Of a stretch of 38,893 nucleotides of DNA, positions 1 to 38,893 are shown one piece after another. The translations under genes and the position numbers were made by a program. Position 1 is the first letter of the stretch. Each line of letters starts with the position of its first letter. The notes under the pieces were generated by a model that saw only the letters and a program-made list of their open reading frames with translations, searched no databases and was not told where the DNA came from. Source of the DNA: Nanobdellati archaeon (GTDB taxonomy: Archaea; Nanobdellota; Nanobdellia; Woesearchaeales; JAADFO01); assembly GCA_013152815.1 (NCBI GenBank), contig JAADFO010000026.1:1-38893 (forward strand), written 5' to 3'.

Positions 1-1244
1 CCGGTAATGTCCTCGACGTTGCTGGTCGGCTTGTTTTTTGTAGCTTCTGCAATGAGCCGATCGACATATTCCCTGGCCTCCTTTGCCTGTGTCGCGAAGC
101 GTCTGATCTGCTGGGACTTCCGGATCAGCTCTGCCCTCGTCTGGAGATAGCCTGCATCGATATATCCTTGATAATAGTCCTCGATAAGCGCCGGCGTGAT
201 GTAACGGCCGACGCTCCTGAAGGAAGGATCCTGTTCTCCGGTGAGCTTGACTGCCTGAAGGACCAGCTGCTGACCGCTCACCATGGCCGCATAGGCAAGC
301 TCTTCGCCGGCAGCGTATCTGCTGAACATCTGCAGGTCATCCTCGAAACGCCCGATGGCCCAGGCGATGGATTTCTCTGGTTCGAAACGGTCATCGTTAT
401 GCGGCGTGCACTTTGCCTGGGTGCGGCATTGTTCTCCCTGACAGTCGCAGGGGACGATGTTCTCGATGAAAGAGGGATGTGCAGTGATAAGGCTGTAGCA
501 GATGGGGATGATGCCTGCACAGCCAAGATCCTCATCGATATGGAGGGGATCGCCCCTGCTGCTTGCCGCGATAAGAGCCAGGATCTCTGAGCTGTTGGCA
601 AGGCCCCGGCTTTGTTTCTTCAACTGTTCGTCAACCGTTTCTTTGTAAAGGAGACTGACCTTGCGTATCATGTTGCCCTGGTCCTGCGGGATAAGGTATT
701 CATTGAGCGGCTGGCCGGAAAGGCCCATGCGGATGTCCTGTGACGATACGCCCATCACCCTGTCCTGGTCTGCATAGAGATGGAATGTTTTGGCAGGTAT
801 GGTGTCGGGAAAGGCCTGATCAATGTCTGCTTGGAGTCGGGGTGCAAGGTAGGCTGCCAGTGCCTGTCCGGGCGGAGAGCGGAGGCAGCTTGTCTTTTCC
901 CTGTTCCAGAGGTTGAGTCCTGCATAGGTGCCGCAGGGAGAGACAGAGAGGAAACCTCCGTTCCTGCCGAGGGGAAGCGCTGCCTCGAAGACCGCGTATT
1001 TTGCCGTGGAAGCAAGGGTGAACTGGAGCTCTTCACCGGCCTGATAGGTCCTGAAGAGGTCGGTTGATTTCTTGCCGATAGAGACATCGAGCCCTTGTTT
1101 CTCGTCGGTATATTTGTCGTTGAACAGGAAGATGGCTGCGGTGAAGATGAAGAGGACACCTATGAAGATGAAGACGATGAAAAACCGCGCCCGCTTTCCC
1201 AGGGGCCTTCTCTGTTTGTGTTGGTGTTTCATGGCGTTTGCCAT
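1..1244 (-). CDS. Membrane-anchored protein with a degenerate SLT-like (lytic transglycosylase) domain, 3' end cut
   Basis: This frame is open from ATG 1244 to the window edge (414 codons, no stop). It is absent from the ORF track because it has no stop inside the window. A basic N-terminus (KQRRPLGKRAR, residues 10-20) precedes one membrane helix (about 21-41), so the rest should lie outside the cell. Residues about 218-330 resemble the SLT domain of the protein at 3696-5231: NDDRFEPEKSI here matches NDDRFNPDRAI there, each after a Cys-rich loop. The catalytic motif is lost: IAASSRGD replaces ILTESAGR, so no Glu is at that position, and the AYNAGPG motif is not conserved. I infer a non-catalytic wall-binding or structural paralogue. 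It is the last visible gene of the unit starting at 3520. The start could also be ATG 1232. The reading frame is certain; the function is tentative. Confidence 0.75.
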   Translation of the reverse strand, partial: MANAMKHQHKQRRPLGKRARFFIVFIFIGVLFIFTAAIFLFNDKYTDEKQGLDVSIGKKSTDLFRTYQAGEELQFTLASTAKYAVFEAALPLGRNGGFLSVSPCGTYAGLNLWNREKTSCLRSPPGQALAAYLAPRLQADIDQAFPDTIPAKTFHLYADQDRVMGVSSQDIRMGLSGQPLNEYLIPQDQGNMIRKVSLLYKETVDEQLKKQSRGLANSSEILALIAASSRGDPLHIDEDLGCAGIIPICYSLITAHPSFIENIVPCDCQGEQCRTQAKCTPHNDDRFEPEKSIAWAIGRFEDDLQMFSRYAAGEELAYAAMVSGQQLVLQAVKLTGEQDPSFRSVGRYITPALIEDYYQGYIDAGYLQTRAELIRKSQQIRRFATQAKEAREYVDRLIAEATKNKPTSNVEDIT

Positions 1245-1260
1245 CTTGTTATCGTGGTAT

Positions 1261-1914
1261 TCATATCGGAAATGTGCCTGCGAAGAGCATCCAGGTGGTC
1301 AGTGTTATCTTTATGGGAGTGTGGTCAAGGCCAGGGAGATAGATGACAGCCACGGCCTTGTCGCCCTCTTGCGGAACATAGATGGACGGGCCGGTGGGAC
1401 TGCTGCCGACAGCATTGGATACAGACTCAGCATAGGTCTGGGCCTTGTCCCAGAAATAGGAATAGCCGAAGTTCGCATTGAGGGTGTCGCTGTATTCGAT
1501 ATCGAGGTTCCAGAACTGCCCATATCGCTGGAAGAACATCTCCTTGGCCTTCTCCCTGACGATGGCCAGGCGTTCGTCCTGATATTGGCCGAGGATGATG
1601 AGATCGGCCAGGGTGAGTGTCTTGTCGAAGACATCGGCACCTCCTGCGCCGGCAAAGGCCACGCCAGAACCCTGGTCTGCCGGTGTCCTGAGGAACGTGA
1701 GAAGCGCGGTGTCAGTATTGAGGGACAGAGCATCCTGGTTGATTTTCTGGTCTGGCCGGTCCTTGAAGACAGACAGCATGATGATGAAAAGAGCTGCTAC
1801 GAGGATGATGCCCAGCAAGGCAAAGGAATCAGGCAGGACCGTCGCCTGGGCACGCTTCCTGGTTCTCGTTCTTCCTCTTCGTTCGGGGATTTCTGTTCTC
1901 TTCATACGCATCAT
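1261..1914 (-). CDS. Single-pass envelope protein with prepilin-like N-terminus, unknown function
   Basis: 217 codons. The N-terminus is strongly basic (RRGRTRTRKRAQATVLPD), followed by a hydrophobic helix (FALLGIILVAALFIIML). The KRAQ+hydrophobic layout resembles archaeal class III (pilin-like) signal sequences. The remaining ~165 residues are soluble, have no motif I recognise, and should be extracellular. The gene lies 41 bp after the preceding gene and 16 bp before the degenerate SLT protein, inside the same run of minus-strand genes, so it is probably co-transcribed. A slightly later start (MKRTEIP, 1905) is equally possible; I see no clear ribosome binding site. The overlapping plus-strand ORF of 295 codons is rejected as a shadow. 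Confidence 0.7.
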   Translation of the reverse strand: MMRMKRTEIPERRGRTRTRKRAQATVLPDSFALLGIILVAALFIIMLSVFKDRPDQKINQDALSLNTDTALLTFLRTPADQGSGVAFAGAGGADVFDKTLTLADLIILGQYQDERLAIVREKAKEMFFQRYGQFWNLDIEYSDTLNANFGYSYFWDKAQTYAESVSNAVGSSPTGPSIYVPQEGDKAVAVIYLPGLDHTPIKITLTTWMLFAGTFPI

Positions 1915-1955
1915 CGGACTTGTTCTGTTATGTTTCGTGTTTCTGATGCCTATGG

Positions 1956-2501
1956 CTAACTGCTGGGCATCAGCACATCAAATTTCAGGTATCCTGGTAT
2001 GAGACGCTGCCGGTAGCGGTCCCAGATGAGGATGTTGCGGGTTTCCCGCACCCTTGCGCTCGAACCCTTTCCAGAGAAGCCCGCGAGGACATCCCATCGG
2101 TCGTACCATCGCCTGTTCAGATAGATGGGCGGAACATAGTCCTTGCGTTCTGGGGATGCCCTGGAACCGGCAGCGTGGAGCGTTATCTTTGCGGCGATGA
2201 TCTTGTTCGGGTGCGTGAAATTGATGGCCTGGGCCAGCCGTCGGTCGGTGAAGTATAAGGGGTCGACGATGCCAGGGTGGCTCGAAAGCCCGTCATCATA
2301 GGTGAAACCGTGGGGGGAGAAGTATATCCGGTTGATCAGTGTGGCAGCCTTTGCCGGCTGGTCGTGCAGGGAGATGTTGGCGAACCACACGATGGCAGCA
2401 TTCGCCAGCACAAAGACGATGACCAGGACCATCAGGTTGATGATCCACCAGGTGAATTCGAAAGCAACTCCTCGCCTGCCCAACCGAAGACGGCTTGCCA
2501 T
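1956..2501 (-). CDS. Single-pass envelope protein, unknown function
   Basis: 181 codons. The start codon overlaps the stop of the upstream Amidase_3-like gene (TGATG), which implies translational coupling. A basic start (MASRLRLGRRG) leads into a long hydrophobic segment (FTWWIINLMVLVIVFVLANAAIV, about residues 16-40). The remainder, from NISLHDQPAK onward, should be extracellular. It contains the stretch LINRIYFSPHGFTYDD and no catalytic motif I can identify. By position and architecture it is an accessory part of the same surface apparatus as its neighbours, possibly a minor pilin-like component. That role is inference. Confidence 0.75.
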   Translation of the reverse strand: MASRLRLGRRGVAFEFTWWIINLMVLVIVFVLANAAIVWFANISLHDQPAKAATLINRIYFSPHGFTYDDGLSSHPGIVDPLYFTDRRLAQAINFTHPNKIIAAKITLHAAGSRASPERKDYVPPIYLNRRWYDRWDVLAGFSGKGSSARVRETRNILIWDRYRQRLIPGYLKFDVLMPSS

Positions 2502-3520
2502 CAGGGACCCACCTTCTTTGGGAAATAATCAAGGATTGCCGTGTCGATGGCATGGGCAAGGGGCCCGGGAGATGACGTGATGCTCAGTTGAGGATCCGCC
2601 CGGCTGTTGCCTATCTCGAGATAGACAGCGAGAGGGTTGCCTGCATAGAGTTCTGGTTGGTTCCCCGGCAGGACAGCGGTGCCTTGCAGCTGGGGGAAGG
2701 CGGCCTGTATCTCGTTGAGGATGCGACAGGCAAGATGTTTTGAAGGACGGAAGCGGCTGTCCCGCGGTTGCGGCACATAGGCGACCACGTCCTCAACAGC
2801 CGGATCTGCATTTGCACCCTGGTGGAGGGAGAGCATCACCAGGTTGCCCTGCATCTTCTGGTAACGCTCCTTATCTGTCGGCCGGGACTGCCTCGAACGG
2901 GTGGCAGAGGCAGGATACCCTGTTCCTGTACCGAGCAGCGCACGGGTGATGCTCCAGGTGAGCGCCCGTTCAGACGATGTCGCAAATCCCGGATCGATGA
3001 TCACCTTGATCTGCGCCAGCGGTGTTGATGAACGGCTGCCGCAATCCATCAGACGCAGAGAGACTTTAGGGTCATCCTTGTCGAACACGAGCAGGGTGTT
3101 CTCCTGCTTGGCCATGGCAAGGGAGGTGAGGACCCCCTTGTCGTGCAACGAGTAGGCAGTATCCTGGCCGTAGGGATAACGGAAGGGAAGGATGCTCTTG
3201 TCGTCCCTGATGGAAACGGTATCGTTGGAGAAGTTCAGCGTATATCGGTCGAGAGGCGGAGGGTAGTAGAGCTCAAGATTTCCAGGTGCAGCATAGACCG
3301 CAGAGGTAAGCAGACCGATGTCCCGCACATAGTATATCTTGTTGAAGTAGGTGGAGTCGCTGACACTTGCCATGTTGCCGTAGAGGACGACGACAACCAT
3401 CACCACGAGAACTGTCTGAAGAGCCATGATAAAGAGGTCTGTATCTCCGTCTGCGTCTTTCCGCTTCCATAGCGATGCAGCAGTTGCCCTATTTCCAGCA
3501 TGCCCCTCTTTTGACAGCAT
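2501..3520 (-). CDS. Membrane-anchored N-acetylmuramoyl-L-alanine amidase-like protein (Amidase_3 fold, altered zinc site)
   Basis: 339 residues from ATG 3520. The longer ORF-track start (3694) would read through the promoter: a TATA box at 3541-3551 places transcription start at this ATG, so the message is probably leaderless. A membrane helix lies at residues ~29-49. The middle part has VRDIGLLTSAVYAAPGN (65-81). Residues ~171-333 follow the Amidase_3 order: VIIDPG (173-178), a TR..D region (207-216), LSLHQGAN (230-237, for ISIHAN) and LEIGN (301-305, for LVExGF). Family enzymes cut the lactyl-peptide bond of murein with a zinc held by His-Glu-His. Here the first ligand, usually DPGH, is Phe179; H233 and E302 remain. 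Activity is therefore uncertain and wall binding is an alternative. It opens the unit that ends with the degenerate SLT protein. Confidence 0.75.
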   Translation of the reverse strand: MLSKEGHAGNRATAASLWKRKDADGDTDLFIMALQTVLVVMVVVVLYGNMASVSDSTYFNKIYYVRDIGLLTSAVYAAPGNLELYYPPPLDRYTLNFSNDTVSIRDDKSILPFRYPYGQDTAYSLHDKGVLTSLAMAKQENTLLVFDKDDPKVSLRLMDCGSRSSTPLAQIKVIIDPGFATSSERALTWSITRALLGTGTGYPASATRSRQSRPTDKERYQKMQGNLVMLSLHQGANADPAVEDVVAYVPQPRDSRFRPSKHLACRILNEIQAAFPQLQGTAVLPGNQPELYAGNPLAVYLEIGNSRADPQLSITSSPGPLAHAIDTAILDYFPKKVGP

Positions 3521-3540
3521 GAAGAATTCACAGCAAAGAG

Positions 3541-3551
3541 CATTTAAATAC
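3541..3551 (-). promoter_or_regulatory. TATA box for the amidase-like gene
   Basis: On the minus strand this reads GTATTTAAATG. Its centre is 26 bp from ATG 3520, the spacing expected when transcription begins at the start codon itself. Confidence 0.55.
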
Positions 3552-3599
3552 TTTTGGTCGGTGGCTGACGCTCCCAAGAACATGACGAGAGGGAGAGAG

Positions 3600-3672
3600 A
3601 AAGAGCAGAAAGGGATGAAAAAAAAGAGGGGTGAGAGAAACCGGGGCAGGAAAGAAAAAGAAAAAAAGAAAA
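3600..3672 (-). terminator. T-rich archaeal-type terminator after the SLT gene
   Basis: On the minus strand the 75 nt after the SLT stop codon are a pyrimidine run with several T tracts (TTTCTTTTCTTTTTTTC, later CTCTTTTTTTTC) and no stem. Archaeal RNA polymerase commonly stops on such T runs. It separates the SLT unit from the next promoter. Confidence 0.5.
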
Positions 3673-3695
3673 GAAACCGAACAGCAGCAGACATG

Positions 3696-5231
3696 TCAGG
3701 TGATGGTGGTGCCTATCTTCTGTTCAGCGAGTTCCTTGTATGCCAGGACCCTGGGGACGTACTGCGCAGTCTCGGCTGGAAGGTATGCTGAGACCTCGGC
3801 GAAAGAGGGGTTGGCCTTTCCGGTCTTTCGGATCGCCTTGATGACAGCGCCGGGTCCTGCGTTATAGGCTGCGATGACGAAGGAAAGATAATCAGGTGAT
3901 GTGTGATATGCAGCGAGATATTGGGTGGCGAGCTTGTTGAGGTAATTGATGCCCGAACGGATGGCCCGGTCGGGATTGAAGCGGTCGTCGTTGGCTGGCC
4001 CGCAGCGGGGACTGATGCATGTCCCTGCAACACGGCTCGCCGGCTTCAGGCAGGAACAGGCCGTAAGGAATGATTCCCTGAAGCCGCCGATGACCCCATT
4101 CTCCTGGGAGTTCTCCTTTGCGGTCGCGTAGGTGAACTGCATAAGCCCCGCAGCGTCTGCAGAGGATACTGCATCGGTTCTCCCCGCGCTCTCAGTGAGG
4201 ATGTGCCCCAGGATAAGAGAGGGGGTGATGCCTTCATAGGAGGGGGCCTGTGTGTGCATCGCATCAAGGATGGTGGGGAGATATGCTGAGATCGCCTGAT
4301 CCATGGTCTTGCTGCTGCCGCTTCCGAGGATGACATTTCCTGCCAAGGGGATGGAGGAGAGCGTGTCGATCTCTTTCTTTCGCGCACCGAGAAAATCCTT
4401 GCTCGCTTCATCCTGGATAGCACCGTAGAGATAGACAAGACCCTGCTGATCCGGATCTGCATAGCGCATGTCCATCTTATCGAGATAGAGTCGCTGGCTG
4501 TTCCAGGTCCCGCATTCATCGCCGTAGATGACAAAGTAACCGTAGGGCGCCTTGTCCAGGACGGCATTGCCGCTCTTTACATCGACCTGACGATGGATGC
4601 CGCAGAATCTTGGCTCCTCCTTCGATCGATAATGGGAGATGAAGATGACCTCGCTGGAAAAGGTCCTGCAGTCGAGGATGTTGGTGTCCTGTTCAGACAG
4701 GGAATTCTCCTTGATGTCACCCTGGTAGAGACAAAGACATGCCTGGTCGCCGCATCGTAACGGCCGGATGATGGGACCGTCGGTATCGCCTTCCTGGACC
4801 AATGCCTGCCCATGGACCTGCAGCGAATCCCAGCCTCTGTCAAAACCGACGATCGCATATCCTGGTGGAAGCGAAAGCGTGGTGGTGGTCTCTTCATATT
4901 GTCGGGTGCTGCCGAGAAGGGCATCGATGTTCCTGGCGAGCCCCTCGAAATTGTTGGTGGCTGCCTGCTGTTCGGAGGAGGATCCTGCGCTCATCGCCTG
5001 GAGCACGTGGGGGACGAGGAAGACGATGAGCACTGCGCCCAGAAGAAGATAGAACGTCTGGTTGAGGAGATAGTGTCCTTCTGCTTTCTTGTCTCCCCTG
5101 TCTCTCCTGCCAGAAAAGGAGAACCTTCTTGAGGGCCGAGAACGACTCCAGGAAACCCGTTGCCCTGTCCGCGGCTGCGTCTGAGGATCGCTCAACTGTT
5201 TTCTGGACTCCTGCCGCGTCAGTAGGTGCAT
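3696..5231 (-). CDS. Membrane-anchored SLT-type lytic transglycosylase
   Basis: 511 residues from ATG 5231, chosen because GGGGGAG lies 8 nt upstream and the overlap with the preceding gene is only 13 nt. A long basic cytoplasmic tail (1-50) precedes a membrane helix (about 58-78). Residues ~95-275 form a Cys-containing module (LPPGYAIVGFDRGW, CGDQACLCLYQ, YGYFVIYGDECG) shared with the M15 protein upstream. Residues ~335-505 are an SLT domain: LILGHILTESAGR with catalytic Glu347, AAGLMQF (361-366), and AYNAGPG (455-461). Family members cleave the MurNAc-GlcNAc bond to give 1,6-anhydro products. All key motifs are present, so activity is likely. A Cys-rich insert (391-410) may be disulphide-bonded outside the cell. 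Archaea lack murein, so the target is presumably bacterial. Confidence is high for the fold and lower for the biological role. Confidence 0.9.
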   Translation of the reverse strand: MHLLTRQESRKQLSDPQTQPRTGQRVSWSRSRPSRRFSFSGRRDRGDKKAEGHYLLNQTFYLLLGAVLIVFLVPHVLQAMSAGSSSEQQAATNNFEGLARNIDALLGSTRQYEETTTTLSLPPGYAIVGFDRGWDSLQVHGQALVQEGDTDGPIIRPLRCGDQACLCLYQGDIKENSLSEQDTNILDCRTFSSEVIFISHYRSKEEPRFCGIHRQVDVKSGNAVLDKAPYGYFVIYGDECGTWNSQRLYLDKMDMRYADPDQQGLVYLYGAIQDEASKDFLGARKKEIDTLSSIPLAGNVILGSGSSKTMDQAISAYLPTILDAMHTQAPSYEGITPSLILGHILTESAGRTDAVSSADAAGLMQFTYATAKENSQENGVIGGFRESFLTACSCLKPASRVAGTCISPRCGPANDDRFNPDRAIRSGINYLNKLATQYLAAYHTSPDYLSFVIAAYNAGPGAVIKAIRKTGKANPSFAEVSAYLPAETAQYVPRVLAYKELAEQKIGTTIT

Positions 5232-6565
5232 GCATACTCCCCCTTGGCCCTTCGTTCCATCGCCAGGTTCCATTGGGGCGTGCCCATCTCAAAATGCCAT
5301 GGTTCCCCTGAAAACCTGACAAACCCCGCCTGGCACATCACCGATTCCACCCGGGCGGGATCCATGTTGTTGAGGTTCCTTCCTGCGCCGTCATATATGA
5401 CAATGTCGATGGCCCCGCCGCTCATGTGGGGGCAGGGCTGTTGATTGTCGACAGAACCAGGATAGCAAGCAAGGCTGCAATGATACGGCCGGCCATTATG
5501 GTGTTTGGTCTTATAACATTGGTAGAGATCGTTCTGGATGTTCCAGTCCCTGTACGCCTGGGTGATGACCATGCGGTAGTTGTGATGGGAGCTTGTGGGA
5601 TCTTGGAAGTCGGTGGAAAGTTTCTCGAGCGCGTCGCGGACCGGAGGGATGGCCTTGCATATCTTGCCGAAATCGGTATTGGTCTCGTCACAGGTGATGC
5701 CGGGAATGCCCTGGATGCTCACGAGCTGGCTCGTATCGATGGTATAGTGGGTCTGTGGCAGATAGGTTACCAGCGTAGCGATGCGGTCCCTGACGGAATC
5801 ATCCTCTATGGCGCCGTAGATGAATATCCTGGAATCGGTGCTCTCTGGATCGGGATTCTGATCACGGAGCCGCTCAAGATAGAGCTTTTGGGCATCCCAT
5901 TGACCGCATTTATCCCCATAGATGACAAAGTAGCCGTAGGGTCCTGTCTTGAGAGGTTCGTCGAGGCCGGAAAAGACCAGCTGCCTTCGTGTCCCACACA
6001 TGCGTGGCTTAGCATCCTGCTGATCATCAATCGGATCGACAGGCCGCTGATACCTGCTGATGAAGCTCACGTCGCCTGCAAAGGGTATGCACTGCACCAC
6101 ATGGACATCCCGCTGGGACAGATCGTTCTCTTTGATGTCGTCATCATAGAGGCAGATGCACGCTGCATCACCACAGGCGCTGGGTTTGAAAAAAGCTCCG
6201 CCGTTGCGATAACGGTCCGCCTGCGTATGGCTGCCAGAGATGCGTTTCCAGTTCTTGTCAAAGCCGACGATGGCATACCCCCCGCGGAGGCTCAGGGTCG
6301 TATCCCGATAGCCGTAGTCTGGTCCGTCGAGAAGCGCCTGTATGCTGTTGCCGAGACCGTTAAAATTGTCGATGGTTGCCTGGGTCTCTGCATCCTTGGA
6401 ACCCGGAGTCCCGAGAAAGCTCGTTATGATCGGCAGGATCATCAGGATGGCCAGACCCGCGAGCAGGAGTTGCAACACCTCAAACAGCGTTATCGCGCCC
6501 TTTTTTTCATTAGCTCGTCGTCGCACCAGTATCCCCCGTCCTGGCAGGTTCTCCGAGGATGTCAT
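5219..6565 (-). CDS. Membrane-anchored M15/VanY-type D-Ala-D-Ala carboxypeptidase
   Basis: 448 codons from the longest ATG. The start is uncertain: GTG 6526 gives less overlap with the upstream gene, and an ATG at 6508-6510 would continue this protein only if its A7 run had one more A. A KKGAITLFEVLQLLLAG signal-like helix covers about 21-48. Residues ~68-255 are the module shared with the SLT protein (GGYAIVGFDKNW, CGDAACICLY, YGYFVIYGDKCG). The C-terminal ~150 residues match the M15 family: PHMSGGAIDIV supplies His380 and Asp387, and EPWHFE supplies Glu421 and His424, the usual zinc and catalytic set. Such enzymes trim D-Ala from murein stem peptides or cut between D-residues. The gene overlaps the SLT gene downstream by 13 nt, so the two are probably made together. 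Confidence 0.88.
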   Translation of the reverse strand: MTSSENLPGRGILVRRRANEKKGAITLFEVLQLLLAGLAILMILPIITSFLGTPGSKDAETQATIDNFNGLGNSIQALLDGPDYGYRDTTLSLRGGYAIVGFDKNWKRISGSHTQADRYRNGGAFFKPSACGDAACICLYDDDIKENDLSQRDVHVVQCIPFAGDVSFISRYQRPVDPIDDQQDAKPRMCGTRRQLVFSGLDEPLKTGPYGYFVIYGDKCGQWDAQKLYLERLRDQNPDPESTDSRIFIYGAIEDDSVRDRIATLVTYLPQTHYTIDTSQLVSIQGIPGITCDETNTDFGKICKAIPPVRDALEKLSTDFQDPTSSHHNYRMVITQAYRDWNIQNDLYQCYKTKHHNGRPYHCSLACYPGSVDNQQPCPHMSGGAIDIVIYDGAGRNLNNMDPARVESVMCQAGFVRFSGEPWHFEMGTPQWNLAMERRAKGEYACTY

Positions 6566-6779
6566 TTAGTGAATCCCTGCTGTGGTCAGATTGTTGGATG
6601 GTCGAATTGATCGTGGGAGCGAGTCCGCCCTGGATGATCTTCTCCCAGAAGAGCGAATAGGTGATGTAGAGCAGGATGCCCAGGACGACAAGGATGAGGA
6701 TCATGTCCCCCACCGTGCTGAAACCGAACATGGCCTTCTTCGGAAGACTCTTCCTTGTATGTTTTGATCGAAATCTCAT
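6510..6779 (-). CDS. Small single-pass membrane protein
   Basis: 89 residues from ATG 6779, chosen over TTG 6788 because GGAGGT sits 8 nt before it. That Shine-Dalgarno overlaps the last codons and TGA of the preceding gene. The N-terminus is very basic (MRFRSKHTRKSLPKK), then AMFGFSTVGDMILILVVLGILLYITY spans the membrane. The short outer tail (about 45 residues) is Ser/Thr/Asp-rich and has no cysteine. There is no recognisable family. It sits between a six-cysteine mini-protein and the M15 enzyme in one tightly packed unit, which suggests a structural or assembly role in the same apparatus. Confidence 0.75.
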   Translation of the reverse strand: MRFRSKHTRKSLPKKAMFGFSTVGDMILILVVLGILLYITYSLFWEKIIQGGLAPTINSTIQQSDHSRDSLNDILGEPARTGDTGATTS

Positions 6780-6784
6780 GACAT

Positions 6785-7063
6785 TCAACCTCCTTTTTTA
6801 TCCGGAGCAGAGATGCAGCAGATATTTTCTCCTGTGCAGCCTATCTTTCCGAAACGTAATGGCCCGCACTCTGATGGTGCCTTACAGCTGGCGCCTTTGA
6901 ACTTGCTTGGGCAGTCATCGATGCTTGATGAGAAGAGCGATGACTTGTTGACGATGATGGCGATGGTCACGATAAGGACGATAAGGACGATGGCCGCGAT
7001 CACGATGGTGTTGAGGCTGATGCCCTGTGCCTGTTTTTGTTGTCTCAACAGCTGTTTTCTCAT
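6785..7063 (-). CDS. Prepilin-like six-cysteine mini-protein
   Basis: 92 residues from ATG 7063. The longer track start (7180) lies inside the upstream gene, whereas ATG 7063 overlaps that gene's stop (TAATG) with GGTGAG just before it. The N-terminus, KQAQGISLNTIVIAAIVLIV, is the archaeal class III-like pattern: basic residues, a Gly, then a long helix. The tail has six cysteines in the order C-x8-C-x5-C-x9-C-x5-CC. Three other genes in the cluster (10893, 10527, 10242) have the same order, ending in CC close to the C-terminus. This suggests a small disulphide-stapled head on a membrane or pilus-type stem. No known family is assigned. Confidence 0.82.
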   Translation of the reverse strand: MRKQLLRQQKQAQGISLNTIVIAAIVLIVLIVTIAIIVNKSSLFSSSIDDCPSKFKGASCKAPSECGPLRFGKIGCTGENICCISAPDKKGG

Positions 7064-7707
7064 TAGCTCACCCCGGTGATGATGCAGGTGTCGCTTGGCC
7101 GCAGGGTATGATCTCCGGCGATGCGCTTGCTGCTGTCCATTTTGATAAGGAGATGATAGTTGTGTTTCAGGAACCCCCATCCTGGCTGATAGATCTTCAG
7201 GGAGATCTTGGAATGGTCATCGGGATCTGCGAACATCGGGCGGAAAAGCGCGGGATCTTCCTCCATCTTGTCACCGAAGACCTCTTGGGGGGTGCTCCAG
7301 TCAGATTCCTTTACGAGGAAGAGCGGGTTGCGATAGGATACCTTGATGTGCATCCAGGGAATCTTTCCGTCGAGAGGGTCATTGAGGTCCTCTGAGAAGG
7401 AAAGCAGGATGGTGTCCTCAGATATCTTGTCCTTGGTCGGCTGGTAGGCAAAATCCTTGACCGTGCAATCCCGCACCGGAAGCTCTGACGGTTCCCTGTG
7501 CAGAAGACAGACATTTTTAGGGAGGCAGGGTCCGCTTAGGTCATCCTGGACTGTATCTGCGAGCCCCACGAGATTAAGGCCCCCTTTCCAAAGGGGGACC
7601 ATATAGGTGGAGATGATGAAATACAGCACCCCCGCAACAATCAATAGGAGAATAAACTTGATGGCAACTCCATAACCCTTCAAGTCTCCTTCTCCTCTTT
7701 TGTTCAT
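7063..7707 (-). CDS. Single-pass envelope protein, unknown function
   Basis: 214 codons. The N-terminus MNKRGEGDLKGYG precedes a membrane helix (VAIKFILLLIVAGVLYFIIS, about 14-34). The extracellular part starts with a Cys-containing stretch (GPCLPKNVCLLH) and has mixed beta-type sequence afterwards. No catalytic motif is visible. The stop overlaps the start of the six-cysteine mini-protein (TAATG), so translation is coupled. It follows the 54-residue membrane protein by 48 nt and probably belongs to the unit that ends with the SLT enzyme. Confidence 0.75.
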   Translation of the reverse strand: MNKRGEGDLKGYGVAIKFILLLIVAGVLYFIISTYMVPLWKGGLNLVGLADTVQDDLSGPCLPKNVCLLHREPSELPVRDCTVKDFAYQPTKDKISEDTILLSFSEDLNDPLDGKIPWMHIKVSYRNPLFLVKESDWSTPQEVFGDKMEEDPALFRPMFADPDDHSKISLKIYQPGWGFLKHNYHLLIKMDSSKRIAGDHTLRPSDTCIITGVS

Positions 7708-7755
7708 CTTTCATGACCCGCTTATCTTTCTGGCGTTTTCTATCGTTTTTGTCTC

Positions 7756-7920
7756 TTAGTTGCCGAATTGAAACACTCGGACGATGTGATCCATAAGGCT
7801 GACCAGGTCTTTCCTGGTGAGCACGAGGAGACCGATGATAGCAGCAAGAAACCCCAAAGCGACCATCCACTTCACAACAGTGGACTCGAGGAATGCTTTC
7901 CTTCCTTTTATGCGTTTCAT
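7756..7920 (-). CDS. 54-residue single-pass membrane protein
   Basis: This gene is not in the ORF track. ATG 7920 opens MKRIKGRKAFLESTVVKWMV and continues through ALGFLAAIIGLLVL to a short polar tail ending QFGN-stop. Basic residues, then a Glu five residues into a hydrophobic stretch, resemble a pilin-type N-terminus (Glu+5-like). The gene fills the otherwise empty interval between two same-strand genes, which supports it being real. It is the first gene after a possible promoter near 8011-8039. Confidence 0.65.
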   Translation of the reverse strand: MKRIKGRKAFLESTVVKWMVALGFLAAIIGLLVLTRKDLVSLMDHIVRVFQFGN

Positions 7921-8010
7921 GTCGGTTCACTTCGCATGGTCTGTTCAGGCAACATCCTGCCCGAGGACGGGACAGGGCCACTGAAGGCCAAATCATCTAT
8001 CCCGACGCAA

Positions 8011-8039
8011 CAATAAAAAGCTATCGGTGGTTTTAAGCT
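8011..8039 (-). promoter_or_regulatory. Possible promoter for the M15/SLT unit
   Basis: In the 166-bp gap upstream of the 54-codon gene, the minus strand carries two AT-rich TATA-like stretches, CTTAAAACC and CTTTTTATTG. Either would give a leader of about 70-90 nt. Support is moderate at best. Confidence 0.35.
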
Positions 8040-8086
8040 TGGCCGGCCCCGCTTTTTCCTCGCGACACATATCAGGAATTGCCAAT

Positions 8087-9022
8087 TCAGGACACATCCT
8101 CTGCTGTGAAAGACTGCTTGACAGGGAACTCCCGGCATCCCAGCTCCTTCAGCTTTGCCTTGTCATACTCGATGATGGTGAAGAAGGTGAAATATTCCTT
8201 GTCAGGCCTGCTCCGATCTATGAAATGGTCATAGAGCTGATCAGCAGCAAAGGCCACGCCGCCTGCCACCAATAATGCCCAGCCGATGGGATTTGTCAGG
8301 CTGCCGATGATGAGGACGGCTGCACCTGTTCCGCCCACGACCGATGTTACCACAATGGTCCCCTTGTTGCGGGCTGCCCAGGCAATGGCCTCCTTCATGA
8401 ATTGGATGCCCACTGCATGGATCATGACAAAGGCATATTTTTTTGAGGTGTCAAGCCCTTTGCCTCCTGCAAGAGAAGGTTCCTGGACGAGGGCTTCGCC
8501 GAACTGCTCTGCTGCCTTGGGCGAGACATGACCTTCGCAATAGTCGAGATAGGAAAGGTCACTCTTGCCGACATGCCTGGTCGCCAGATACTCCTGCAAT
8601 CCGTTGATTCTCGTCTTTCCTGGCGGGTCGAAGGACACCACCGAATCGACGGCACAGTATATCCCATCATCCTTGAACAGGGGTTCCTTCCCTCGCAGAT
8701 AATGGTCACAGAGAGGATAATAATAGTCCTCAGCGAGGATCTTCTTGACCTGCTCTGGATCGGTTTGGGTGATGGTGTCGTAGCGGGTGGGGCAGTTGAT
8801 GTTCTCGAAGAGATCGTTGCCAGAGAACTGGCCGAGGAGATGCAGTTCCACGCTCTTTTTGCAACCCAGGGAAGAGGTGATGGAATCTGCCTGCTGGCCG
8901 ACCCTGTTGACGATGGTGACGAGCAGGATGAGAAGCGTGAACAGCCCTATGATGAACCAGACCGTGATCGTCTGCATGGCTTTTCTGCCCATCCTTGGTG
9001 CTGTTGGTATCGTCGATGTCAT
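8087..9022 (-). CDS. Envelope protein with glycine-rich hydrophobic hairpin, paralogue of the next gene upstream
   Basis: 311 codons. The N-terminal helix at ~20-38 follows GRKAMQ. The outer region aligns by eye with the protein at 9054-9962: GCKKSVELHLLGQFSG...CPT against ACKRGIFLTYLGKSVN...CKP, then IYCAVDSVVSFDP against CFYCDTIWFDKS, then INGLQEYLATRH against IAGLERYLTGHN. They are therefore diverged duplicates. This copy also has residues ~220-268, an almost uncharged Gly/Ala-rich stretch (VVGGTGAAVLIIGSLTNPIGWALLVAGGVA) that could form a membrane-inserting hairpin. No enzyme motif is visible. The stop lies 166 bp before the next unit. Confidence 0.8.
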   Translation of the reverse strand: MTSTIPTAPRMGRKAMQTITVWFIIGLFTLLILLVTIVNRVGQQADSITSSLGCKKSVELHLLGQFSGNDLFENINCPTRYDTITQTDPEQVKKILAEDYYYPLCDHYLRGKEPLFKDDGIYCAVDSVVSFDPPGKTRINGLQEYLATRHVGKSDLSYLDYCEGHVSPKAAEQFGEALVQEPSLAGGKGLDTSKKYAFVMIHAVGIQFMKEAIAWAARNKGTIVVTSVVGGTGAAVLIIGSLTNPIGWALLVAGGVAFAADQLYDHFIDRSRPDKEYFTFFTIIEYDKAKLKELGCREFPVKQSFTAEDVS

Positions 9023-9053
9023 GGTGTCTTTGGTCCTGCAGCCAGAAGCTTGT

Positions 9054-9962
9054 TCATCGATCTTTCATAGGTGATGGCGCGTTGACGAAGAGGGAGCAGA
9101 AGGGCATCATCATCTTGTCGCCACCCACGATGATCTCCACCGGCTTGGTCGGGGAGAACTCGGGAGGCACGAGGTAAATCCCGCCGATGGCGTGACATTC
9201 TTCGCAATCAGTGAAGGGATAGGTGAGAGGAAACGAGGAAGCCAGGGAACCCCAGAAATCCTCCCAAGGCCATGGCCCGGCATCTGTGATGGAGAAATAT
9301 CTGCTGAGTTTTGTCTGAAGTTTCACCATCTGCAGGATGATCTGCGAGCCATCCTTTACCTCCTGCTCTGTTCCCTTACGGGCATTGCTGAAGTCTGCCT
9401 TTTTCGGATCCTGCTTGTAGAGGTACTGCCAGTAGCTGTGGTCCTTATCGAACGGGCCGTTATGGCCTGTGAGATAGCGTTCCAGGCCAGCTATCTCGGG
9501 TTTCTCCATGGAACGCAGGTAGGGAAGCAGTGATTTATCGAACCAGATAGTGTCGCAATAGAAGCAGATGGGCCTGTCCTTAAGGTTCCAGTCAGAGAAC
9601 GGATCATACTTTCCTGCGCCCACCGTATCCCAGCACTGCGCCATGGCATCGGCGACGAGCTTGTTGGCCTTGTCTGTATCGATTGCCGTGCGCTCTTTGT
9701 TGAGAACATTGTTGGTTCCCTTGGTATCGAGGATAACCTCTCCCGGCTTGCAGTCGACCGAATAGAACGTATTCGACCCCAGCGGATTGACGGATTTCCC
9801 GAGATAGGTCAAAAAGATGCCTCGTTTGCATGCTGCCTTATCGCTTGCCCGGGAGATGGTGTTCAGGCTCTTCCCGAGGATCGGCACATAGATGGCGAAA
9901 CTCAGCAGGAGTATGACCAAGAGGACAGTGAACGTCGATAGGGCCTTCTTCCCCCGGATCAT
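9054..9962 (-). CDS. Envelope protein with Cys-rich extracellular domain, unknown function
   Basis: 302 residues from ATG 9962. The longer track start is rejected because ATG 9962 overlaps the stop of a 40-codon gene (ATGA). MIRGKKALS precedes a membrane helix (TFTVLLVILLLSFAIYVPIL). The extracellular part holds seven cysteines, including CFYC and CEEC pairs, in a sequence related to the downstream gene at 8087-9022. CxxC pairs could form disulphides or bind metal; I cannot tell which. Translational coupling with the 40-residue protein and proximity to the paralogue suggest one three-gene unit. Confidence 0.8.
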   Translation of the reverse strand: MIRGKKALSTFTVLLVILLLSFAIYVPILGKSLNTISRASDKAACKRGIFLTYLGKSVNPLGSNTFYSVDCKPGEVILDTKGTNNVLNKERTAIDTDKANKLVADAMAQCWDTVGAGKYDPFSDWNLKDRPICFYCDTIWFDKSLLPYLRSMEKPEIAGLERYLTGHNGPFDKDHSYWQYLYKQDPKKADFSNARKGTEQEVKDGSQIILQMVKLQTKLSRYFSITDAGPWPWEDFWGSLASSFPLTYPFTDCEECHAIGGIYLVPPEFSPTKPVEIIVGGDKMMMPFCSLFVNAPSPMKDR

Positions 9963-10081
9963 GGTGCCGACCCCAGAAATATCTTTTTGACGATGATATA
10001 GACGAAGACAAAGAAGGTTATGATAAGGACAAGATAGATGATGGTCTCCAGACCCGGCACTTGCCCTTTTTTTCTGGTCAT
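9959..10081 (-). CDS. 40-residue pilin-like membrane peptide
   Basis: This gene is missing from the ORF track. ATG 10081 encodes MTRKKGQVPGLETIIYLVLI followed by TFFVFVYIIV and a short basic tail. GGAGG lies 10 nt upstream of the ATG and a TATA box lies at 10127-10137. The stop overlaps the next start (ATGA). KKGQ then hydrophobic with a Glu after the Gly is the classic prepilin-like layout, though the protein is almost entirely the helix. The strong ribosome binding site and coupling make this a real gene despite its size. Confidence 0.75.
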   Translation of the reverse strand: MTRKKGQVPGLETIIYLVLIITFFVFVYIIVKKIFLGSAP

Positions 10082-10126
10082 GGTTGCTCAGCCTCCAAGA
10101 AGCACAACCCATCTGAGGAGTATCCT

Positions 10127-10137
10127 AATTTAAATGC
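10127..10137 (-). promoter_or_regulatory. TATA box for the three-gene unit ending at 8087
   Basis: The minus strand reads GCATTTAAATT. It predicts a start of transcription near 10105, about 24 nt before ATG 10081, leaving room for the GGAGG ribosome binding site. Confidence 0.5.
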
Positions 10138-10143
10138 TGCGAT

Positions 10144-10245
10144 TTATGGGGCGGATCTTACAGGAAAACAGGCAAGGAGGGGGATGAAGATGAGCAGCAG
10201 CGCCAGGAAAAGGATGATGATACTGGAAAAGCGGGCATTGGTCAA
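10144..10245 (-). CDS. Possible 33-residue hydrophobic peptide
   Basis: A TTG start overlaps the TGA of the upstream six-cysteine gene and opens a 33-codon frame: MTNARFSSIIILFLALLLIF followed by IPLLACFPVRSAP. It resembles a signal or lipoprotein-like peptide (LLAC). It fills the gap between two same-strand genes. TTG start, tiny size and lack of a clear ribosome binding site keep confidence low. Confidence 0.3.
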   Translation of the reverse strand: MTNARFSSIIILFLALLLIFIPLLACFPVRSAP

Positions 10246-10424
10246 CTCTTGATGCCGAGAGAGATGCAGCATTTCTGGTCAGAGAGCTGACAGTCGGTGT
10301 TGGGAACGATGGGACCCTGGCATGAACCGGTCACACAGCTCCCCCCTTTGGTCGTGCAGGAAACAACATCCTCAGAGAAGATATTGATCTTTCCTGAAAA
10401 GATGGCGACAAGCACCACGAGCAC
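10242..10424 (-). CDS. Six-cysteine mini-protein, 5' end apparently frameshifted
   Basis: The listed frame begins at GTG 10424 in mid-helix. Upstream in the same frame lie KPTFPSITTIIVAAIALI and then a stop. An ATG at 10483-10485 starts MKKADIS in the neighbouring frame; removing one A from the A6 run after it would give MKKPTFPSITTIIVAAIALI, a normal start like that of the gene at 10527. The helix region is a 91-bp exact copy of that gene. The tail keeps the cluster pattern: C-x6-C-x4-C-x9-C-x6-CC. It may be a sequencing error, a switchable gene or a decaying duplicate. Confidence 0.6.
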   Translation of the reverse strand: MLVVLVAIFSGKINIFSEDVVSCTTKGGSCVTGSCQGPIVPNTDCQLSDQKCCISLGIKS

Positions 10425-10462
10425 GATAAGAGCGATGGCAGCAACGATGATGGTCGTGATGG
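10372..10462. repeat. 91-bp direct repeat, copy 1
   Basis: Identical at every base to 10696-10786, 324 bp away. It encodes the membrane helix and neck (VVLVAIFSGKINIFSE) of two neighbouring six-cysteine genes, whereas their heads have diverged. Confidence 0.9.
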
Positions 10463-10526
10463 ATGGAAATGTCGGCTTTTTTCATGGGGGCATCATCATA
10501 GGAGCATCGGTTAGCACCACAGAGCA

Positions 10527-10799
10527 TCATGACCTGCAACAGTCCTCGAAGGAGGAACAATCTATCCAACCGCCTGAGGGGGGAAGGATTGTGGGGCCGC
10601 AGGAACTGTCTCCGTTGCTTTGCTTAGCCTTGCATATCCCGCCCTGAGCACCACAGACATTGTCCTGTGTGCCTTCGGTGGTTGAGCTGTATCCTTCAGA
10701 GAAGATATTGATCTTTCCTGAAAAGATGGCGACAAGCACCACGAGCACGATAAGAGCGATGGCAGCAACGATGATGGTCGTGATGGCAGCTCGTTTCAT
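10527..10799 (-). CDS. Six-cysteine mini-protein with prepilin-like helix
   Basis: 90 codons. MKRAAITTIIVAAIALIVLV and the following VLVAIFSGKINIFSE form a short basic start, a membrane helix and a neck. The head has cysteines in the order C-x6-C-x10-C-x13-C-x5-CC, ending two residues before the stop, as in its paralogues. The helix-encoding DNA is duplicated exactly in the next gene downstream. It lies 93 nt after the first cluster gene, across a T-rich stretch, so it may have its own weak promoter. The function is unknown. A disulphide-rich head on a pilin-type stem is my reading. Confidence 0.8.
   Translation of the reverse strand: MKRAAITTIIVAAIALIVLVVLVAIFSGKINIFSEGYSSTTEGTQDNVCGAQGGICKAKQSNGDSSCGPTILPPSGGWIDCSSFEDCCRS
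10696..10786. repeat. 91-bp direct repeat, copy 2
   Basis: Exact match to 10372-10462. It lies in frame within the intact gene at 10527-10799. Perfect identity over the helix with unlike heads on both sides points to recent duplication or gene conversion. Confidence 0.9.
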
Positions 10800-10863
10800 G
10801 GTGGCATCAGGATTCAGGCACGTCTCGATTCAAATGGACATCATATCGCCGAGGACAACAGAT

Positions 10864-10883
10864 GAAAAGAAAAAAGGAAAAGA
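10864..10883 (-). terminator. T-rich stretch after the first cluster gene
   Basis: Just after the stop at 10893 the minus strand reads TTTTCCTTTTTTCTTTTC. It is a possible T-run terminator or attenuator between this gene and the next six-cysteine gene. Confidence 0.35.
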
Positions 10884-10892
10884 GGTGCGATG

Positions 10893-11135
10893 CTATGCCT
10901 TGACACAGCAGACCTGATTGGAATCTGCAGGGCAGGACCAGGCATCATACTGTATCGAATAGGTGCTGTCGCAGGCATCCAGGCATTGGCCTCCTTTGTT
11001 CTGACAATCTGCTGTCTGCTCGGAGAAACTGCCTATCCTTCCCAGGAAGATCACTGAAAGGACCACCAGGACAAGGAGGGCTATGGCTGCAATGATAATG
11101 ACGTTCATAGAAATTCCCTGGGCTTTCTTAAGCAT
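10893..11135 (-). CDS. Prepilin-like six-cysteine mini-protein, first gene of the cluster
   Basis: 80 codons. ATG 11135 has GAGGTGAT a few nt upstream and a TATA box at 11174-11184. MLKKAQGISMNVIIIAAIAL is nearly the same class III-like start as the gene at 6785 (QAQGISLNTIVIAAI). The head is C-x6-C-x3-C-x12-C-x7-CC. A neck (FLGRIGSFSEQ) separates helix and head. Four genes with this pattern in one cluster imply a family of interchangeable or co-assembled subunits. The opposite strand beyond the promoter is the PCNA gene. Confidence 0.82.
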   Translation of the reverse strand: MLKKAQGISMNVIIIAAIALLVLVVLSVIFLGRIGSFSEQTADCQNKGGQCLDACDSTYSIQYDAWSCPADSNQVCCVKA

Positions 11136-11173
11136 TGAATATCACCTCGGTATGATGATTTCTTGCATGAACT

Positions 11174-11184
11174 CATATATAAAG
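11174..11184 (-). promoter_or_regulatory. TATA box for the first cluster gene
   Basis: The minus strand reads CTTTATATATG, centred about 44 bp from ATG 11135. The predicted transcript start is near 11153, leaving a short leader holding GAGGTGAT. Confidence 0.55.
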
Positions 11185-11301
11185 GTTATGTTGGGTGCGA
11201 AAGAGAGGCCGTCCTTATCTGAACCCCACATACCTTTCAATATGGAAAAGAATGCCCGGCCCCTGGAAAAAGGTTGAAAACCGTCCAGGAAACAGCAATA
11301 A

Positions 11302-11313
11302 ACTATATAAATC
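11302..11313 (+). promoter_or_regulatory. TATA box for PCNA
   Basis: ACTATATAAATC lies 52-63 bp before ATG 11365. The predicted transcript start is near 11333, and the leader carries a GGGGGA ribosome binding site. Confidence 0.55.
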
Positions 11314-11364
11314 CTCAAGAACCACCCAAACCCGGCATTTTAGTAAAGACCCGGGGGAATCATC

Positions 11365-12105
11365 ATGAAATTGACACTCACTGAACCCAAGTATCTCAAG
11401 GACTCCATCACCATCATCTCTGAGCTCGTCAACGAAGCCAGGTTCAGGGTGACCAAAGATGCTATCGAACTGGTGGCCATGGATCCGGCCAATGTCGCCA
11501 TGGTCATCTTCAAGCTTCTTGCTTCGAACTTCACCGAATATCAGGTCGAGAAGGATGCCGACATCTCCATCAATCTCTCGAACTTCAAACAGATCCTTCG
11601 CCGGCTCAACAGCACAGACATCCTGACCCTGGAACTGGAAGAGAACAAGCTCAAGGTCGAGATGAAGGCAAAGACGAAGAGGACATTCCACCTCCCGCTC
11701 ATAGAGATGGAGGAGAAGGAACAGAAGATCCCTGATCTCAAGTTTCCTGTCAGTGTCACCATCCCCTCGTCGGCATTGAATGAAGCGGTGGAGGATGCCG
11801 ACATCGTCGCAGAATCCCTGGCGTTCATAGCATCGAAAGGCCTGTTTGTCGTGGAAGCAGAAGGCGACCTCAACAAGGCAAGGGTCGAACTGACCGCGGA
11901 TGATGACACCAAGATCGACATAGAAGGGGATGACATCAGATCACGCTACTCCATCGAATATCTCAAGAAGATGATAGCCGGTTCGAAACTCTCTGACAAG
12001 GTAGAGCTTAAGTTCAACAAGGACTACCCGCTCAAGATAGAATACAAAGCACTTGACAAGGTCTTCCTGGGATTCATCCTCGCACCAAGAGTCGAGAATG
12101 ACTAA
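11365..12105 (+). CDS. pcn: DNA polymerase sliding clamp (PCNA)
   Basis: 246 codons, the usual PCNA length. The protein is the trimeric ring that tethers PolD, ligase, FEN1 and others to DNA. Recognisable features are the N-terminal KDSITIISELVNEARFRVTKD with AIELVAMDPANVAMV, the central FHLPLIEMEEKEQKIPDL interdomain connector, and the C-terminal KIEYKALDKVFLGFILAPRVEND, typical of archaeal clamps. A TATA box and GGGGGA lie upstream. The stop overlaps the start of a glycosyltransferase gene (ATGACTAA), an unusual coupling. Only one PCNA gene is seen in the window, so the ring is probably homotrimeric. Confidence 0.97.
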   Translation: MKLTLTEPKYLKDSITIISELVNEARFRVTKDAIELVAMDPANVAMVIFKLLASNFTEYQVEKDADISINLSNFKQILRRLNSTDILTLELEENKLKVEMKAKTKRTFHLPLIEMEEKEQKIPDLKFPVSVTIPSSALNEAVEDADIVAESLAFIASKGLFVVEAEGDLNKARVELTADDDTKIDIEGDDIRSRYSIEYLKKMIAGSKLSDKVELKFNKDYPLKIEYKALDKVFLGFILAPRVEND

Positions 12106-13579
12106 GAGAAGGACGCAAAGGACAAAGCTGATCCTGGTTCTCATCCTGCTCGTCGCCTTTCTTCTTCGTCTGACAGCGCTCGGCGCAGAAGACATCTGGA
12201 TAGATGAAGCGTATTCTGCCGCAGAAAGCCAACACGGCATCGCGAGGATATGGAACAGCAACGACCCCACACCCCCCCTGTATTATGTGTTCTTGTATTT
12301 CTGGATGGGCCTTTTCGGCAGCAGCGTGTTCATGCTTCGTCTTCTGTCGGTATTCTTCGGGACGCTTCTCGTGCTGGCAGGATACGCTCTTGCCCGACAT
12401 CACTATGACGAAAAGACAGGGCTCCTTGCTGCAGCGCTTCTCGCCTGCAGTCCGGGGCTGATCGCAGCATCCCAGAATGCCCGATCCTATGCGCTCTTCT
12501 TCCTCCTTGCGACGCTGTCGACCTATATGTATGTCCGGTGGAAAGAGAGGGATGCCGCAGGAACACGCGGCTGGTATATCTTGACGAGCACGGCAATGCT
12601 CTACACCCATCCCTTCGGCGTGTTTGTTCTCCTGGCCCAAAACCTTCATTTCTTCACGGTCATCGCTCATTCCGAAAAAAAAGAGGCAAAAAAAGAGGCA
12701 AAGAGACAGGAACCCAAACAGGGAATTGCCGGCTGGGCAGGAATACAGGCAGCGATCTTCCTGCTGTTCGTCCCCTGGCTCCTGCGTCTGCCGGGGATCA
12801 TCCAGACCGGAACGCTCGGTTGGCTCCCTCGCCCGACTCTCGCCTATGGCATCACGACAACGCTTACACTCATCGAAGGAACAATCTATTCACGTATCGG
12901 AGCCGTGACAGGAGTTCTTGTCCTGGGGCTCCTTGTATTGCTGTTGAGCCAACGATCGACAGACGAAAAAAAGGGAAACGCAGACGGCCTGTTGCTCTGG
13001 TATTGGCTCCTGGCGTCCTATCTTGTGCCGTTCATCCTGGCACTCATCTTCATACCGGTGTTCACCACAAGATATGTACTCATCGCGGCCATCCCCCTGC
13101 TCATATTGGCAAGCAGAGCGATAATAACGCAGAAAAAGACCGCGCGAAATGTGCTTGCCGTTATGCTCGTCACGTCGCTTCTCCTCATGAGCCTGTTCCC
13201 GTTGCAAAGCACCATGAACCCCCGTTGGAGCGAAGCCGCAAAGGTTCTGGAAGAACGACGGGCAGCAGACGAACCGCTCATCGTGTTGCCTGCCTATGAG
13301 GTGCTGTCATTATCGTACTATCTGTTACCTGCTTGTTTCCAGGCAACCGACCGAGAGCGATGCTACCAGAAAAAGGGTCTGGTGGCACTGCATAGTCCGG
13401 AGCAGGCAAGGCAACTGGAAGGCAGAGACTATTGGCTGGTGCGTACGTCCGGTCTCACGAGCCAGAATATCGGCCTTCTGATGGACACGTTGCAGGAAAG
13501 ATATGATATTGATTCGGTCAGGGCACATCAATCAGGACAACCAACATATGCTGCTTCGTCTTTTCTCCTGGGCCCTTGA
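12098..13579 (+). CDS. Multi-pass glycosyltransferase, PMT_2/ArnT-like (GT39/GT83 type)
   Basis: 493 residues from ATG 12098, which overlaps the PCNA stop by 8 nt. The longer track start lies inside PCNA. A basic start (MTKRRTQRTKL) leads into the first helix. The first outer loop has DIWIDEAYSA, with the acidic pair that binds the lipid-phosphate sugar donor, and later NDPTPPLYYVFLYFWMGLFG followed by RLLSVFFGTLLV, the standard PMT_2 layout. About ten more helices follow and a soluble C-terminal domain (~400-493) faces outside. The family moves sugars from polyprenyl-phosphate carriers to protein or lipid. A role in decorating the sequon-rich surface proteins in this window is possible but unproven. 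Acceptor unknown. Confidence 0.85.
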   Translation: MTKRRTQRTKLILVLILLVAFLLRLTALGAEDIWIDEAYSAAESQHGIARIWNSNDPTPPLYYVFLYFWMGLFGSSVFMLRLLSVFFGTLLVLAGYALARHHYDEKTGLLAAALLACSPGLIAASQNARSYALFFLLATLSTYMYVRWKERDAAGTRGWYILTSTAMLYTHPFGVFVLLAQNLHFFTVIAHSEKKEAKKEAKRQEPKQGIAGWAGIQAAIFLLFVPWLLRLPGIIQTGTLGWLPRPTLAYGITTTLTLIEGTIYSRIGAVTGVLVLGLLVLLLSQRSTDEKKGNADGLLLWYWLLASYLVPFILALIFIPVFTTRYVLIAAIPLLILASRAIITQKKTARNVLAVMLVTSLLLMSLFPLQSTMNPRWSEAAKVLEERRAADEPLIVLPAYEVLSLSYYLLPACFQATDRERCYQKKGLVALHSPEQARQLEGRDYWLVRTSGLTSQNIGLLMDTLQERYDIDSVRAHQSGQPTYAASSFLLGP

Positions 13580-13699
13580 CTTCAAGACCCTGAACAGAGG
13601 CAACCTTACAATCGAACATCTGAAGAGAAGGCCCGCCACAGGATAAGGAGGAGGGGATGGACCGTATGTTGCGATCATGGACGAACAGGAAAGAAAGGG

Positions 13700-14398
13700 T
13701 CAGTCATATCTCTCGGTCTTGATGGCGTCCTCAGAAAGGCCCCTCTTCTTCAAAGCGGCGACAATATCATCGACCAATGCAGGGGGACCGCAGACATATG
13801 CCAAGACCGCGTCCGGATGTTTTATCTCGATTTGCTGCAGATCTATCCTGCCCTGCAGGCAGCCGGAAACGACTTCCCTGCTCACATATTGCGTGTAGGA
13901 TACGAGGGGAAGCGTTGCTGCGTACCTCTCCAGTTCTTGACGATAGAGAAGATCTCTTGCTTTTCTTGTGCTGTGGATAAGATGGATCCGCCCGGGATAT
14001 TTCTGCAGGACGAGCGTCCGTAACATGCTCAGGAGAGGAGCCAGGCCAGACCCCGCACCGATGAGGCAGACCCCTTTCTCGTCTCCAGCTGACACATCAG
14101 AAAGGACAAACTTGCCGAATGGTCCGCTCAGCTCAAGGACATCCCCCTGCTGTGCAGTATAAAGTCGTGGACTGACCGCTCCTGCATCGACCTTTTTTAT
14201 GAAGAATTCCAGATGCCCTGTTTCCAGAGGAGACGAAGCGATGGAAAAGGCTCGTCTGTCACACAGGGGATCCTCTTTTCTGCGTATCATGACAAATTGC
14301 CCCGCAAGGAAATCAAACGCAGGGGGGCGTTCCACCCGCAACACACAATAGGGATCTGCAGTCTTGTTCTCCAGGACCTTCATGAAGTGCCGGTTCAT
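13700..14398 (-). CDS. FAD/NAD(P)-binding oxidoreductase, ferredoxin-NADP reductase type
   Basis: 232 codons. The N-terminal half is an FAD-binding barrel with RRAFSIASSP (the RxYS-type flavin motif) and GPFGKFVL. The C-terminal half is a nucleotide-binding domain with GAGSGLAPLLSML and YVCGPPALVDDI. The protein ends right after this domain with no 2Fe-2S cluster module, so it must pass electrons to a separate partner or to free flavin. A TATA box at 14421-14430 puts the transcript start at this ATG, so the message should be leaderless and the MNRHF start is preferred over MKVLEN. The gene is divergent from the MscS gene. The substrate is unknown. Confidence 0.88.
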   Translation of the reverse strand: MNRHFMKVLENKTADPYCVLRVERPPAFDFLAGQFVMIRRKEDPLCDRRAFSIASSPLETGHLEFFIKKVDAGAVSPRLYTAQQGDVLELSGPFGKFVLSDVSAGDEKGVCLIGAGSGLAPLLSMLRTLVLQKYPGRIHLIHSTRKARDLLYRQELERYAATLPLVSYTQYVSREVVSGCLQGRIDLQQIEIKHPDAVLAYVCGPPALVDDIVAALKKRGLSEDAIKTERYD

Positions 14399-14420
14399 CT
14401 GTGTGAGAAGGACCCGACGG

Positions 14421-14430
14421 TATATAAAAT
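14421..14430 (-). promoter_or_regulatory. TATA box of the FAD/NAD reductase gene
   Basis: The minus strand reads ATTTTATATA, centred about 27 bp from ATG 14398, fitting a leaderless transcript. Confidence 0.55.
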
Positions 14431-14467
14431 TGACGCAACACCCCCGCAGGATGCGTTTGCAGTAAAC

Positions 14468-14477
14468 CTTTTTATAT
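14468..14477 (+). promoter_or_regulatory. TATA box of the MscS gene
   Basis: CTTTTTATAT is centred 26 bp before ATG 14499, again fitting a leaderless transcript. The two divergent promoters occupy only about 100 bp. Confidence 0.55.
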
Positions 14478-14498
14478 CAGCAGAGCATCCGGTCCCTG

Positions 14499-15632
14499 AT
14501 GAAAAGAAAGAGGTGGCTGTTTCTGGTAGGGACCCTGCTTTTTCTGGGGGCCGTCGTACTCACAGGAGTATATTATTATCAGAGGCTCTTCAAGGACACC
14601 ATCGCGGAAAATATCAATGCGTTCTATGGCAAAGCGGGCGTTTATTTCCCCCGGCTGCTCATCATCGTCTTCATCATTTTCGGGACCAAACTGCTGTTGC
14701 ATGTCACGGATAACGTCCTGCATAAATATTTCCATTACATGGACATGGAGCGGGAATACTATTCGTTCTTCACCCTCGTGAAGTACCTGTCATGGTTCAT
14801 CGCCATCCTCGCCTCTGTTTCCATCTTCTTCGGCAACATCGGTGCCTGGCTCACCTCCCTCGGCCTGATGGGCTTCGGTATCACTTTTGCCCTGCAGAAA
14901 CCCATCCTGAATTTCGTGGGATGGCTCACCATCCTCTTTGTGAAGACCTACACTCTGGAAGACAGGATAAGCATCAACGGACTTCGGGGAGACGTGGTCG
15001 AGATCAGGATGATGTATACCGTCCTGGATGGTCTGCTGGAAAACTCGGACGAGCTCTCCGGAAAGACCATAACCGTGCCCAACGAGATGGTCCTGACGTC
15101 TGCGGTGGTCAATTTCACCAAGACCGGCTATTTTGTCTGGGACGAGGTCTCTGTCCAGATCACCTATGAAAGTGATTGGAAGGCGGCATTCACCATGCTG
15201 GAGGACATCACCCAACGCATCATGGAAAGCTATCTGGAGGGGATCCGGCCGAAGATCATCAGCCACCATCACAACCTCGTCGACCTGTTCCATGAACTGA
15301 GGAAGCAGCATTCTGAAGAGGAAGACGAGGAGAAGAAGACCCAGCTGCACCATCAGCTGAAACAGATCCATCACGATAAAGAAAAGGCCGCCTCTGACAG
15401 GGAAAAGATAAACAGCGAACGTTTCAGGAAACCGATCGTCCGGGTAGCCCTCCTCGAGTCGGCCGTGGAACTGAATGTCCGCTATCTGGCCTATTACAAG
15501 AATCTCCGCTCCATCAAATCAGACATCTATCACACGTTCCTGGATCGTACCAAGAAGAGGAAAGACATAGAGATAGCGTATCCTCACCTGCAGCTGGTCG
15601 TCGGGAAAGAAGGAAGGAACATCCTCCGCTGA
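14499..15632 (+). CDS. Small-conductance mechanosensitive channel (MscS family)
   Basis: 377 codons. Helices lie at about 6-25, 50-68 and 93-111, and the pore-lining TM3 (about 116-150: LTSLGLMGFGITFALQKPILNF) has the Gly/Ala packing and the Gln-Lys-Pro turn typical of MscS. The beta domain follows with the EDRISINGLRGDVVEI motif and NFTKTG. An unusual charged, His-rich insert (about 255-310: HELRKQHSEEEDEEKK, later HHQLKQIHHDKEK) interrupts the cytoplasmic alpha/beta domain, probably as a helical coil. The family opens under membrane tension to release solutes during osmotic downshock. The message is probably leaderless. Confidence 0.93.
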   Translation: MKRKRWLFLVGTLLFLGAVVLTGVYYYQRLFKDTIAENINAFYGKAGVYFPRLLIIVFIIFGTKLLLHVTDNVLHKYFHYMDMEREYYSFFTLVKYLSWFIAILASVSIFFGNIGAWLTSLGLMGFGITFALQKPILNFVGWLTILFVKTYTLEDRISINGLRGDVVEIRMMYTVLDGLLENSDELSGKTITVPNEMVLTSAVVNFTKTGYFVWDEVSVQITYESDWKAAFTMLEDITQRIMESYLEGIRPKIISHHHNLVDLFHELRKQHSEEEDEEKKTQLHHQLKQIHHDKEKAASDREKINSERFRKPIVRVALLESAVELNVRYLAYYKNLRSIKSDIYHTFLDRTKKRKDIEIAYPHLQLVVGKEGRNILR

Positions 15633-15692
15633 AGAGAAGAAAGAAAAGGGGACAGGGACGCGCGGGATGGGATGAAAGACGGTCAGGGCCGG

Positions 15693-16640
15693 TCAGACGC
15701 CGCCGTTGCTTTCCACATACTTCTCTGCCATGAGCGCTGCCTTACAGCCGGACCCTGCCGCGGTGATGGCCTGCTGGTAGACCGGGTCCGCAACGTCGCC
15801 GCCGACAAAGACACCCTCGACGCTCGTCCTGACCTCGTCATGGACCTTGATGAACCCCTTCTCGTCCAGGTCGACAAATCCCTCGATGAATTTGGTGTTG
15901 GGGATGTGGCCGATACCCAGGAACATCCCGTCGACCTTGAGTTCAGAAAGCTTGTCGGTCTTGGTGTTGCGTAGCCTGAGGCCGGTGACACCCACCTCAT
16001 CGCCGAGGACCTCTTGGACAACGCTGTTCCAGACCACCTCGATCTTGCTGTTTTCTTTGAGCCGGTCCTGCATGATCTTTGATGCTCTGAGCGCATCGCG
16101 CCGATGCACGAGATACACCTTGTTGGCGAATTTGCTCAGGGTCCCTGCCTCTTCTATGGCAGCGTCGCCTCCTCCGATCATGGCGACCTCTTTGTCCTTG
16201 TAGAAGAAGGCATCACAGGTCGCGCAGGTGGAGACGCCACGGCCCACATATTTCTGTTCAGAAGGCAGCCCGAGCATCCTTGCGTTCGCACCGGTGCAGA
16301 GGATGATTGTTTTGGTCTTCATGCTTCCCTTTCCATGGAACACCTCGAATCCGCCGTCGATCTTCGTTATCTTGTCTGCGGTACCGGCGATGAACCCTGC
16401 ACCGAACTTCTTTGCCTGCTTCCGGGCATGCTCTATGAGTTGAGGGCCCTTGATGCCGTCGGGGAAACCAGGGAAGTTCTCCACCTCGGTGGTGAGCATC
16501 AGCTGCCCCCCTTCTTCAAGACCTCCGAACACTTTCGGGAAGAGGTTTCCTCGTGCCGCATAGATCGCTGCCGTCAGCCCGGAGATGCCGGCTCCTATGA
16601 TGACGACGTTTTCCATTCCTGTCGTGGTTCTTTCTTCCAT
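15693..16640 (-). CDS. trxB: Thioredoxin reductase (low-Mr type)
   Basis: 315 residues from ATG 16640, chosen because GGTGA lies a few nt upstream; the track start at 16712 is less likely. VVIIGAGISGLTAAIYAAR binds FAD near the N-terminus. GRGVSTCATCDAFFY holds the redox pair Cys139/Cys142. AMIGGGDAAIEEA begins the NAD(P)H domain, and VFVGGDVADPVYQQAITAAGSGC closes the FAD site. The enzyme reduces thioredoxin or glutaredoxin-like proteins, which in turn could recharge the peroxiredoxin at 38262. It is convergent with the MscS gene and follows endA by 142 bp. Confidence 0.95.
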   Translation of the reverse strand: MEERTTTGMENVVIIGAGISGLTAAIYAARGNLFPKVFGGLEEGGQLMLTTEVENFPGFPDGIKGPQLIEHARKQAKKFGAGFIAGTADKITKIDGGFEVFHGKGSMKTKTIILCTGANARMLGLPSEQKYVGRGVSTCATCDAFFYKDKEVAMIGGGDAAIEEAGTLSKFANKVYLVHRRDALRASKIMQDRLKENSKIEVVWNSVVQEVLGDEVGVTGLRLRNTKTDKLSELKVDGMFLGIGHIPNTKFIEGFVDLDEKGFIKVHDEVRTSVEGVFVGGDVADPVYQQAITAAGSGCKAALMAEKYVESNGGV

Positions 16641-16681
16641 GAGCATCACCTTTGCTTGTTTTGTGCATTCGTTGATTTGTT

Positions 16682-16697
16682 GCGGGTCGTGACCCGC
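16682..16697. promoter_or_regulatory. Inverted repeat upstream of trxB
   Basis: GCGGGTC-GT-GACCCGC is a perfect 7-bp inverted repeat with a 2-bp centre, 42-57 bp before ATG 16640 and after the endA stop. It could be an operator or a small hairpin. There is no further support. Confidence 0.3.
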
Positions 16698-16782
16698 GGA
16701 GCACAGAGGCATCTGTCAGCCGGGGGCATGTCCTGTGGAACCGGCGCCCTCGTGGATGCCCGCCGGATATCCTGGCAGGCAA

Positions 16783-17313
16783 TCAGGGACGCAGCCACTT
16801 GATCTCCCAATAGCTTACATCGCCCTCGTCGTCAACGACACCGATGAGAAGGCGCTTCTTGGTGGAATGAGCGACGCGATTCTTCGCCGCGAACTCATGC
16901 CATGTGAGGGAGGATGTTTCGGCCACGGGATAGACGACCCAGCGAGCATGGTCCTCTCCGGGCTTGATGCCCCGGTCATAGACCCGAAAATCCGCCCCGA
17001 ATTTCAGCGCGGTCTTGACTATGTAACCTCTTTTCCGCAGGTCTGCGAATACGGCGTAGCGGGTATCGAAATTTGCCGTCATCTTTCGCGCCTTTCGAAG
17101 GAACTGGGTTTCATTCATTCGTCGGCCGCTCTTTCCGTGGATGGTGATGCGGCCTTTTTGGAGCAGGAAAAGCGCGTCGAAAAGCGAAAGGTTGACTTTC
17201 TTCCCCTGTATCGCGCCGAAACGTGACTGGTTGTAGAGCTCCCTTGCCTCGTCGCCTTCTTCTGTTAAGACGCCTGCCTCCAGAAGCGTGCTTTTCACGA
17301 TGGTCTTCACCAT
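16783..17313 (-). CDS. endA: tRNA-splicing endonuclease
   Basis: 176 codons, the standard length for the homotetrameric archaeal enzyme. It cuts bulge-helix-bulge motifs at intron borders in pre-tRNA and pre-rRNA. The catalytic triad is visible: Tyr112 in DFRVYDRG, His122 in EDHARWVVYPVAE, and the Lys in HSTKKRLLIGVVDDE (152 or 153). The C-terminal YWEIKWLRP is the typical terminal beta-strand pairing region. GGTGAAG lies just before the ATG. The gene is divergent from rnz, giving a short shared intergenic region with two RNA-processing genes. Confidence 0.95.
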   Translation of the reverse strand: MVKTIVKSTLLEAGVLTEEGDEARELYNQSRFGAIQGKKVNLSLFDALFLLQKGRITIHGKSGRRMNETQFLRKARKMTANFDTRYAVFADLRKRGYIVKTALKFGADFRVYDRGIKPGEDHARWVVYPVAETSSLTWHEFAAKNRVAHSTKKRLLIGVVDDEGDVSYWEIKWLRP

Positions 17314-17382
17314 ATCTTCACCATAATATCACCGATATGTGCATAACGATGCATGAGTGCATAACAACGCAAGACAGGGTTA

Positions 17383-17393
17383 CATTTATAAAG
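17383..17393 (+). promoter_or_regulatory. TATA box of rnz
   Basis: CATTTATAAAG predicts a transcript start near 17415 and a leader of about 100 nt before ATG 17519. Confidence 0.45.
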
Positions 17394-17518
17394 CTTATTA
17401 AACTTAATCGTGTTGGCCAGTGAATACCGCAAACGACATAGGCAGGTGAGCCAGCACAAAAAAGAACAGAAAAGAACAGAGAACGAAGAACAGGAAAGAA
17501 CAGAACGGCGTGAATACC

Positions 17519-18409
17519 ATGAAACTGACCTTCCTCGGGACATCCTGCATGGTGCCCACCAAAGAACGGGCCCAGACGGCGATGGTCCTCGAACACAAAG
17601 GAGAGTATCTGCTCATCGATAGCGGCGAGTCTGTTCAGCGGCAGTTCAAGCTTGCGGGGATGAAACCGAGCAAGATAGGGCGGATCCTGCTGACGCACTG
17701 GCACGGGGATCATGTCTTGGGTCTGCCTGGTCTGCTTCAGACGCTTTCGGGATCCGGGCACAAAGGGACACTCGTCATCTATGGCCCGCCAGGCATCAAG
17801 GAGAAGATTGCGCTGATGCTCCGGCTGTATGAGTTCGATAACAAGTTGACCATCAGGGTCGAAGAAGTGCAGAAAGGGGTGTTCTATGAGAACAGGGAAT
17901 ATGCCCTTGAGGCGATCCCTCTCCGGCACCGGATCGCGTGTAATGGCTATGCCTTCCATCTGAAAGACCGACGAAGGATTGATATGAAAAAAGCAGAAGC
18001 GCTGGGCCTGAAAGAAGGCCCACTCCTGGGTGAACTTTCCGTCGGTAAGAACGTCACCCTGGCAGGAAGAGAGATTTCGCCGGATGACGTGACCTATGTG
18101 GTAAAGGGAAAGACCGTGGCGTTCATCTTCGATACCCTGCTTACCGACGCTGCCTGCCGGCTTGCCAAGGATGCCGACATTCTCGTCTGCGAAGCGGTCT
18201 ATACCTCGGACCTTGAGGATAAGGCCAGGGAGCACCAGCACCTCACCGCAGCCCACGCCGCGACCATCGCGAAGAGAGCAGGTGTCAAGAAACTCATCCT
18301 CAGCCACCTTTCCCAGCGTTACAAGGACAAGGCCGTCCTGCTCAAGGAAGCGAAAGCCATCTTCAGTAACACGATGACGGCCAAAGACTTCATGACCCTC
18401 ACCATCTAG
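17519..18409 (+). CDS. rnz: Ribonuclease Z (tRNase Z, 3' tRNA processing)
   Basis: 296 residues from ATG 17519; the track uses an upstream GTG (17510) that overlaps the ribosome-binding region GGCGTGA. The metallo-beta-lactamase fold is clear: MKLTFLGTSCMVPT at the start, then THWHGDHVLGLPGLLQ with zinc ligands His60, His62, Asp64 and His65. Further ligands are in LRHRI, in FIFDT and in EHQHLTAAHAA, which also matches the tRNase Z HST-like loop region. The enzyme removes 3' trailers from pre-tRNAs. It lies back to back with endA. Confidence 0.93.
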   Translation: MKLTFLGTSCMVPTKERAQTAMVLEHKGEYLLIDSGESVQRQFKLAGMKPSKIGRILLTHWHGDHVLGLPGLLQTLSGSGHKGTLVIYGPPGIKEKIALMLRLYEFDNKLTIRVEEVQKGVFYENREYALEAIPLRHRIACNGYAFHLKDRRRIDMKKAEALGLKEGPLLGELSVGKNVTLAGREISPDDVTYVVKGKTVAFIFDTLLTDAACRLAKDADILVCEAVYTSDLEDKAREHQHLTAAHAATIAKRAGVKKLILSHLSQRYKDKAVLLKEAKAIFSNTMTAKDFMTLTI

Positions 18410-18469
18410 GGCGGAGCGTTCGTATTTCCCGGGGAGCGGACAGGAGAAACAACGAAACGGTCAGGAGCA

Positions 18470-18679
18470 TCATTTAGAAGCGAGCTTGATATCCACTGCC
18501 TTGACCGTCTTTCTTCCGGCGTGCTGCGCATATTTCCACGCCTCTGCGCCGATGTCCAGGGCCATCTCTTCAAGCGTCTCTTTCAGTGCTGCTTTTGCGT
18601 CGTCAGACACCCTGGCGGCTCCCGCCTGTTTCAGCAGTTTTTCCATCGCCGCCAGGGGGAGCGTTCTTTTGGAAACCAT
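18470..18679 (-). CDS. Archaeal histone
   Basis: 69 residues from ATG 18679; the track start is a TTG six nt earlier. The compact histone fold is visible: LPLAAMEKLLKQAGAARVS (alpha1 and loop), DDAKAALKETLEEMALDIGAEAWKYAQHAGR (long alpha2), and KTVKAVDIKLA (loop2 and alpha3 with the KTVKAxDI signature). It has no tails. Dimers and larger assemblies wrap DNA. The TATA box at 18706-18713 puts the transcript start almost at the ATG. It shares that palindromic TATA with hjc on the other strand. Confidence 0.95.
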   Translation of the reverse strand: MVSKRTLPLAAMEKLLKQAGAARVSDDAKAALKETLEEMALDIGAEAWKYAQHAGRKTVKAVDIKLASK

Positions 18680-18703
18680 GTTCAATCATGACCTAAAGGA
18701 AAT

Positions 18704-18716
18704 GCTTATATAAAAT
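18704..18716. promoter_or_regulatory. Palindromic TATA box shared by histone and hjc
   Basis: GCTTATATAAAAT contains TTATATAA, a perfect palindrome. Its centre is about 30 bp from the histone ATG on one side and about 33 bp from the hjc TTG on the other. One element could position TBP for both directions. Confidence 0.5.
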
Positions 18717-18741
18717 TTTCGTTCAGGAGTGTGAAGGGTGG

Positions 18742-19179
18742 TTGAATTTGAGCAAACATTCACAGAGAAAACGGATAGGCACCCTGGCCGAGAATGATCT
18801 GCTGGGTCGTTTCTGGGACCATGGATTTGCTGCGATACGCAGCGCCGGTTCGGGTTCCATGCGCCACCCCGGTCCGGATCTGCTCGTGGGGAAGGGCCGA
18901 AGGGTGTTTGCTGTGGAGTGCAAGAAGACCAAAGAGAAGGTGAAGTATCTTCCCAAAGAAGAGATGGATGCGCTCCTCTCGTTTTCTCGGCTCTTCGGAG
19001 CAGAATCCTATCTTGCTGTCCAGTTCGGTTCGGATGACTGGTTGCTGGTCGCTCTGGAGGATCTCGACCAGACCGGACGGAGTTATCGCATCACGAAAGA
19101 GAAGGCGACGCTGAAGGGCCTCTCTGTTGAGGAATTGGCCCGGTTCGTGGTCGAGTTTGATCTGGAACCTGCTTCCTGA
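18742..19179 (+). CDS. hjc: Holliday junction resolvase Hjc
   Basis: 145 codons from TTG 18742; TTG 18748 is equally placed after GGGTGG. Hjc is a dimeric nuclease that cuts four-way junctions in recombination and fork restart. The catalytic residues are visible: Glu17 in LAENDLLGRF, Asp46 in RHPGPDLLVG, Glu59 and Lys61 in AVECKK. AAIRSAGSGS is the family loop after the first helix, and YLPKEEMDALLSFSRLFGA matches the dimer-side helix. It sits between the histone gene and the replication origin, consistent with a chromosome-maintenance neighbourhood. Confidence 0.94.
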   Translation: MNLSKHSQRKRIGTLAENDLLGRFWDHGFAAIRSAGSGSMRHPGPDLLVGKGRRVFAVECKKTKEKVKYLPKEEMDALLSFSRLFGAESYLAVQFGSDDWLLVALEDLDQTGRSYRITKEKATLKGLSVEELARFVVEFDLEPAS

Positions 19180-19278
19180 AGAAAGTGATGCAACAGGAGC
19201 GGCCCAGGACAGAAAGAAGGATGAGAAAAAGAAAAAAGGAGAAACCAGAGGAAAAAGAGCGCCTGCGACATGCAAATC

Positions 19279-19602
19279 TCAGCGTCGTTTCTTCGCCCTT
19301 TTCTTCGGCTTCTTTCTTGGCGCCACTCTTCTTTCGATCTTCCGTTCTTCCGCCTCGATCTTCAGCTCTTCTCTTTCGAGCCGGGTCACGATCTTCGTCA
19401 TGTTGATATCGATGCGGGCGATCCTCCGCTCCAGCATGACCAAAATTCTGAGGCTGTACACTATCGCCGCCAATGTACCGATGATAATGCTTAAGATAAC
19501 TGCCAGGATATCCATTTTGAGACGCACCTCCCTCTTTTTTCCGTTGGAACAACAATCATGGGTTTGTTCGGTCTGTTGCATGGCTGCAGCGAACAGACTC
19601 AT
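19279..19602 (-). CDS. Small membrane protein with highly basic coiled tail
   Basis: 107 codons. The core is MDILAVILSIIIGTLAAIVY, one membrane helix, followed by LRILVMLERRIARIDINMTK and a charged coiled-coil-like stretch, ending in PRKKPKKRAKKRR. Two starts compete: ATG 19602 lies 23 bp from a TATA box at 19620-19630 (leaderless), while ATG 19515 has GGGAGGTG upstream and begins exactly at the helix. The basic tail could bind nucleic acid or acidic lipids on the cytoplasmic face. It is the gene nearest the left origin element. No family recognised. Confidence 0.65.
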   Translation of the reverse strand: MSLFAAAMQQTEQTHDCCSNGKKREVRLKMDILAVILSIIIGTLAAIVYSLRILVMLERRIARIDINMTKIVTRLEREELKIEAEERKIERRVAPRKKPKKRAKKRR

Positions 19603-19619
19603 TCTTTTAAAAGAAGGCT

Positions 19620-19630
19620 CATATAAAAAT
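19620..19630 (-). promoter_or_regulatory. TATA box for the small basic membrane protein
   Basis: The minus strand reads ATTTTTATATG, about 23 bp from ATG 19602. Confidence 0.45.
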
Positions 19631-19660
19631 CTTTCTCTTTTTGTCTTCAGTCGGTTAAGA

Positions 19661-19686
19661 CACAGACACCTTTGTTTCCTGTGGAG
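19661..19686 (-). promoter_or_regulatory. Origin recognition box (ORB) 1
   Basis: The minus strand reads CTCCACAGGAAACAAAGGTG plus TCTGTG. It matches the remembered archaeal ORB core TTCCAnnGGAAACnnnGGGG, with a weaker G-string. Orc1/Cdc6 would bind here, pointing away from the other ORB. Confidence 0.75.
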
Positions 19687-19849
19687 GAGAGGTAGAGGGG
19701 TGGGGGTTGGTCTTGTCTGCCTCTTCTGTTGGTTCGGCAGAAAGGTGTGCTCGGAGCAGAGCTAAAAAAGGAGAGGGCTAAAAGGAGATAGCTGAAAAAA
19801 GAGCGGACACAGAGTAGGCACCGGACGATAGAACGCACAGCATGTGAAT

Positions 19850-20220
19850 CGACGCAGTCTCTGGTTATTTATTATCAATTATTATCAATTATTCATTTAT
19901 TATCATTTATTACCGTGTTATTTTATGTTCATCATTTATGTTCAACAGATCATAAAACAGTCACATCATTATTTCATATTATTGTTTTTTTCATATTATT
20001 GTTTTATATTATTAATATTAATTATTAATATCCCTTTTTCACAGCATTAACATCACCACATCACATATGTTATAAACTATATATTGTGAGTCACATATTA
20101 TGAGACATACCACATAGATTACACATCACATCTTATATATTATACTATATACATCATACTATATATATTATACTATACATTACATATATTATATATTATA
20201 TATTATATATTATTATTTAC
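19850..20220. other. AT-rich unwinding segment of the origin
   Basis: Almost pure A/T with short repeats (ATTATCAATTATTATCA, then many TATATTATAC-like units), far from the roughly 50% GC of the surrounding genes. Between the two ORBs this is the likely duplex-unwinding element. I see no gene in it. Confidence 0.75.
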
Positions 20221-20570
20221 AATATAGAAAGAAAAAGAAGAGAGGAAAAAAGAAGAAAGAAAGACAAAAAAGAGAAGAAAAAGAAGAAAAAGAAGGACTA
20301 AAAGAAAAAAGAGAGAACAGGAAAACAAGAAAACCGAAAGAGAAAAAGAAAAGAACGAACAAGAAAGAAGGACACCAATGATACGAGATGTCTGATGTCT
20401 GATACCAAAATACCTGAATGGAACCAAAAGGAAAAAAACAGATGAAAAAATGAACAGAAGAAACAAAAGGTGAGACAGAAAAGAAAAAGACGTGAAGACG
20501 AGGGAAACAGGACACGACCAATACAACAAACCGGTGATGCAGCGAACAGCAGGAAAGACACATTCAAAAA
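20221..20570. other. Long purine-rich tract within the origin
   Basis: About 350 nt in which the plus strand is almost all A and G (GAAAGAAAAAGAAGAGAGGA and similar), especially 20221-20370. The open frames on the minus strand here (138, 116 and 100 aa) are Phe/Ser/Leu low complexity and are rejected as proteins. Polypurine tracts can form triplexes or resist nucleosome-like packing. Function inferred only from position. Confidence 0.6.
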
Positions 20571-20602
20571 AAAAACAGAGAGAGACCACCACCCACCCAC
20601 CT

Positions 20603-20628
20603 ATTCCACAGGAAACCAAGGGGTGGGG
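20603..20628 (+). promoter_or_regulatory. Origin recognition box (ORB) 2
   Basis: ATTCCACAGGAAACCAAGGG followed by GTGGGG has the full ORB layout: a TTCCACAGGAA dyad, AAAC, then a G-string. It lies about 55 bp before the cdc6 TATA-start region, so binding could also repress cdc6. Confidence 0.82.
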
Positions 20629-20648
20629 CTTTTTTGGTCAAATGGAAA

Positions 20649-20659
20649 AATATATATAT
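20649..20659 (+). promoter_or_regulatory. TATA box of cdc6
   Basis: AATATATATAT is centred about 30 bp before ATG 20684, giving a leader of only a few nt. Confidence 0.5.
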
Positions 20660-20683
20660 GCTTGAGAAAACCGGACAACCCCC

Positions 20684-21886
20684 ATGGGTGAACTGAAGAC
20701 ATTTTTTGAGACCTTCTTGACAAAGAAATCCCTTTTTATCAACAAGAAAGCCATACAGGCCCACTTCATGCCCGGTGAAGTTCTCCACAGGGACGAGCAG
20801 ATCCAGGTCATAGCAAACACGCTGGCCCCTGCTCTCCGCATGGAGAAGCCGTCAAACCTTTTCATCTACGGAAAGACCGGGTCAGGAAAGACACTCTGTG
20901 TCAAGCACGTCATCCAGCAGATGAAAGAGGTGGCTGCGCAGAAGGAATTGCCCCTCCAGATAATCTATCTTAACTGCAAGCTCAAAAAAGTGGCAGACAC
21001 AGAGTATCGGATGGTCGCGCAACTGGCAAGGGAGACCGGAAAAGAGATACCGCCGACAGGGCTTCCTACAGATGAGGTGTATGGTATCTTCTTCAATGCC
21101 ATAGACCAGAAGAGACAGGCGGTACTTATCGTCCTTGATGAGATCGACCAGCTGGTAAAAAAAGCCGGGGACGAGCTTCTTTACAATTTTACCAGGATAA
21201 ACGGAGACCTGAAAAATGCTCACATATCTCTTGTCGGTATTTCCAATGATCTGGTATTCATCGATCTTCTGGACCCACGCATCAAGAGTTCGCTTTCAGA
21301 GGAGGAGCTGGTGTTTCCTTCCTACAACGCATTGCAGATAAAGAGCATCCTCAAGAAGAGAGCGAAGATCGCTTTCAAGGAAGGGACACTTCAACCGGGC
21401 GTTATAGAGAAGTGCGCAGCCTATGCGGCAAGAGAGCATGGTGACGCCCGCAGGGCACTGGAACTCCTTCGGGTTGCCGGTGAATTGGCAGAGCGGCAGG
21501 AACAGGAGACCGTTTCCATAGCAAACCTCGACAAGGCAGAGGAAAAGATAGAGAAAGACAGGGTGAATGAGCTTGTGGAGACCCAGCCAAAGCACCACAA
21601 GGCCGTCCTCTATGCGAGCCTTGCTCTGCCCAAGCAAAGCGGCCAGCCGGTCTATACCGGGGACGTCTATGAGCTCTATCGGGATATCTGCAAGCGCGTC
21701 GGTCTGCGTCCGCTGACCCAACGCCGCGTGAGCGACGTCCTTTCCGAACTGGACATGACAGGCATCCTCAACGCAAAGGTCATCTCCAAGGGACGCTACG
21801 GGCGGACGAGAGAGATCAGCCCAGGAATCCCCCGTTCGATGAAGAACAAGACGCTTTCCTTTTTACAGGACGCACTGAACCTCTGA
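20684..21886 (+). CDS. cdc6: Orc1/Cdc6 replication initiator
   Basis: 400 codons, the usual length. This AAA+ ATPase binds ORBs and loads MCM. Walker A is GKTGSGKT (63-70), Walker B is VLIVLDEID (147-155), sensor 1 lies in LVGISNDL, and a DPR-containing segment (LLDPRIKSSLSEEELVF) carries the initiator-specific region that contacts DNA. The lid domain (about 230-300) has the REHGDARRALELL sensor-2 Arg. A winged-helix domain ends the protein (RPLTQRRVSDVLSELDMTG). ORB2 sits just upstream, so autoregulation is plausible. It is followed after 11 nt by DP1. Confidence 0.97.
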   Translation: MGELKTFFETFLTKKSLFINKKAIQAHFMPGEVLHRDEQIQVIANTLAPALRMEKPSNLFIYGKTGSGKTLCVKHVIQQMKEVAAQKELPLQIIYLNCKLKKVADTEYRMVAQLARETGKEIPPTGLPTDEVYGIFFNAIDQKRQAVLIVLDEIDQLVKKAGDELLYNFTRINGDLKNAHISLVGISNDLVFIDLLDPRIKSSLSEEELVFPSYNALQIKSILKKRAKIAFKEGTLQPGVIEKCAAYAAREHGDARRALELLRVAGELAERQEQETVSIANLDKAEEKIEKDRVNELVETQPKHHKAVLYASLALPKQSGQPVYTGDVYELYRDICKRVGLRPLTQRRVSDVLSELDMTGILNAKVISKGRYGRTREISPGIPRSMKNKTLSFLQDALNL

Positions 21887-21897
21887 AGGGCCATACT

Positions 21898-23454
21898 GTG
21901 CTGCAACCCAGCAAGCAGCCCGCCACGAGGGACCCTCACATGATACCCACGGAGCATAAGGAGCAGACAGAGACAGGCGACTCTGCAGAGGAAGCCCTCG
22001 GCCTGATCCGAAAGAAGCTGATCAGCGTCTTTTTCCAACGGCAATTCCTTCTTCCGCCAGAGGTCATCAGGAGCATCAATGAGAGACAGGCCCGCGAGCT
22101 TTCTGCGCTTCTTGCCGATGAGACCCTGACGCAGAAGCAGATAGACCTGTTTCTGCAGGAGAATTATGCTGATGTGCTTCCTCCGCGGCGGGGCAAGGTC
22201 AAGGTACTGCGTTCCTATGTCAAAGATTCAAAAAAACGCGAGGTCAAGGACTTTGTCCAGTATTTCAACGCGAGATATCGCTTCTTGTCCCAGCTCCTCC
22301 GGGGAAGGCAGGAACTCAGATCAGCGACTGCCATCAGCAGGATACAGGGAACAGGAGAGCGCGAGCCGGTCGTGTTCATCGGCTGTCTCTATGAAAAACA
22401 AGAGACAAAGAACCACAACATCATCCTGACGCTGGAAGACCCGACAGGAAAAGCCACTGTCCTGGTCTCTAAATCCCGGCAGGAACTCTTCGGGAAGGCG
22501 AAATCCCTGGTCCACGACGAAGTCATAGGCATCACAGGCATACAGGGAAAAGGGATCATCTATGCCAACAGCATCACCTGGCCGGATATCCCGCTCAACA
22601 AAGAGATGAAGAAGTCGCCGGTCGAGGAGTACGCCATCTTCCTTTCTGATCTGCATATCGGGTCGGTCGATTTTCTGAAGGAGCCGTTCGAACGTTTCAT
22701 CGCATGGCTCAACGGACAGGTGGGCGACGAGGAACAACGCCAGAGGGTGAAGAAGATCAAGTACGCTTTCATAGTCGGAGACATGGTGGATGGCATAGGC
22801 ATCTACCCCCGGCAGGAATCCGAACTGCTCATCCCGGAGATAACAGGACAATACGATGAACTCACAAGATATCTCAGACGTTTTCCGCCGCACATCTCCA
22901 TCATCATCTGTCCCGGCAACCACGATGCCACACGGCTGGCCGAGCCGCAGCCGCCCATCTATGCCGACCTTACCCGGGAGCTCTATGCACTGGACAATGT
23001 CATCATGGTATCGAACCCTTCCATGATCCGTATCGGCGAGCAGGAGGGGTTTGCCGGTGTGGACGTCCTTCTCTACCATGGCTATAGCTTTGATTATTAT
23101 ATCGCGCACGTGGACCATATACGGAACCAGGGAGGGTATGACCGGGCAGACCTGGTCATGAAGTTCCTTCTGCGCAGGCGTCATCTCGCTCCGGCGCACT
23201 CGTCCACACTCTATGTCCCGGTGGCTCCGGACCCCCTGGCCATCACCGAGGTGCCCGACATCTTCGTCTCCGGCCACATACACAAAGCATCTGCTTCGCA
23301 CTATCGCAATGTCACGCTCTTGAGCGGGTCCTGCTGGCAGCGGACGACCTCGTTCCAGAAGAAGGTCGGGCATCATCCCGAGCCGGCAAGGGTGCCCATG
23401 GTCAATCTCCAGAGCCGTGGAGTGAAACTTCTCCGTTTCATGGACGATGAATGA
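21898..23454 (+). CDS. polD1: DNA polymerase D small subunit (DP1), phosphoesterase/exonuclease
   Basis: 518 codons from GTG 21898; ATG 21940 with GAGGGA upstream is an alternative. DP1 is the 3'-5' proofreading subunit of archaeal PolD. An OB-fold (about 155-240, PVVFIGCLYEKQETKNHNII) precedes the calcineurin-like phosphoesterase domain. Its metal motifs are all present: FLSDLHIGS (~249), GDMVDG (~295), CPGNHDATR (~338), LLYHGYSFDYY and VSGHIH (~458). Presence of all ligands means proofreading is expected, unlike the inactive eukaryotic homologues. The N-terminal ~100 residues are helical and bind partners. It overlaps DP2 by 8 nt. Confidence 0.97.
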   Translation: MLQPSKQPATRDPHMIPTEHKEQTETGDSAEEALGLIRKKLISVFFQRQFLLPPEVIRSINERQARELSALLADETLTQKQIDLFLQENYADVLPPRRGKVKVLRSYVKDSKKREVKDFVQYFNARYRFLSQLLRGRQELRSATAISRIQGTGEREPVVFIGCLYEKQETKNHNIILTLEDPTGKATVLVSKSRQELFGKAKSLVHDEVIGITGIQGKGIIYANSITWPDIPLNKEMKKSPVEEYAIFLSDLHIGSVDFLKEPFERFIAWLNGQVGDEEQRQRVKKIKYAFIVGDMVDGIGIYPRQESELLIPEITGQYDELTRYLRRFPPHISIIICPGNHDATRLAEPQPPIYADLTRELYALDNVIMVSNPSMIRIGEQEGFAGVDVLLYHGYSFDYYIAHVDHIRNQGGYDRADLVMKFLLRRRHLAPAHSSTLYVPVAPDPLAITEVPDIFVSGHIHKASASHYRNVTLLSGSCWQRTTSFQKKVGHHPEPARVPMVNLQSRGVKLLRFMDDE

Positions 23455-26400
23455 TGCCCGCAGGGAAACAGAAGACACGATGACGAAACAAACGCAGAGC
23501 ACGCCGGCGTCGCCGGAGATGGAAGCCTATTTCCAGGGGATGGACATCGAAGTGAACAAGCTCTATGCTCTGGCAGGAAAGGCACGCGCCCAGGGATTTG
23601 ATCCTGAGGACAAGGTCAGCATCTTCCTCGCCGAGAACATGGCCCAGCGGGTAGAGGGGCTCCTCAGCATCGCCTATCCGCAGCTCAAAGGGACAGGACT
23701 GAACCGCCGCATTGAAGAGCTGGAGAAGAAGTATGGTGCCCTGGCGTGGGAAGTGGCCCTGGTGATCGCGGAAGAGGTGGCCAAAGAGAAGTTCTGCAGC
23801 TTCACCGACAGGAAGGAGGCGTTGGAAGCAGGCATACGTGCAGGGTTTGCGTATCATACGGTGGGCATTGTTTCTGCTCCGCTGGAAGGGTTTATCGAGT
23901 TGCGTATCAAGCGCAGAAAGGACGGGAAAGAGTATCTGGCCCTTTCCTTTGCAGGTCCGATCAGGGGTGCCGGCGGCACCGGCGCGTCGGTCTGCGTCCT
24001 CATCGGCGACTATCTTCGGGGCATCATGGGGTTTGCTGCCTACGATCCTGGTGAAGATGAGATAAACCGGTTCATCATCGAGCTGGACGACTATCATGAG
24101 CGGATCACCAACCTGCAATACCACCCGAGCCCGGAGGAGCTGGGTTTCCTGGTCTCCCACCTGGCCGTCGAGATCGACGGCGAACCGTCTGAGCGGATAG
24201 AGGTCTCCAATTACAAGGACCTGCCCCGGGTTGAGACCAACAAGATACGTTCGGGGGTCTGTCTTGTCCTTTCGATGCTTGCCCTGAAGGCCCCGAAGCT
24301 TCGGAAACGCCTCAAGAAGTGGGGTGCCGACTTTCATCTGGACTGGGATTTTTTGCATGACTTCCTCATCATACAGAAGAAGGCGAAAGCAGGAAGCGGC
24401 ACAACCCAGGGGAACAGTGAATCACCGCGTCTGTCTCCCAATTATACCTACATCGCCGACCTGGTCGCGGGCCGTCCGGTCCTTTCCAATCCCATGGAGC
24501 CGGGTGGTTTCCGTTTGCGTTACGGAAGGACAAGGGCGACAGGATTCAGCGCTGCAGCAATCCATCCGGGGACAGCCCACCTTTTCTATGATTATATAGC
24601 GACAGGCACCCAGCTCAAGGTCGAGCGTCCGGGAAAAGCGGCTGCCATCACGTTCTGTGATGCCATCGAAGGGCCCATCGTCAAGCTCTTTGACGGGTCT
24701 GTGGTGAAGATAACGAGCGAAGACCAGGCCAGACGTCTCGCCATGAAAGTCAAGGAGATACTTTTCCTGGGGGACATCCTCTTTTCCTATGGAGATTTCT
24801 CAGAGAACGGTCACCTGCTCATCCCGGCGGGCTACAACCAGGAATGGTTTGTCAAGGACTTTGAGAAGGGGATCGTCGACCTGTTCGGCTCCCTGGACCT
24901 GGAGAAGGCTGCCGCCCACCTCCGTATTCCTTTTGCCCATCTTCTCCGTCTTCAGAAGCGCCCTCTGGTGACGCGGCTTTCGCTCTTTGCTGCCGTCCGT
25001 TTCGCCTCTGCACTGAACATCCCGCTTCATCCGGACTTCCTTTTCCATTGGAACGCCATCTCTTTGAAGAGTCTTGCAACTCTCCTGGACGCTTTTGCGG
25101 CAGACGCTTCGGCCGGAGAACCAGGAGGCGTCCTGTCCTATGACCCCCTCCATCATCGTTATGTCATGAAAACTTCAGGCGATGTCAAGCGCATACTTGA
25201 GCTGATGGGTGTTCCCCATGGTGTCGACGAGAACCTGGCATCCCTGCTCTTGGGGCGGGACACCCTGCATTCGCTTCTGATCGCGCTCGGTCTTGTGGAA
25301 CTGGCCGATCTGGAGATGTCCGGTTCAGAGGAAGAGATCCTGCGCAGGGTCGGTCCGCTGGCCGAGAGGCGTCTCCGTGTCCTGGATGCCATCATCAAAG
25401 ACAAGGAAAAGAAGGACACGAAGACCTTCTCGCTTGTTGAGCAGTGGTCGACGATCCGGCTGAAAGATAAATCAGGGACCTTTATCGGTGCCAGGATGGG
25501 GCGGCCGGAGAAGGCAAAGCAGCGCAAGATGACCGGTTCGCCCCACACGCTCTTCCCCGTGGGGGAAGAGGGCGGCAGATTGCGCAGCTTCCAGGCGGCC
25601 ATGGCCAGCGGAAAGGTCACTGCGGATTTTCCATGGTATGTTTCAGAGACCGGGGAGGAAGAGCTGTTCAAGCACAATGCAGAGACCGGCAAGCGGAATG
25701 AGCAGCGGTTCATCACCGACGACGGGAGGTTGCTCCCGAAGAAGGAAGCTGAAAAATACGGGAACTGCGCGTCCTTCTCGCGCCGCGCCATCAACATCAA
25801 CCAGCTCTTCCGGAAGACCCTGAAACAGCTGGGGATGTCGGTCTATCCCGATCTCATCAAGGGCGTGAGAGGGACGGCGAACAAGGACCACATCCCTGAA
25901 CATCTTGCGAAGGGCATACTCCGGGCGAAGAACAACATCTTCGTGAACAAGGACGGCACGACCCGGTATGATATGTCCGAGGTGCCGCTGACCCATTTCA
26001 AGCCCCGGGAGATAGGGACGTCCATCGAGAGGCTCAAGGGGATAGGGTATACCCATGATGTCGACGGCAAAACGCTGGTCTCCGACGACCAGGTCATCGA
26101 GCTCAAGCCGCAGGACCTGGTCCTTCCCGGCGGAAAGAGCACCGATGAGTCTGCTGACCAGGTCCTCTTCAAGGTCGGCGGTTTCATCGATGACCTTCTG
26201 GTGAAGCTCTATGGGTTGCCGCCCTATTACAGGTTCCGGACGAAGAAGGACCTTGTGGGTACTCTGGTGATCGGTCTTGCTCCGCACATCTCTGCAGGGC
26301 TCATCGGAAGGATCATCGGTTTCAGCAAGACCCAGGGGTGTTTTGCCCATCCTCTTTGGCATGCGGGTCTGCGGAGGGATTGCGACGGCGATGAGGCCTG

Positions 26401-27133
26401 CGTCATGCTGCTGCTCGACGGGTTCCTCAATTTCTCTGCTCAGTACCTCCCGGACAAGCGGGGAGCCAAGACCATGGACGCCCCTCTTGTGCTCACCAAA
26501 CGGCTGGTCCCGTCAGAGGTCGATGATATGGTGCACGGCATGGATGTGGCCGCATCCTATCCTCTCGAACTCTATCATGCCGCAGAGCAGCTGAAATATC
26601 CCTGGGATGTTGACGTGGACCAGCTGGGGAAGCATCTTGCCGAACCCCGGCAGTATGAAGGCATGCATTTCACCCATCCCGTATCTTCCCTGAATATGGG
26701 CGTGACCTGTTCCGCTTACAAGACCCTGCCGTCCATGGAGGACAAGCTCAGAGGTCAGATGAAGCTCGCGACACGCATACGCGCCGTAGAGGCAAAGGGC
26801 GTAGCGACCCTGGTCATCGAGAAGCATTTCCTCAAGGACATCAAAGGGAATCTCAGGAAATTTTCACAGCAGCAGTTCCGTTGTGTCAACTGCAACCAGA
26901 AATACCGGCGACCGCCGCTTAAGGGCATTTGCCTTTCCTGCGGCGGCAGGATAATCTTCACGGTCTCTGAAGGCAGTGTGGTGAAGTATCTGGAACCCAG
27001 CATCAGTCTCGCCGAAAAATATGGCGTCTCTCCCTATCTGAAACAGACCCTGGAACTTACCCGGAGGAGGATAGAGGACAATTTCGGCAGGGACCAGGAA
27101 AAGCAGACAGGGCTGGGCAAGTGGTTCGGCTGA
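23447..27133 (+). CDS. polD2: DNA polymerase D large subunit (DP2), catalytic
   Basis: 1228 codons, full length for DP2, with no intein (no long insertion at the conserved blocks). It is the polymerase subunit with a two-barrel catalytic core resembling RNA polymerase. N-terminal landmarks are YFQGMDIEVNKLYALAGKAR and FAGPIRGAGGTGAS. The catalytic centre is RRDCDGDEACVMLLLDGFLN (about 976-995), whose Asp residues bind metal, followed by YLPDKRGAKTMDAPLVL. A zinc ribbon (CVNCNQKY...CLSCGG, about 1146-1166) lies near the C-terminus. The ATG overlaps the DP1 stop, so both subunits are made together. A later start (MTKQTQS, 23480) is possible. Confidence 0.97.
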   Translation: MNDARRETEDTMTKQTQSTPASPEMEAYFQGMDIEVNKLYALAGKARAQGFDPEDKVSIFLAENMAQRVEGLLSIAYPQLKGTGLNRRIEELEKKYGALAWEVALVIAEEVAKEKFCSFTDRKEALEAGIRAGFAYHTVGIVSAPLEGFIELRIKRRKDGKEYLALSFAGPIRGAGGTGASVCVLIGDYLRGIMGFAAYDPGEDEINRFIIELDDYHERITNLQYHPSPEELGFLVSHLAVEIDGEPSERIEVSNYKDLPRVETNKIRSGVCLVLSMLALKAPKLRKRLKKWGADFHLDWDFLHDFLIIQKKAKAGSGTTQGNSESPRLSPNYTYIADLVAGRPVLSNPMEPGGFRLRYGRTRATGFSAAAIHPGTAHLFYDYIATGTQLKVERPGKAAAITFCDAIEGPIVKLFDGSVVKITSEDQARRLAMKVKEILFLGDILFSYGDFSENGHLLIPAGYNQEWFVKDFEKGIVDLFGSLDLEKAAAHLRIPFAHLLRLQKRPLVTRLSLFAAVRFASALNIPLHPDFLFHWNAISLKSLATLLDAFAADASAGEPGGVLSYDPLHHRYVMKTSGDVKRILELMGVPHGVDENLASLLLGRDTLHSLLIALGLVELADLEMSGSEEEILRRVGPLAERRLRVLDAIIKDKEKKDTKTFSLVEQWSTIRLKDKSGTFIGARMGRPEKAKQRKMTGSPHTLFPVGEEGGRLRSFQAAMASGKVTADFPWYVSETGEEELFKHNAETGKRNEQRFITDDGRLLPKKEAEKYGNCASFSRRAININQLFRKTLKQLGMSVYPDLIKGVRGTANKDHIPEHLAKGILRAKNNIFVNKDGTTRYDMSEVPLTHFKPREIGTSIERLKGIGYTHDVDGKTLVSDDQVIELKPQDLVLPGGKSTDESADQVLFKVGGFIDDLLVKLYGLPPYYRFRTKKDLVGTLVIGLAPHISAGLIGRIIGFSKTQGCFAHPLWHAGLRRDCDGDEACVMLLLDGFLNFSAQYLPDKRGAKTMDAPLVLTKRLVPSEVDDMVHGMDVAASYPLELYHAAEQLKYPWDVDVDQLGKHLAEPRQYEGMHFTHPVSSLNMGVTCSAYKTLPSMEDKLRGQMKLATRIRAVEAKGVATLVIEKHFLKDIKGNLRKFSQQQFRCVNCNQKYRRPPLKGICLSCGGRIIFTVSEGSVVKYLEPSISLAEKYGVSPYLKQTLELTRRRIEDNFGRDQEKQTGLGKWFG

Positions 27134-27149
27134 AGCGGCGCCTTTCAGG

Positions 27150-27443
27150 TCACAGGAAATAGACCTGTACGAAGGGAACACCCTCTGCCTTCTTTACGCT
27201 TCCTTCTTCCACCAGCCCCTCTGCGACAAGGAGACCGACGCTCTCTCTGCCCACAGCGTTGATGCAGAGACACGATCTCAGGATGTTCGGGAGCTTGGCA
27301 GGGTCTGCCGGTCTGCCTGCATAGAATGATGAACCAAGGTCGAGCAGGACATCTTTCTCTCTGAGTGTCCTGCCAAGTAATGCTTTGTCGCAGATGGCCA
27401 CGAGCTTCCTGCCGTCTTTCGTGTGCTCTTTAAGAAATATCAT
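27150..27443 (-). CDS. DUF424 family protein
   Basis: 97 residues from ATG 27443, where the family's usual start (MIFLKEHTKDGRKLVAICD) begins; the track start adds 35 atypical residues. Family signatures include LLGRTLREKDVLLDLGSSFYAGR, NAVGRESVGLLVAEGLV and the ending GVPFVQVYF. DUF424 proteins are small archaeal proteins often found next to translation genes, and here the gene follows aIF2-beta on the same strand. The molecular function is not established. A link to translation is inferred from context. Confidence 0.82.
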   Translation of the reverse strand: MIFLKEHTKDGRKLVAICDKALLGRTLREKDVLLDLGSSFYAGRPADPAKLPNILRSCLCINAVGRESVGLLVAEGLVEEGSVKKAEGVPFVQVYFL

Positions 27444-27502
27444 GTTTGCTGCTCTTGGCTGTGTCTTTCGTCTTCCCGGCGGAACGAGGGATGTCGCGTT
27501 CC

Positions 27503-27910
27503 TCAGAGACGCTTCCTGATAGGGGACACCGCTCCGCATGCCTGGCATTTCAGGGTGTGTCGGGTTTTCTCTTTCACGATCCTGGTATCGGGGCGGTTGC
27601 AGACAGGACAGAACACGAATGCATACGCATAGTCTTCTATCTTCTGGTTGATCCGTGTGGCTGGGACTTTTGAACCGATGATGGCTGCGTTCTTCTTGAG
27701 GTCTCCGGGTGTCGCAAGTTCCTTGAGCACGAACTTCAGCAGGTGGGCGGGTTCCCGGTGGAGCGCGGAGGCTATCTGGTAAAAGTTGCTGATGACAGTC
27801 CTGACCCCCTGGATGTGGCCACGGACGCGCGGGATCTCAAAACGTTCGTTTGAAACGGTCTTTTCAGGGGACTTCTCTCTTGCTCTGTTCAGGAGTTCAG
27901 CATAATCCAT
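27503..27910 (-). CDS. Translation initiation factor aIF2 beta subunit
   Basis: 135 residues from ATG 27910. The track start at 27952 lies upstream of the TATA box, whereas ATG 27910 is 26 bp from it (leaderless). aIF2-beta, with alpha and gamma, brings initiator Met-tRNA to the ribosome. The N-terminal helix MDYAELLNRAREKSPEK binds gamma. The central domain has KTVISNF-like VRTVISNFYQIA and HLLKFVLKELATPG. The C-terminal zinc ribbon is CPVCNRPDT...CQACGA. The protein ends PIRKRL, as usual for the family. Confidence 0.95.
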   Translation of the reverse strand: MDYAELLNRAREKSPEKTVSNERFEIPRVRGHIQGVRTVISNFYQIASALHREPAHLLKFVLKELATPGDLKKNAAIIGSKVPATRINQKIEDYAYAFVFCPVCNRPDTRIVKEKTRHTLKCQACGAVSPIRKRL

Positions 27911-27930
27911 CTGCCAGGTGAACAGTCCAC

Positions 27931-27941
27931 CATTTATAAAT
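27931..27941 (-). promoter_or_regulatory. TATA box of the aIF2-beta gene
   Basis: The minus strand reads ATTTATAAATG, centred 26 bp from ATG 27910. Confidence 0.6.
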
Positions 27942-28031
27942 CTTATTCGCACAGGACCGATACTCCGGGGTTTCCCGGGAAGTGGTGGTGTGGTGGGATA
28001 AGGGGAGGGATGGGGTGAGTTCGCAGCGAAA

Positions 28032-28040
28032 CATTTATAT
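28032..28040 (+). promoter_or_regulatory. TATA box of the 276-codon gene
   Basis: CATTTATAT is centred about 29 bp before ATG 28065. It gives an almost leaderless transcript. Confidence 0.5.
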
Positions 28041-28064
28041 TCGCCCCGGCCAACGATATCGTCG

Positions 28065-28895
28065 ATGGGAAAACACCATCATGCCCGAAGGGGAGCCACA
28101 CGGACCCATCTCACCCTGAAAGAGCTCAGAGCAAGCTATTTTTCGCGCTTGAACCAGTTAGGGAACGATCGTGAAGCGCTGCTGAAGCTCATCAAGGAGT
28201 TCTTCGTCGACTATTTCGATCTCAAGATACAGATCAGCTTTGACGACCTCCCCGCCATCATCGCCCGGCGGCAGCTGCCTCGGGACATCAAAGAGAAGAT
28301 TGTCAGGTTCACTGAATATCTCATCGAGACAGAATATAGCCCCGCTAACCACGTGGCTTCTTTCTCGGCAGTGGAGGAACGCTTCCGGAAGGTCATCTTC
28401 TTGATCACCATGCGCTCTGAACAGGCTTCCGGGTCAGGGCTCAGGCCTCTGAAGGCAGTCACGCGGCGCTATCTCAGTCCCCTACGGAAGATATATCATC
28501 ATTTCTTCCTTCCTGAAGAGGCAAGCCACGAGCTCAAACGTTTCCTGTTCTTGCAGAAGAAGTGTCTCGGCTTCGCAAAGAGCAAGCAGTATGGCCTTGC
28601 GAAGAAGGAATATGCTGCTGTCCTCCGGCATTATCAGAAGCTTGTTCCTGCAGCACAGGAGACCGCCTATCGGCATCTGCAGGAAGCCCACCGGGCAGTC
28701 CTTCTGAGCATACCGCACGAAGCCCACCTGCAGAAACTCTTGGACAAGGTACCCGCCCGGATCACGGCGAAGAACCGCGAGTCCTGGCGAAGCAGATATT
28801 CCGAGATGGTCAAGCATTACCAATATGTGGAGGAAAGCAAGAAGGAGCGATACTATGATCGGCTGCAGCGTCTCCGAAAAGTCTTAGCATCTTGA
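28065..28895 (+). CDS. Soluble helical protein, unknown function
   Basis: 276 codons, with no membrane segment or signal. The N-terminus is basic and His-rich (MGKHHHARRGATRTHL). The rest is predicted helical. The last third (FAKSKQYGLAKKEYAAVLRHYQKL...YRHLQEAHRAVLLS) resembles by eye the cytoplasmic end of the surface protein at 33159 (RALRAGKIQQAAEAYKELLGVYHVL...IYQQIKRIHGSI), a TPR-like repeat style. It may therefore be a cytosolic partner or paralogue of that domain. I do not recognise a named family. The minus-strand frames over it are shadows. Confidence 0.8.
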   Translation: MGKHHHARRGATRTHLTLKELRASYFSRLNQLGNDREALLKLIKEFFVDYFDLKIQISFDDLPAIIARRQLPRDIKEKIVRFTEYLIETEYSPANHVASFSAVEERFRKVIFLITMRSEQASGSGLRPLKAVTRRYLSPLRKIYHHFFLPEEASHELKRFLFLQKKCLGFAKSKQYGLAKKEYAAVLRHYQKLVPAAQETAYRHLQEAHRAVLLSIPHEAHLQKLLDKVPARITAKNRESWRSRYSEMVKHYQYVEESKKERYYDRLQRLRKVLAS

Positions 28896-28995
28896 ATCTG
28901 GTTTCTCATCACTGCTCTCGCTCTTCTGGACGTTCCCCTGTCGAACATGACGGACGGGCCGCGGGTCATGCTCCTTTCCCTCTGGCAGGGAAGCG

Positions 28996-31900
28996 CTAGC
29001 CGAAAAGGTCATGGAAGAACATCAGCAGGTTCTTCCAGATGCGGGTGAAGAATGCCCCCATGGTCCCGATGATGCCTTCTTTCTTCAACGGGTATTCCAC
29101 ATTGATGTCTTTCTGGTTGATGAGGTATTTGCAGCCCTGGAGCGCCTCGTCGATAAGCTGGCCGGCGGTGCGGAACCGGTTCTCTCCCACTGCCTGTTTT
29201 GCTCGGGAGAGCAGTTCATTGAGCTCGAGGCATTCAGGATTGCTCGCGAAGAGATCCCGGGTGAGCGCTATCCGGGTGTTGAGCTGGCTCCTGTTCTCTT
29301 CTCCCAGCTCCAGGCTGCTCACCAGTATCTTGAGCCGGTCGGTGTATTTCGGTCGGGTGACCCGTCCTTCGATGGTGACCTCGTAGTTTCCGTAATCACG
29401 ATGGGACCCGATGGTCAGGTTGAGGTCCCTCCGTTGGCCTGGTTTCAGTTCGCCGATATTCTCTGGAAAGAATGAGAAGTTGAGGGTCTGGTTGCCGGCC
29501 ACAGCGATGAACGAGATATTATGGAATGTCTTGTTGTCGTGGTTCTCGATGTAGAGCGGTACCTGCATGGTCTGGTTCTCGAAGATGGTGATGACTCCTG
29601 GATTGAGGATCTCCAGCGAGAAATATTTTGTCCTGTTGGATGTCTGGTTGACGAGCTTGGTCTTGGTGATGGTGATGTAGGATGCCCCTCCCGAACTCCC
29701 CCCTCCTGTCGAGCTGGTGGATGAGGTGCTCTCGGGGATGTCTATGAACGTGAGACTGATGTTATTGCTGTAGACGGTCCTGTTCCATGGATCGGTCGCG
29801 CTGAACCGCACCTCTGCTGTCTTTGGACCGTCTGCATAGATGCGGGCGATGTTCGTGCCGGCCTCTATGGCGACCGATATGCTTGCAGGAGCCGAATAAT
29901 TGTAGGTGAGGTTGTCGTCTCCGTCAAGGTCTGAGAAATAATCGTCCAGGTCGACCCAGAGAGTGGTAGTCTTCTCGTTGGCCTCGAAATCATCGATGAT
30001 ATAGTGGATGTTGGCCTGGCTGATGTTCGGGCTCTGCGAGGAATCGTTGGTCGACAGCAAGACCTTGAACTGGAGATATTCCTGTTTTGCTGCGCGGACG
30101 AGGTATCTGCTGTCGTTGTTTTGGGCTCTTGGGGAGATGTTCCATGAAGAGAAGCTGCTCCCGTCTGCAGATGTCCGGACATAAAAGGTGATGTTGGTTC
30201 CGTTGGGCATCCGGCTGCTGACGTCGATCTCGGTGATGTTGAGGTATCCTGCGTCTTCCCTGAGATCGAACGTGGTCGTGTTATACGTGCCTGACATGGC
30301 GAAGCTTCCGTTGTAGAAGAGCCGGAGCCGTGACCCTGACTGTTCGGTGCTGTTGAAATCACCACCTGCCCAGCTGCTGACGTTGACGATGCCGAAACGA
30401 GGGGGCCTGTTGAGGTTGGTGATGTTGACGGTCCATGACGTGCTCGTGTTGTGGACCCCGTCGCTTACCAGGACCGACATGTTCTTTATCCCTGCGGAGG
30501 CGAAGTCGGGTGTATAATTGAACTGGTACTGGTTGCTGATGTTCGTCCCGTCGACGCTCCATATATAGGTCAACGGCTGGCTCTCCGGATCCTGGGCGGT
30601 CACGTTGAAGAGCTGGCTGCTGTTCTCCTGGAGGGTGACTGTCTGTCCGGCGGGGTAGCGGGCATTGATGGTCGGGGGGTTGTTGTTGAACACGATCCGG
30701 AACCGGATGATCTTGGTGATGGTGGTGGTGCCGTCGCTGAGGTTGAAGAGGATGGAGTGGTTGCCGATATCTGCGCTTTGCGGCGTGAAATTGACGAGGA
30801 CAGTGGAATAGTTCACCGGGGTCAGGTTGAAGAGGCTGCTGTTGGTTCCGAACGCCAGACTGTTGTTCTCCTCGTCGCTTCCGCTGATGTACCAGGTGAA
30901 ATTGCTGTTCTCGAAGGTCGTCTGGTTGGTGATGTTCGGATTGAAGTAGGGCGGGTCGTTCACCTCGATGACGGTGAGCATGAAGATGGCCTCATCGGTC
31001 CCGTTCCAACCGTCGCTGATGTTGATGCGCAGGGTATGGTTGCCAACGTTTGTATAGTCTGGGGTGAAGTTGATGATCGCCTGCTCATGCCCCCGAGGTT
31101 CGATGGTGAAGAAGGAGGCGTTCAGCGAGAAGCCGACCGAATCATTGTCCGTGTCGTTGGCCCGGAAGACATGGACATAGTTCTGGTCTTCCGTTGCGGT
31201 GAGGTTGGTGATGTTCAGGAGCAGGGGGCGGGAGTTGTTGAGGATGCTGAAGGTGAACACTTCGATGTCCGAGAGAAGGCCGTCGCTCACGTTGATGATG
31301 ATGCTGTGGTTGCCCAGGTCGGCCTGGCCTGGCGTGAAGTTGATCAGCGCGCTGGTCGAGGAGACAGCAGTCAGGTTGAACATCGTCGTGTTGGTGGTGA
31401 AACTCAGGACGTCGTCGTCAGCATCGCTGGCGGTGATGAGCAAGGTGAACAGGTTGTCTGCCCGCCACTCCTGGTCTCCGATGCTCGCCAGGACCGGGGG
31501 ATTGTTGATGTCTGCTATGGAGAAGATGATGTCGGTATAGTTCGTCGCCCCCCAGCTGTCGTTCGCGGTTATCCTGACCGTGTGGTTTCCCACCATGCTG
31601 TTGTCCGGGGTGAACGAGATCCGGCCGGCGGTGGCATTGAACGTGCTGATGTTGAACAGCGTGCTGTTGTCGGTGAAGGCCAGGGAATCATTGTCGCTGT
31701 CCTGGGCCGTCACATCCATGGTGAACGCCGAGTTCTCGGTGAGGTTCTGGGTGCTGTAGCTGGTGATCGTGGGGGCATGGTTCCTCCGGATGGTGAGGTT
31801 CATGATGCTCGACACGTTGAACTCTCCGTCTCCGACGGTTATGTTGATGGAATAGGTGCCGTTCTGGCCCTCTGCAGGGGTGAAGCTGATGAGGCCCGAT

Positions 31901-33051
31901 CCGGAAACGTCGAAAAGGGTCGTATTATCGTAGTAGAACAGGCTCTGCGTGTCATTGTCCGACGCGTTCACCTGATAGCTGAACAGGCCGTGTTCTGCCC
32001 CTGTGTGGTTGCCGATGGTCTGGATGATCGGAGGGTCATTGACATTGGTGACGTTGAGGATGACCGTGTTGCTGTCCGTCTGGTTCCTGCCGTCGCTCAT
32101 GGTGAAGATGATGGCTTCGGTGCCGTACCAGTTCTTGTCGGGCGCGAACGTGACCGAGAAGTCGGCTTCGTCGATGAAAACATGGACCGACGAGTTCCCT
32201 GTTACGGTGAAGCTGATGTTGTCCTTGTTGCTTCCGCTGCATTCGAGGTTGTCGGCATCATAGAAATGGTCGGTGAGATTGAAGATGTTTGTGAGGTTGG
32301 TGTCCTCTGCCCAGGTGTAGTTGTCGATGGAGGTGTTGAGCACCGGGACGCGGTTGGTGTTGTTCACGCTGATGTTCCAGGTCTTGCTGTCGGTCGCGTT
32401 GTACTCGTCGGAGACGATGAGCGTGACATTGTGGTTTCCTGCATCGCAGAATCCGGGGGTGTACTGCCAGGTGCTGTTCATGGTGATGAGCGTGCCGTCG
32501 AAGGTGTAGGTGTTGCTGAGGCTGTCCACCGGAGGGTTGTGGATAAGGTCATCGTCGCTCGCATTGTAGTCAAAGTTGAACCCCAGGCTGTTGTTCTCGC
32601 TGATGCTGGGGGTGGGGATGGCAGGCGACCATCCGGTGATGTTCGGCGGATCGTTCGTGTTGGTGATGTTGAAGGTGATGAACTGTGAGCTGCCTTCGAA
32701 GGGGGTTCCGGAATCCTGGACAACGATGTTGATGGTGACCACCTGCTGTGCGTCATCATTGCGGGGCGTGAAGTTGATCAGCGCATAGGTGTCGTTATAG
32801 TTCTCCATGTGGAACACCGGCAGCAAGGAAGCCGAGTTGTCCGAGAAATTCAGAGGATATTCTGCATCTGCATCATAGCCGTGCACCAGGTATTCGAAGC
32901 GGGCATCCTCTGCGATGGTGAAATTGGACGGCAGGTCTATGAATACAGGGTTGCTGGCCAGAGCGATGGGCGCCGAGACGAGCAGAACACCTAGAAAGAA
33001 CAATGCGAGAGCCAGATTCCCGCGCCCTTTGGGAAAATTTGCCGGTTCCAT
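28996..33051 (-). CDS. Giant secreted cadherin-like repeat surface protein
   Basis: 1351 residues from ATG 33051, chosen because it begins a clean signal peptide (NLALALFFLGVLLVSAPIALA, then SNP). The track start adds an unlikely Cys/Arg-rich leader. About ten cadherin/Ig-like repeats of roughly 90-100 residues follow, each with a D-N-D-type turn, an LxFTxNxTxF strand and a closing INFTP...GNHTIxINxSDG block. N-x-S/T sequons are extremely frequent, pointing to heavy N-glycosylation. A Ser/Gly linker (STSSTGGGSSGGAS) precedes a different domain and a helical end (RAKQAVGENRFRTAGQLIDEA) closing with an amphipathic FFTRIWKNLLMFFHDLFG. The likely role is S-layer or adhesion. It lies downstream of the related gene at 33159. 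Confidence 0.88.
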   Translation of the reverse strand: MEPANFPKGRGNLALALFFLGVLLVSAPIALASNPVFIDLPSNFTIAEDARFEYLVHGYDADAEYPLNFSDNSASLLPVFHMENYNDTYALINFTPRNDDAQQVVTINIVVQDSGTPFEGSSQFITFNITNTNDPPNITGWSPAIPTPSISENNSLGFNFDYNASDDDLIHNPPVDSLSNTYTFDGTLITMNSTWQYTPGFCDAGNHNVTLIVSDEYNATDSKTWNISVNNTNRVPVLNTSIDNYTWAEDTNLTNIFNLTDHFYDADNLECSGSNKDNISFTVTGNSSVHVFIDEADFSVTFAPDKNWYGTEAIIFTMSDGRNQTDSNTVILNVTNVNDPPIIQTIGNHTGAEHGLFSYQVNASDNDTQSLFYYDNTTLFDVSGSGLISFTPAEGQNGTYSINITVGDGEFNVSSIMNLTIRRNHAPTITSYSTQNLTENSAFTMDVTAQDSDNDSLAFTDNSTLFNISTFNATAGRISFTPDNSMVGNHTVRITANDSWGATNYTDIIFSIADINNPPVLASIGDQEWRADNLFTLLITASDADDDVLSFTTNTTMFNLTAVSSTSALINFTPGQADLGNHSIIINVSDGLLSDIEVFTFSILNNSRPLLLNITNLTATEDQNYVHVFRANDTDNDSVGFSLNASFFTIEPRGHEQAIINFTPDYTNVGNHTLRINISDGWNGTDEAIFMLTVIEVNDPPYFNPNITNQTTFENSNFTWYISGSDEENNSLAFGTNSSLFNLTPVNYSTVLVNFTPQSADIGNHSILFNLSDGTTTITKIIRFRIVFNNNPPTINARYPAGQTVTLQENSSQLFNVTAQDPESQPLTYIWSVDGTNISNQYQFNYTPDFASAGIKNMSVLVSDGVHNTSTSWTVNITNLNRPPRFGIVNVSSWAGGDFNSTEQSGSRLRLFYNGSFAMSGTYNTTTFDLREDAGYLNITEIDVSSRMPNGTNITFYVRTSADGSSFSSWNISPRAQNNDSRYLVRAAKQEYLQFKVLLSTNDSSQSPNISQANIHYIIDDFEANEKTTTLWVDLDDYFSDLDGDDNLTYNYSAPASISVAIEAGTNIARIYADGPKTAEVRFSATDPWNRTVYSNNISLTFIDIPESTSSTSSTGGGSSGGASYITITKTKLVNQTSNRTKYFSLEILNPGVITIFENQTMQVPLYIENHDNKTFHNISFIAVAGNQTLNFSFFPENIGELKPGQRRDLNLTIGSHRDYGNYEVTIEGRVTRPKYTDRLKILVSSLELGEENRSQLNTRIALTRDLFASNPECLELNELLSRAKQAVGENRFRTAGQLIDEALQGCKYLINQKDINVEYPLKKEGIIGTMGAFFTRIWKNLLMFFHDLFG

Positions 33052-33158
33052 GCTTGTCTGTGACCTCTTCCTTTCTTTTCTACACGTCGGGGGTTTTAAT
33101 GCTTTTCTGTGGTTTCCCTGGCATCCCTGCTTCCGCTGTCGCCGGTTGAAGGTTCCTT

Positions 33159-35867
33159 TCACTCTTTGCCCGCCTCTTTCGCTTCCCGGACGCCTTTGAT
33201 GATGCTTCCGTGGATCCTCTTTATCTGCTGATAGATCCCGGTCTTGTCTCTTTCGCTGAGCACGTGATAGACTCCCAGCAGCTCCTTATATGCTTCGGCC
33301 GCCTGCTGTATCTTCCCTGCCCGCAACGCCCGTCTCACTTTTCCGAGGAGCATGTTGGCGTTTCCTTTGGTTATCGTGCTGGAAAGGGTCCCCTGCTGTT
33401 CTGCCATGGTGCTGACCAGCTGCTTCGCTTCTCCGAGGATTCTTTCCAGGTGTTCCTGGGCAAGGCCCTCTTCAGAGAAGCGGAGGGTCTCCAGCAGCCT
33501 GAAGAAGCGCTGGATCTTCTGGGCGAGCGCCCCCGGAACCCTGTGGTTCTCCAATTCTTTCCCGAGCTCATCAGGGGTGAAAGCATAGTCGATACCGAGC
33601 ATCAAGGAGACGTATTCCCTCATCTCGGTGACCAGCTGTTCGATGGTCTCGTGGGAGGTGACTGCGGTGATGTGGTCATGGAGCGTTTCGAGCTTGCTGA
33701 AGACAGACTCCACAATATCCTCCGGCTTCCTCGCTTTTGGGGTCATGAGATAATGGACATAGCTCTCGACTTTGTAGGTCGCCCAGCCGTATCCCTGCCG
33801 GAGTTTCTTCCTGGCGATGAAGAGGAGTATCGGCAGCAGCAGGAGAGCGAGGATGGCCCACATGCCCGGGCCACTGCTTCCGAACGGTGCCTCAAGGAAC
33901 GGCCTTTCTGAACACGCTTGGCATGGTCCGCCGCAGTCGATTCCGGTCTCTTCCTGGTTCTGTATGCCGTCTTCGCAGGTGGGGCACGCTTGGCATGGTC
34001 CGCCGCAGTCGATTCCGGTCTCTTCCTGGTTCTGTATGCCATCTGTGCAGCTTGGGCATATGTCGGGGCATGGTCCGCCGCAGTCGATTCCGGTCTCTTC
34101 CTGGTTCTGTATGCCGTCTTCGCAGGTGGGGCAGGGTCCGCAGTGTCCGCCGCAGTCGACGCCGGTCTCCCGCCCGTTCTTGATGTGGTCATAACAGGTG
34201 GGTATGTACGTGCAGTTCTTCTGCGTCGGTGGTTTGTTCACGTCGGTCTGGCAGTCGGTGAGATCGACGCAGGAACGGCTCTTGCTTCCTGAAGGAAAAC
34301 AGTCTGTCCAGTCCTGACAGACCCAATACTCCTCGCATCTGCTGTGGGGTACGCTTCCTCCTCCTGCTCCTCCTCCTGCTCCCTGGGTGGGTTCTGGTTC
34401 ATCTACTGCCTGGACGGTCAGATAGATCAGGTTGGTGGGCGCCGAGTCACCGCTCGGGTCGACGGCAGAATAGATGATGTTCCTGTTGCCGTTGAAATCC
34501 TTCTCAGGCGTGAGGGTGACGACATGGGTGGTGGCGTCGATCTGCACACCGATATTGGCCACCAGCGTCGAATTATAGGTGAGGTTGTCTCCGTCGGGGT
34601 CCATGAAATAGTTGTCCAGGTCCCGCCCGGTGAGGACCGTATCCTCCGGCCAGGTCTCGTTGGGAAGCGTATGGATGAGCACCGGCCGCCGGTTGGTGAT
34701 GGTCACGTTGTCGATGGCACTGATGGAATAGTAATCGCTGCGGTTACAGGTCACGTTCCAGAGATAGGTTCCCGGTCGGGGGATGATGGTCGTATAGGTA
34801 AAAGCTGAGGCGTTCGGGTCGTAGGTCATGTTCTTCTCGATGACGATGTCATGGGGGCCGTAGAGACGTTCCACACAGCTGCCGTCCGTGATGTCTGTCT
34901 CGTTGCCATAGTGGTAATCTGCATAGAAGGTCACGTTCTGGACATTGTAACGGGTGTAGGTGTCCGTGGTGTCGCTCAGGTCTATGTACGCGCTGTCCAG
35001 GACGTAATAATCGGTGAAATGGGCGACGATGACGGTCACGTTTCCGGAACTGTTGACATTTCCGTTATAGGCGGGTGCATCACAGATGTTGGCGGGGCAC
35101 GGCTTTCCCGAGGTGAACATCTTCGGCTGTCTCATGGTCAGGTTGTAGAAGGTCAATGTTGCCCATTTGCTCAGACGGGGAAGCCGGGTCTCGTTGAGAT
35201 AGATGAAAGCATGGGCGATGGTGATATGGCTGTCCAGGTCATAGGTGTTCACGTTGCTCTGGGTGGTGTCGTATCGGATGAGGCCGCGGTCCGGTATGCC
35301 CAGGCGAAGGTCGGTGATGTTATCCCAGCAGGCGAAGAGAGACAGGTTGGTGGAAAGGCTGTTCTTGAACTGCTCCCATGAGGGTTCGATGCAATCGCTG
35401 ATCAGCATGTTTGCCAGGATGTCGGTGCCGCTGTTGCTGCAGCCCGTCTGGTCGTCGACGGTGAACAGGATGCTGTAGTTGCCGAGATCGCCGACAGTCG
35501 GGTTGATGTCCACCCATCCTGATCGGTTCACGTCAAAGAGGGTCGTGTTGTCGTAGTAGGCCAGAGGATTCCCCTCGGGATCTGTCGCATTGATGAAACA
35601 GCTGATGTTCTCTGTATAGAGATAGGTGCCGCTGCAGTTCTCGCTCCCTGTCGGAGGGTGGTTGACGCAGAGGGACACGTCTCCGGTGGCAAGTCCTGTG
35701 GGCGTCCCCTTTATGGGTTCGCTGAAGGTGATGAGATAATAGTTGGTGCTGGTGGAGATGAGGATGAGCAGCAGTGCCAGGGTGGCGATGATGTTGTTGG
35801 AGAGCCTTCGCGCTATCTTTTTCTGCTTCTCTTTCTTCGGTCTTTTCAGCGCCTTCAACGGGCGCAT
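33159..35867 (-). CDS. Two-pass surface protein with cadherin-like domains and DCGG repeats
   Basis: 902 residues from ATG 35867, set by the promoter layout (palindrome, TATA-like, palindrome, ATG), which matches that of the gene upstream. A basic start and helix (NNIIATLALLLILISTSTNYY) anchor it. The outer part has cadherin-like segments (FDVNRSGWVDINPTVGDLGN, YFMDPDGDNLTYNSTL), a Cys-rich stretch (CEEYWVCQDWTDC), then four tandem units of the type CEDGIQNQEETGIDCGGPCQ. A second helix (MWAILALLLLPILLFIARKK) leads to about 230 cytoplasmic residues that are helical and resemble the soluble protein at 28065. It could connect the cell surface to an internal partner. Co-transcription with the giant protein downstream is likely. 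Confidence 0.87.
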   Translation of the reverse strand: MRPLKALKRPKKEKQKKIARRLSNNIIATLALLLILISTSTNYYLITFSEPIKGTPTGLATGDVSLCVNHPPTGSENCSGTYLYTENISCFINATDPEGNPLAYYDNTTLFDVNRSGWVDINPTVGDLGNYSILFTVDDQTGCSNSGTDILANMLISDCIEPSWEQFKNSLSTNLSLFACWDNITDLRLGIPDRGLIRYDTTQSNVNTYDLDSHITIAHAFIYLNETRLPRLSKWATLTFYNLTMRQPKMFTSGKPCPANICDAPAYNGNVNSSGNVTVIVAHFTDYYVLDSAYIDLSDTTDTYTRYNVQNVTFYADYHYGNETDITDGSCVERLYGPHDIVIEKNMTYDPNASAFTYTTIIPRPGTYLWNVTCNRSDYYSISAIDNVTITNRRPVLIHTLPNETWPEDTVLTGRDLDNYFMDPDGDNLTYNSTLVANIGVQIDATTHVVTLTPEKDFNGNRNIIYSAVDPSGDSAPTNLIYLTVQAVDEPEPTQGAGGGAGGGSVPHSRCEEYWVCQDWTDCFPSGSKSRSCVDLTDCQTDVNKPPTQKNCTYIPTCYDHIKNGRETGVDCGGHCGPCPTCEDGIQNQEETGIDCGGPCPDICPSCTDGIQNQEETGIDCGGPCQACPTCEDGIQNQEETGIDCGGPCQACSERPFLEAPFGSSGPGMWAILALLLLPILLFIARKKLRQGYGWATYKVESYVHYLMTPKARKPEDIVESVFSKLETLHDHITAVTSHETIEQLVTEMREYVSLMLGIDYAFTPDELGKELENHRVPGALAQKIQRFFRLLETLRFSEEGLAQEHLERILGEAKQLVSTMAEQQGTLSSTITKGNANMLLGKVRRALRAGKIQQAAEAYKELLGVYHVLSERDKTGIYQQIKRIHGSIIKGVREAKEAGKE
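33914..34197. repeat. Tandem DNA repeat encoding CxDGIQNQEETGIDCGGPC units
   Basis: Three near-identical units start at 33921, 33993 and 34068 (steps of 72 and 75 bp), each containing CCGCCGCAGTCGATTCCGGT; a fourth, diverged unit lies at 34130-34197. Near identity at DNA level suggests recent expansion or conversion. It is inside a coding region and is not a CRISPR array. Confidence 0.85.
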
Positions 35868-35872
35868 CGTGT

Positions 35873-35885
35873 GTTGATTATCAAC
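35873..35885. promoter_or_regulatory. 13-bp palindromic operator, promoter-proximal, surface-protein gene
   Basis: GTTGATTATCAAC is a perfect palindrome around its central base, 6 bp before ATG 35867. Its partner starts exactly 38 bp upstream at 35911. Confidence 0.65.
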
Positions 35886-35892
35886 TTCCTTC

Positions 35893-35901
35893 ATCTTATT
35901 G
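35893..35901 (-). promoter_or_regulatory. TATA-like element between the paired operators
   Basis: The minus strand reads CAATAAGAT. It occupies exactly the same offset (+20 to +28 from the proximal palindrome) as the clear TATAAAAAG of the gene upstream. It is a weak match by itself. Confidence 0.4.
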
Positions 35902-35910
35902 CTCTTTGCT

Positions 35911-35923
35911 GTTGATTATCCAC
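35911..35923. promoter_or_regulatory. 13-bp palindromic operator, promoter-distal, surface-protein gene
   Basis: GTTGATTATCCAC has one mismatch to the palindrome at 35873. It overlaps the last codons of the upstream gene. Confidence 0.6.
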
Positions 35924-36434
35924 GTTCATTTCTTTCCTCTTCTTTTCTCTGGTTCCTTTCTTCCGGAAGGTATGTGAGGAACATCCTGGTCTTGACCTTC
36001 CAGGCGTCGAAGAAGGAATTCATCTCAGAGATGTTTCTTACAGGGACCATCAATGCGTTGCGTCCGACCATCCTGGCTCCGAGCTTCTGGAGGGCTCCTT
36101 CTTGGCTGTTCCTGCCTCTGAGTGCGTAGCCGAAGCGGGTCTTCTGGACGTGGTCCAGCCCATCAAGGGCATAGGTGAGAGCCATGGTCGGCACCAGACC
36201 GAGGGCTTTGCCATAGTCCCTCTTGCGAAGCACAGATGTGCTGTCGCAGAAGAGCCTGACCAGCTCTCCGCTGTCCATGAGCTGCTCCAGCGTGATTACG
36301 TGGCGATATCGTTTCCTGAGCCTGTTCAGGGCTGTTGGATCGGGGGTGTTCCGCAGGACAAGCCACTCCTGATTATCGAGAAGAAGAAGATCATACACCT
36401 CTTTTGCATCCAAGTAGGGAAATAACTCGCCCAT
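35916..36434 (-). CDS. Unknown 172-residue protein, possible regulator by context
   Basis: 172 residues from ATG 36434. The track start (36452) overlaps an operator, while the TATA box at 36458-36466 puts transcription start at about 36436 (leaderless). The sequence is soluble and basic (LNRLRKRYRHVITLEQLMDS, TRFGYALRGRNSQEGALQKL), with a strongly charged tail (RNQRKEEERNERG). I cannot place it in a family and see no clear helix-turn-helix. Its promoter carries the same paired palindromes as the surface-protein gene 49 bp downstream, so it may be co-regulated or may itself be the autoregulator. Confidence 0.75.
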   Translation of the reverse strand: MGELFPYLDAKEVYDLLLLDNQEWLVLRNTPDPTALNRLRKRYRHVITLEQLMDSGELVRLFCDSTSVLRKRDYGKALGLVPTMALTYALDGLDHVQKTRFGYALRGRNSQEGALQKLGARMVGRNALMVPVRNISEMNSFFDAWKVKTRMFLTYLPEERNQRKEEERNERG

Positions 36435-36437
36435 GTG

Positions 36438-36450
36438 GTTTATTATCAAC
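36438..36450. promoter_or_regulatory. 13-bp palindromic operator, promoter-proximal, unknown gene
   Basis: GTTTATTATCAAC has one mismatch to the perfect palindrome. It lies 4 bp before ATG 36434 and covers the predicted transcript start. Confidence 0.6.
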
Positions 36451-36457
36451 AAGCAGG

Positions 36458-36466
36458 CTTTTTATA
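36458..36466 (-). promoter_or_regulatory. TATA box of the 172-residue unknown gene
   Basis: The minus strand reads TATAAAAAG, centred about 28 bp from ATG 36434 and located between two palindromes. Confidence 0.6.
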
Positions 36467-36475
36467 GCTTTTGTT

Positions 36476-36488
36476 GTTGCTTATCAAC
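36476..36488. promoter_or_regulatory. 13-bp palindromic operator, promoter-distal, unknown gene
   Basis: GTTGCTTATCAAC, one mismatch, starts exactly 38 bp from its partner at 36438, the same spacing as the pair at 35873 and 35911. Confidence 0.6.
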
Positions 36489-36618
36489 ACTCCCTCTTCT
36501 TTTTTTTCTTTTTTTTTCTTTCGGGACGCTCGCCTGTTCTCTTCGCTTCCTTTCCTTCTGATGCATTCACCGTTCTCTGCAGGGCTTGTCTGTCCGTCTG
36601 TGCGACCCTGTATCTAAA

Positions 36619-36629
36619 ACTATAAAAGA
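36619..36629 (+). promoter_or_regulatory. TATA box of the RPA-like gene
   Basis: ACTATAAAAGA predicts a transcript start near 36650, leaving a 40-nt leader that holds GGAGGG. Confidence 0.55.
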
Positions 36630-36692
36630 CACCGGTCCCTGCTCCATCACCAGTGTTCAGTGCCCCTGTGTTTGTTATCTGGAGGGAATTCA

Positions 36693-37706
36693 ATGATTCA
36701 GATGCCGTTCGAAAAGATTGTGGAGAAGATTACGCAGGCCGCAGGGCTTTCTGCTGAAGAGATACAAGCCAAGATCACCGAGAAGATGACCCAACTCTCC
36801 GGGCTCATCTCCAAAGAGGGCGCTGCTCACATCATCGCCAATGAACTGGGGGTCAAGCTCTTCGATCTTTCCAAGAAGGTCGCCATCGGGGATCTCCTTC
36901 CGGGCATGCGTGACCTGAAGGTGGCAGGAAAAGTCGTCCAGGTCTTCGAGATCCGGGAGTTCCAGACAGGTGAACGGAAAGGCAAAGTCGGGACATTCGT
37001 GCTTGGAGATCCGACTGGCCAGATGCGGGTCGTGCTCTGGAATGACATGGCAGACAATCTCGAGAAGCTGGTTCCGGGCATGGTGGTGCGTCTTGAAAAT
37101 GTTGTGGTGCGGGACAACCAGAGCAGGACCGAGATCCATCTCAACGATAAGTCAAAGATCCTCCTTGATCCCGAAGGGGAGGTTGTGGGGGACGTTGCTG
37201 CGGTGCAAAAACCCGCGGTCCTGCAGAAGAAGATCAAAGACCTGGCCGAGGCAGATAGCAATGTCTCGTTGCTTGGTACGGTCGTCCAGATATTCGATCC
37301 CCGTTTTTTCGACAGAAACCGGAAAAAACAGGAGACCGATCCTGCTTCCAACCCCCCTGACTGGTCCTATGTCCTCAATGTCTTCCTTGACGACGGTTCT
37401 GACAATATCCGTGTCGTCTGCTTTGGGGATGCGGTCGAGACGCTCACCAAGAAAAGTCGTCAGGAGTTGATGGCCATGAAGGATGATCCCGGCGCCTTTG
37501 AACCGATAAAGACCGAGCTCCTGGGGCAGATCGTCCGCTTCCAGGGGAGGGTGACCAAGAACAAGATGTTCGACCGGCTCGAGTTCATCGCCAACCAGGT
37601 CGAACGCGACCTCGACCCTGAGAAGGAGTTGGCTGTCCTCGAAAAGGAACAGCAGCCCGTTCCTGCGGCTTCCGCTCCTGTTGGCGGTGACCGACAGGAT
37701 GCCTGA
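36693..37706 (+). CDS. Replication protein A-like single-stranded DNA-binding protein
   Basis: 337 residues from ATG 36693, chosen for GGAGGG six nt upstream. An N-terminal helical region (FEKIVEKITQAAGLSAEEI) is followed by OB-folds. The first (about 65-160) has VAGKVVQVFEIREFQTGERKGKVGTFVLGDPTGQMRVVLW, the classic RPA strand pattern. The second (about 190-290) includes SLLGTVVQIFDPRFFD and YVLNVFLDDGSDNIRVVCFGD. No C-terminal zinc finger is seen. It coats single-stranded DNA in replication and repair. The stop overlaps the start of the downstream membrane protein (TGATG). Confidence 0.9.
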   Translation: MIQMPFEKIVEKITQAAGLSAEEIQAKITEKMTQLSGLISKEGAAHIIANELGVKLFDLSKKVAIGDLLPGMRDLKVAGKVVQVFEIREFQTGERKGKVGTFVLGDPTGQMRVVLWNDMADNLEKLVPGMVVRLENVVVRDNQSRTEIHLNDKSKILLDPEGEVVGDVAAVQKPAVLQKKIKDLAEADSNVSLLGTVVQIFDPRFFDRNRKKQETDPASNPPDWSYVLNVFLDDGSDNIRVVCFGDAVETLTKKSRQELMAMKDDPGAFEPIKTELLGQIVRFQGRVTKNKMFDRLEFIANQVERDLDPEKELAVLEKEQQPVPAASAPVGGDRQDA

Positions 37707-38176
37707 TGCGATTCATGAACCATTTCCTGTTCTCTTTGCTCCTTTCACTCGCGGGTCTGATCCTGTTCCGGCCATCCTGGCCTCTCTTGTACCTTTTTTT
37801 GGGGCTTGTTTCCGGGCTCTTGCCTGATATTGACGAATCCCGTTCCTTTCTGGGCAGAAAGATAAGGCCGGTGGGCTGGTTGCTCAAGCATCGTGGCATC
37901 ACCCACAGCGCGCTTCCTGTGTTCTTTTTGGGATTCGGCATCTGGCTGGTCACCAAGGATTTTGTATTTGTCTATATGGTGGCTGTCCCCTATTCAGGTC
38001 ATCTCCTTCTGGACAGCTTTACCAAGGCAGGAATCAAACCCCTCTTGCCCTTTTCAAGACGCTCTGTCCACGGGCCCTTCAGGACAGGAGGTCTGTTCGA
38101 CAGGATGCTTCAGTTTTTTTGGCTTTTTATCATCGCGTTTCTTATGGTGTGGGCTATTCAGCTTTTTCTTCCATAA
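37706..38176 (+). CDS. YdjM/DUF457-type membrane-bound predicted metal-dependent hydrolase
   Basis: 156 codons. The start overlaps the RPA-like stop. Membrane segments alternate with conserved polar motifs: SGLLPDIDE (residues ~36-44), KHRGITHS (~61-68), YSGHLLLDSFTKAGIKPLLPF (~95-116). The Asp and His residues in these motifs are the presumed metal ligands of the YdjM (LexA-regulated inner membrane) family. No reaction is established for the family. Coupling with a single-strand DNA-binding protein is curious, since bacterial ydjM is an SOS gene, but the link is only suggestive. Confidence 0.85.
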   Translation: MRFMNHFLFSLLLSLAGLILFRPSWPLLYLFLGLVSGLLPDIDESRSFLGRKIRPVGWLLKHRGITHSALPVFFLGFGIWLVTKDFVFVYMVAVPYSGHLLLDSFTKAGIKPLLPFSRRSVHGPFRTGGLFDRMLQFFWLFIIAFLMVWAIQLFLP

Positions 38177-38261
38177 CCTTCTTAAAGCGGTGCCTATTCT
38201 GCACATCTTGTTTGGAATTGATTAGAGACCTATCTTAAATTGCTGATGAGGTGGTTTTACC

Positions 38262-38893
38262 ATGGACGATGAGCAGTGTAAGGGTTGTTGCAGACCGAGA
38301 GCGAGAGTTGGTGATGTTGTCGAGAATTTCAAGCTTGAAGCCTACCATGGCGATGAGACCAGGCTGGTGTCGCTTTCTGACTATAAGGGCAAATGGGTCG
38401 TCCTGCTGTTCTATCCGGCAGACTTCACCTTTGTCTGTCCTACCGAATTGTCTGAGGCCGCCGACATGTATGAGCAGTTCCAGAAGGAGAACGCAGAGAT
38501 CCTGTCTGTCTCTACCGACACGGTCTTTGCGCATAAGGCCTGGCACGACACATCTGATACCATCAAGAAGATAAAGTATCCGATGCTTGCCGATCCCAAC
38601 GGCAGGCTGTGCAGGTACTTCGGGACATACATCAAGGGAAGGATGCACGATGTGCAGGAACCCCCTGTCGAAGACCAGGGCCTTTCCTTGAGGGGGACGT
38701 TCATCATCGATCCGAAGGGTGTCTTGAAGAGCGCGGACATCCACGACAATTCCATCGGCAGGAACGCGAAAGAGATCCTCCGCAAGCTGCAGGCAGCGAA
38801 GTTCACAGAAGAGCATCAGGGAATGGTCTGTCCAGCTTCGTGGACTCCCGGCGGCGAGACACTCAAGCCGGGGCTTGACCTGGTCGGAAAGAT
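38262..38893 (+). CDS. Peroxiredoxin (AhpC/TSA 2-Cys type), 3' end cut by the window
   Basis: 210 codons are visible and the frame is open to the edge; the track lists only shadows here. GAGGTGG lies 7 nt before the ATG. FYPADFTFVCPTELSE holds the peroxidatic Cys59, and GMVCPASWTPGG holds the resolving Cys190, as in typical 2-Cys peroxiredoxins. LRGTFIIDPKGVLKS and HDNSIGRNAKEILRKLQA match the family. An unusual N-terminal cysteine cluster (CKGCC, residues 6-10) could add a disulphide or metal site. The enzyme reduces hydrogen peroxide and organic peroxides and could be recharged through the thioredoxin reductase at 15693. Confidence 0.93.
   Translation, partial: MDDEQCKGCCRPRARVGDVVENFKLEAYHGDETRLVSLSDYKGKWVVLLFYPADFTFVCPTELSEAADMYEQFQKENAEILSVSTDTVFAHKAWHDTSDTIKKIKYPMLADPNGRLCRYFGTYIKGRMHDVQEPPVEDQGLSLRGTFIIDPKGVLKSADIHDNSIGRNAKEILRKLQAAKFTEEHQGMVCPASWTPGGETLKPGLDLVGK

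Follow-up and report, generated by a model that had tools for sequence, protein, structure and literature searches.

Paired palindromic operators flanking an archaeal TATA box point to a possible unrecognised type of autoregulator for cell-surface genes

Which protein acts on the paired palindromes around the promoter of a small gene in this archaeon, which belongs to an uncultured group (probably Woesearchaeota), and which genes do they control? In the window (the whole stretch of DNA analysed, 38,893 nucleotides), the gene of the 172-aa protein P0001 (35916..36434, minus strand) is preceded by a distal operator at 36476..36488 (minus strand; GTTGATAAGCAAC on the coding strand) and a proximal operator at 36438..36450 (minus strand; GTTGATAATAAAC). 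A TATA box, TATAAAAA, is located midway between them at 36459..36466 (minus strand), with an A-rich BRE-like stretch upstream. A second pair comprises a distal site at 35911..35923 (minus strand; GTGGATAATCAAC), where the 172-aa gene has its stop codon, and a proximal site at 35873..35885 (minus strand; GTTGATAATCAAC). The four 13-bp sites in two pairs reported in a preliminary description are real, and the start-to-start spacing is exactly 38 bp in both. The window contains 11 strand-matches at two mismatches or fewer against 0.66 expected, a number reached by none of 100 dinucleotide-preserving shuffles. The operator sites and their 38-bp spacings are not due to chance, and two operator pairs of a single shared design are supported in the window. 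The genome-wide search proposed in the same description was run and located pairs at the window locus alone in the 1.49-Mb genome, where P0001 is likewise the sole member of its family found.

Using a scoring matrix derived from the promoters of other genomes, the TATA box before the 172-aa gene obtained an in-register score of 11.2, in the top 0.02% of window positions. It lies 8 bp before the proximal and 9 bp after the distal site, instead of the 20–28 bp from the proximal site originally given, and the ATG follows the proximal site, on the minus strand, after 3 bp for the 172-aa gene and 5 bp for the start at 35867, rather than 4 or 6 bp. Among ten orthologs checked, nine have their ATG 1–7 bp past the proximal site. 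The proposal that the sites fix the start codons is supported for the 172-aa gene. It does not hold for the gene behind the second pair, which encodes a surface protein with an Ig/cadherin-like domain and DCGG repeats (33159..35867, minus strand): an in-frame ATG at 35894 is present upstream of the proximal site, so that the start could be 35867 or 35894, and with the latter the proximal site falls within the open reading frame. The genes behind proximal sites are probably leaderless, and transcription of the 172-aa gene is expected to start within or next to its proximal operator.

The TATA-like element of the second pair, AATAAG (35895..35900, minus strand), is weak, with an in-register score of −0.35 (top 0.9% of window positions), and its promoter role is doubtful. 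In the nearest relative (G001), which also has the second pair, as two copies of GTTGATATTCAAC, the 172-aa ortholog and the surface gene overlap as ATGA and the sites lie within coding sequence; no TATA box is present in the corresponding pair of G242. The idea of two promoters of identical design survives for the operator pairs but not clearly for the promoters: the second pair is a genuine set of operators, whereas its role as a promoter has weak support. The end of the surface gene overlaps by 4 bp the gene of a 1388-aa protein made of tandem Ig/cadherin-like domains (28996..33162, minus strand), and the two genes probably form one transcription unit.

Of 353 genomes of the order, 20 have the 38-bp pair, and 18 of these, from nine families, are convincing; matches in G143 and G160, on one strand with three mismatches, were taken as chance. 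A reversed-pattern control gave one match in the same 353 genomes, and the pair was absent from 276 genomes elsewhere in the class. When the spacing was left free (23–53 bp), 18 of 20 pairs were again exactly 38 bp apart, with none in the control. Most pairs immediately precede an ortholog of the 172-aa protein, the TATA box between the sites keeps a near-constant register across families, and the gene order flanking the operators is largely kept. Conservation before orthologs, on which the preliminary description had staked its case, is thus borne out: many families keep the pair, its 38-bp spacing and the TATA box in its centre. The pair is present in each of the 12 genomes whose orthologs score best (E below 1e-30), in most of them directly before the gene. 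The association between ortholog and pair gives a Fisher p of 2e-17, uncorrected for kinship, and since the operator-linked members are mostly related, the counts overstate independence. No strong ortholog was found in three incomplete genomes (G113, G114 and G116), and no pair in two named contigs with a neighbouring OB-fold gene (L047, L048). G107 and G348 may carry a different repeat. The distal operator of the orthologs is mostly GTTGATAATCAAC. Distal sites approach a perfect palindrome more closely than proximal sites, and an A at position 10 occurs in 14/17 proximal and 3/17 distal sites. In nine genomes (G001, G007, G109–G112, G115, G029, G043), the gene that immediately follows the 172-aa ortholog encodes a surface protein. 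In family f7, a second operator array is located between the 3′ ends of nre and alaS, away from any gene of the 172-aa protein's family, so that simple autoregulation does not account for it. Variable small genes adjoin these arrays in G110, G114 and G115.

The 172-aa protein combines a degenerate nucleotidyltransferase-like N-terminal half with a C-terminal domain (residues ~80–157) for which AlphaFold2 predicts a ferredoxin-like fold, not an HTH. It lacks the GS and DxD residues that paralogs retain and has no Pfam match; a nucleotidyltransferase domain is recognised in 27–28 of 44 family members. The C-terminal domain, of ~80 residues, is the single element common to operator-linked genes. 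The operator precedes a gene for this domain without the N-terminal half in G250 (93 aa, the smallest version being ~90 residues) and G045 (at a contig end), an intact nucleotidyltransferase plus the domain in G346, and a two-gene unit ending in the domain in G242. Overall, two families have the domain by itself, and others have it joined to an intact nucleotidyltransferase. Residues H95, T99, G102, R125 and N126 distinguish operator-linked members from other paralogs; T99 is present in 14/14 of the former versus 2/30 of the latter.

Neither the 172-aa protein nor the single-domain version had a match better than chance in Pfam, NCBIfam, PHROGs or PADLOC, and no HTH or DNA-binding domain of another known type was seen in the family search or the predicted models. 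Against PDB and BFVD, fold searches returned only generic ferredoxin-like folds with no confident match, and no viral relatives were found. Foldseek aligned the domain to several Cas2 chains with a TM of about 0.5 (E of 0.05 or worse); no Cas2 match was detected in its sequence or by a Cas2 family search in the relatives. Ferredoxin-like domains of the papillomavirus E2/EBNA1 type bind palindromes; no such structure was among the matches listed in the fold searches. Lrp proteins also carry a ferredoxin-like (RAM) domain. Membership of the Lrp/AsnC (FFRP) family was rejected, there being no HTH match and no HTH-like element order in the models, and the sites being out of helical register.

These observations suggest that the small gene behind the operators encodes a regulator of a type not recognised before, which controls itself as well as cell-surface genes. 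The 172-aa protein appears to be more than a target and is the best candidate regulator of the operators. We infer DNA binding, dimerisation, repression and antitoxin ancestry for it, and consider it likely that it is an autorepressor that binds both pairs and also controls the surface-protein genes behind, with a probable origin in an antitoxin-like module. Its C-terminal domain would contact the 13-bp palindromes, each of which would take one dimer. At the protein's own promoter, the proximal site would lie over or against the transcription start and the distal site would abut the BRE; two dimers around the TATA box would then exclude the TBP-TFB-RNA polymerase complex, giving negative feedback. 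The surface-protein genes would be controlled from this promoter through read-through, and in this lineage the second pair at the gene junction might add further control. The protein most probably derives from the nucleotidyltransferase partner of the module, its regulatory role having been kept after decay of the catalytic site. Three results speak against this overall reading: the searches that yielded no HTH or other DNA-binding domain of known type, the nre-alaS array of f7, and the three incomplete genomes in which no strong ortholog was found. The single dimer bridging both sites in a loop that was initially envisaged is unsupported: 38 bp corresponds to 3.6 helical turns, which places the sites on different faces of straight B-DNA, and tandem triplets of sites at 38+38 bp also count against it. 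A broader proposal, made tentatively, is that these archaea have in the C-terminal domain a new way of binding DNA, with a ferredoxin-like fold and no HTH, derived from nucleotidyltransferase two-gene modules and now serving, sometimes stand-alone, as a surface-cluster autorepressor on tandem palindromes in a fixed 38-bp register around the TATA box.

A regulator encoded elsewhere, for example of the Lrp/FFRP or another HTH type, could bind the sites, with the 172-aa gene as a mere conserved target. FL11, an archaeal Lrp-type regulator, does bind a 13-bp palindrome, and Lrp sites form regular clusters, although the latter are reported to share one face of the helix, at intervals of two or three turns (PMC2995911) instead of 3.6. 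The f7 nre-alaS array and the lack of a known DNA-binding fold in the C-terminal domain would fit such a regulator. The operator nevertheless tracks this domain even when it is stand-alone or joined to a different N-terminal half, and we saw no other gene common to the operator neighbourhoods. Furthermore, operators were not found before other tested paralogs except in G346, a negative weakened by pairs that this check missed where start codons were miscalled (G000, G029, G112). We therefore regard an elsewhere-encoded regulator as unlikely.

Rather unlikely as well, in our opinion, is that the 172-aa protein acts as an activator or dual regulator, the distal site recruiting TBP/TFB and the proximal site capping output when the protein is abundant; this is a variant of the autorepressor reading with the same binding protein, and the probabilities we assign to the two overlap. 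The activators Ptr2, LysM and Ss-LrpB bind immediately upstream of the BRE, and Ss-LrpB passes from activation to repression of its own promoter with concentration (PMC2995911). The more perfect palindromes of the distal sites agree with this variant, but protein bound 1–7 bp upstream of the ATG, in genes that are probably leaderless, should block initiation, and the repressor YtrASa has its sites over the start (PMC6746942). That the pairs are instead targets of a mobile element or recombinase, marking insertion boundaries, is very improbable: the variable small genes beside the nre-alaS arrays would suit it, but the TATA register, the ATG right behind the sites across families and the flanking gene order all speak against it.

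Gene regulation in these archaea is little known, and no regulator studied in them came up in a small literature search. The locus offers a defined operator, a candidate regulator and a target, testable with purified components and without culture. If the 172-aa protein binds, a non-HTH DNA-binding domain would be added to archaeal transcription control, and an antitoxin-like module would have been turned into a regulator of cell-surface proteins. The surface proteins behind its gene may mediate contact with partner cells.

The proposed regulator resembles several known systems. In the HEPN-MNT toxin-antitoxin module SO_3166/SO_3165 of Shewanella oneidensis, a minimal nucleotidyltransferase protein, likewise without a predicted DNA-binding domain, binds and represses its own promoter, which carries two palindromes near core elements (PMC4621449). 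Those palindromes are dissimilar (PMC4621449), whereas the sites described here are near-identical and lie 38 bp apart around an archaeal TATA box; here there is also an extra C-terminal domain, and the nucleotidyltransferase is degenerate or absent. Paralogs of the 172-aa protein have a ~120-aa partner upstream that Pfam does not call HEPN; its PDB matches were weak, short and mostly TPR-like, and we do not claim a HEPN identity. HEPN-MNT membership was rejected for the 172-aa protein itself, which lacks the GS...D-x-D active site. No HEPN toxin gene was seen adjoining it in the window, nor was a toxin-like partner found at the surface-gene locus. VapB14, an antitoxin of the archaeal Sulfolobales, has been retained as a transcription regulator that governs surface traits, without its toxin in one species; it belongs to the VapB family, different from the 172-aa protein, and no sequence relation is claimed (PMC10127717). 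The GntR-family regulator YtrASa of Sulfolobus acidocaldarius has a comparable regulon, restricted to its own operon and a membrane-protein locus, and a palindromic site over the transcription start comparable to the proximal site, but it has an HTH domain and a single core site at each promoter (PMC6746942), in contrast to the two sites flanking TATA and the protein without HTH described here. Ss-LrpB and other archaeal Lrp proteins possess an HTH (PMC2995911), which was not found in the 172-aa protein, and have, as here, several regularly spaced palindromes in their own control regions (PMC2995911). As expected of an autoregulated archaeal promoter, the palindromes flank the TATA box and start and are conserved before the gene of the candidate regulator.

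The four 13-bp palindromic sites of the window were found where the preliminary description had placed them, in two pairs with a spacing of exactly 38 bp from start to start. Both pairs belong to minus-strand genes and are therefore given in coding-strand reading: GTTGATAAGCAAC ... GTTGATAATAAAC precedes the gene of the 172-aa protein (35916..36434), and GTGGATAATCAAC ... GTTGATAATCAAC precedes the surface-protein gene (33159..35867). Site matches number 11 in the window against a mean of 0.66 in shuffled windows, and a search of all 76 contigs of the assembly (1.49 Mb) found no pairs beyond those of the window. Some distances had to be corrected. The ATG lies 3 and 5 bp after the proximal site rather than 4 or 6, and the 172-aa gene's TATA box, previously put 20-28 bp from the proximal site, sits in mid-spacer, with 9 bp to the distal site and 8 bp to the proximal one.

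A lack of conservation before orthologous genes had been named as the result that would refute the idea; the search for it did not refute it. A pair with a TATA box between its sites is also present before 172-aa orthologs of other families. A pattern search allowing up to 3 mismatches detected the 38-bp pair in 20 of the 353 genomes of the order, and the reversed control pattern matched once. The matches in two of the 20 (G143 and G160), found on one strand with 3 mismatches, are probably due to chance; 18 genomes from nine families remain. Since such counts are inflated by related genomes, the nine families are the more honest sample size, and many relatives' genomes are incomplete. The group is placed near Woesearchaeota on the strength of two named contigs whose neighbouring protein is 44-45% identical. 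The pair was absent from all 276 genomes outside the order, among 378 sampled across the class. When the spacing was left open (23-53 bp), 20 pairs were obtained, 18 of exactly 38 bp and one each of 36 and 44 bp; the 44-bp case is the gap that separates two tandem pairs, and the control pattern gave zero matches.

Promoters of the 172-aa type have a near-constant TATA box register; their distal site mostly ends in TCAAC and their proximal site in TAAAC, and the ATG lies 1-7 bp past the proximal site in 9/10 orthologs examined. This arrangement suggests that these genes are probably leaderless or nearly so and, judging from archaeal promoter geometry, that the proximal site probably covers or abuts the transcription start. 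In G029 (L008:1065-1130) the ortholog's frame opens immediately after the operator, yet no ATG stands there.

The family of the 172-aa protein, of which the window protein is an outlying member, occurs in 117/353 genomes (E below 1e-10). Most aligned members possess an N-terminal nucleotidyltransferase domain (Polbeta/NTP_transf_2). This half is degenerate in operator-linked members at the surface locus and missing in G250, where a double operator is followed by a gene for nothing but the C-terminal domain. In G045 the ORF after the operator is cut off and starts almost directly with this domain, the operator variant GTTGACTATCAAC of G346 precedes an intact nucleotidyltransferase with C-terminal domain, and the operator of G242 precedes a two-gene unit ending in the domain; that of G099 lies before a partner-like ORF at a contig end. 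Across these cases, then, the operator tracks the C-terminal domain. Among 44 aligned members, T99 occurs in 14/14 operator-linked proteins versus 2/30 others, and G102, R125, N126 and H95 are distributed similarly. AlphaFold2 models (mean pLDDT 91.6 and 91.5) predict a ferredoxin-like beta-alpha-beta-beta-alpha-beta domain, for which PDB and BFVD contain no confident match; Cas2 chains are among the nearest, not confident, folds. In G250 (L095:3872-4004), two operator-TATA-operator promoters lie in tandem before the domain-only gene.

By eye, several family members lie behind an ORF of about 120 residues. Two-gene modules in L014, L015, L019, L022, L024, L026 and other loci encode such a protein, with a conserved H-x-x-R-F motif, followed by a nucleotidyltransferase with C-terminal domain. 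They resemble HEPN-MNT type pairs, but this is a lead only, since Pfam gives no HEPN call for the partner, whose PDB matches are short and mostly TPR-like.

Several relatives share a gene order of short membrane proteins, proteins of about 400 and 140 aa (by eye with an N-terminal hydrophobic segment), operator, 172-aa ortholog and a surface protein of about 900 aa, often followed by a second large one; the window also has the last three genes of this cluster. Sequences resembling parts of the window's surface protein are found in 19/20 genomes searched. This protein (33159-35867) has cysteine repeats of the DCGG type and, past a second hydrophobic segment, a long tail; by eye, the 276-aa ORF at 28065-28895 resembles part of that tail. 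G110 carries the locus of operator, 172-aa ortholog and surface protein twice, as separate copies (L084 and L085).

The second pair also occurs in G001 and, more loosely, in G242, and was not found in the remaining genomes with shared gene order. ATGA marks the overlap of the 172-aa ortholog with the surface gene in G001, where the two sites fall within coding sequence. The two promoters had been described as identical in design; they do share the 38-bp site pair, but the TATA-like element of the second scores poorly in the window, and in G242 the sites have no TATA box between them. Contrary to what had been proposed, this pair does not fix the start codon of the surface gene (35867 or 35894). 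The most fitting description is that of an operator pair located at the gene junction, perhaps acting as an internal promoter or road-block.

The 172-aa protein most likely acts as a repressor at its own promoter. It would occupy both palindromes, presumably as a dimer, and exclude the pre-initiation complex, thereby also setting the level of the surface proteins downstream. Activation or dual control instead of plain repression is a serious rival, archaeal activators being known to bind just upstream of BRE (PMC2995911). The loop between paired sites initially envisaged is disfavoured, as a constant 38 bp (3.6 helical turns) speaks against a same-face loop. Three-site arrays at 38+38 bp exist (G043, G109 and G112), so the register probably reflects both the protein assembly and the TATA box.

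In family f7, eight genomes also have operator arrays adjoining nre at its 3′ end, a few bases past the stop codon and mostly in the convergent nre/alaS gap, whose flanking genes in G109 are Pfam Nre and alanyl-tRNA synthetase. These pairs or triplets (L082:3308-3396 in G109; also L083, L088, L089, L090, L091, L093 and L094) are spaced 38+38, once 38+36 bp, and some have TATA-like spacers. The adjoining small genes vary, and no constant gene was seen behind the arrays in the eight genomes. The arrays might represent a promoter for antisense or small RNA, a site for titration, or a mobile-module relic.

The closest functional parallel to the 172-aa protein is the HEPN-MNT system of Shewanella, in which a nucleotidyltransferase antitoxin with no recognisable DNA-binding domain acts as repressor of its own promoter, and this promoter contains two palindromes (PMC4621449). 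The window protein has neither the nucleotidyltransferase residues nor a toxin partner, and no HTH; it thus belongs to none of the HEPN-MNT, YtrASa and VapB14 kinds. The parallel with YtrASa of Sulfolobus lies in a very small regulon, there its own operon and a membrane protein, and in a site over the start (PMC6746942). VapB14, an archaeal antitoxin retained as a regulator of surface traits, offers a parallel for an antitoxin turned to such a role (PMC10127717).
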